37,161 bases of DNA, taken from the NCBI GenBank assembly GCA_030149525.1, contig JASBRJ010000294.1:1-37161 (forward strand), in the 5' to 3' direction. Below are positions 1 to 37,161 of the stretch, in pieces. Made by a program: the position numbers and the translations under genes. Numbering within the stretch: the stretch's first letter is position 1; every line of letters begins with the position of its first letter. The notes beneath the pieces were generated by a model. That model was not told where the DNA came from. It saw only the letters and a list, made by a program, of their open reading frames with translations, and did no database searches. Source of the DNA: a bacterium (GTDB taxonomy: Bacteria; Vulcanimicrobiota; Xenobia; Xenobiales; JADMJV01).

Positions 1-156
1 GCGGCTGGGGAGGCATGGGAGGAAGCCCGGCGATGGGCGGGCGCGGGTAAACCGGCGGCTGGGGAGGCATGGGAGGCAGCCCTGCGATGGGCGGGCGCGG
101 GTAAACCGGCGGCTGGGGAGGCATGGGAGGCAGCCCTGCGATGGGCGGGCGCGGGG
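1..156 (-). repeat. 54-bp in-frame tandem repeat (18 residues)
   Basis: Three consecutive copies at about 1-53 (cut by the edge), 54-107 and 108-156. Copies 2 and 3 are nearly identical and copy 1 differs at two positions. The period is a multiple of three and on the minus strand encodes VYPRPPIAGLPPMPPQPP, so this is a coding repeat that may vary in copy number between strains. Confidence 0.9.
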
Positions 157-406
157 TTGGTGAAGGGAGTCCGACTACGGGAGGACGCGGGCTCACAGGC
201 GGATGAGGGTAGAAACCGAGAAATCCGCCCCAGCCACCAAACAAGTCTTGAGACGCCCCCATCAGGTCGGACCAGAACGCCGGGCTCATACGACTGGAAG
301 CCGGTCCTGAAGATTCGCTGGTGGAGCCCAGCGCCACAAAGGCCGACGGGCCCCCGGCTTGGGTTGCGTTTCTAAAATTGATGGACTGTGTGGATAACGG
401 TTGCAT
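1..406 (-). CDS. Proline-rich repeat protein, 5' part only
   Basis: The reading frame is open from an ATG at 406 to the left edge (135 codons seen), so the C-terminus is missing. The first ~75 residues are Ser/Gly/Ala-rich with a Trp/Phe/Gly patch. A proline-rich section then turns into an 18-residue tandem repeat, VYPRPPIAGLPPMPPQPP, present about two and a half times before the edge. I see no N-terminal signal peptide or membrane segment. AGGTAAG lies just upstream of the ATG and an extended -10 (TGTATACT) lies about 30 bases upstream. Such repeats usually form extended, low-complexity linkers or binding tails. The family is not recognised and no function is proposed. Lack of a stop in 135 codons and an in-frame 54-bp repeat make it very likely coding. 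Confidence 0.75.
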   Translation of the reverse strand, partial: MQPLSTQSINFRNATQAGGPSAFVALGSTSESSGPASSRMSPAFWSDLMGASQDLFGGWGGFLGFYPHPPVSPRPPVVGLPSPTPRPPIAGLPPMPPQPPVYPRPPIAGLPPMPPQPPVYPRPPIAGLPPMPPQP

Positions 407-435
407 TTCTCTTACCTGCCTTCGAGTGAACTCTA

Positions 436-443
436 AGTATACA
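436..443 (-). promoter_or_regulatory. Candidate extended -10 for the proline-rich gene
   Basis: The minus strand reads TGTATACT here, a near-consensus extended -10 about 30 bases upstream of the ATG at 406. No convincing -35 is seen. Confidence 0.4.
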
Positions 444-501
444 GTAAGAGACGGAGTTCCACAGATTCTCCAAGTGGCACCCGCTCATGTTAACAGAATG
501 T

Positions 502-536
502 AAAAACGCTTTGCGAAATTCTAGGCACTCGTGCCT
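502..536 (-). terminator. Weak terminator-like hairpins after the 141-residue gene
   Basis: Read on the minus strand just past the stop of the 543-968 gene there is a short perfect hairpin (AGGCA CGAG TGCCT), then CGC AAA GCG followed directly by TTTTT. Each stem is short, so termination strength is uncertain. Confidence 0.35.
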
Positions 537-542
537 TGTGAA

Positions 543-968
543 TCAGTCAGCCGGTCGAACAAGATAAGCGAGAAGTCCCGCCTTGTTCTGGACCACAATT
601 TCAGCCAGGTCGTTCTCCACCACTTTATAGGTGTCTCCCCATACGTCGGGCTCGGCTAGGAAGGTCATCTCTTTCGAATACTCTCTCGGGCTTTCCCCAC
701 GCTGGTCCAGCACATCGAGGCTGAAGACGAGTCCTAAATCTTTAACGCCTTCAACATACCCAAGGAGACCGTCTCGCTCTATGGCGACAGAATCTTGGGT
801 TGGATCCAAATCGTGCTCGGTTCCGTCGAGACTGAGCATGGCCTCCCCCATAGACTCGATGGTCTCGACAATCTTTCGAGACTTCATCTGTTCTTGTGAC
901 AACTCCCGAAATCGTCTTTGGAGTTGAGCGGGGCTGGAAGATGAACTATGACGGAGCTTGCCGGGCAT
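543..968 (-). CDS. Hypothetical protein, 141 residues
   Basis: I do not recognise the family. The N-terminus (residues 1-30) is Ser- and Arg-rich and looks disordered. The rest is a charged, soluble alpha/beta sequence ending in a hydrophobic strand pattern (AEIVVQNKAGLLAYLV). There is no signal peptide, membrane span, cysteine cluster or catalytic motif. No strong Shine-Dalgarno precedes the ATG, so a shorter version starting at Met28 is possible. It is divergent from the GHKL-like gene at 1078 across about 110 bases. It is followed by weak hairpins and then the proline-rich gene on the same strand. Moderately confident that it is coding because the opposite-frame alternative is short and lacks a ribosome site. 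Confidence 0.6.
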   Translation of the reverse strand: MPGKLRHSSSSSPAQLQRRFRELSQEQMKSRKIVETIESMGEAMLSLDGTEHDLDPTQDSVAIERDGLLGYVEGVKDLGLVFSLDVLDQRGESPREYSKEMTFLAEPDVWGDTYKVVENDLAEIVVQNKAGLLAYLVRPAD

Positions 969-1077
969 AAGACAGTGATAACAAATTCTCCATCCCGGCG
1001 AGAAAACTCGGTGTTAAAATTTTGTCGAGCAAACCGTTACAGGTTCTCAAGCTATCGGAGGAGTAAGAAAAGGTTTG

Positions 1078-2337
1078 ATGGACCTAGAAAACTTCGTCTC
1101 CAGCCAAGCCGGCGAAGGGAAACACGACTCGACAGGTGCCTTCACCTTGTCTCTAGAGCAGGCAAACCGGAAACTCGCCCAATATCGCTTCCCCCGCCAA
1201 CAAGCCTGGATCTGTCTCATCGTTCAGGCTGCCGTGGGATGGAAGTGCAAAGAGATTGCGGTCACCCAAACAGACCGTCAGACCAGATTTCGTCTCTCAA
1301 GAGCAATCACAGGTCCGCCTCCGTCTGAAGAGATACTCGGCAGCCTCGATCTGGAATTGGACGGGCACTCACCTCTGTCTCGTTTTTGCCTGGCGCTCCA
1401 CGCTCTGCTGAACCAGAAAGCCGAGGAGCCTCTCTCTCTTGTCGACGATGAACACAACCATCTGCTCCTCACGCTGTCTCACCCGAAACCGAAACGATTC
1501 GGTTGGTTACCTACGGGGGTGAGAAGGGAGCAGATCGACGTGGTTGGCGAACTTGAGAGGTTTGCCACCTACTCTCCTGTCCCGATAATCGTTGACGGAC
1601 GTCGGATCGTCGCATCTCCCCAGAATCTTATGAGCTTCGTGGGCCGCTTGCCCCGACCCGGTCTACCGACTCTGACTCTTCCTCACTTCCTTGCCGACCT
1701 GGGCGAGGTAGGTGCATTGCTGGAAATTCGATGCGGTGAAAACCTGGAAAGAAACCCGGCCAAGCGATGCTCTCTCCGTTGGATTCAACACGGTGTCGTG
1801 GTCGAGGAGCAGACAATCGACCTGGAAACCCAAGCCCTGGAAGCTTTTATCGTACTCAACGGGGATAATTTGAAGACGGACCTAACAGGATTTCGCCTCA
1901 TCGAAGACGCCGACAAGAGGAAGCGCCTCGTCTGCTCCATTCTCGACCTCATTCCCGCTCTGCGAAAAGCTCGTAAGTCTCTCAAGCTCAAAGGACTTGA
2001 AGCCGAACACGCTTCTTATCGCCGGCCCGGACCTCTAGAAGAGTTAGGGGACGGCTATTTCGTGGTGGTTCCAGCCCCGCTCCTGGCAACCGGAGGACTC
2101 CTGGTCATCCTCTCCCCCCTATTGGCATTCAGCGCAGGTCTTGGCCTCGCCGGGTTAGGCGCGGCAACTGTAGGCGCGGGCTTCATTAAGGCGGGGATGT
2201 GGTCGACAACAGACAACATCACCAAGCGCCGACTTGCCTCACAAGAAGAAATTCAAGCCAAATATAGTTTGCTGCTTCAGGAATTGTCCCAGTTGGAAGA
2301 ACTCCTTCAAGCTGTGGTGGCCCCCGGCAAGGTATAG
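1078..2337 (+). CDS. GHKL-like paralog with C-terminal hydrophobic segment (copy 1 of 3)
   Basis: 419 residues, first of three paralogs in this window (others at 11045-12487 and 14196-15335). Shared landmarks are an N-terminal D-S-x-G-x-F block (residues 17-22), a Trp44 / VQAAV helix (49-53), a P-x-x-V-D-G strand, an HGVVV block at about 238, and a T-DLTG block (Asp268). The VQAAV helix with the following beta strand resembles the N-box helix of GHKL ATPases (Hsp90, MutL), but the acidic and Asn residues that bind Mg-ATP are absent; this is inference. Residues ~321-366 are a Gly/Ala/Leu-rich hydrophobic stretch able to enter a membrane, followed by a charged helix. GGAGGAG at 1057-1063 is the ribosome site; TTG at 1075 is an alternative start. 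It leads a probable operon with the glutaminases, 46 bases upstream. Confidence 0.8.
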
Positions 2338-2383
2338 AAATCCCCCATCAGGAACCAGCGCCTATGAAAGTCCCCTTGCTCAG

Positions 2384-3415
2384 ATGCCGTCCCTCGAATT
2401 AGAAATTCAGTCCGCGCTGGAAGAGATCCACGCCAAACACAAAGATAACCAGAGCGGCAAGGTCGCCGATTATATCCCGGAACTTGCCAAGGCCGATCCC
2501 AACGCTTTCGGCATCTGCGTGGTGACGCGCGACGGCCAGGTCTTTGAAGTGGGCGACACCGAACAGCAATTCACTATCCAAAGTGTCTCCAAACCGTTCG
2601 TCTACGGCATGGCACTCCAGGATACCGGACGTGACGTGGTGCAACAGAAGGTGGATGTGGAGCCCACCGGCCACGCCTTCAATTCCATCATTAAATTGGA
2701 CGAGAAATCTCACCGTCCCCATAACCCAATGGTCAATGCAGGCGCCATCGCCACCACCTCCCTTCTCACCGGGGAGGGCCCTACGGGAAAGCTCAACCGA
2801 CTGATGGACTTCTTCGGCCGATTTGTGGGTCGCAGGCTTTACGCCGACATGTCTGTCTTCATGTCGGAGAGAGTGTCCGGGCACCGAAACCGGGCCACGG
2901 CCTACCTCATGCTGAATTTCGGGATGATCGACAATAGAGTGGAAGAGATCCTTGATCTGTATTTTCAACAGTGTTCACTTTTGGTGACAGCGAAAGATCT
3001 CGCTGTCATGGGGGCAACTCTTGCCAATCGCGGAGTTAACCCCATCACTCGGGAACGAGCCATCGAGGCCCGCTACGTTCAAGACCTCCTTTCAGTCATG
3101 TATACCTGTGGACTGTACGACTACGCGGGAGAGTGGGGATATCGGGTAGGAATGCCTGCCAAGAGCGGTGTGGGCGGTGGGATGCTGGCCGTAGTGCCGC
3201 AAAGACTGGGCATTGGCGTTTTCAGCCCTCCCCTCGACGAGCGAGGCAACAGTGTTCGAGCTATCAGAGTGTGCCAGGATCTCTCCACCCGCTTCGGCCT
3301 CCACATGTTCGACGCGTGGCTCAACGACTTTAAAGTCGCCCCCACCGTGGAAAGTGAGAGCTTTCCCACCGCCGAGATGGACGCCGTGAAAGCTGCAAAA
3401 CAAGAACACTCATGA
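2384..3415 (+). CDS. glsA: Glutaminase A (L-glutamine to L-glutamate and ammonia)
   Basis: 343 residues, near the usual ~310 of the serine-dependent, beta-lactamase-like glutaminase family. Family landmarks are all present: the catalytic S67-V-S-K70 (SxxK), N118 in [10 protein letters not shown]161-E162 with GHRNR to N169, Y193 in [10 protein letters not shown]245 in the [10 protein letters not shown] block, and the PAKSGVGGG loop with V263. The enzyme is expected in the cytoplasm, releasing ammonia from glutamine. The ATG at 2384 is chosen because homology begins immediately after it and the longer open frame upstream overlaps the preceding gene. The 3' end overlaps the next gene by ATGA, so the two are translationally coupled. 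The C-terminal ~30 residues are a charged extension. Confidence 0.95.
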
Positions 3416-4383
3416 CCGGATCTTTCGAAGATATCAAAGAGTTAGTTCGGGAACTCCACCAAAAATATGCGTCCTTCACTGAAGGCACGGTAGCAAGCTA
3501 CATTCCGGAGTTAGCCAAAGCCAATCCCAATCACTTTGGAATTTCGGTGGTAGACATCGACGGAGAGGTTTTTGAGATCGGCGATTGCTCCCAAAAATTT
3601 ACCATTCAATCAGCCATCAATCCCATCATTCACGGCCTCGCCCTAGAGCATGTGGGCCCTGACACCGTGGAGCATAGAATCGGCTTGGAGCCTAGCGGAA
3701 ACCCCTTCAACTCAATCTCTCTGGCCGAGCGAACAAGAGGCCCCGAAAACCCCATGATCAACGCGGGAGCAATCTGCTTGACAGATATGATTCGGGGCGA
3801 GAATCCCACCCAGAGATTGAGCGAAGTCCTGAGCGCCGTGGAACGATACGCCGGAGAGGAACTGGGGGTAGATATGCTGGTCTACTCCTCGGAAAAGCTC
3901 ACCGGGCACCGAAACCGAGCCATCGCCGAATTTCTCGTCAATTTCGGCCTCCTTCATAATCCACCGGAGCAAGTTCTCGACCTCTATTTTCAGCAGTGCT
4001 CCATAAGTCTCAATTGCACTCAACTGGCCACCGTGGCGGCAACCTTGGCCAATCGAGGGCTCAATCCGCGTACCGGCATATTGGCCGTCGCTCCCGACTA
4101 TCTGCGCCACATTCTGAGTGTTATGTTCAGTTGCGGTATGTATGAGATCACCGGTCAGTGGGCCTACGACGTAGGTCTGCCGGCCAAAAGCGGTATTGGT
4201 GGAGGACTCTTTGCCGTCGTACCAGGATGCATGGGGGTTGCGGTTTACAGCCCCCCACTGGGACGAGGTGGAGCCACTGCCCGCGGAGTGAAAGTTCTCC
4301 GAGAACTCTCCGACCGGCTGAATCTGCATCTCATGAGTGCTCGACATGGAGATTTCCATAGGAACAGTGATCCTGAACCCTGA
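3412..4383 (+). CDS. Glutaminase paralog with the SxxK lysine replaced by Asn (probable pseudoenzyme)
   Basis: 323 residues, aligning over its full length with the glutaminase just upstream, so it is a tandem duplicate. Most substrate-pocket residues remain: S67, N117 (NPMINAGAI), S160-E161, N168 (GHRNR), Y192 (LYFQQCS), Y244 ([10 protein letters not shown]) and the PAKSGIGGG loop. However, the catalytic pair reads S67-A-I-N70: the codon at 3619-3621 is AAT, so the general-base lysine is missing. The frame is intact and diverged throughout, which suggests selection rather than decay. From family knowledge, loss of this lysine should abolish or cripple hydrolysis while leaving glutamine binding possible. 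A role as a regulatory subunit or glutamine sensor is inference. The start codon overlaps the upstream stop (ATGA), and the response regulator gene begins inside its 3' end. Confidence 0.9.
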
Positions 4384-5080
4384 ATTTCCTAAGGTAGTGG
4401 ACCAGGAGATCGAAGCCAACATACTTGTCTTAGAGGACGACCGGGACATTCGCCAGATGCTGAGCGCCTTGCTTGAGAGCGAGGGCTTCCGGGTCAGTTG
4501 CGCCGCCGACGGTGTCACCGGGATGGCGGCGATCTCCCCGGAAACGGATCTATTGATTTTAGACATTGAGATGCCTTTTAAGAGCGGCTTCGAAGTGCTC
4601 AAGGAGTTGAGGCAAACCAACGCTCTACCCGTTCTCATTCTCTCCAGTCGTAGCGGAGGGGAAGATCGAGTCTCAGGATTAAATCTCGGCGCCGACGACT
4701 ACCTTGTTAAACCGTTCATACCAGAGGAACTGATAGCACGAGTGCGGGCCCTGCTGAGACGGGTACCAGGAAGTAAAACAGCCCTTGTGCCAACCAAAGG
4801 GCTCAATTTCAACGACGATATCGGCCGCGCCTATCTTGACGGGGAGCCCCTGGAGTTGACCCGTCGAGAGTACGACCTGCTCCATGTTCTGACAGGCGCC
4901 CCGGGCCGAAACTTCTCCCGAGACGAGCTGCTCGAACGAGTGTGGGGACTGGACTCTGACGTGACCACTCGCCAGGTCGATCTGGTGGTGAGTAAAATTC
5001 GGTCCAAATTGAAGAAAAAGGGCAGAACCGACCTGATCAGGTCGGTCTGGGGTGTAGGGTATCGGCTTGATGTGGATTAG
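4346..5080 (+). CDS. OmpR/PhoB-family response regulator
   Basis: A two-domain DNA-binding regulator. The receiver domain carries the acidic pair (LEDD), the phospho-acceptor Asp73 in LLILDIEMP, a conserved Ser after a hydrophobic strand (VLILSSRS) and Lys122 in DDYLVKPF. The C-terminal winged helix has the usual features: ELTRREYDLL, then SRDELLERVWG, then RQVDLVVSKIRSKL, and the final RSVWGVGYRL hairpin. No histidine kinase gene is next to it. Starts are ambiguous: GTG 4337 and ATG 4346 overlap the glutaminase paralog, while GTG 4397 lies just after that gene's stop and would give the more usual short N-terminus before ANILVLEDD. Its position at the end of the glutaminase operon suggests control of, or by, glutamine metabolism (inference). 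Confidence 0.93.
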   Translation: MEISIGTVILNPEFPKVVDQEIEANILVLEDDRDIRQMLSALLESEGFRVSCAADGVTGMAAISPETDLLILDIEMPFKSGFEVLKELRQTNALPVLILSSRSGGEDRVSGLNLGADDYLVKPFIPEELIARVRALLRRVPGSKTALVPTKGLNFNDDIGRAYLDGEPLELTRREYDLLHVLTGAPGRNFSRDELLERVWGLDSDVTTRQVDLVVSKIRSKLKKKGRTDLIRSVWGVGYRLDVD

Positions 5081-5223
5081 GTCTTTACAGCGACTCTCTC
5101 TTCTTTCTTTTTGCGGGGTGGTACGTAGACGGTCTTCGGAGTCTTACTGTTGGTCAGCAAGAACTCCAGAGAGCCGGGTTTCCTCTGAGCCAGAAACCGG
5201 CTCGTGTGTTTGCAGATTTCCAT
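5077..5223 (-). CDS. Small basic protein, 48 residues
   Basis: An ATG at 5223 is preceded by a strong ribosome site (GGAAGG, five bases upstream) and starts only 16 bases after the stop of the beta-propeller gene, as in an operon. The product starts MEICKHTSRFLAQRKPG and ends with a Lys/Arg/Glu-rich tail (PPRKKKEERVAVKT). It is hydrophilic and basic with a single Cys and no membrane segment. Its stop overlaps the end of the response regulator gene on the other strand by four bases. I do not recognise a family. The ribosome site and spacing are the main support, so existence is likely but not certain. Confidence 0.55.
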   Translation of the reverse strand: MEICKHTSRFLAQRKPGSLEFLLTNSKTPKTVYVPPRKKKEERVAVKT

Positions 5224-5239
5224 TTTGGCCTTCCTTTCC

Positions 5240-6907
5240 TTAGGGCGTCAAAACCAGGTTCAAGGGTGTTCCCCCCAAGCTCAAAGCCTGCTGGCAAACC
5301 AGACGCCCATCATCTTTCACCTCATACTTGGCAAGACTGCCCCCCAAACTATTCAAGGAAAAAAGTGTGCCCCCGCTGCCGCTTAGAGCAAGTGAACGTG
5401 CCCCCGGACAGGCCGTCTCTTCAGGCTCTCCACAAAAGCCGCCCTGGGAGTCGAAACCGATCCAGACGATGCGGTGAGTTCGGCTATCCGCAAAGTAGAC
5501 CGTTCGCAGGCGGGGATGAATGGCTACAGCATTGAGATGCCCTCCGATCTCTCGAGAGTCTACTCGACGCAAACCGCCTAGTTCGCCCACCCGGAAGCTG
5601 TAAACCGATCCGGCAGCGTCGGCCGCGAAAAGCTCGTCGCCCGAGGGACTCACAGCGAGTGCCTCCGGTCGTTGTTCGGTTCTCACCTCGCTGTAAAGAG
5701 ACAACCTGCCGTCCGAGTAGACCCGGAATGTATGGAGTGCCCCCTTGCCTTGATTGATAAGATAAGCGAAGCGTCCTCCGGGATGGAAAACCAGTCTGGA
5801 TGGGGTTCCCTCGATATCGGTGCAGCAAACCGGTTTCAAGGTCGAGTCCGACTGCACAGCGTAAATGGAGACCGTTTGATCGAGAGTGTTGGAAACGTAA
5901 GCGTAGCGACCGTTTGGACTCAAGGTGATGGAGTCGGGACATTTCCCCGAACGTATGGACTGTTTTAAAGCTGCTCCCTGCCCAGCGGAAAATAAGAAAA
6001 CGGAAACACTGTCGCTCAAGGAGTTGGTCACGTAGAAACTGAGCCCATTGGGATGGACGGCGAGCGCACTCGGACCGGCCCCCGTTTCAAGCTCAGTGCG
6101 CTGCTGGAACGTGCCGTCCTTGTCCATGCTGTAGCTGCTAACCGTGCCGTTGAGATAATCTGTGACAAGGCAGTGTTGTTCGATCCGGAGTAGCCCCTCC
6201 ACCAAAAGATTGTCAACTCTCGCGGTCACGGTCACTCGAGGTGGCAAAGGTGCCTTGGAAGGCAGAACAGAGACTCGGGCTCCCTGCTCGACTCGCATCA
6301 CCAAGACATCTTCACAGTCGGTCGACCAGACCGCGTCCGGGGTCACGTCCTTCTTGCTGCCGTCCTCATAGACGCCGACGACTCTGTAGTGGAGGTGACT
6401 CCCGGGGGACATCATCGCTGTGGAAGGGCTCAACTCCAAAGAAACAAGGCTCCTCTCCTGGACGGTTTCAGGAGGAGAAAAGAGCTTCGAAAAGGTCAGT
6501 CCCGGTTTCCGCGCCGGGAGTTCGGCTTGCGCTGCTCGGGTCAGCAACTTTTCAAAGTGAGAGGTTCCTCCACCCAGGACCGTTGTTTCATTCGCCTGAA
6601 GCGAGACCGCTACAGACTCGATGCAAACCACTTCCCGGCCTCTGAGATATTCGACTCTCAGACGAACCGTGTGAGCCGGCACATCTTCGAGTCGGATAGC
6701 AGGAAGAGCCATTTGAACTAGGGGGCCGAAGACGCACTCCCCGGAAGGATCGAAACCCGTGAATCTCACACGCGAGAAGGGTTGCTCACAGCTCGTTTCA
6801 CTCTTTATGAAGTGAATGGAGGCGCGACCCTGGGCCGTCGGTTGCCACCTCAGAGAGTGATCATCCTCTCGATTGGTACCATGGAAGTCTATCAGTTTCA
6901 GCATCAT
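5240..6907 (-). CDS. YVTN/lactonase-like beta-propeller with N-terminal Ig-like domain
   Basis: 555 residues. Residues ~1-150 are an uncharacterised beta-rich region. Residues ~155-240 look like a bacterial Ig-like (Big_2 type) domain, with LELSPSTAMMSPGS near its start, a DVTPDAVWST strand and VTVTARVDN at its end. Residues ~250-555 are a seven-bladed propeller: repeated blocks of the type 'P-S-A-L-A-V-H-P-N-G-x-x-x-Y-V-T-N', 'PDSITLSPNGRYAYVSN' and 'PSRLVFHPGGRFAYLIN'. This arrangement is typical of the 6-phosphogluconolactonase/YVTN repeat fold. There is no signal peptide at the chosen start, which is odd for a Big-domain protein, so it may be cytoplasmic or exported by another route. GGAGAG lies upstream of ATG 6907. 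Enzymatic activity cannot be inferred from the fold alone. Confidence 0.85.
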   Translation of the reverse strand: MMLKLIDFHGTNREDDHSLRWQPTAQGRASIHFIKSETSCEQPFSRVRFTGFDPSGECVFGPLVQMALPAIRLEDVPAHTVRLRVEYLRGREVVCIESVAVSLQANETTVLGGGTSHFEKLLTRAAQAELPARKPGLTFSKLFSPPETVQERSLVSLELSPSTAMMSPGSHLHYRVVGVYEDGSKKDVTPDAVWSTDCEDVLVMRVEQGARVSVLPSKAPLPPRVTVTARVDNLLVEGLLRIEQHCLVTDYLNGTVSSYSMDKDGTFQQRTELETGAGPSALAVHPNGLSFYVTNSLSDSVSVFLFSAGQGAALKQSIRSGKCPDSITLSPNGRYAYVSNTLDQTVSIYAVQSDSTLKPVCCTDIEGTPSRLVFHPGGRFAYLINQGKGALHTFRVYSDGRLSLYSEVRTEQRPEALAVSPSGDELFAADAAGSVYSFRVGELGGLRRVDSREIGGHLNAVAIHPRLRTVYFADSRTHRIVWIGFDSQGGFCGEPEETACPGARSLALSGSGGTLFSLNSLGGSLAKYEVKDDGRLVCQQALSLGGTPLNLVLTP

Positions 6908-6979
6908 AGGCGAGGCTCTCTCCGCTTTCTCAGAGTTCTAGTCTAAGAATAGGACGAAACTGTGTGGAAAATGTGTGGC

Positions 6980-7001
6980 GAAAACAGGCGTTCAGACCGC
7001 C
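6980..7001 (-). terminator. Possible short terminator after the small secreted protein gene
   Basis: On the minus strand, downstream of the stop at 7018, GGCG and CGCC arms with a 7-base loop are followed by TGTTTT. The stem is only four to five pairs, so this is weak. Confidence 0.3.
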
Positions 7002-7017
7002 GGGCGACGCGCTAACG

Positions 7018-7374
7018 TCAACTCCGGCTCTGGTCTCGAAGGCGCTGAAGCAGATGCCGAGAGCTTTCCATCAGGGACCAGCCGGGCCGCTGTTCTGCTT
7101 GTCGCATTTCGCCAGGCTCCTTCTCATCGGTGACGGAGCCAAACAACTGCTTAACGAACTCTTCTAGCCTCAATACCCTTTGAGCTGGAACCGGCTGCGA
7201 GGCGTTCATCGGAGAATTCCTCGCCACTCCGGCCGCATCGTGAGTCTGGGCTCGGCCGGGGAGAGATAGCCCGACCAGCCCTCCTGCCACGATGAGGAGA
7301 AAGAATGCCAGACGGACTTTACGGTAGAAAAGTGAGGGTCGAAGCAACTTGAATCGGATAGAATCGAATTTCAC
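7018..7374 (-). CDS. Small exported protein, 118 residues
   Basis: The start is GTG at 7374, chosen because a perfect AGGAGG lies six bases upstream. The N-terminus is a classic Sec signal: basic residues (RFKLLRPSLFYRKVR), a hydrophobic core (LAFFLLIVAGGLVGLSL) and PGRAQ, with likely cleavage after Ala-42 or nearby. The mature part is about 75 polar, charged residues with Pro/Arg-rich segments and a predicted helix, and contains no cysteine. I do not recognise a family. It is probably periplasmic. It is about 100 bases downstream of the 132-residue gene on the same strand, with its own -10 candidate. Confidence 0.7.
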   Translation of the reverse strand: MKFDSIRFKLLRPSLFYRKVRLAFFLLIVAGGLVGLSLPGRAQTHDAAGVARNSPMNASQPVPAQRVLRLEEFVKQLFGSVTDEKEPGEMRQAEQRPGWSLMESSRHLLQRLRDQSRS

Positions 7375-7440
7375 AAAACCTCCTAAGTGATGGCCTAGAT
7401 AAGTATTGAGAATCTCACTCTTCGATCATTTTCCTCACAG

Positions 7441-7446
7441 AGTATA
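7441..7446 (-). promoter_or_regulatory. Candidate -10 (TATACT) for the small exported protein
   Basis: The minus strand reads TATACT about 67 bases upstream of the GTG at 7374. There is no clear -35. The same hexamer appears upstream of two other genes in the window (436-441 minus, 14176-14181 plus). Confidence 0.35.
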
Positions 7447-7477
7447 AGAGATGGCTTAACGGAATATTAGAATTTTG

Positions 7478-7876
7478 TTAGTTCACCCTCACGTAATCGA
7501 GAGAGTGGATGAACTCCACCACCTCTTCAGGCTTGACACCCTTAGCGCGAACATTGTAGGCGGGAAAGCCCGATTGCATTTCGCTGAACCAATCGCTGAC
7601 CAGTTCGTCGCCTCGGCGCTTCAGATTGAAGAGCCCAAAAAAGCGGGTCGACACCTCTCGCTCGATGAACTCGCCGCCGGGATGGTCTTCCTTTCTGCTG
7701 ACGGCGCGCAACTCAATCTCGGCGTCACCTCGACCTATTCGAATCTGATAGCCGTCGCCGCCGATGGAATCGGTCAAGGCGCTCACCTCCCAGACCTCAA
7801 AGTCATCCGGAATGTCGATGGGGGCAACAATGGGCAGGTTTAGGCCCTTTAGGTTATCTAAATCTAATTCGCTCAT
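7478..7876 (-). CDS. Hypothetical soluble protein, 132 residues
   Basis: I do not recognise the family. It is an acidic, soluble alpha/beta protein starting MSELDLDNLKGLNLP. It has alternating hydrophobic strands (DFEVWEVSAL, GYQIRIGRGDAEIELRAV), a middle amphipathic region (STRFFGLFNLKRRG) and a C-terminal helix plus strand (EEVVEFIHSLDYVRVN). No signal peptide, membrane span or cysteines are present. The pattern of two beta hairpins and helices would suit a small ligand- or protein-binding domain. It is divergent from the glycine-rich gene at 8117 across a 240-base regulatory-looking region. Confidence 0.65.
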   Translation of the reverse strand: MSELDLDNLKGLNLPIVAPIDIPDDFEVWEVSALTDSIGGDGYQIRIGRGDAEIELRAVSRKEDHPGGEFIEREVSTRFFGLFNLKRRGDELVSDWFSEMQSGFPAYNVRAKGVKPEEVVEFIHSLDYVRVN

Positions 7877-7981
7877 AGTCCTTACTCTATCCCATCTCCA
7901 CGGATCTTCTATTTGTGAAGAGTGAGAGATGTGTTAGAGCAAGTCGCGAATCGGCCTTTCCGATTCTTCGTTCAAGCCTTT

Positions 7982-8038
7982 GTAACATTCAGCGCAGAAT
8001 ATTAACAGTCGCTAAATAATGTTACAAACCGGTAACAT
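7982..8038. promoter_or_regulatory. Operator-like cluster of three ATGTTAC/GTAACAT half-sites
   Basis: A perfect 7-base inverted repeat, ATGTTAC (8019-8025) and GTAACAT (8032-8038) with a 6-base spacer, plus a third copy GTAACAT at 7982-7988. It lies in the 240-base gap between two divergent genes. The layout resembles a dimeric repressor or activator site with an auxiliary half-site; the regulator is unknown. Confidence 0.5.
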
Positions 8039-8076
8039 AAGTTAACGAATACCTGTAGCCGCGAGCCTCCAATTTA

Positions 8077-8092
8077 TTGATAATGGTATCAA
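8077..8092. promoter_or_regulatory. Perfect inverted repeat TTGATA-N4-TATCAA upstream of the glycine-rich gene
   Basis: Six-base perfect arms with a 4-base spacer, about 25 bases before the ATG at 8117. The overlapping GATAAT could serve as a -10, in which case the palindrome would cover the promoter. Confidence 0.4.
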
Positions 8093-8116
8093 GAACATCT
8101 GCAGAAAGGGCACATC

Positions 8117-8974
8117 ATGGCCATATCGTTATCATCACTCGGTCAAAACTTAGGCATTCAAGGCCTGGCTAGCAACGCCATCAGCCAAACCGCCGGTCAA
8201 GCACTCGGGGACATCAGCAATATTACAGGGGTCGACTTCGGCTCCATGCTTTCAGGCAACCCAACCGCCACTACTGGAACTCCCGGCTTCAGCGGCTCTA
8301 ACATCGCCGGAATGCTGGGCGGACTCATCGGAGGGCCCATTGGAGCGCTCGCCGGCAACGCTCTCGGAGGCGCCATCGGAGGTGGCCTGGGAGGCGCTTT
8401 CGGCGACAGTGCTTTCGGAAAAGCCATTGGAGGATTCACGGACGCCATCGGTGGTCTCGCCGGGAAAGCTATGGATGCCCTGGGCCTCGGCGGTATCGGC
8501 AAGGCCATTGGAAACGCGATTAGTGGCCTGACAGGGAAGTCAACCGAAGCTGCCAAAGCGGCCGGTAAGGCAGCAACTGATGCAAAGGCTTCCGGCGCCA
8601 CGAAGTCGGAGGCGCAATCAGCCGCCACGGACGCGGCCAAGTCGGCCGGTGCCAGCGGCACACAGGCTGAAGCGGCGGGCAAAGCCGCTGCCGAAGCGGC
8701 CGATGCAGGCAAGAGTGCCTCGGAAGCATCGGACGCCGCCAAAGGTGCCGCCGACAGCTCTGGAGACAAGGGCAAAGGCGACACCGGTAAAAGCGACGGC
8801 GCCGGCAAAGGCGATTCCGGCAAGAGCGGAGGAGCAGGCGACGCCGGTAAAGGCGGCGGGGGCAGTGCCGGCGGCAAAGGTGATTCAGGAAAAGGAGATT
8901 CCGGAGGCAGCGGTGGCGGAAGCGGTGGCAGCAGCGGCGGAAGCGGTAGCGGCGGGGGCAGCGGTAAGTCCTAG
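8117..8974 (+). CDS. Glycine-zipper, Ala-rich and Gly/Ser/Lys/Asp-tailed protein
   Basis: 285 residues with strongly biased composition. Residues 1-60 are a Ser/Gly/Gln/Asn-rich head (LGQNLGIQGLASNAISQTAG). Residues ~62-140 are a glycine-zipper stretch full of GxxxG and GG pairs (GMLGGLIGGPIGALAGNALG), hydrophobic enough to insert in or pack on membranes. Residues ~140-210 are an Ala/Lys/Asp/Glu-rich helix. The last ~75 residues are almost only Gly, Ser, Lys, Asp and Ala. There is no cysteine and no Sec signal. AAAGGG precedes the ATG. I do not recognise a family. Glycine-zipper proteins without a signal include membrane-active peptides and secreted effectors, but either role here is speculation. 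It is followed after 10 bases by the zinc-ribbon gene. Confidence 0.75.
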   Translation: MAISLSSLGQNLGIQGLASNAISQTAGQALGDISNITGVDFGSMLSGNPTATTGTPGFSGSNIAGMLGGLIGGPIGALAGNALGGAIGGGLGGAFGDSAFGKAIGGFTDAIGGLAGKAMDALGLGGIGKAIGNAISGLTGKSTEAAKAAGKAATDAKASGATKSEAQSAATDAAKSAGASGTQAEAAGKAAAEAADAGKSASEASDAAKGAADSSGDKGKGDTGKSDGAGKGDSGKSGGAGDAGKGGGGSAGGKGDSGKGDSGGSGGGSGGSSGGSGSGGGSGKS

Positions 8975-8984
8975 GAAACGTTAA

Positions 8985-9872
8985 ATGGACAACTTCATAC
9001 AAGCCTTCACAGACGGCTTTGAAGAAGACGACTCTCAAATATCCCGAGATGAGTCGCCGGCCTCTCGAGTGAACGTGGTATTGCGCTCAGCGCGTCGCTT
9101 TGTGCAATCTCCCGACTCGGAGCGCCGGCACTTTCAGGCTGAATTAGAAGCTTTTGAAGCGGGACTTCAGGAGGCCACCGAGGCCCTGGAGTCTCTCTTC
9201 GATCAAGCGAATGAGACCGAGCAGATTTTCCTGGAGCAGGCTCACCGAGATCTGGAGGTCCTTTCCGACCACCTGTCCGGTCTGGAGCAACTTCTTGAAA
9301 ATCCAGACGCCTCGACCCTGGATTCCATCCGGGAAGAAGCGCTCATACCCACCTATCGTCTCCTGCTAGGAAAAGCTGCTTTAGAGAGTCTGGCCAATCA
9401 ATACGCTTGTCCCTTTTGCGAGGCAGAAGTCTCTCGCGACTCCGCTCGCTGCGAGAAGTGTGGAAAACCTCTCAAGGTGGCCGACCCCCTTAAGCAAGAA
9501 GGTGAGTTCATTGCGGTTCCACAGTCCATTTCGACCTTTCTTCAAACTTGCTTTCGAGCGGCCCAATCGCCCGAGGAACATCTCGCTCCATGGCAGCAGC
9601 AGCTGAATCAACTTCGTCAGCAGTTCAAAGCCGCTCTGAAGAGAGTCGAGCAAGCTCTCAGGAATGAGAAGCCCGAGAGTCCGACCTTTGGGGAATTTAC
9701 AGAAATGAAGCAAGGCATCGAACACATGCTTGCGGGCTTCAACGAACTGGAGACCTATCGCGATTCTCTCAATCCTGAAGTGCTGGACACCGGATGGGTC
9801 AATATGATGAGGGGTTATAAAATCTTCAAGGAAGCCGGCGACCGGCTGGCGGTGCTCACCGCACCAAGATGA
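8985..9872 (+). CDS. Coiled-coil protein with a central zinc ribbon
   Basis: 295 residues. Residues ~45-110 are a charged coiled-coil helix (Glu/Leu/Ala-rich). Residues 142-159 are a CxxC-x10-CxxC zinc ribbon (C142, C145, C156, C159, in CPFCEAEV and CEKCGKPL). Residues ~195-270 are a second Gln/Leu-rich helical region. It is cytoplasmic by composition. I know no family with this exact order; the zinc ribbon probably stabilises a turn between the two helical arms. The ribosome site is AGGA about nine bases before ATG. It is in a tight operon with the glycine-zipper gene upstream (10-base gap), which suggests it handles or partners that protein (inference). Confidence 0.75.
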   Translation: MDNFIQAFTDGFEEDDSQISRDESPASRVNVVLRSARRFVQSPDSERRHFQAELEAFEAGLQEATEALESLFDQANETEQIFLEQAHRDLEVLSDHLSGLEQLLENPDASTLDSIREEALIPTYRLLLGKAALESLANQYACPFCEAEVSRDSARCEKCGKPLKVADPLKQEGEFIAVPQSISTFLQTCFRAAQSPEEHLAPWQQQLNQLRQQFKAALKRVEQALRNEKPESPTFGEFTEMKQGIEHMLAGFNELETYRDSLNPEVLDTGWVNMMRGYKIFKEAGDRLAVLTAPR

Positions 9873-9947
9873 TCGATTGACGACCTTTTAACATTCCATT
9901 AACGCTTCCAGCCTATAGTCTAGAAATCAACTACTGGAGTCGTCCAA

Positions 9948-10640
9948 ATGCAAATTTCAAACCACTTTAAAAACGCCTACTCTACCGTGAGAAAAGCGAT
10001 GAAAAAGCCTGAGGGCGAAGGCTACACGGGCACCGCAGCCAAAAACTTCAACGCCTCCAGTCTTTTGAACGATACCGCCATCTATCTTGAAAATGGCGCC
10101 GAAGTGGCCCTCGGTATAGGAAGTTTGCTGGTGGGAGGCTCTCTTGCCAGATCGGGTCAAGCCGGTCTTGGTGCAGCGCTTGTGGCGAGCAGCATAACCG
10201 ATGCCTTCAAAGTCCCGGGCAATCTGGCCGGTAACCTGGCCGCCAAAGTGACCGGATCTGAGGCTGTGGGTCGAACCACTCGGGCCCTGACAAAAGCCGG
10301 GATGTTTCTGGGCGGCGTGGTCGCCCTGGGCGGCACGTTGGGCGTAGGGGCCTTCGTGTTGGCTGGTGCAACTGTGGCCAAAGGAGCGATGGATCTCGCC
10401 TTCGGTGCCGACTTCAAGAAGGGTGCCAAGCCTGCCGAGAAAGAGGCTGCATCGCAACCACCGGAAAATCTCCTGAGCGCCTCCGCCCCCTCGGAGTTTG
10501 ATGCTCCCAACCTTCTAGACAGCAAGGCTCCCAGCGAATTCGACGCCCCGGATCTGCTAACAAGAGAGACTGATTCGAGGCAAAGCCTGGCCAAGCTCAA
10601 CAGTCCAACAAATCCCAAAGTTCTCATTCAAACAGTCTGA
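9948..10640 (+). CDS. Glycine/alanine-rich hydrophobic protein with duplicated C-terminal motif
   Basis: 230 residues, no Sec signal. Residues ~50-90 (VALGIGSLLVGGSLARSG, then GAALVASSITDAF) and ~115-150 (GMFLGGVVALGGTLGVGAFV) are Gly/Ala-rich hydrophobic segments of glycine-zipper type. The C-terminal ~65 residues are polar and contain a duplicated motif, APSEFDAPNLLDSK and APSEFDAPDLL. Such a linear repeat could be a docking site. TGGAG lies before the ATG and a 75-base gap separates it from the zinc-ribbon gene. Its general build matches the proteins at 8117-8974 and 34828-36222. Family unknown. Confidence 0.7.
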   Translation: MQISNHFKNAYSTVRKAMKKPEGEGYTGTAAKNFNASSLLNDTAIYLENGAEVALGIGSLLVGGSLARSGQAGLGAALVASSITDAFKVPGNLAGNLAAKVTGSEAVGRTTRALTKAGMFLGGVVALGGTLGVGAFVLAGATVAKGAMDLAFGADFKKGAKPAEKEAASQPPENLLSASAPSEFDAPNLLDSKAPSEFDAPDLLTRETDSRQSLAKLNSPTNPKVLIQTV

Positions 10641-10656
10641 ACAAGGTCATCCGGTC

Positions 10657-10678
10657 GAAGGATTTGAAGCGTTCCTTC
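10657..10678 (+). promoter_or_regulatory. Hairpin abutting the G-rich ribosome site of the MORN gene
   Basis: GAAGGA and TCCTTC form a perfect 6-base stem with a 10-base loop, ending directly before TAGGGGG, the ribosome site. It has no U-tract, so it is more likely a leader structure than a terminator. Confidence 0.35.
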
Positions 10679-10689
10679 TAGGGGGTACC

Positions 10690-11052
10690 ATGCTCAAATC
10701 ATTTTTCACAGTTCTTCTCCTCGTCTTCCTTGCTTTGCCGATTCTCGCCGACGGCCGCACCATTGACATCACCAAACTCGGCAACGTCAACGGCCGAATG
10801 CATGTCTCCGGAGAAGACAAGCCTTACACGGGCAAGGTTCTTTTCCATTATCCCAGCGGAAAGCTTCGGCAAGAAGCTGTCTTTGTGAACGGTAAGGCCA
10901 ACGGGCCCACAACGGCCTATTACGAGTCCGGCAAAAAGTGGATGGAGTTCAACAATAAGAACGACAACGCTCACGGGTGGATGACAAAGTGGGACGAAAA
11001 CGGGAAAGTCGTTGAAAAAACCTATTGGGAGAACGGCAAGAAGATCAAATAG
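10690..11052 (+). CDS. Exported MORN-variant repeat protein (YwqK-like)
   Basis: 120 residues. A Sec signal (MLKSFFTVLLLVFLALPILA, cleavage likely after Ala20) is followed by three MORN-variant units, recognisable as GKVLFHYPSGKLRQEAVF, then GPTTAYYESGKKWMEF, then GWMTKWDENGKVVEKTYW. This is the pattern of the 'YwqK family' or MORN-2 repeats, where each unit forms a beta hairpin. Despite that family's database label as antitoxins, an exported single-domain version is more likely a periplasmic or surface binding protein. The ribosome site is an unusually G-rich AGGGGG five bases before ATG, preceded by a GAAGGA/TCCTTC hairpin. The 3' end overlaps the convergent gene by eight bases. Confidence 0.8.
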   Translation: MLKSFFTVLLLVFLALPILADGRTIDITKLGNVNGRMHVSGEDKPYTGKVLFHYPSGKLRQEAVFVNGKANGPTTAYYESGKKWMEFNNKNDNAHGWMTKWDENGKVVEKTYWENGKKIK

Positions 11053-12487
11053 GCGGCTGCTCGAGGTCGGTGAATTCGAGATTCACCAATTTTTCTCGGT
11101 CTTTCTTGTAAGCGCCCCTGTAAAGTCGCTGAACCGATTTTCTCGCGGCAAAATTTATACCCGCGAAGCAGCCCTGATAAAAGGCGTATACACCGACTCC
11201 CATAAGACCGAAACTCCAGCCTACGGGAAGGGCGGCTGTACCTGCAAACGCCAGAGTTCCCTTGAACCGTGTTTCTGAGATATTCAGGGGCATGAAATCG
11301 CTCACTTGCTCTATGAAAGCGTCAGAACAGTCGAGAACTTGAGGCTTGAGCCAGCGAAGTTCCTCGTTTCTCCGTTCCTCAACTCGATTCACCGCAAACT
11401 GAGTTAGGTCTAGCTCTTCGAAATCAACCGGTACTATGACACAGTCACCTCCACTGCTATCGTTACCGAACTCGATACCCATAACCTTTTGCGCCTCTCT
11501 CAGCCGAATAGGAACGCGCTGAACCATGGCACCATCCTGCACGAAATAGAGGGCCGTTCGACGGCCTTCCCCCAGAGGTGATACCAGAACTCGACCGGCA
11601 GTTTCGTTCTCGTACACCCACTCCATAAATCGGTCGTTGAGATACAGTGGCTTTCTTAACAAGACAGCCTCACCTTTGCCGGTCTGAACCTCCTTCCGCG
11701 GTCCGGGATTATAACCATCAACTTTCAAAAAAGGGCGACCCGCTTCTGGGGGATAGTATCGAAGGTAACAGTTGACAGGGGGGGAGACAATGTTTTGAGA
11801 ACGCCGGCTGAGGGACGCTGAGGTCAAGTAACTCCGAAACATGAGTGGACTGTCGTATCGGCAATCCATCAGTTTTCCGTCTATTCGAAGGGGCACCGGA
11901 GAGGCCCAACAGCGAGTGAGAAGCTCTATGTGCTCTGCTGCTGTCCCCTTGAGAAGTTGCCTCACATCAGTATTTAGAGCCTTGCCGAGTTTGACCATCC
12001 GATACGGTCTCCGAATCACATAAGTGAGACGTGCCACCTGGGAGCAGCTATCAGGGTCCTGAATGTGATGAGTCTCCCCTTCGGAGAGAGCTACCACGTC
12101 TTTTCCGTCGGGACCGACTACCTGAATGAGAAACGAGACTCCCTCGCCTGCAAAACTGGTGCGAATACCCGTGGTCAGGTGAAGAAGAAACGGGTCTTTG
12201 GACAGTTGACCCGAGCGAACTTGTTCGAAGAGCTTAAGTGCCGTAGGTAGCTTTTGAGAATCGAAGCTCACATCGACTTTGTTGCGGCCGAGCTTGATAT
12301 CGACCTCGGTGGCCTCTCCCCTGACGGCTGCCTGAACCATCTTTACAATCCACAGAGCCTCATCGGGAAGCTGTGACTCGGAGAGCTTCTTGAGGGCTCG
12401 AGCTTGATCCACGGTGAAACCGAGAGTCTCCTTAGCTCCGCCCTCGGCGATCAATCCCTGAACATATTGCTCGACCCCCGAGTTCAT
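11045..12487 (-). CDS. GHKL-like paralog with C-terminal hydrophobic segment (copy 2 of 3)
   Basis: 480 residues, the longest of the three paralogs. Landmarks in order are LGFTVDQARALKKL (22-35), Trp46 followed by KMVQAAVRGEATEVDIKL (49-66), VPLRIDG, VQDGAMV and LDLTQF. The KMVQAAV segment plus the EVDIKL strand strongly recalls the N-box region of Hsp90/MutL-type ATPases, yet the Glu and Asn that act on Mg-ATP are replaced. Near the C-terminus is a hydrophobic stretch (GTLAFAGTAALPVGWSFGLMGVG and on) followed by a Lys/Arg-rich helix. It starts at ATG 12487, overlapping the stop of the thioredoxin-like gene by one base (TAATG), so they are co-translated. Function unknown. The family resemblance among the three copies is seen directly; the ATPase-fold link is inference. 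Confidence 0.8.
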   Translation of the reverse strand: MNSGVEQYVQGLIAEGGAKETLGFTVDQARALKKLSESQLPDEALWIVKMVQAAVRGEATEVDIKLGRNKVDVSFDSQKLPTALKLFEQVRSGQLSKDPFLLHLTTGIRTSFAGEGVSFLIQVVGPDGKDVVALSEGETHHIQDPDSCSQVARLTYVIRRPYRMVKLGKALNTDVRQLLKGTAAEHIELLTRCWASPVPLRIDGKLMDCRYDSPLMFRSYLTSASLSRRSQNIVSPPVNCYLRYYPPEAGRPFLKVDGYNPGPRKEVQTGKGEAVLLRKPLYLNDRFMEWVYENETAGRVLVSPLGEGRRTALYFVQDGAMVQRVPIRLREAQKVMGIEFGNDSSGGDCVIVPVDFEELDLTQFAVNRVEERRNEELRWLKPQVLDCSDAFIEQVSDFMPLNISETRFKGTLAFAGTAALPVGWSFGLMGVGVYAFYQGCFAGINFAARKSVQRLYRGAYKKDREKLVNLEFTDLEQPPI

Positions 12488-13062
12488 TACAGCGCCCTAA
12501 GCTCTCTCTCAAGATTGTCGAGACTCACCGGTCCGCGATAGGCTAAACGACCTTCTTTGTCCAGCAGAAGCCAGCATGTCGCGTCGCTTCCTCCCAGCAT
12601 TCTCACCGAGGTCTGAGAGGTAGGGTCGGCCACCACTTCGTCGGCGACGGGATTATGGCGCTCAACAAACGAGGCGGCCTGATTATCGGGATGATAGACC
12701 AGCATATTCCAAACCGGCACACCGGACTTTGCCGCCATCTCGTAGGCGGTAGCGTCCTCTTTGCCGATTCGCTGAATGCAATCGGCGCAACCGGTGGCCG
12801 TTAAAGTGATGAGAAGCGGCCCCGTGCCTGCCTTGTGAACAACAGTCTCGCCCCGGGCATTATTCAACTGGAAGTCCGGAACCACACCTCCCACGGCGAT
12901 GGGAAGCTTCGTCGAGGGTTGAGCCGGCAGCCCTCCCCTCGTAACAACCTCCGGCTTACCCTGAGGCTCTTCCTGCACCGGAGGCTTGTCTTGCATCCAC
13001 TGCGCTATCAAGGACACCACAAAGCAAATAAAAAGAATTTCCAAAACGCGTTTGTTGTTCAT
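12487..13062 (-). CDS. Membrane-anchored thioredoxin-like (redoxin) protein
   Basis: 191 residues. Residues 8-22 form a signal anchor (ILFICFVVSLIAQW), followed by a Pro/Glu/Lys-rich linker, then a thioredoxin-fold domain from ~55. It opens with the AhpC/TlpA-like VVPDFQLNNARGE and carries the redox motif C92-A-D-C95 in LTATGCADCIQR. CLLLDKEGRLAYRGPV near the end supplies the usual last strands. The domain should lie in the periplasm and act as a thiol-disulfide reductase or a peroxiredoxin-like partner; the CADC motif is not a standard TlpA CxPC, so redox potential may differ. It overlaps the downstream GHKL-like gene by one base. Confidence 0.82.
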   Translation of the reverse strand: MNNKRVLEILFICFVVSLIAQWMQDKPPVQEEPQGKPEVVTRGGLPAQPSTKLPIAVGGVVPDFQLNNARGETVVHKAGTGPLLITLTATGCADCIQRIGKEDATAYEMAAKSGVPVWNMLVYHPDNQAASFVERHNPVADEVVADPTSQTSVRMLGGSDATCWLLLDKEGRLAYRGPVSLDNLERELRAL

Positions 13063-13076
13063 AATGAAATTCTTCG

Positions 13077-13108
13077 ATGCCCTCGTTCATGATCATCCTC
13101 CAGGGCAT
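13077..13108. repeat. Inverted repeat between the dehydrogenase and thioredoxin-like genes
   Basis: ATGCCCT (13077-13083) and AGGGCAT (13102-13108) form 7-base perfect arms, with a further TGATCA palindrome in the loop. No U-tract follows on the minus strand, so it is a leader structure or operator rather than a terminator. Confidence 0.4.
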
Positions 13109-13119
13109 TCCCCTGAACC

Positions 13120-14085
13120 TCACCTCAAAACCGCAGGATTGACGACCGAGAGCGGCTCTTTTCCCTCTAAGACAGCTATGAGGTTGCGGGCTGCCATGGC
13201 GGCCATTCTTTCCCGGGTGGCCACGGTGGCGCTTCCCAGGTGTGGTGCGAGCACGACGTTGTCCAACTCGCAGAGCCCCGGGTGAACTTTGGGCTCGTCT
13301 TCGAAGACGTCGAGGCCGGCGCCGGCGATATCCCCGTTCTTAAGTGCACTGATCAGGGCATTTTCATCCACCACAGGACCTCGGGCGGTGTTGATCAGAT
13401 AAGCACTTTTCTTCATACGGTTGAGTTGCTCGGCCCCGATGAGATGATGAGTGGACCGTCGGTAGGGAACGTGGAGCGAGACAAAGTCCGACCTCTCCAG
13501 CAGCTCTTCCTGACTGACCTTTCGACCCCACTCACTCGTCTCAGGAGCCGTCGACCCGCTGTATAAAACTTCCATTTCGAAGCCCCGGGCGCGCCTGGCC
13601 ACCGCTTGACCGATCTTTCCGTAGCCGATAATCCCCAGAGTCTTTCCGTAGACGTCCGTTCCCATCAAAAGACGCGGACCCCACCACTGAAAACGCCCCT
13701 CGCGCACGTAATTGTCGCTCTCTACGACACGTCGAGCTACGGCCATCAGGAGAGCCCAGGTAAAGTCGGCCGTGGTATCAGTGAGAACACCCGGAGTGTT
13801 GCAAATCGCCACTCCCCGAGAAGTCGCCGCCTCAACATCAATATTGTCGTAGCCCACCGCCATATTACTCACAACCTTCAAGTCGGGTGCGGCCTCCAGG
13901 ACCTCCTTATCGATCTTCTCAGTGAGGATAGACAAAATCCCCCGAGCGTCCTTGACCGAGTTGAGCAATTCGTCTCGCGAAGGCAAACCGTCGTCGTTAG
14001 GAACGGTGACCTGATATCCCGCCTCCTCAAGTAGGTCTACGGCAATTTGGGGCAACGGACGGGTGATGTGTACTCGATAATTCAT
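13120..14085 (-). CDS. gyaR: D-2-hydroxyacid dehydrogenase, glyoxylate/hydroxypyruvate reductase type
   Basis: 321 residues, the usual family length. Landmarks are the NAD(P)-binding GYGKIG (G154, G156, G159) and the catalytic set R235 (NTARGPVVDE), E264 (DVFEDEP) and H282 (APHLGSAT). NMAVGYDNIDV and ICNTPGVLTDTTADF match the substrate loop and hinge of glyoxylate reductases. The enzyme reduces glyoxylate to glycolate or hydroxypyruvate to glycerate in the cytoplasm. It could pair with the class V aminotransferase at 23408 in a serine-glyoxylate route, though the two are not adjacent. The ribosome site is weak. The exact substrate among the family's 2-oxoacids cannot be fixed from sequence. 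Confidence 0.92.
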   Translation of the reverse strand: MNYRVHITRPLPQIAVDLLEEAGYQVTVPNDDGLPSRDELLNSVKDARGILSILTEKIDKEVLEAAPDLKVVSNMAVGYDNIDVEAATSRGVAICNTPGVLTDTTADFTWALLMAVARRVVESDNYVREGRFQWWGPRLLMGTDVYGKTLGIIGYGKIGQAVARRARGFEMEVLYSGSTAPETSEWGRKVSQEELLERSDFVSLHVPYRRSTHHLIGAEQLNRMKKSAYLINTARGPVVDENALISALKNGDIAGAGLDVFEDEPKVHPGLCELDNVVLAPHLGSATVATRERMAAMAARNLIAVLEGKEPLSVVNPAVLR

Positions 14086-14175
14086 AAGCGTTCCAACCTC
14101 TTTGCAGACACACTGCCGACCTCCTGGAAAGACTCAGTAAGCCCCAGCACCATTCAGCCGAACAGACGAAGATGC

Positions 14176-14181
14176 TATACT
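14176..14181 (+). promoter_or_regulatory. Candidate -10 (TATACT) for the third GHKL-like gene
   Basis: TATACT ends 14 bases before the preferred ATG at 14196. Transcription would begin about 8 bases upstream of that ATG, so the message may be nearly leaderless; no Shine-Dalgarno is seen, consistent with this. Confidence 0.45.
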
Positions 14182-14195
14182 CGAACCACACGATC

Positions 14196-15335
14196 ATGCA
14201 GAACTTCGACTTTATAGAGAAAGCGCGTGGGGCTGGAGAATTCGACTCTGAAGGGAAGTTCACCACCGACCTGGACAGCATGAGAGAAAAGCTCTCGGCT
14301 CATCTCCACGTCACCCGGGGCGTCTGGCTGGTGGCGCTTCTACAGACCCTAACAGCCTGCGAGATAAGCTCAATTTCTATGTCTCGTTACTCTCGCCATC
14401 TGGAACTGCGCTTCCCTTCCGCCAACTTGCCATCTTTGCGCCGCCTCCATGCGACACTTACCAGCAAGGCTCGCGACAGTCTCACCCCCCAGGAGCAGAA
14501 CCTGCTGAGAGCGCTCATAAGCCTTACTCCCGGTTTAGATTTCAGCTGGTCGTTTCTAGGTCAAAGGCTCAACCGTTGGGACGGCCACTGGACAATCGAC
14601 GAAGTCGCCACCCGGGAGCTCCATCGTATCGAAATTCGTGCCCCTCGAAGAACCGATTGGGATGAGATTTTAGAAACCGCTAGCCAACTCTATCCCCTCC
14701 CTCCTCTCCATCTCACTCTAGACGGCGAGAAATGCTGGAAACACCTGGAGTGCGGCCGACAAAGCAAGCTTCTCTTTCGCCGCAAAGCCGATACCGAAGC
14801 GTGGTGTCTCATCAGATTAGGACTCAGCAAAGAACCCAGCCATGCCGTTCATTTCTTGAAACATGGGGTCATCGTCCATAGCGAACCACTCGCCTTTCAT
14901 TCTCAGCTGGTTTGTATCGACATCTTCCAGGCGGAACCGAACCTTGAGACCGACCTCACAGGTCTTGCCATACGCCTCAACGGGCAAAATACGGAGATCA
15001 TAAAAAGGCATCAGAATCTCATCTCCGGACACCTAAGAGAGCTCCTCTCCGATCTCATCAGCCGGCCTCGCTTACCCCTCAGATACGAAGAACAGCAACG
15101 CTATGAGTCGGCGGTGGGCTCGGCCGTCGCTTTAGGAGGCCTGGCCTTCCTTCAGCTCCCCTTCTTCCCACCTCTGCTTACCCTCGGGATAGGAACCGCC
15201 ATGGCCACCGGGATGCTGGTCCGAGCCGGACTCGTCCGCAAGCACCAGCCCTGGCGTGGCGAACAAGGCTTCCACAACATACGTCGAGACCTAGTGGAGA
15301 TCCGGAAAACCATCGACAAGCGGGGTGACCCGTGA
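14196..15335 (+). CDS. GHKL-like paralog with C-terminal hydrophobic segment (copy 3 of 3)
   Basis: 379 residues from ATG 14196. This start is preferred to the ATG at 14172 because it places the D-S-E-G-K-F block at residues 17-22 and Trp44 exactly as in the paralog at 1078, and because a -10 hexamer overlaps the upstream ATG. The VQAAV helix is LLQTL here, so this is the most degenerate copy. PLHLTLDGE, LKHGVIV and LETDLTGLAI match the other copies. Residues ~308-345 are a hydrophobic segment (GSAVALGGLAFLQLPFFPPL) with a Gly/Ala-rich tail, then a basic C-terminus. It is divergent from the dehydrogenase gene. Function unknown. Confidence 0.78.
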   Translation: MQNFDFIEKARGAGEFDSEGKFTTDLDSMREKLSAHLHVTRGVWLVALLQTLTACEISSISMSRYSRHLELRFPSANLPSLRRLHATLTSKARDSLTPQEQNLLRALISLTPGLDFSWSFLGQRLNRWDGHWTIDEVATRELHRIEIRAPRRTDWDEILETASQLYPLPPLHLTLDGEKCWKHLECGRQSKLLFRRKADTEAWCLIRLGLSKEPSHAVHFLKHGVIVHSEPLAFHSQLVCIDIFQAEPNLETDLTGLAIRLNGQNTEIIKRHQNLISGHLRELLSDLISRPRLPLRYEEQQRYESAVGSAVALGGLAFLQLPFFPPLLTLGIGTAMATGMLVRAGLVRKHQPWRGEQGFHNIRRDLVEIRKTIDKRGDP

Positions 15336-15354
15336 AATCTCACGCATCACCCCG
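15321..15354. terminator. Two-tier hairpin between convergent genes (possible bidirectional terminator)
   Basis: Outer arms CGGGGTGA (15321-15328) and TCACCCCG (15347-15354) and inner arms CGTGA and TCACG (15331-15335, 15340-15344) form 13 pairs with a 2x2 internal loop and an AATC loop. The plus gene's stop codon lies inside it. There is no U-tract on either side, so termination would need Rho or act as a barrier to convergent polymerases. Confidence 0.5.
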
Positions 15355-15371
15355 GGATGAAGTCCGGTCCC

Positions 15372-18300
15372 CTACTCCACGATCATCCGCCCGGTAGCTG
15401 TCCGACCGAAGACCTCCGGCGAATACATTTCCTCCGCCTTCAGGGGCGGAAGCACATATTCTCCGGGAGTGGTGGCCAAGGCTGAGTACCGATAGGTATA
15501 GACGCCTGGATAGACCAACTGACTGAACGCCTCCACTCTCTCATCACGAAGGTTCTCGTGCTGATACCATTGCCACCACCAACCGTAGTAGCCGTGGCCA
15601 CCGCGACTCACCGAGCCACCGTGAGAGGTTGGAACAGTCCCCTTGAGGGCCGGATTAAGGGGCTCAAGGCCTGCCGGCAATTGATCCACCAGAGCCACAT
15701 GATAGCGTCGCTCCGGGCAAACCATGGTGAGTGTAACCTCGACCTTAGCTCCCGATTTGATCTTCCAATCGCCGTTCTCTAATTGCTGAACATCGGATTC
15801 GTTGTCCAGACCGCGGTAGGAACGCTCCACTAGGAATCCGCGATTCTCAGCAGGCAGACGAAGACTTTTGGGGGCGTATTTCATTCCCACACGGTAGTAG
15901 AGACGACCGGGACCTTGCTTGGCGATGACAAGACCCTGATCGGCCTCGGAGACCTTGTCCATAGGGATCTTGAGCTCCGCCTCTTTGTTGGACCGACCGG
16001 CGAACTTCTCTTCACCGAGATAAGTGTTCTCAAGCCACAGACTGGCCAGAAAGTCGGGTGTCTCCTTCTCATATTCGCGGAAGTAAGACTGGAGCGCTAG
16101 AAGAATCCAGATATTCTCCTGAGTGTTGTTCCAGCGGCCTTTCTTTCGGTGAGCCAACAGCCCGCGAACGAGCTTTGTATTGAGCGGATTCTTCGGCTCG
16201 TCTTGGAGCAGCCCCGCCAGCAAGATAGCATCGGTTCTACGCGAACTGTAGAGCAACAGATAGGAGCCGTCGCTCTCGCCAAAGCTTGTCGAGAACTGAG
16301 CTTTATCTGCCGTTTGAGTGGCCCGATTGGTGACCAACCGTTTCAGCTCACTCAGTTCCGTTGAACCCTTTGCGTGTTCGGAGAGAGTGGGCCACAACCA
16401 GCCGATAGCGTCCAGATTAGGATTTTTGTCGGCGGCCAGGAGCTTATAAAGCTTCTTCGCTTCACTGACATCCTGATCGCCCAACAGATTTCGAACATAC
16501 AGCGCGTAAGCGATGCAGCTTCTGGTGGCGTACTCACCGTATTTCAGAGCACGACATTTCGATTCAATGTCGCGCAGATAGTTCAAACCGCCACTGATGC
16601 TCTCGGGGTTGACCTCGTAACCTTCTTTCTTGGCCCGAGCCAGAGCGTGCATAACATGCAGACTCACAAACGGCTCCGAGTCTTCGTCTTTACGCCAGTA
16701 CTCCCAACCGCCGTCGGAGTTCTGCATTCTCTCCAGATGGAGAGTGTCGGCTTTCATCCGCTGCTTGATGGCGGCATCGGAAGGGATCTCGGTAGGGTTG
16801 AAGGCTGTGAGAACTTCTCGCATGGCGGCGATGCCCAAAATCCGACTGGACTTTTGCTCTGCGCACTCAAACGGATATTCGTAGAGGTAGAGGAAGGCGT
16901 CGGTCAACTCCGACATGGCTGTGGAACTCAACATGATCTCCAGGCCGCCGAACTGGGTCCACACGTCTCCGGGTCGTCGCACAATCTGTTTCACGGCTCC
17001 GTCTTCGGCCACCGAACCGTAGGTGGCGAACGCTTCTCCGCTGGCCGGTGTATAGACCGGCAACGAGATGGTTGCCGCGTCGCTAAAGCCACCGGAAACG
17101 GCGCCGAATCGGAAGTTCGCTTGACCGACAACGTCGGCCTGTGCCTCGAACAGAACCTCTACCCGGTCATTGGCCGGAACCTTCACGTTCTGACCGGCCG
17201 AACCCAACCAGGTGACTCCGTTGGCTTCACCTACAATATCCACGCTCATTTCGGAATCGGTCTGGTTCTGGATGACGACCGGCAACTTGGCCTTGTCTCC
17301 AAAGTTCAGAAAACGAGGCAACGACGGGCGAACCATGACCGGTAGACGTGCGGTTAGGAGGCTGTCTCCGTGGCCGAACTTATCGCTATCCTTCACCGCG
17401 ACCGACATAATACGATAGCGGGTGAGGTTATCGGGGAGCTTCACATGGACTGTGGTGCGACCGGAAGCGTCGGTGGAAAGTGCTCCTTTAAAGATCGCCA
17501 TAGCGTCGAAATTCTTCCGAACCGCGAACTGGCTTGGCTCGGCCGGCTTATTGGCCGCGTAGTCTCCGGCAAGATCGTCCGACTCACGGTCCATGAACCC
17601 GGAAGCCAACTCAGACTGAGGAGCTTCCTGCCTTGCCCGACTCTTTCGCATGGGGGCGGCCGACATCTTGGGCATAGCTCTTCCGGCTGGAGCCGGAGGG
17701 GCCGCCTCGCTCATGACCACGCCGTCCAGAGCTTCCGCCTCCTCCATAGTGGCCTCCATCTCCGGATCGCCCAGAGCAATGTAGGTACGGTTATGGTAGG
17801 GACTCATCTGATTGGGACGATGTCCATAGAAGCCGGCAAGCGGTGCTGGGGTGCCGTAGCCGGTGAGACCGAGAACCGCCTCGTCGACCACCCAGAGGGT
17901 GACTTCCGAACCGCTCACAGGGTTACCCTGATGATCCTTGACGATCACGGGAATATCGAGTTCCGCACCCGGCTCAAGCTTGCTTCTGCTGGGCTCAATC
18001 TCTATGGTGAGCTTGCGAGACTCCTTGGAGATAGATAGGTCGAGTTGCGAGGCCGCAACGGCCGGGCGATCTCGCTTGCCCCACTTGGTCTTGCCCACTG
18101 CCGTGATGGAGACCCTCACATCAGGGATCAGTTCCTCGGTTATGGACTGCTCGATGGTGGCCGTCCCGTTCTTTAGAGTGAAGCGCTCTTCGCGAAGAAA
18201 ACCGTCGCGGCTCCAAACCGCCAGACCTTCGCCTTCGGCGAACGGAGCCATGACGAGGATTCGAGCGGTGTCGCCAGGTTGATACTCTTTCTTGTCGGGA

Positions 18301-21300
18301 ACAACGGTAAGATTTTCCAACTCAACCTTGTCGCTGCTGGGCAGAGAACCGCCCGCTTTCCAAAAAGTGTATTCGGTTTGGTTGAGCCTCTCTTTGTCGT
18401 CTCGAACTCGGACTCGAATGCGGTAGGTACCGCCCTCTTTCGGAGAGAGGGTAATCTTGCTGGGGGTTTCCGCCGAAGTCACGGTTTCTCTCTGAACCAC
18501 AACCTCTTTCTGCTGGTAACCACGGCCTCTGGAATATTCGTAGTCGACTCGGAGAAGCTTCACATCCATGGGGATGCCGGGCAACATTCTGCCGTCGATA
18601 TCGGTCACAATGGCCTCAAGCTCAAAATCCGATTTCTCGTCCACAAAGTTCTTCTCGGCCTTCAAGCCGACATAGCGTTGACTCGGGTGGACAAGAACGT
18701 TGGTTGTAGAGGCCTGGCGTTGACGATTCACATCGGTCACGGCAGCCGTCACGGAGACGTTGGTAGGACGCGGGGGGTACATTTCCAGGAAGTCCATGGC
18801 CAAGAGGTGAGTGCCCTCGCCGTCGGCCTTCCCCTGATGGTTGTAGTGAGAGGAACCGCTGGAAGAGCGAGTGCCGTCCCACCAATAACCCATGTCCCAC
18901 CAGGGGGTCCACTGGCCGAAAGTGTATTCGCTGCGACCCGGCGGAGAATAGGAAGAGGGGCTTGTGTTCACCGTCCAATTGACATCGGAGCCGGCCAGTC
19001 CGCCACCGGCATAGTAGGAAGCGGTGGCTTCAACCGTGGCGGTATCTAAAAGCAAATGAGGCTCGTCGGAGACCACCTTCGCACTGACCTCGAACTCGGG
19101 TCGGCGAAACTCTTGAACATTGAGAGAGTGGTAACCGGTGGGGAGGCCGGATGCATTCAGGATGAGCCTGTGATGGCCCAGGTTCGTGTTAGGCCCGAAC
19201 TCCAATTCAAGCTCTACAGCACCGAAGGCGTTGAGGGTGGCTTTGCCTTCCGCCTCCTTATTGCCCACCGGGTCGTTGAGAACCCACGAAACTTCGGTCC
19301 CACCCTTGGGAGTTGTGAGTTGACCCTGGGGGCCCCGTTCCCAGGAGCGAACATATCCTTTGACCTTTGCCTTCTCTCCAGGCTTGTAAAGACCACGATC
19401 GTCAAAGAGAAACCAGCTCGTCTGCTCAGAGAGACTACGTCTGGTCCAGCCCCCGTTTCGACTCCAAGGCGAAACACTGTGAGGCAAAAAGGCTTTCGAA
19501 CCGTTGGCTTCCACCAGAAGAATGGGAGCATTGCCGGCCCCGATATCGAAGACACAAGAGCCATCGGAATCGGTGCTCTTCTGAGCTGTACCCAGTTTCA
19601 CCGTGGCACCGGAGACAGGTTTCCCGCTGAGGATGTTGGTGACCAGAGCGGCCACCTTTTCTGCTCCGATCTCCACATCGATACCGACTTTGGTACCCTG
19701 AGCCCAGGTGAAGAACTCTCGACTGCGGTACCGCTCTCGGTCTTCCTCGGGATCGCGCACCCAAACCACTACGTTGCCTTCCCCGTCATCGAAGTACTTG
19801 GAGAGATCGACTCGAGTGGTGACCAGTTGGTCCGGGTTCTTCTTGAGAGAAATCGTCTCGTCTATCAACTGTTCGCCCGGGAGCTTGAGCTTGCGTCGGT
19901 CTTCCGGGGTGTAGGCGCGTTGATGATTGTACAAGAACTCCAGGTAGGCGTCCCAGTCTTCAGGCTGAACCCGATTGACCTGGATATCCAATTTATCGAT
20001 GTTTGTGGTGAAGAGAGGTATTCCGGCCTCCACGGTTGGATCAAGAACCGTGAAAGTGGAGAAACCGTGAGAGAGTGCCTTGGGAGCACGCCCGGTTTTC
20101 ATTTCGACGGTGAGATCTTTGCCGAGCTTCTGCTTGAAAACGTCGGTAAGACTCTTTGAAATCGTAACCTTGTAGGTCGTCTTACCCCTCTTCACTCCGC
20201 CGATATAGAGACCGTTGCCCTGGGGGCGAACTTTCATGTTCTCAATGGCAGGGGTCACCGTTACCCATTTGGGATCAAACTTCTCGTCGTCTAGTTGATT
20301 GTTGAAGTAAAAATAAAAATCGTTGAAGGGGGATATCTCATCGCCCTCCTGAGGATGTCTGGACGAAAGAGTGAGCGGTTGATAAGTCGAGAATCCAGAT
20401 GTCTGTTGATTGAGTGACAAAAGTGGCCCTTCGGCGCTCTTGATCCCCTTGTCCACGACGAGTGTATAACTGGTGCCCGGCGTCAGCTTCTGCTTTGCCT
20501 TGAAGAAGAAGACCCGATTGTCCAGCTGGTCTTTGAACCGCTCGCTGATCCCCTTTTCCATTTTGTCGGCCTGTTGGGATGACAGTTTCTCTAGAGCGAC
20601 TTCCTGGGCTCCGTGCTTGAGATGAATCAGCGGAAGAGTCTTTTCCACATCGATCGGTTGATCGAAAACAATATAGATCAGGGGGTCGAGGTCGAGGCCG
20701 GAACTGGTGGGATGAAACGACTCAACGTTGGGCCGAGGAAGAGTGAACTTCTGAGTCATGGAACCGCTCAACTTCGAACCTTTGATGTTAGCGATCCCAG
20801 CGGGAATCGTCACCTGATACTCGGTAGCGCGGGGAAACTCGGAGCCTTTGGGTTCAAAGATCAGAGTCTGAGTGCCTAGCCAACGCCACTTGCCCTCGGG
20901 CCGGGGCTCGATCTTGATGCCGAGCGGATCGCCCTGCTCGTCTTGAGAGGGGTCGGACACAGCGATCATGGGAGTGTTGAAGGAGATGGAGAGTCGTGGT
21001 GCCCGCTCCAAAGCTCCGTCCGGCGCGACCGACAGGACCTTCAGGTCGTCGGTTGTGACCTCCGGAGGCGGAGAGCCGTCGATATTCGCGGGAAACGGCA
21101 TCTCCTTGGTTGTGGCCGTTCGAGGAATCGGTTTAGAAGACGGTCTCTTCAGAAACTCGGGTCGATCCTTTTGATCGGCGAGAGGCTCCTTGAACATCTT
21201 GCGAAGCTGGTTCACCCGGTCGGGGCTCAGAGGCGTTCCCGGAGCGAATTTGCGGTCACCGGCGTTCGGGTCCGGCTTTTTGCCGTCTCTAAGGTTTATC

Positions 21301-21440
21301 TTAAGGGGAGTGGTCGTAGGCTCTTCCAAAACCTCTCCCTCAGCACCACCGGTTCCTGCGCTGACGTCGGGAGCCTTGGCACAGGCAAACCCCAATAAAA
21401 GTAATATAAGTAAAGTCCACGGATGGCGAACGAATTTCAT
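15372..21440 (-). CDS. Bacterial alpha-2-macroglobulin (COG2373, YfhM/MagD class)
   Basis: 2022 residues, longer than the ~1650 of E. coli YfhM. The N-terminus is a hydrophobic export signal ending LLLLGFAC-20, an imperfect lipobox, so outer- or inner-membrane lipoprotein anchoring is probable. Many macroglobulin beta domains follow. Around 1235-1290 lies a Met/Ala/Pro/Arg-rich disordered stretch (APPAPAGRAMPKMSAAPM) in the position of the protease bait. The internal thioester motif C1526-A-E-Q1529 (YPFECAEQ) is intact, so covalent trapping of attacking proteases is expected. A helical thioester domain follows, and ELRDERV-like NLRDERVEAF with VYTYRYSALATTPGEYVLPP closes the protein. In many bacteria a pbpC gene sits next to this gene; here none does, and an HExxH lipoprotein gene lies upstream on the same strand. 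The start has CAGGAG six bases before ATG. Confidence 0.95.
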   Translation of the reverse strand: MKFVRHPWTLLILLLLGFACAKAPDVSAGTGGAEGEVLEEPTTTPLKINLRDGKKPDPNAGDRKFAPGTPLSPDRVNQLRKMFKEPLADQKDRPEFLKRPSSKPIPRTATTKEMPFPANIDGSPPPEVTTDDLKVLSVAPDGALERAPRLSISFNTPMIAVSDPSQDEQGDPLGIKIEPRPEGKWRWLGTQTLIFEPKGSEFPRATEYQVTIPAGIANIKGSKLSGSMTQKFTLPRPNVESFHPTSSGLDLDPLIYIVFDQPIDVEKTLPLIHLKHGAQEVALEKLSSQQADKMEKGISERFKDQLDNRVFFFKAKQKLTPGTSYTLVVDKGIKSAEGPLLSLNQQTSGFSTYQPLTLSSRHPQEGDEISPFNDFYFYFNNQLDDEKFDPKWVTVTPAIENMKVRPQGNGLYIGGVKRGKTTYKVTISKSLTDVFKQKLGKDLTVEMKTGRAPKALSHGFSTFTVLDPTVEAGIPLFTTNIDKLDIQVNRVQPEDWDAYLEFLYNHQRAYTPEDRRKLKLPGEQLIDETISLKKNPDQLVTTRVDLSKYFDDGEGNVVVWVRDPEEDRERYRSREFFTWAQGTKVGIDVEIGAEKVAALVTNILSGKPVSGATVKLGTAQKSTDSDGSCVFDIGAGNAPILLVEANGSKAFLPHSVSPWSRNGGWTRRSLSEQTSWFLFDDRGLYKPGEKAKVKGYVRSWERGPQGQLTTPKGGTEVSWVLNDPVGNKEAEGKATLNAFGAVELELEFGPNTNLGHHRLILNASGLPTGYHSLNVQEFRRPEFEVSAKVVSDEPHLLLDTATVEATASYYAGGGLAGSDVNWTVNTSPSSYSPPGRSEYTFGQWTPWWDMGYWWDGTRSSSGSSHYNHQGKADGEGTHLLAMDFLEMYPPRPTNVSVTAAVTDVNRQRQASTTNVLVHPSQRYVGLKAEKNFVDEKSDFELEAIVTDIDGRMLPGIPMDVKLLRVDYEYSRGRGYQQKEVVVQRETVTSAETPSKITLSPKEGGTYRIRVRVRDDKERLNQTEYTFWKAGGSLPSSDKVELENLTVVPDKKEYQPGDTARILVMAPFAEGEGLAVWSRDGFLREERFTLKNGTATIEQSITEELIPDVRVSITAVGKTKWGKRDRPAVAASQLDLSISKESRKLTIEIEPSRSKLEPGAELDIPVIVKDHQGNPVSGSEVTLWVVDEAVLGLTGYGTPAPLAGFYGHRPNQMSPYHNRTYIALGDPEMEATMEEAEALDGVVMSEAAPPAPAGRAMPKMSAAPMRKSRARQEAPQSELASGFMDRESDDLAGDYAANKPAEPSQFAVRKNFDAMAIFKGALSTDASGRTTVHVKLPDNLTRYRIMSVAVKDSDKFGHGDSLLTARLPVMVRPSLPRFLNFGDKAKLPVVIQNQTDSEMSVDIVGEANGVTWLGSAGQNVKVPANDRVEVLFEAQADVVGQANFRFGAVSGGFSDAATISLPVYTPASGEAFATYGSVAEDGAVKQIVRRPGDVWTQFGGLEIMLSSTAMSELTDAFLYLYEYPFECAEQKSSRILGIAAMREVLTAFNPTEIPSDAAIKQRMKADTLHLERMQNSDGGWEYWRKDEDSEPFVSLHVMHALARAKKEGYEVNPESISGGLNYLRDIESKCRALKYGEYATRSCIAYALYVRNLLGDQDVSEAKKLYKLLAADKNPNLDAIGWLWPTLSEHAKGSTELSELKRLVTNRATQTADKAQFSTSFGESDGSYLLLYSSRRTDAILLAGLLQDEPKNPLNTKLVRGLLAHRKKGRWNNTQENIWILLALQSYFREYEKETPDFLASLWLENTYLGEEKFAGRSNKEAELKIPMDKVSEADQGLVIAKQGPGRLYYRVGMKYAPKSLRLPAENRGFLVERSYRGLDNESDVQQLENGDWKIKSGAKVEVTLTMVCPERRYHVALVDQLPAGLEPLNPALKGTVPTSHGGSVSRGGHGYYGWWWQWYQHENLRDERVEAFSQLVYPGVYTYRYSALATTPGEYVLPPLKAEEMYSPEVFGRTATGRMIVE

Positions 21441-21513
21441 GATCTACTCCTGCAAAAGGCTTTTCCTGTTGGTCGCCTTAGGTTGGATTCTATTCCGATG
21501 AGTTTGGGGAAAT

Positions 21514-23334
21514 TTATTGAGCGTTGGAAAGGGGAACGCTCCCGGCACTCACACCCTGGGCGCCGGAAACGCGCCATGTCAGCGAGGAACCGTTGCCTTC
21601 CCTCGCCCGGAAGAACACCGTTCCCCAGGGCTCCACGTCCTGATTCACCATCAGGGTGCCGGGTAGAGTGACCTGATTGATCCCCTGCAGCCCGTTCAGG
21701 TCGATGTTCGTGCCGTTGCGGGCCGTATACTCACCGAACAGGTCGAGGTCGGTAAACCTCAAATTCTGGGGGATGTCCGTCCGTCCGGCAAGCGCCACTG
21801 CTTGCGTGAACCTCTGAAAAATCTCGATGAACGGCTGGTTTAGAATCTTTTCCACATTGCCTCGACCGGAGTCGGGGGATGTGACGATATTTTTGATAGC
21901 TTCGATACCGTACTGATCATGGACGTAGCGCCAGAACAGGTAGCCTGCACCGTAATCCGCCAAAGAACCGGAAAAAATAAAATAGCGGCGATTCAGACCA
22001 TCGTCCAACAGATCGGAGACGGCTCTCAACAAGAAGAGATTCCCGCCCGACGGTCCGGTATATGTGAAGCCGGACAACTCCTCGTTGAGGACGGCAAGAC
22101 CTTCGTCGAGGACTGCATTCTCAGGGGCTGCCCCGGCCGGAAACGTTCCGTCTCGAGCGACCTTCTGATTGTAAACGATGAGATGAACAAGTTCGTGGGC
22201 GATGGTGCCCAGCGCATCGTAAAGATCGTCGTTGGCCCGATCGGCGTTGAGATACAGGATCTCTCCGGCGTTGGAACTGTTGCCCGAGGTGAGGCTCTGG
22301 TCGCCGGGGTTGAAGAAGCCGAAAAGTCCCTCCCCGCCGATAGTGGCAGAAGAGAGATAAACCAGGTTCACGCGAACGTCACTGTCGCGCCCACCGTTGG
22401 CCACCCACTCCGTTCCGAATCGAGCCTGAGTCTCTTTGTAGATTCCTGTGTCACCGTCTTGAAAGGGGTTGTCGCTATCGAACGCCTGAGCGATCTGCAG
22501 GGCCCTGGACTCCGTTATCACAGGAGTTCCGTTCACGACTTCTGCAAAAATCAGGCAGTTTTGTGCCTGGCTATCATTGAGGAGCCTTTGACAGGTGACG
22601 GTCTGGAAACTGGTGATGATGAAAAGACTCACCGTCTCTCCAGGTCCAACCGGAGAGATCTGCGCCCGAATCTGATTCTCGGGAACCGTTCGCTCAGCCC
22701 TTTGAAAGTCTTGAGCAGTGATAAAACAGGTACCGCACTGCATATGGGAGGAGACTTCTGAGGAGCGGCGGCTCAGATCCAGACGATTCACTGTGGCCTC
22801 GCCTTCGCCGTTTTCGAGATCGAAGGTCAGAGAAGCGGCCGGGACGCTATCAACCCCGGCGGCAAAGAGGCCGCTAAAAAGCGCCTCCCCGTTAGGGCCG
22901 AAAGACTCAAGAGACAGCTCCGTCTCGGGGAGCGCGTCCCCGGGAAGACCCGGCTTGTAGGTGCCGGCGGTGACGATGGTGGTCTGGTCGGTTTCCACCC
23001 GAATCACCTGTTGGTAGTGACCTATCGTCGTCAGGTCGCCGTTCTGAGCCTGAATGAAGAGCGACCATTCTCCTGCCGGAACATTCTTTAGGGTGACCTG
23101 GTTATGTTCCACCAAATGGTGACCCTCGACCAGACCCAGTCCCGGCTCTCGTGCGTAAAGGTCCACGCGATAAGCCGCCGCCAAAGGCGCCGAGCCGACA
23201 TCCACCTGAACCTGTCCTTCCCCCGCGTTGCAACCAGTCAACAGCAGAGTGATTCCAAGGGCCCAGATTGACCGCAAAATGCGTGAACTCAAAGCTTGAG
23301 CCCCGTCTCTTGGGAATACTTCTGCATTTCTCAT
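21514..23334 (-). CDS. HExxH metalloprotease lipoprotein (M30/gluzincin-like)
   Basis: 606 residues. The N-terminus ends in a clear lipobox, LLLTGC-35. A TTG at 23292 would give a shorter, more typical lipoprotein signal starting SSRILRSIWALG, so the ATG at 23334 is not certain. Residues ~45-140 are a beta domain of carboxypeptidase-regulatory type; the centre holds CGTC and further Cys pairs. The zinc site is H380-E-L-V-H384 with E411 in LDEGLA as probable third ligand, a gluzincin arrangement as in peptidase M30 (hyicolysin). The last ~60 residues form another beta domain. Expected role is extracytoplasmic proteolysis or peptide binding. Upstream of, and on the same strand as, the alpha-2-macroglobulin gene (73-base gap), a suggestive pairing of a protease and a protease trap. 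Confidence 0.82.
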   Translation of the reverse strand: MRNAEVFPRDGAQALSSRILRSIWALGITLLLTGCNAGEGQVQVDVGSAPLAAAYRVDLYAREPGLGLVEGHHLVEHNQVTLKNVPAGEWSLFIQAQNGDLTTIGHYQQVIRVETDQTTIVTAGTYKPGLPGDALPETELSLESFGPNGEALFSGLFAAGVDSVPAASLTFDLENGEGEATVNRLDLSRRSSEVSSHMQCGTCFITAQDFQRAERTVPENQIRAQISPVGPGETVSLFIITSFQTVTCQRLLNDSQAQNCLIFAEVVNGTPVITESRALQIAQAFDSDNPFQDGDTGIYKETQARFGTEWVANGGRDSDVRVNLVYLSSATIGGEGLFGFFNPGDQSLTSGNSSNAGEILYLNADRANDDLYDALGTIAHELVHLIVYNQKVARDGTFPAGAAPENAVLDEGLAVLNEELSGFTYTGPSGGNLFLLRAVSDLLDDGLNRRYFIFSGSLADYGAGYLFWRYVHDQYGIEAIKNIVTSPDSGRGNVEKILNQPFIEIFQRFTQAVALAGRTDIPQNLRFTDLDLFGEYTARNGTNIDLNGLQGINQVTLPGTLMVNQDVEPWGTVFFRAREGNGSSLTWRVSGAQGVSAGSVPLSNAQ

Positions 23335-23407
23335 GGCGGGAGGCTTCGTACAGTGTCCTCTGCTCTCCTCGAAAGGGGTGAAACCCTCGCCTGTGCAAGG
23401 CTTCTCG

Positions 23408-24532
23408 ATGCCAAAATTTCAACTCGCCCCCCCTCAAAGGATTCTACTTGGACCGGGACCCAGCGAGGTGCCCCGCAGGGTGCTCAACGCCGGGAGTCTA
23501 CCTGCTGTAGGCTACTTAGACCCATCCTTCATTGAACTGATGAAAGTGGTTCAAGAGCAGCTTCGTGAGATGTTCCTCACCGAGAATCGCTACACTCTTA
23601 CCATCACCGGTGCCGGGACAGCCGCTATGGAGTGCGCCATCGACAATCTTTGCGAGCCCGGCGACACCGTGGTCTGTTGCGTGCACGGCTTTTTCGGCGA
23701 TCGTATGCGACAGATGTACGAGAGAGCCAAGGTCGATCTGCATCTTGTCACGGCCCCTTGGGGTGAACCGATCGACCCGGAAAACCTGAAGAAGACTCTG
23801 GACTCTCTCGACAAAGTCGATCTGGTGAGCGTCGTACACGGGGAAACCTCTACCGGAGTTGTTCAGGATGTGAAGACTCTGGCCGAAGTTGTGAAGCCTT
23901 CCGGTGCTTTGCTTCTGGTGGATACCGTCGCCTCCATGGGTGGAGTAGAGTTTCGTACCGATGAGTGGGGAGTAGACGTCGTCTACACCGGCTCCCAAAA
24001 ATGCCTGTCGGCCCCTCCCGGTTTGAGCCCTATCACCTTTAGCGACCGTGCCGTGGAGAAAATCAAGAATCGGAAAACACCACCCAAGAGTTGGTATCTC
24101 GATCTGATGTTGAACTGGAAGTACTGGGACGACAACCCGGGCTACCACCATACCGGCTCCATCCAAACCATGTACGCTCTTCACGAAGCCCTGAACCTCC
24201 TTCAAGAGGAGGGCCTGGAAAACAGATGGGCGAGAACCAAGGAGACGGCCGAGCTTCTTTACCAAAAACTCGAGAACCTGGGATTCAAGATGCTCGTAGC
24301 ACCGGAGCACCGCTTGCCCACCCTCACCACAGCGATATTGCCAGAGGGAGTAGACGAGGCCCCCATGCGCAAGAAACTTCTCACTCAGTACAATATCGAG
24401 GTTGCCGGCGGCCTGGGTGATCTGGCGGGCAAAGCCTGGCGGGTGGGCCTGATGGGCCACTCCTGTCGCAAAGAATCGGTCCACGAACTCCACCGGGTCC
24501 TGAGCGAGTTACTCAAGGGAGTCACCGTCTAA
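23408..24532 (+). CDS. Class V aminotransferase, alanine/serine-glyoxylate type
   Basis: 374 residues from ATG 23408, chosen because family homology begins with LLGPGPSEVPRRVLNAG a few residues later. The PLP lysine is K198 in TGSQKCLSAPPG; the Asp that pairs with the pyridine nitrogen lies in LLVDTVASMGG (D172), and GAGTAAMECAIDNL forms the phosphate-binding helix. The ending LPTLTTAILPEGVD and RVGLMGHSC matches alanine-glyoxylate aminotransferases (AGXT/SGAT family). The enzyme transfers the amino group from alanine or serine to glyoxylate, giving glycine. With the dehydrogenase at 13120 it could convert serine via hydroxypyruvate to glycerate (inference). The following TPR gene starts nine bases downstream. 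Confidence 0.92.
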   Translation: MPKFQLAPPQRILLGPGPSEVPRRVLNAGSLPAVGYLDPSFIELMKVVQEQLREMFLTENRYTLTITGAGTAAMECAIDNLCEPGDTVVCCVHGFFGDRMRQMYERAKVDLHLVTAPWGEPIDPENLKKTLDSLDKVDLVSVVHGETSTGVVQDVKTLAEVVKPSGALLLVDTVASMGGVEFRTDEWGVDVVYTGSQKCLSAPPGLSPITFSDRAVEKIKNRKTPPKSWYLDLMLNWKYWDDNPGYHHTGSIQTMYALHEALNLLQEEGLENRWARTKETAELLYQKLENLGFKMLVAPEHRLPTLTTAILPEGVDEAPMRKKLLTQYNIEVAGGLGDLAGKAWRVGLMGHSCRKESVHELHRVLSELLKGVTV

Positions 24533-24541
24533 AACTCCGCC

Positions 24542-25543
24542 GTGGAACCATTTTTTCTCGGTTATCTTTTAGTCCCACTGGGCTATACCTCAGCGCTTGC
24601 CGCATTATCGGCAAGCGCTGAGCGTGCTTTGGTCAGAGGTCACCCGGAAAAAGCCGTCAGACTTCTTTCCCTTGCGCGAAAGGCACCCTTCCTTGCCACT
24701 TATCGCTCCATGTGCGACGTCAACCTGATCACTGCGGCCTATGCTTTAGAAGACTATGATTTAGTCGAGCAAGTTTGGCGGGATCTAGAGCCCAAGTTAG
24801 ACTCTCTCCGTCCCTATGCCGGTTCGGCACTGGCCTCATACGGCGCCACTCTGATCGGCCGAGGGCGCTATCAAGAGGCTGAAGCTCTTCTGCGTTCCCC
24901 TCTTCAGGACCCGAAGCCGAATCAACGTGTCGACAATGTCACCGTTCTTTGCCGAGCCTTTTGTCGGGCCAATCTGTCTTCGGCGCTCGTCAATATGGGG
25001 CGCTTTGAGGAAGCTCGCGAACTGCTCGCTTCGCTCGACTCAGAAAGTGATCAGAGCCCACTCCTGGGAAGTCTCGTAACCTTCCTGAAGGCTTATCTTT
25101 TCTACCTTGACGGAGAAATAGAGGCGTCCCGAGATCTGGCCGTGCGCATCGACTTTTCCAACCTTCCCCTCTTGTATCGTACAGAGCTGCGATACCACTA
25201 CGCTGCACTTCTAGCCCGATGTGAAGACCCGGAATCGGCTGAACGGGTGGTCTCCGGCATCGAGATGGACACCTCGTCTCATCGACGACTCACAAGACTC
25301 AGAGTTCTGGCCCTCGCCGAAATCGCGACCGCTAAGGGGGACCCCCGAACAGCTCTCTCTTACTTCAAAGACTTGCGGGCACTGCGCCATAAAGGCTCGC
25401 TGGGCTTTCTTCGTGCAGCCTCGCTGGCCAAACGGGAGAACGACCCTGGGCTAGCCTCAGATTTTCTTCACAGCGCGGTAGAACTCGACCCGGAGGGGCA
25501 CTGGGCCTCCATCGCGCGGAAGAAACTGGCGGGTGAAGAATGA
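24542..25543 (+). CDS. TPR-like helical repeat protein
   Basis: 333 residues starting at GTG 24542. It is helical throughout with TPR-like pairs: ALVRGHPEKAVRLLSLA, ALEDYDLVEQVWRDLE, LIGRGRYQEAEALLRSP, LVNMGRFEEARELLASL and a last GDPRTALSYFKDLRAL, each with the small residue-Gly/Arg turn of TPRs. The first ~22 residues are hydrophobic (FFLGYLLVPLGYTSALAAL) and may be a signal anchor. No catalytic motif. It is a likely protein-interaction scaffold, co-transcribed with the aminotransferase (nine-base gap). No good Shine-Dalgarno is close to the GTG, so it may depend on translational coupling. Confidence 0.78.
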   Translation: MEPFFLGYLLVPLGYTSALAALSASAERALVRGHPEKAVRLLSLARKAPFLATYRSMCDVNLITAAYALEDYDLVEQVWRDLEPKLDSLRPYAGSALASYGATLIGRGRYQEAEALLRSPLQDPKPNQRVDNVTVLCRAFCRANLSSALVNMGRFEEARELLASLDSESDQSPLLGSLVTFLKAYLFYLDGEIEASRDLAVRIDFSNLPLLYRTELRYHYAALLARCEDPESAERVVSGIEMDTSSHRRLTRLRVLALAEIATAKGDPRTALSYFKDLRALRHKGSLGFLRAASLAKRENDPGLASDFLHSAVELDPEGHWASIARKKLAGEE

Positions 25544-25576
25544 GAGAGCCTGAGACATATCTACCATTTTCAAGAT

Positions 25577-25631
25577 CTGCACACAATCTGCACCAAACCT
25601 TGACCCCGCCTCCATTTTAGGCCTGTAAGAT
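25577..25631 (+). promoter_or_regulatory. Promoter-like unit of candidate small RNA A
   Basis: Starts with CTGCACACAATCTGCAC, has TTGACC (25600-25605) as a possible -35 and TAAGAT (25626-25631) as a -10. The -35/-10 spacing of 20 is long. The box starts exactly 49 bases before the -10, as in the second unit. Confidence 0.5.
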
Positions 25632-25637
25632 ACAGAG

Positions 25638-25705
25638 GAAGCACCGCTCCGAACTCATTTTGACCCCCCCCGACGTTGAGTTCCAAGCGGTGTTTTATTT
25701 ATTTG
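25638..25705 (+). ncRNA. Candidate small RNA A: hairpin with C-rich loop and U-rich tail
   Basis: Arms 25642-25657 and 25677-25692 form 7 + 7 pairs (CACCGCT with AGCGGTG, GAACTCA with TGAGTTC) around a 2x2 internal loop. The 19-base loop contains TTGAC, eight C in a row and GAC. TTTTATTTATTT follows at once, so the hairpin doubles as an intrinsic terminator. The 5' end is inferred from the -10 at 25626. The loop sequence and upstream box recur in unit B while the stem does not. It would be a ~65-nt RNA with an anti-Shine-Dalgarno type seed. It could alternatively be only a terminator for the TPR gene, which ends about 100 bases upstream. Confidence 0.6.
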
Positions 25706-25731
25706 CCGGAAAACCGTAAGACCGGCGCCCC

Positions 25732-25786
25732 CTGCACACAATCTTCACGCTCTTTGCATCGCTAGTGCAAGGCCATATCTTATAAT
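25732..25786 (+). promoter_or_regulatory. Promoter-like unit of candidate small RNA B
   Basis: Begins with CTGCACACAATCTTCAC, one mismatch in 17 from unit A, contains TTGCAT (25754-25759) and a perfect TATAAT (25781-25786). The box-to-TATAAT offset is 49 bases, as in unit A. Confidence 0.55.
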
Positions 25787-25792
25787 ATTAAG

Positions 25793-25866
25793 TGAGCGGA
25801 GGTCGCAGACACCCTTGACCCCTCCCCCCCGACTTTGGAGTTTGCGACCACGCTCTTTTTATTTGC
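25793..25866 (+). ncRNA. Candidate small RNA B: hairpin with C-rich loop and U-rich tail
   Basis: Arms 25795-25807 and 25843-25854 pair as AGCG/CGCT and GGTCGCA/TGCGACC around a small internal loop, and the stem can extend inward with GAC and CC pairs (one A-A mismatch). The loop holds TTGACCCC, T, seven C and GAC, matching unit A. CTTTTTATTTG follows. The stem sequence is unrelated to that of A. The nearest gene start is 25945, about 80 bases on. It may be a ~70-nt RNA sibling of A, or the leader/attenuator of the PilZ gene. Confidence 0.6.
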
Positions 25867-25944
25867 CCTTGGAATCTACGACCTTGGGTGCCGCCCCTAA
25901 GAACCAGGATTTATGCGGCCTGAGACCAAAGCTGAGAGACACAT

Positions 25945-28740
25945 ATGAGTGACGTTTATCTGTGGGAAACCTACGACCGCCTGGGCCGCGAGGCAATCGA
26001 ACGACGGGATCTCTCCCAAGCTGCAGAAGCTTTCCGTTCTGCCATTGCGGTTGCCGAAGACCTTGGTTCCAACGACAGGCTTGCACTGTCTTTAAGAAAT
26101 CTCTCCGCCGTTATGGTCGATCAGGGCGCTCTCAACGATTCCCACGACCTTCTCAGTCGTACACTGGAACTCTGCATGGAGTCCCTGGGCGCCCAACACT
26201 CCCAGACCGTAGAGACGCAACGAGACCTGGCTCGCGTCTGTCGAGATCTGGGATTTCTCGACAAAGCCGAAGGCCTTTTGAAAATCGTTCTCTCAGAGGA
26301 TAGTAAAACCGGCAGCCAGGAGCAGATCACCGGAACTCTGGATGCCCTGGCGCGCCTCTCTCTGGACAAGCAAGACTTCGCTGCCGCCGCCACCTATTTC
26401 GAACAGATTGTAGAACTGAAAACCAGAGCACTGGGGGACGAAAGTCCCGAAGTGGCCCAGTATCTGCTGAAATTATCCACGGCTCTTTATCAATGCGGCG
26501 AAAGTGACAAAGCCCAGTCTTCCTTGAACGTGGCGTTGGGGATCCTGGAGAAGCAGTACGCCGGCGAGCCGCTTCATTTAGCTCAGAGCCTCCTGGCCAG
26601 TGCTCAACTTATGGTGGAAGCCTCCCAACTCGACCCCGCACTGATTCATCAAAAACGGGCCCTGGACATTTTGGCGGACAACCTCCCGCCCGATCATGAA
26701 AAACTGTGGGAGACCAGAGAACTGATCGCTACCACGCTGGCTGCAAAGGGAATGGCCGAGGAAGCGGTTGAACTGCTGGAATACTGTCTTCGCAATCGCA
26801 AAGACACGCCCGATCATCAGATGGGCGCCCTTCATAAGAACCTGGCCGGACTTTATTTGACCCTAGGCAAAAACGAGAGAGCCGAGGAGCTCTACACCCA
26901 AGCCGCAGAATTCTTGGAACGTTCCTTGGGCCCCGATCATCCAGCTGTTTTGGCCACACGTGAGGAGCGTATTCAGCTCTATCACTTCACCGGTCGCCCC
27001 CAGGAAGCCCTCGATCTTGCTCTCACAACCATCCGCGCTACCGAGAACAGATTTGGACCCGGACACCCCAATACGGCTCAGGTCTATGCTTCCACGGCCC
27101 TTCTCGCCTTCAACGCGCAAAACTGGGACACGGCGTTGGAACTTATGCGTGGAGCCGAGAAAATTTGGCAGAGTCTGCGTCCTAAACCGGAAGACGTTCT
27201 GGCCAACTGTCGAACCAATATTGCGACCTGTCTGTTTCATCTTGAAAGATTCAACGAAGCGGAAAGAATCTTAGAGCAAGCGGAGGAAACCGCCGGTGCC
27301 TCTCTTCGGCCGGTGATCTCCAACTTGCGCGCACAGATTCAGGGCCGCTCCAAGCCCCAAGAACCGGAGGTAGAAGCAGTGAAAGAAGACAAACCTATCG
27401 AAGCCAAGTCGGCTATCGACGAGGATTTTGATCTTCCCGACCTGGATGAGTTTCTAGCTGATGTTTCAGAAGAAACCGGCAGTCCCGCTGCAGACCTACC
27501 CGATATCGAAGAGCTCGACCTTCCGGACATTGTGGCGGAAGAGATTCCCGGTCTGGAAGACTCCACGGAAGAGGCTGTCGCGAGGGAGAGCCTGGAAGAA
27601 GATCAGGTGAGCGAAGCCGTGGCAGCCGAGCCTCAGGAGCCTGAGGCCACCGAAGCCGTCTTTGCTGAGGAGAACCTGGAAGAGGAACCGGCCAGCGAAG
27701 CCGTGGCAGCCGAGGCTCAGGAGCCTGAGGCCACCGAAGCCGTCTCCGCTGAGGAGAGCCTGGAAGAAGAACCGGCCAGCGAAGCCGTGGCAGCCGAGGC
27801 TCAGGAGCCTGAGGCCACCGAAGCCGTCTCTGCTGAGGAGAGCCTGGAACGGGAACCGGCCAGCGAAGCCGTGGTAGCCGAGGCTCAGGAGCCTGAGGCC
27901 ACCGAAGCCGTCTCCGCTGAGGAGAGCCTGGAAGAGGAACCGGCCAGCGAAGCCGTGGTAGCCGAGGCTCAGGAGCCTGAGGCCACCGAAGCGTTGGATC
28001 CCACGGCCGCTCCGGTCTCACCCAAAGAGCAACTCGACCCTCATAGTGAGGGGTTTGTGGAGCGGCGAAAGCGACCCCGCCAGCCCCTCTCTCTAAACAA
28101 GTTCTTCAATCTCATCATCAACCAAAGTGGTGGCACGGTCGAACTGAAAAGCTTCCTGGTGGACCTGGGAATGGGCGGGATCCGTATCAACACTGAGACC
28201 CCCTTCCCGAAAGAAGGCCCCTTGACCGTCACTCTGCCCTCGGAACTCCTTGGTCAGGAAGCCGAATTTACGGCCGAAGTCGTTTGGCAGAAGCCCCTCT
28301 ACGGCTCCAGTTATCTTCAGGGCCTCGCCTTCACGGAGCTATCCGAAACCCAGGAAGAAATGCTGAAGAAACGTCTCGACGCCGACGAGAACACCTCCGG
28401 CAGAGCCAACAGCCGGCAGCACTTTCGACTGTATCGCCCCTTCCCCATCAAACTTCAGGCGGAAGGTGGAGACAACTGGGTCTCCTCCTACGCCACCGAC
28501 CTCAGTATAAACGGCCTGGGAACTCGACTTGGAGAGGCCTTAAACCGAGATGACGGCGTGAGAGTCCGACTCGAACTGGAATTTGAGCTTCCCACGGTGG
28601 AAGTGCAGGCTCGGGTAGCCTGGTCGAGAGAGGGTGAAAACGGAGTCACTCACGGTCTTCAATTCGACGCCGTGGGCCCGGTGGAAGCCAAAACCATCAA
28701 ACGCTACATTGATCGATGCCTGGCGTTCTTGCCCGACTAA
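25945..28740 (+). CDS. TPR protein with acidic repeats and two C-terminal PilZ domains
   Basis: 931 residues. Residues 1-~480 hold about ten TPR repeats of the ~42-residue kinesin-light-chain spacing, e.g. YLKLSTALYQCGESDKAQSS and LAGLYLTLGKNERAEELY. Residues ~485-700 are acidic, including five copies of a 28-residue repeat. PilZ domain 1 has R708-K-R-P-R712 and D740-L-G-M-G-G, where the Ser of DxSxxG is Gly. PilZ domain 2 has R824-Q-H-F-R828 and D852-L-S-I-N-G857, the canonical RxxxR and DxSxxG c-di-GMP-binding motifs. So domain 2 should bind c-di-GMP; domain 1 may be weaker. It is cytoplasmic, with no signal. TPRs would bring partner proteins, and PilZ would switch them by c-di-GMP. The ATG has only a weak ribosome site (GAGAGA). 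Confidence 0.9.
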   Translation: MSDVYLWETYDRLGREAIERRDLSQAAEAFRSAIAVAEDLGSNDRLALSLRNLSAVMVDQGALNDSHDLLSRTLELCMESLGAQHSQTVETQRDLARVCRDLGFLDKAEGLLKIVLSEDSKTGSQEQITGTLDALARLSLDKQDFAAAATYFEQIVELKTRALGDESPEVAQYLLKLSTALYQCGESDKAQSSLNVALGILEKQYAGEPLHLAQSLLASAQLMVEASQLDPALIHQKRALDILADNLPPDHEKLWETRELIATTLAAKGMAEEAVELLEYCLRNRKDTPDHQMGALHKNLAGLYLTLGKNERAEELYTQAAEFLERSLGPDHPAVLATREERIQLYHFTGRPQEALDLALTTIRATENRFGPGHPNTAQVYASTALLAFNAQNWDTALELMRGAEKIWQSLRPKPEDVLANCRTNIATCLFHLERFNEAERILEQAEETAGASLRPVISNLRAQIQGRSKPQEPEVEAVKEDKPIEAKSAIDEDFDLPDLDEFLADVSEETGSPAADLPDIEELDLPDIVAEEIPGLEDSTEEAVARESLEEDQVSEAVAAEPQEPEATEAVFAEENLEEEPASEAVAAEAQEPEATEAVSAEESLEEEPASEAVAAEAQEPEATEAVSAEESLEREPASEAVVAEAQEPEATEAVSAEESLEEEPASEAVVAEAQEPEATEALDPTAAPVSPKEQLDPHSEGFVERRKRPRQPLSLNKFFNLIINQSGGTVELKSFLVDLGMGGIRINTETPFPKEGPLTVTLPSELLGQEAEFTAEVVWQKPLYGSSYLQGLAFTELSETQEEMLKKRLDADENTSGRANSRQHFRLYRPFPIKLQAEGGDNWVSSYATDLSINGLGTRLGEALNRDDGVRVRLELEFELPTVEVQARVAWSREGENGVTHGLQFDAVGPVEAKTIKRYIDRCLAFLPD
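27586..27993 (+). repeat. 84-bp in-frame tandem repeat (28 residues, five copies)
   Basis: Five consecutive copies starting at codon 548, the last one short by a few codons. The unit reads ESLEEEPASEAVAAEAQEPE followed by ATEAVSAE. Copies differ by one to a few bases. It is a Glu/Ala-rich linker between the TPR and PilZ domains and likely to vary in copy number. Confidence 0.95.
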
Positions 28741-28793
28741 GTCTTGCGACGCTCTTGCAACCGCCTAGCAACTCCGTCCATCCAAAGTGAGAG

Positions 28794-28808
28794 GGTGGCG
28801 CATCCACC
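28794..28808 (+). repeat. Short hairpin upstream of citrate synthase
   Basis: GGTGG and CCACC around CGCAT, about 100 bases before the gene and 54 bases after the PilZ stop. No U-tract, role unknown. Confidence 0.25.
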
Positions 28809-28909
28809 ACGCAGTAAGTTTCCTCTGTAGGGTTTAGGGAAATTCTGGTGAAGGGGTCGCCCTCCACTGAACTGATCACAATTAGCGAAAGATAAGCGAG
28901 GCCGTTTGA

Positions 28910-30169
28910 ATGAGTATTTCCGACATTGGTAAAGCCAAGATAGTCTATGAGGACCAGGAGGTCGAACTCCCTCTCATGGAGGGTACGATGGGCGAGAAAG
29001 CCATCGACATCTCCAAGCTCCGTGCAACAACGGGACTGGTGACCCTAGACAACGGATATGGCAACACCGGTTCGTGCTCGTCTGAAATCACCTTCATCGA
29101 TGGAGACAAGGGCGTCCTTCTCTATCGTGGCTACCCCATCGAACAGCTTGCCGAGAAAGCCGACTTCGTGGAAGTCTGTTATCTTCTCATCTACGGCCAT
29201 CTCCCATCGGCTGATGAACTGAGTGGCTTCCGAGACAAGCTGACCCACCACAGTCTTATCCATGAAGACATGAAGAAATTCTTCGAAGGCTACCCCCCAA
29301 GCGCCCACCCCATGGCGATCTTGTCGGCGATGGTTGCCTCACTTTCCGCCTATTATCCTGAAGAAGACGGCGACACAAACATTATCCGCTTGCTGGCCAA
29401 GCTGAACACCATTGCCGCCTTCAGCTACAAAAAGTCCATAGGGCAGCCCTACATCTACCCTCGAAACGATCTCGATTACGCCGGCGACTTTCTGCACATG
29501 ATGCATGCCGTTCCCGCCGAACCCTACGAACTGGACGACACTCTGGTGGAAGCTCTGAACTTGCTTCTCATCCTCCACGCCGACCACGAGCAGAACTGCT
29601 CCACCTCCACCGTGCGAATGGTCGGTTCTAGCGGAGCCAACCTGTTCGCCTCCATTGCGTCGGGTATCTGTGCCTTGTGGGGACCGCTTCACGGTGGTGC
29701 CAACCAGAAAGTTATCCAGATGCTGGAGCGCATAGAGAAAGACGGTTCGGACTACAAAAAGTACGTGGCCATGGCCAAGGACAAAGACAACGATTTCCGT
29801 CTCATGGGATTCGGACACCGGGTCTACAAGAACTTCGATCCCCGCGCTCGAATCCTCAAGAAGTCGGCCGACGCCGTTCTCTCCAAGCTCGGCGTCAACG
29901 ATCCTCTCCTGGACATCGCAAGAAACCTGGAAGAAGTGGCTCTCAACGACGAATACTTCGTTCAGCGAAAACTCTATCCTAACGTCGACTTCTACTCAGG
30001 AATCATCTATCGCGCCATGGGCATCCCCACCAATATGTTCACGGTGATGTTCGCTCTCGGCCGACTACCCGGCTGGATTGCCCAGTGGAAAGAGATGAAA
30101 GAAAACCCCAAGGCTCGCATTTATCGCCCTCGTCAGGTCTATACTGGAGCCACCCAACGCGACTACTAA
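28910..30169 (+). CDS. gltA: Citrate synthase, hexameric (type II) form
   Basis: 419 residues, close to the 427 of E. coli GltA. Condenses acetyl-CoA with oxaloacetate to citrate. The catalytic residues are H261 (GPLHGGANQ), H303 (MGFGHRVYKNFDPRA) and D360 (NVDFYSG), matching the E. coli triad H264, H305, D362. The substrate block LHADHEQNCSTSTVRMVGS and the N-terminal GSCSSEITFIDGDKGVLLYRGYPIEQLA are typical. The start is ATG with GAGG eight bases upstream. A good terminator follows at 30198. It lies 169 bases after the PilZ gene and probably has its own promoter in that gap, though no clear -35/-10 pair stands out. Confidence 0.98.
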   Translation: MSISDIGKAKIVYEDQEVELPLMEGTMGEKAIDISKLRATTGLVTLDNGYGNTGSCSSEITFIDGDKGVLLYRGYPIEQLAEKADFVEVCYLLIYGHLPSADELSGFRDKLTHHSLIHEDMKKFFEGYPPSAHPMAILSAMVASLSAYYPEEDGDTNIIRLLAKLNTIAAFSYKKSIGQPYIYPRNDLDYAGDFLHMMHAVPAEPYELDDTLVEALNLLLILHADHEQNCSTSTVRMVGSSGANLFASIASGICALWGPLHGGANQKVIQMLERIEKDGSDYKKYVAMAKDKDNDFRLMGFGHRVYKNFDPRARILKKSADAVLSKLGVNDPLLDIARNLEEVALNDEYFVQRKLYPNVDFYSGIIYRAMGIPTNMFTVMFALGRLPGWIAQWKEMKENPKARIYRPRQVYTGATQRDY

Positions 30170-30197
30170 CGACAAAGGTTGTTTCTCCTAAAAACAA

Positions 30198-30221
30198 AGA
30201 GCCCCACGGGGCTCTTTTTTT
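30198..30221 (+). terminator. Intrinsic terminator after citrate synthase
   Basis: AGAGCCC, CACG loop, GGGCTCT, then seven T. A textbook Rho-independent terminator, 28 bases after the gltA stop. On the minus strand it has only a short A/T flank (TTTGTTTTT), so it may also partly act on folD, which ends at 30259. Confidence 0.9.
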
Positions 30222-30258
30222 CATTCAGGGCGTTCTATCGACGAGAAGTCGCCAGAGT

Positions 30259-31161
30259 CTATCCTAGAAGCGTCTTGAGAGCCGGTTGGAGCGCCTTTTC
30301 GGCAGCCTTGACCGTGTTCTCCAGGAGAATAGCGATGGTCATCGGCCCCACGCCTCCTGGAACCGGGGTCAACCAACCGGCAACCTCCTTGGCCTGCTCG
30401 AAATCCACGTCCCCGACCAAGCGATAGCCACGTGGCCGGGAGGAATCGTCCACTTTGTTAATCCCTACGTCGATGATGGCCACCCCGGGCTTGAGCATGT
30501 CTTTCTTGACCATCTCCGGCTTGCCGATGGCGGCCACAAGAATGTCGGCCTCTCGTATGATCTCTTCAGGGTTTTGAGTGCGGGAGTGAACAACGGTCAC
30601 GGTGGCGTTTCTCTCTTGCAGTAAAAGCGCCATGGGCAGCCCCACAATGTTGCTCCGGCCGAGCACGACGGCCCGTTTCCCGGAAATGGGAACGCCGGAT
30701 CTTTCCAATAAGACGATACAACCCCAGGGTGTGCACGGAACGAAGTGAGGCTCACAACCCCGCCGAGCCAGTAAGCCCACATTCATAGGGTGAAAGCCGT
30801 CCACATCTTTCTCCAGAGGAACCCTCGCCAGAACGGCCTCGGTATCGATATGATCGGGTAAGGGCAATTGAACAAGAATCCCGTGAACCCGAGGGTCAGC
30901 CGCCAGTTTATCGACTTCTTTTTCGATCTCGGCCTGTGTCGCGGTTGTCTCCATGACAATGCTGAACGACTCGATCCCCGCTTCCTCACAAGCTTTATGC
31001 TTCATCCTCACATAGGTCTGGGAAGCCGGGTCTTCACCCACCAAAACAGTTGCTAAACCTGGACGACGACCGGTCCTCTCAGCAAGAGCCTTGGCCCGCT
31101 CGGCAACCTCTTGACGGACATCCGCGGCGATCTGTTTACCATCGATCAACTTGACACTCAT
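30259..31161 (-). CDS. folD: Methylenetetrahydrofolate dehydrogenase / cyclohydrolase
   Basis: 300 residues, the usual length. Interconverts 5,10-methylene-THF, 5,10-methenyl-THF and 10-formyl-THF with NADP+. The active-site YVRMK block has Y50 and K54, the same numbers as in E. coli FolD. Other markers are VQLPLPDH, PCTPWG, the nucleotide-binding VLGRSNIVGLPMA, the serine after HSRT for NADP phosphate, and the TPVPGGVGPMT closing loop. It is cytoplasmic and feeds purine and formyl-Met synthesis. It is the last gene of a minus-strand run and converges on gltA. There is no clear Shine-Dalgarno before the ATG. Confidence 0.97.
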   Translation of the reverse strand: MSVKLIDGKQIAADVRQEVAERAKALAERTGRRPGLATVLVGEDPASQTYVRMKHKACEEAGIESFSIVMETTATQAEIEKEVDKLAADPRVHGILVQLPLPDHIDTEAVLARVPLEKDVDGFHPMNVGLLARRGCEPHFVPCTPWGCIVLLERSGVPISGKRAVVLGRSNIVGLPMALLLQERNATVTVVHSRTQNPEEIIREADILVAAIGKPEMVKKDMLKPGVAIIDVGINKVDDSSRPRGYRLVGDVDFEQAKEVAGWLTPVPGGVGPMTIAILLENTVKAAEKALQPALKTLLG

Positions 31162-31213
31162 GCAAACTGAGTGTGCGAGAAACCGCGTAAATCCTGCGTC
31201 GCCGAGGCTGGAA

Positions 31214-31810
31214 CTACTCCTTCCAATTGATGGGCTGTTCCCCCCACTCCAACTGATGGAAGGTCAAACAGTTGACCTGCTTGTCCGCCATCATTCTTTT
31301 CAAGAGTGTTGGGTTACCGTCCTTATCCACCACGAGATACTCATGTTCAGAATCGGGGTCACCAAACAAGAAGACCGTATCTCCCCCTTTGGAGCTTGTC
31401 ACTCGACGAGGTTCCAACTCACCTATCTCCTCCAGAAGATGCACAAAAAGAGGTTTGTGAAGAGGAGAGTCCTTGATATCGCGGGCTTGTAAGGAACGAC
31501 GAAGACGGAACAGACTCGTCTGCATGTGGACGTTCTCTTTATCCAAGGATGGATTGAAATAGATACGCGTCCCGGCCCCTCGGCTCGACCCTTCCAGTAT
31601 CTCGGTCAAGATCTTTTTGCCGTCGCCTTGCACGATATAGCTAAAGTAGTACTGCCCCTCCGGGCCGGTGTAGTCGCACAACAGACTGTAGCCGTTCGGC
31701 GCCAGAAGTCGCTGTCTCACCTCCGTCCAACTCGACTCCTGGGAGAGTCCCGGAACGGTTAGAGAGAGAAAGAGAATAGTGAAGATGAGATAAGGCAGCG
31801 CCTTTTTCAA
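31214..31810 (-). CDS. Exported protein, LolA-like or DUF1571-like (tentative)
   Basis: 198 residues starting at TTG 31810. This start is chosen because AAGGAG lies nine bases upstream and the product then begins with an ideal Sec signal, MKKALPYLIFTILFLSLTVPGLSQ (read in two parts: MKKALPYLIF and TILFLSLTVPGLSQ). An ATG at 31864 would add 18 residues in front of the signal. The mature part opens with helix, then alternating strands: YSLLCDYTGPEGQYYFSYIV, GAGTRIYFNPS, VFLFGDPDSEHEYLVVDKDG. This looks like the half-barrel of LolA/LolB or DUF1571 proteins, but I cannot confirm it. It has two Cys far apart. Probably periplasmic. Upstream gene is the alpha/beta hydrolase (116-base gap). Confidence 0.7.
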   Translation of the reverse strand: MKKALPYLIFTILFLSLTVPGLSQESSWTEVRQRLLAPNGYSLLCDYTGPEGQYYFSYIVQGDGKKILTEILEGSSRGAGTRIYFNPSLDKENVHMQTSLFRLRRSLQARDIKDSPLHKPLFVHLLEEIGELEPRRVTSSKGGDTVFLFGDPDSEHEYLVVDKDGNPTLLKRMMADKQVNCLTFHQLEWGEQPINWKE

Positions 31811-31926
31811 TTCGGTTGGCTCCTTTCCTAGCCAGGACTCCAACCTCAACCCTACAACCCGCATGAAGACATACGGATTCCTTTACTTATTCGACACCCT
31901 CCGGCCGACTCTTCTTCTCACGCCCC

Positions 31927-32397
31927 TCAATCTGGGGAAACCAGTGCAAAACAGGCCTTTTGGAGGGCCTCGAGAGCCTCCTCGTCGGCCAGCCGATGAT
32001 CCTTTCCCACAGTCCAAAGACACCGAGCATCCAAACCGCTCTTTTTCACGAGTTCCACACTGTCCTCATAGTCGACCACTTCATCCTGGGAGCTATGAAT
32101 GAGAATCGCCGGTTTCATCAACCGCTTCACGTCTCCCCAGTGCTTCCAAGCCGGACACATAAGAACGAGAGGTGTCTGAGCGGAGCGGATATTCATCGCC
32201 ACCGCGCCACCTCGGCTCGAACCGACGATCACCTGGGGACCGAATTCGTCGTAGGCTTGCTGGGCTGCCTGAAGCGCCTTCTGAAAGTCATCGGGACATA
32301 GAGACGGGTTGCAAACCTGGTGGCCCTGGTTCGCCAAATAGGTAGGCTTTCTTCCGCCTGGTGTGGAGTGCCATCCGTGTAAGAAAAGAATTTTCAT
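31927..32397 (-). CDS. Small alpha/beta hydrolase (esterase, YqiA/UPF0227-like)
   Basis: 156 residues, a minimal alpha/beta hydrolase. It opens with MKILFLHGWHSTPGG (oxyanion loop). The nucleophile elbow is G59-S60-S61-R62-G63, making S61 the nucleophile. D104 in IHSSQDEVVDY and H133 in VGKDHRLAD complete the triad. The short length without a cap domain is like the YqiA/UPF0227 esterases. It is cytoplasmic. It begins 34 bases after the stop of the GAF/GGDEF gene, with a GTGGT/ACCAC hairpin in that gap, so the two probably share a transcript. The substrate is unknown. Confidence 0.88.
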   Translation of the reverse strand: MKILFLHGWHSTPGGRKPTYLANQGHQVCNPSLCPDDFQKALQAAQQAYDEFGPQVIVGSSRGGAVAMNIRSAQTPLVLMCPAWKHWGDVKRLMKPAILIHSSQDEVVDYEDSVELVKKSGLDARCLWTVGKDHRLADEEALEALQKACFALVSPD

Positions 32398-32431
32398 GGC
32401 TAGAAAATGTCAGACCTGTGGTCGAAAACCA

Positions 32432-33463
32432 CTAAACCGACAACCGTACTCGTCGACGACCCTCCGAAGCGGTTTTAAAACATGTCTTGGCAGCTCGTTC
32501 CAGCACATGTTCCAACGGCTGGGGAGAGCGGCCACTGAGGACAAAACCTCCATAAAGCTCCACCTCGACGGTGTTCCCGGCTATCTGAAAACAGTCATGA
32601 CAGGCCTGTTTGATGCTCTCTTCCAGGATCTCTTCAGCGGTTCTAATCTCGACGTTGGGAACGATGGCCAGAAATGTCGCCCTAGAACTTCTGCAAAGTA
32701 CCGTCGTCTCGGGAAGAAAACTTCGAAGACGATTCGCCACCTCGCGAAGATAGTGATCGCCCAACTGGGAGCCTGCGCTGCGATTAAAATCGGCAAGGTT
32801 CTTGAGAGTCAAGAGCAGGAAGGCCACTCCACTCTGGGGGTCGGGCGGATAATCCTTGATGAAATCTCGGGCCAGCGCCGCCCCCGTCTCTTCGTTCCAA
32901 CAGCGCGTCACCGGATCAACACTCAGTTTTCTCTCCAACTCGCTCATCCGGGCCAGAAGTTCACGTTCTTTCTCCTGAAAGCTCTGCAATCGAAGCTCCG
33001 TCTCAACACATCGCCCCAAATCAACCAGCGATACAGGATCGACCTCGTCTTTTGAACGCTCTTGGAAATCGAGCACACAAAGCGTTCCCACGGCGTGGCC
33101 TTCGGAGTTGCGCACCGGCACGCCGGCGTAAAACCGGATTCCAAGATCGAATACGGCGGGAAGGTCAAAAAATCTGTCGTCGGTGAGAGCGTTCTCTACG
33201 ATAAGCGGCTCGTTCTTGCAAATCGTATACTGACAAAAAGACTCCACCCTGGGAGTTTCTGCAATAAGGTGACCGCGGGCGGACTTAAACCATTGTCGGT
33301 CCTTCTCGATAAAAGTCACCATGCTGACGGGAGCCTTGAAAAGATGGCCGGCAAGCCGAGTCAGACGGTCGAAACGCGCCTCCGCTGGTGTATCCAGCTG
33401 AACCATCCGGCGCACGCTTGCCACTCTTTCCTCATCATTTTCGGGTCGGGGATGATCTGCCAT
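32432..33463 (-). CDS. GAF domain protein with degenerate GGDEF domain
   Basis: 343 residues. Residues ~24-158 are a GAF domain (FDRLTRLAGHLFKAPVSMVT, then FYAGVPVRNSEGHAVGTLCV). Residues ~160-180 form a signalling coiled coil. Residues ~180-340 are a GGDEF domain, recognised by DPVTRCWNEET and GSQLGDHYLREVANRL. The signature R-x-GGDEF reads R258-S-S-R-A-T-F264, so both glycines and both acidic residues are gone, and the first metal-binding Asp strand is LLLTLKN. It cannot make c-di-GMP by the known mechanism and may act as a GTP or ligand sensor. It is cytoplasmic. A terminator-like structure lies in its 5' region (33556-33584). Confidence 0.88.
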   Translation of the reverse strand: MADHPRPENDEERVASVRRMVQLDTPAEARFDRLTRLAGHLFKAPVSMVTFIEKDRQWFKSARGHLIAETPRVESFCQYTICKNEPLIVENALTDDRFFDLPAVFDLGIRFYAGVPVRNSEGHAVGTLCVLDFQERSKDEVDPVSLVDLGRCVETELRLQSFQEKERELLARMSELERKLSVDPVTRCWNEETGAALARDFIKDYPPDPQSGVAFLLLTLKNLADFNRSAGSQLGDHYLREVANRLRSFLPETTVLCRSSRATFLAIVPNVEIRTAEEILEESIKQACHDCFQIAGNTVEVELYGGFVLSGRSPQPLEHVLERAAKTCFKTASEGRRRVRLSV

Positions 33464-33555
33464 CGGGAAACGCCTCCAAGGCAGAATTTACTACAACAGG
33501 CCGGTGAAGAACAACAGAAGAATCAAAGTGCTGCTCTTACACCCTCTCCTAAACA

Positions 33556-33584
33556 GAAAAAGAGCCCCAGCGAACTGAGACTCT
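33556..33584 (-). terminator. Terminator with UUCG loop upstream of the GAF/GGDEF gene
   Basis: Minus-strand RNA reads AGAGUCUCAG, UUCG, CUGGGGCUCU, then UUUUU: ten pairs (with two G-U) and a UUCG tetraloop. No minus-strand gene lies upstream. It must end a non-coding transcript that starts between here and trxB, or act as an attenuator in the leader of the gene that starts at 33463, about 90 bases on. Confidence 0.8.
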
Positions 33585-33589
33585 ATGAG

Positions 33590-33690
33590 GGATACCCCTA
33601 CCCCTACAAAACGTACACCGGCCAATCCCGTGCCTGTGTTACTTGCTTCCGAACAACTTAATCATAATAGATTTTCTCTTTAAAGAATGT
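33590..33690 (-). ncRNA. Candidate small RNA or regulatory leader ending at the UUCG terminator
   Basis: The minus strand from about 33690 shows a -10-like TATGAT, then a foldable RNA: ACAC-A-GGC with GCC-G-GUGU, a G-rich stretch (GUAGGGGUAGGGG) and AGGG-GUAU-CCCU, just before the terminator. The start point is inferred from the -10 only. It contains no ORF beyond 8 codons. It does not match a riboswitch class I recognise. Confidence 0.4.
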
Positions 33691-33761
33691 GAGAAGTGTC
33701 ACGTTGTGCCCAGATTCACATAGTGTGCCCGCCCACATTGTGTCGACGATCACAGGAACTT

Positions 33762-33777
33762 CCATGGAGGTCCATGG
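33762..33777. promoter_or_regulatory. Tandem CCATGG palindromes upstream of trxB
   Basis: CCATGGA-gg-TCCATGG is a perfect 7-base inverted repeat with a 2-base spacer, so TCCATGG recurs ten bases apart (one helical turn). About 50 bases before the trxB ATG, it is a possible operator. Confidence 0.4.
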
Positions 33778-33826
33778 TTGTGGGGAAAAGAAACGAGCGC
33801 GCCACGCGATTAAGGAGTCTTAAGAC

Positions 33827-34825
33827 ATGAGCCAAGAACATCATTCTGTCATCATCGCCGGATCGGGCTGCGCCGGACACACGGCAGCCATCTACACCGC
33901 CCGAGCCGGCCTTAGTCCCCTGGTCTTCGAAGGTAACGAGCCGGGCGGACAGCTAAGCCTTACGTCCGACGTAGAGAATTTTCCCGGATTTCCCGAGGGT
34001 ATCGGTGGATACGAAATGATCGAGGGAATGAAAAAGCAAGCGGAACGCTTCGGAGCCACCTACGAGTGGGGTGTCATCACCAGCATGGAGGGCAAAGAGC
34101 CTCCCTACACTCTCACCGTCGACGGCGACCGAACCGTCACCTGTGACACGTTCATCATTGCCACCGGTGCCAGAGCAAGACGACTCAACGTCCCGGGAGA
34201 AAACGAACTCTTCGGCCGAGGTGTCTCCTCTTGTGCCACCTGCGACGGGGCTTTTTACAAAGATCTGGTGGTCACCGTTATCGGCGGAGGCGACTCAGCC
34301 ATGGAAGAGGCTCTCTTCCTCACCCGCTTTGCCTCCAAAGTGATCGTTGTTCACCGTCGCTCGGAACTCCGAGCCTCCCAGATAATGCAAACCCGTGCCC
34401 TCGAGCACCCGAAGATCGAGTTCGCCTGGAATAGCGAGGTCGTTCAAGTCGTGGGAGATCACGAAAAAGGGACCGTGAGCGGCGTGGAGGTGATCACTCA
34501 CCCGAACGGAGCCCCCAGTCAGCAACCTGAAGCCGAGGTTGAGAAGAAAGTGATCCCTTGCGACGGAATGTTCCTTGGTATCGGCCACATCCCCAACACG
34601 GACTTCTTGAAAGGCGTGCTCGAACTCGACGAAGAGGGCTACATTATCACTCGCAAGGGCGAGGTTGTCACTCAGGATGTTGAGACCGGGCTTCCCGGCG
34701 TGTTCGCTGCGGGCGACGTGGTCGACACTCGATACCGCCAGGCGATCACTGCTGCCGGAATGGGATGCAAAGCCGCCATGGAAGCTGAAGAGTATCTCGG
34801 TGCAAGAGAACTCGCTAAGGTTTAG
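33827..34825 (+). CDS. trxB: Thioredoxin reductase (NADPH)
   Basis: 332 residues, usual for low-molecular-weight TrxR. It has the FAD-binding IIAGSGCAGHTAAIYTARAG, the redox-active C136-A-T-C139 (SSCATCDGAFYKD), the NADPH motif VIGGGDSAMEEALFLT with HRRSELRAS (the arginines that bind the 2'-phosphate), and the closing FAD block GVFAAGDVVDTRYRQAITAAGMGCKAA read in parts. It transfers electrons from NADPH via FAD to thioredoxin. AAGGAG precedes the ATG at good distance. The long (about 360-base) upstream gap holds the inverted repeat and minus-strand RNA described separately. The stop lies two bases from that of the convergent gene, with no terminator in between. Confidence 0.97.
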   Translation: MSQEHHSVIIAGSGCAGHTAAIYTARAGLSPLVFEGNEPGGQLSLTSDVENFPGFPEGIGGYEMIEGMKKQAERFGATYEWGVITSMEGKEPPYTLTVDGDRTVTCDTFIIATGARARRLNVPGENELFGRGVSSCATCDGAFYKDLVVTVIGGGDSAMEEALFLTRFASKVIVVHRRSELRASQIMQTRALEHPKIEFAWNSEVVQVVGDHEKGTVSGVEVITHPNGAPSQQPEAEVEKKVIPCDGMFLGIGHIPNTDFLKGVLELDEEGYIITRKGEVVTQDVETGLPGVFAAGDVVDTRYRQAITAAGMGCKAAMEAEEYLGARELAKV

Positions 34826-34827
34826 GT

Positions 34828-36222
34828 CTACTTAGACTCTTTGGGCTCTTCTTTGGCGTCGATAGATTCCGGAGTTGCAGCCCAGGCGTCGTTGATAACC
34901 TCTACACCACCGCGGAAGCCGCCTTTCCAGCCTTCACGAATACCGGCGCTAAAACCCACGACGGAACCTTTACCGGCTCGGTAGTAAGCGCGCAGGTTTT
35001 CCTTCACGTCCTCTTCGCCGTGAGCTTCCTTTACCGCCTCTTTCACGGGGCGAGCAATCTTTCCGTTGATTCCCAGTCGGCCGTCGATGATTGAGGTAAC
35101 GCTCGCCGTGGCAACACCGACTGCGGTACCGGCCGCCACGCCCACCGCGGGGCCGGCCACACTGGCCAGAGTGGTGACGATAGCGGCGGGGAGAAATTTG
35201 CCTACATTGGTGGCCCACAGCATCACGTTCTTTTCCATTTGCGTGGGAACGTAGTTGCTGGACTCTTTGAGAGATTCAAGAGTGCCGATGACCGCACCGC
35301 CTGGAGCGTTGATCATAACTCCTGCGGTTCCGAACAGCCCGCCCGCCACAGCCATAGCGGCTTTGGTCAGAGGACCGTTGTCGTCGTCACTAAACTCTTT
35401 GTGGGGGTGGTTCTCGGTAGCCTTCCAGTCTTTAACGGCTTCCGATACGCCGTCGAGCATACCGGAGAGTTGAATTTTTGAAGTGGTTTTGCGGGTTTTG
35501 TAGCCCTCGGCTGCGCCTCGAACTCCACCGGCCACGACAGCCTTGGTTTTGGCCCACAGGCCGGAAGATTTTCCAACGGCCTTTTCTACCGACTCGGAGA
35601 TGCGTTCCATCTTCTGGTCGCCGATTCCAGACCGGGCTTCCAGGTGGTTTCCTACGGTGCCGGTGATGTAGCCCATCACTCCGCCCAGAACCAGTCCAAC
35701 CGGCCCCATCATCGCCATTCCAGCGGCGCTGGAAGCAATCACGGAGCTTGCGGTAGAGACTCGAGCGGCGTTCAGGCGTTTTTTGTCTTCGGCGGTGAAT
35801 CTAGATTTTTTCTCAGTTTTTTCTGCGACTTCGGGGTTTGCCTTGGGAGCGGCTTCTGCTTTGGGAGCATCGACCTGGTCGAGTTCGGCCGAAGCCTTGG
35901 TGCCCAGCTCATTGGCGGTATCGAGACCGATCTGCATCCCTACCGGGATGGAGAGCAAGCCGTTGAAGATTCCCATTGCGGTGGAAGCGGCGGTCAGGAA
36001 ACCCTTACGAATCATTCGAGAAACGTTTCTCTTCTTGGCGCTCTCGCTGCTAACCGGCTCGGAACCCTCGGTTTTACCGGCTTCAGAAATTTCGACGCTG
36101 TCGGTGGGCAGAACGACTTCGGTCTTGGCAGGAGCGGGAGCGGCAACAACGCCTGCGGCCTTGGCGGGGCTGGCTTGGTGCTTTTTCCAGAGGGCGAGTT
36201 TTCTTTGAATGTCTACTTGCAT
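34828..36222 (-). CDS. Large Gly/Ala-rich protein with several hydrophobic segments
   Basis: 464 residues, no Sec signal. The N-terminal ~65 residues are polar and Ala/Pro/Ser/Glu-rich. Hydrophobic, small-residue segments follow at ~75-95 (GFLTAASTAMGIFNGLLSIP), ~155-185 (SSVIASSAAGMAMMGPVGLV), ~280-310 and ~340-370 (LPAAIVTTLASVAGPAVGVA), separated by charged Lys/Glu helices. GxxxG and Gly-zipper patterns are frequent, as in the proteins at 8117 and 9948. The C-terminus is charged. AGGAG lies nine bases before ATG. I do not recognise a family. It may insert in a membrane or associate with one. It ends two bases from the trxB stop. Confidence 0.75.
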   Translation of the reverse strand: MQVDIQRKLALWKKHQASPAKAAGVVAAPAPAKTEVVLPTDSVEISEAGKTEGSEPVSSESAKKRNVSRMIRKGFLTAASTAMGIFNGLLSIPVGMQIGLDTANELGTKASAELDQVDAPKAEAAPKANPEVAEKTEKKSRFTAEDKKRLNAARVSTASSVIASSAAGMAMMGPVGLVLGGVMGYITGTVGNHLEARSGIGDQKMERISESVEKAVGKSSGLWAKTKAVVAGGVRGAAEGYKTRKTTSKIQLSGMLDGVSEAVKDWKATENHPHKEFSDDDNGPLTKAAMAVAGGLFGTAGVMINAPGGAVIGTLESLKESSNYVPTQMEKNVMLWATNVGKFLPAAIVTTLASVAGPAVGVAAGTAVGVATASVTSIIDGRLGINGKIARPVKEAVKEAHGEEDVKENLRAYYRAGKGSVVGFSAGIREGWKGGFRGGVEVINDAWAATPESIDAKEEPKESK

Positions 36223-36278
36223 AGTTTCGTGCTCCTGCTCTCACTGAGAACTTCTAAACACAGACTACAATCCGACCA

Positions 36279-36320
36279 TAAAAAAAGCCTGAAAACCGCT
36301 TAAATGCATGCTTTCAGGCT
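36279..36320 (-). terminator. Intrinsic terminator after the 168-residue gene
   Basis: On the minus strand AGCCTGAAA and TTTCAGGCT (9 pairs, 17-base loop) are followed by seven T. It ends the transcript of the gene at 36343-36849, 23 bases downstream of its stop. Confidence 0.82.
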
Positions 36321-36342
36321 CGCCTACCGGTTTGGAAACCGG

Positions 36343-36849
36343 CTACGCCGGATGAAAAACAGTGACCGCCTCGGCAATGGCCCTGAGACGACCCCAATAG
36401 CCGGGCTCAGCCTTGATCTCGTGAGTGATCCCGTTGCCCTCAGTGCGGAGGATGAGGCGTTTGACGAAATTATCCTCGTCTCGGGTCAAAGTGGCGGACT
36501 GACCGAGCCCCGACCGCATGACCACACTTTTCCCCCGCCTGGACTCCCGCTCCACGGCCTCCCAAACCTGCCCGGTAGAGAGACGGAACTTCACTTTCTT
36601 ACCGGCCGCGAGATCCTTGGCCGAAGTTTCCAGAAGGGGAACAGCCTCATACAGTTCCGAGATGTCGATAGTGTTGGGGTTTACGTAGTCTTTAAGGTTG
36701 CACTGAATCAGGTCGTCGACTCGTCCGTCAAATTCCAGATGGTGGAGTTCTCCCCGAAACATGAAAGTGGCTTGAGGAGCCTCTTGCTCAATATCCTCCA
36801 GCTCCCAATAGAGTCGACTGCACCCCTGATAGCTGTTTCTGATGAGCAT
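36343..36849 (-). CDS. Hypothetical protein, 168 residues
   Basis: I do not recognise the family. It is a soluble, charged protein rich in beta strands: ATFMFRGELHHLEFDGRVDDL, KVKFRLSTGQVWEAVERES (a regular strand-turn pattern), NFVKRLILRTEGNGI and a final helix. No signal, membrane segment or Cys cluster. The start is well supported: AGGAGG ten bases before ATG 36849. That ribosome site sits in the loop of a hairpin (36855-36883). An own terminator follows, so it is probably a single-gene transcript. Could be a small ligand- or nucleic-acid-binding domain; this cannot be told from sequence. Confidence 0.75.
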   Translation of the reverse strand: MLIRNSYQGCSRLYWELEDIEQEAPQATFMFRGELHHLEFDGRVDDLIQCNLKDYVNPNTIDISELYEAVPLLETSAKDLAAGKKVKFRLSTGQVWEAVERESRRGKSVVMRSGLGQSATLTRDEDNFVKRLILRTEGNGITHEIKAEPGYWGRLRAIAEAVTVFHPA

Positions 36850-36854
36850 GTTTT

Positions 36855-36883
36855 TAGAGCCTCCTGCTGATACTACAGCTCTA
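36855..36883 (-). promoter_or_regulatory. Leader hairpin holding the AGGAGG ribosome site
   Basis: TAGAGC and GCTCTA arms (6 pairs) enclose a 17-base loop containing the AGGAGG (36860-36865, its last base in the stem). It could present or hide the ribosome site of the 168-residue gene. Confidence 0.4.
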
Positions 36884-37076
36884 GGATAGAGGCGGAATTT
36901 TTTTCATGATGTGGCCTAGTTCACAATTTCCCGTGTTTCAAGGGGGCACAAATTTCCCATAACACTTATGAATAATTACAACGACAAGAGTACCCTGATG
37001 AATCAAACAGAAGTTCCTATATGGTAAGCGATGTTTCGGCTCCTAGATTTTTTCTAGATTCGAGGAAGGACTTTTC

Positions 37077-37103
37077 ATGGCCGCGATCAACGCGGATCCA
37101 TGA
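37077..37103 (+). CDS. 8-codon ORF overlapping the next start (possible leader peptide)
   Basis: ATG 37077 follows a strong ribosome site (GAGGAAGGA, seven bases before) and encodes MAAINADP, then TGA. The stop overlaps the next ATG (ATGA at 37100-37103), a classic coupling arrangement. It may be a leader peptide that controls the downstream gene, or the real start region with a sequence error. Confidence 0.4.
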   Translation: MAAINADP

Positions 37104-37161
37104 GGCGAAATCTCGATAGCAACGTCCCCACACCAGCCGAAATGAACGCTGAGATCATTGC
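37100..37161 (+). CDS. Start of an unknown gene, cut by the right edge
   Basis: From ATG 37100 the frame stays open to the edge (20 codons, MRRNLDSNVPTPAEMNAEII). It has no ribosome site of its own other than that of the overlapping 8-codon ORF. Too short to assign. The ~190 bases upstream (36884-37076) are AT-rich and hold CTAGATT twice (37043-37049 and 37054-37060), with no larger gene. Confidence 0.4.
   Translation, partial: MRRNLDSNVPTPAEMNAEII

Follow-up and report, generated by a model that had tools for sequence, protein, structure and literature searches.

Do two consecutive promoter-hairpin units in the genome of a Ca. Eremiobacterota bacterium encode sibling small RNAs, and what might their C-rich loop be for? 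The units, at 25577-25704 and 25732-25864, lie in a window of 37,161 nucleotides (the whole stretch of DNA that was analysed, contig C234), and are two of the six copies found in this genome of 8.27 Mb.

Anatomy of the two units

The original prediction described, from the letters alone, a box (CTGCACACAATCT) at 25577 and again at 25732, 155 bases further on, followed in both units by a -10 hexamer exactly +49 from the box, by stems that are unrelated in sequence and nevertheless pair, and by T-rich tails. All of this is borne out by the sequence (Table 1). Two elements had to be redrawn. The box is indeed present in both units, but it opens a series of four 11-bp direct repeats and does not stand alone. 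Likewise, both loops are C-rich, but CCCCUCCCC, which had been taken as a common feature, is confined to unit 2; an uninterrupted C-run is found in unit 1 and in nearly all relatives. On folding, the unit 1 hairpin reaches -26.7 kcal/mol (z = -6.8) with a two-part stem (CACCGCT/AGCGGTG and GAACTCA/TGAGTTC), and that of unit 2 (GAGCG..GGTCGCA/TGCGACC..CGCTC) reaches -21.9 kcal/mol (z = -3.4); no shuffled sequence was as stable as either. The unit 1 RNA scores 82.6 bits against covariance model R1, of which it is itself one of the four seed sequences.

Table 1. Positions of observed and predicted features of the two units.
Feature	Position	Strand	Remark
Unit 1, four tandem 11-bp repeats CTGCACACAAT CTGCACCAAAC CTTGACCCCGC CTCCATTTTAG	25577..25620	+	Includes the box; predicted to bind an OmpR/PhoB-type response regulator
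Unit 1, -10 TAAGAT	25626..25631	+	10 bp past the last CTKSAY hexamer
Unit 1, predicted RNA of ~67 nt, hairpin and U-rich tail TTTTATTTATTT	25638..25704	+	Start deduced from the -10
Unit 1, stem CACCGCT/AGCGGTG	25642-25648 / 25686-25692	+	Sequence
Unit 1, conserved loop TTGACCCCCCCCGAC, proposed seed	25660..25674	+	TGACCCCCCCC(C)GAC recurrent in relatives
Unit 2, four tandem 11-bp repeats CTGCACACAAT CTTCACGCTCT TTGCATCGCTA GTGCAAGGCCA	25732..25775	+	
Unit 2, -10 TATAAT	25781..25786	+	Sequence
Unit 2, predicted RNA of ~72 nt, U-rich tail TTTTTATTT	25793..25864	+	Start deduced from the -10
Unit 2, stem GGTCGCA/TGCGACC	25801-25807 / 25843-25849	+	Sequence
Unit 2, loop TTGACCCCTCCCCCCCGAC, proposed seed, one U interrupting the C-run	25815..25833	+	Own-genome copies and 46-unit comparison

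A family with a constant loop and rewritten stems

The hairpin recurs at four further sites in the same genome. DNA and pattern searches located copies at C351:4291, C152:10022 (-) and C252:9646 (-), and a search with the box and a promoter model added a sixth at C223:24587-24639 (-), whose hairpin reads GCCGG-aa-CGCCTC-ACACTCCCTCCCCCGACC-GAGGCG-ga-CCGGC-TTCTTTCTTT. All six copies are intergenic; the genes that neighbour the loci are unrelated to each other and offer no functional clue. A weak match to the promoter model at C232:30707 of this genome (L124; 18.5 bits, E 0.0165) is followed by a long dyad, CAGCACAA...TTGTGCTG, which could represent a further RNA whose loop differs.

A first covariance model, built from four own-genome copies, recovered hairpins with the same loop and different stems in sister genomes. 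With the loop as sole query (TGACCCC..CCCCGAC), each of the six nearest relatives (G001-G006) yielded two to four pure C-run matches, with controls mostly near zero, and a strong terminator hairpin surrounds 18 of the 20 pure C-run matches. Three loop-pattern matches (L087, L089, L100) had no hairpin and were discarded as chance. When ~85,000 genomes were scanned with one form of the loop, 16 of the 18 stretches returned came from genomes of the Ca. Eremiobacterota group; the two from outside the phylum, in Kocuria and a deltaproteobacterium, were again without a hairpin. The family as now defined comprises 46 units in 11 genomes of a single order, with two to six units per genome. In the sister genus, five of five genomes hold one tandem pair, its members 128-238 bp apart, at a locus with conserved neighbours that are not those of the window.

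The original prediction had named related genomes as the place where it could fail, through loss of the loop or absence of covariation in the stems; in the related genomes searched, the loop is conserved and the stems covary. We aligned 21 hairpins, 18 of which had been detected through the loop sequence only. Of the alignment cells, 93.9% pair, and both sides have changed in 10 of the 14 stem pairs; the covariation score is 0.666 against 0.269 +/- 0.027 for shuffled and at most 0.225 for slid controls. When the model derived from these hairpins was applied to 149 phylum genomes, strong matches (at least 40 bits) were confined to families f1, f2 and f3 of the one order, and the next best match, at 34.7 bits, lies below a gap in the scores. 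Of the weak matches of models R1 and R3 outside the order, those inspected were ordinary GC-rich terminators or matches in coding sequence, and the R3 matches all fall under the clear score gap.

The loop is fixed in some respects and free in others. GA directly follows the C-run in 46 of 46 units, and the preceding triplet is TGA in 31, GTG in 11, CCT in two, and CGA and TGT in one each. The C-run itself is eight long in 28 of the 46 units and 5, 7, 9, 10 or 11 long in the others. One locus seen in three genomes (G010:C65, L183; G011:C302, L188; G012:C137, L190) has runs of 10, 11 and 10, a difference expected of a slippery homopolymer and one that could tune pairing strength. Because the modelled hairpin begins 4-10 nt past the -10 in most units, the RNA would consist essentially of a terminator hairpin and its tail (for example UUAUUUAUUU), with a predicted size of ~50-75 nt across the family.

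No Rfam family matches in the window at the gathering threshold, and a relaxed threshold yielded a sole chance match of 9.8 bits (E 6.2) to an unrelated family. For this largely uncultured order we found no described small-RNA family, Rfam giving no match and a literature search nothing relevant. The proposal that the units are sibling small-RNA candidates with a maintained structure and loop is thus upheld by the 46 units, their covariation and the absence of an Rfam match. We conclude that this is almost certainly a real family of conserved structured RNAs; it is new, in that it was not listed before, and of a kind already known.

Promoter repeats and a candidate regulon

Aligned on the -10, the own-genome copies carry four tandem 11-bp repeats of consensus CTKSAY-N5, the last CTKSAY hexamer ending 10 bp upstream of the -10. 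Across five copies, position 2 of the repeat is T in 20 of 20 cases and position 5 is A in 20 of 20, and 77 of 165 positions are identical at a lag of 11 where ~42 are expected, a value reached in 0 of 20,000 shuffles. The sixth copy retains three of these four repeats, in register, and repeats and -10 stand in one register in all six copies. Direct repeats with an 11-bp period some 10 bp upstream of the -10, as present here, are a feature of OmpR/PhoB-type promoters. CiaR is a member of the OmpR family. Because the geometry equals the rule for csRNA genes and CiaR, we infer that a response regulator of the OmpR-family class acts at the CTKSAY repeats.

Scanning the genome for CTKSAY in three repeats, one mismatch being allowed, returned ten matches, six of them in the units, against none in a reversed control. 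Repeats lie at three places outside the units, with an in-register -10 before protein genes at two (C324 and C44). At C324 (L132:4447-4725, -), CTGCACCGACT CTACACTGAAA TTCGATTAAGG TTCAACATGTC stand upstream of the start of a 92-aa protein of unassigned family, and TATAAT follows in precisely the register of the RNA promoters. At C44 (L144:1505-5315, -), 11-bp repeats and an in-register -10-like TAATGT precede a cluster for a coiled-coil protein, a GAF-adenylate/guanylate cyclase, a receiver-only regulator and a PAS histidine kinase; this cluster possibly belongs to the same regulon as the RNAs. At the third place, C355:36914 (L133), CTTGA occurs three times, perfect each time, at 11-bp intervals upstream of a gene for a 234-aa protein that has no Pfam match, and a clear in-register -10 was not seen there. 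The idea that the repeats are Pho boxes, with the same box expected ahead of pstS, gained no support: no pstS homologue of TIGR02136 was detected in the own genome.

CTKSAY repeats were not seen in the sister genus, where the units have a different upstream element, which weakens the assignment of a regulator. At G010:C63 (L186) and its equivalents in G011-G013, the f3 units are preceded by two GGAC-type elements spaced ~22 bp from each other, such as GGACGAATGTCC and AGGACGGACGTCCT; they form a regulator site unlike the CTKSAY repeats of the own genome. A common upstream dyad sought in the relatives gave suggestive cases (GGTAGTATTCTACC, AGGACGGACGTCCT) that were, taken singly, seldom better than shuffles.

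The window also encodes an OmpR-family response regulator (4337-5080; Pfam Response_reg and Trans_reg_C), directly downstream of two adjacent genes that look glutaminase-like by eye (2234-3415 and 3412-4383). As a matter apart from the units, three window genes (1075-2337, 11045-12487 and 14172-15335) and two elsewhere (L018:4476-5666 and L020:5202-6551) encode proteins of ~390-480 aa that look alike by eye and have a D-S-x-G-x-F-T motif close to the N-terminus; those of L018 and L020 match each other in BLAST, and no Pfam family matches the L018 protein.

Association with Hfq

Hfq (PF17209) is encoded in 97 of the 149 phylum genomes. In the order, every one of the 11 genomes with the RNA encodes Hfq, and the four lacking the RNA (G007, G008, G009 and G014) do not; these four are small, 71-90% complete and all of one family. 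This concordance supports dependence of the RNAs on Hfq and falls short of proof because the independent losses are few and occurred in reduced and partly incomplete genomes. By eye, the own-genome Hfq has the canonical Sm motifs LQD, DQF and YKH; the gene adjoining it we take to be miaA. The features of an Hfq-type small RNA, an intrinsic terminator and a U-rich tail (such as TTTTATTTATTT) in an Hfq-bearing genome, are present.

Possible targets of the loop

The original prediction also held that the loop complements ribosome sites of the GGAGG type. As a general rule this is not supported: loops are usually C7-C11, and we saw no excess of G-runs or loop near-complements, whether close to start codons or across the genome. 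Target statistics were based on ~0.48 Mb of the own genome, where the Shine-Dalgarno motifs are AGGAG, GGAGG and GAGGA, and 0.42 Mb of one relative. Runs of five Gs precede 5 of 376 starts in the own genome, against four further upstream, and 5 of 328 in the relative, against nine, with no enrichment in either. Near-complements of the loop, counted genome-wide in seven genomes, are at or near control levels. By duplex energy, a C8 loop does not favour the initiation region in the own genome and favours it slightly in G001, the relative (-30 to -5), and the loops interrupted by U (units 2 and 6) lean slightly towards -30 to -5 in both genomes. On these results, the typical member is unlikely to act on Shine-Dalgarno sites in general; it may act on a restricted set of targets. 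Perfect complements, GTCGGGGGGGTCA, were inspected as targets or new units and rejected: two are chance occurrences without a hairpin, and the third is the unit at G004:C10.

Comparison with known small RNAs

In function the family comes nearest to RepG, LhrC, the csRNAs and the cuckoo RNAs, and on the features tested it belongs to none of these; LhrC and RepG, named as parallels in the original prediction, are apt as functional analogues but are not homologues. RepG of Helicobacter pylori pairs with homopolymeric G-repeats through a C/U-rich seed in the loop of its terminator hairpin, and this terminator loop alone represses a G-repeat leader (PMC8295292). The units here likewise place a C-rich loop in a terminator hairpin. 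RepG, however, is single-copy with two stem-loops and a C/U-rich loop, whereas the present family is multicopy, has one hairpin and a C7-11 loop, belongs to another phylum and has no Rfam match. LhrC1-5 of Listeria monocytogenes are multiple, partly clustered copies with C-rich loop motifs, controlled by the response regulator LisR (PMC4132741), and resemble the family in their number per genome, partial clustering and loops. The LhrC copies are near-identical, with several UCCC sites and two stem-loops; the six copies here have common direct repeats but stems that differ, only the loop being fixed.

Streptococcal csRNA genes were found by TTTAAG-N5-TTTAAG, 10 bp from the -10, the site of the response regulator CiaR (PMC3091779). 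These too are multicopy small-RNA genes with 11-bp-spaced direct repeats, 10 bp to the -10 and then a terminator. They differ in having two TTTAAG repeats instead of four of CTKSAY-N5, and a seed, complementary to Shine-Dalgarno and AUG sequences, that is single-stranded between two stem-loops instead of carried by a single hairpin. The cuckoo or alpha-r14 RNAs of rhizobia (NfeR1) display an ultraconserved C-rich loop motif on strongly differing stems (PMC10746234), the likeness being a constant loop on divergent stems. There, CCUCCUCCC occurs in three hairpins of one RNA; here, one hairpin bears a C-run and GA, in another phylum.

Discussion

The best explanation, which we favour with moderate confidence, is that the units encode co-regulated, trans-acting small RNAs, probably assisted by Hfq, with the terminator's C-loop as the seed. 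Units 1 and 2 would be genes of a multicopy family in which each RNA is almost nothing other than an intrinsic-terminator hairpin of ~50-75 nt. The genes are intergenic with their own promoter-like sequence upstream, and an OmpR/PhoB-family response regulator would turn on the whole set together. The loop is constant (UGA or UGC, C7-11, GA) and the stems are rewritten by compensatory change, which suggests a common job such as gripping G-rich messages. Hfq would bind the U-rich tail, and the single-stranded C-run would pair with G-rich segments in a limited number of mRNAs, altering their translation or stability much as the C/U-rich terminator loop of RepG does in Helicobacter. A sparer version, which we regard as doubtful, is a bare terminator whose homopolymeric, length-variable C loop does all the work, whether by reading G-runs in mRNA or by baiting an undescribed poly-C-binding protein, with several interchangeable copies under one regulator.

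Other readings account for part of these data. CsrA sponges titrate their protein with GGA loops, and the RNAs could in a similar way be sponges or signals, the loop of C-run and GA being bound by an RNA-binding protein that the copies titrate. We judge this rather unlikely. The detailed fixation of the loop (GA throughout, usually UGA or UG before the Cs) on free stems, the several co-regulated copies per genome and the lack of an excess of complementary sites would all suit it; yet the C-run varies from 7 to 11, even at the one locus with runs of 10, 11 and 10 (G010, G011, G012), and two own-genome copies have Us within it, features more in keeping with base pairing or a loosely binding protein than with tight recognition. 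We know of no bacterial poly-C sponge system. That the loops sequester GGAGG-type sites of many mRNAs, as first proposed, appears improbable: unit 2 (CCCCUCCCC) and copy 6 (CUCCCUCCCCC) are complementary to GGGGAGGGG-type sites and duplex energy in G001 is slightly better at -30 to -5, but the usual unbroken C-run is mismatched to the GGAGG and AGGAG motifs found, and the C8 loop of the own genome has no initiation-region preference.

The hairpin and tail would serve equally well as a plain terminator, and nearly all units are intergenic, some between convergent genes, ending in terminator-like stems and U-runs. To read them solely as terminators or transcriptional insulators, with the promoter-like sequence there by chance, is very improbable nonetheless, since a terminator needs neither a fixed 14-base loop nor exactly spaced upstream repeats, stopping transcription does not take two consecutive units, and a clear score gap divides the family from ordinary terminators. 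Small mobile or repetitive elements spreading within genomes would explain several dispersed copies in varied contexts and stem families common within a genus. Against this, there are only 2-6 copies per genome, synteny between species holds for many loci, compensatory change is strong and the promoter geometry is conserved, and we find the reading scarcely credible.

Co-regulated small RNAs with a seed in the terminator loop remain our preferred reading. The family shows unusually cleanly what selection keeps in a small RNA: the loop stays and the rest is replaced. It also offers a covariance model, an exactly spaced promoter signature and an association with Hfq, all of them testable. If the seed acts in the proposed way, these RNAs would have the smallest layout that we know of, a promoter followed by a terminator whose loop is active.
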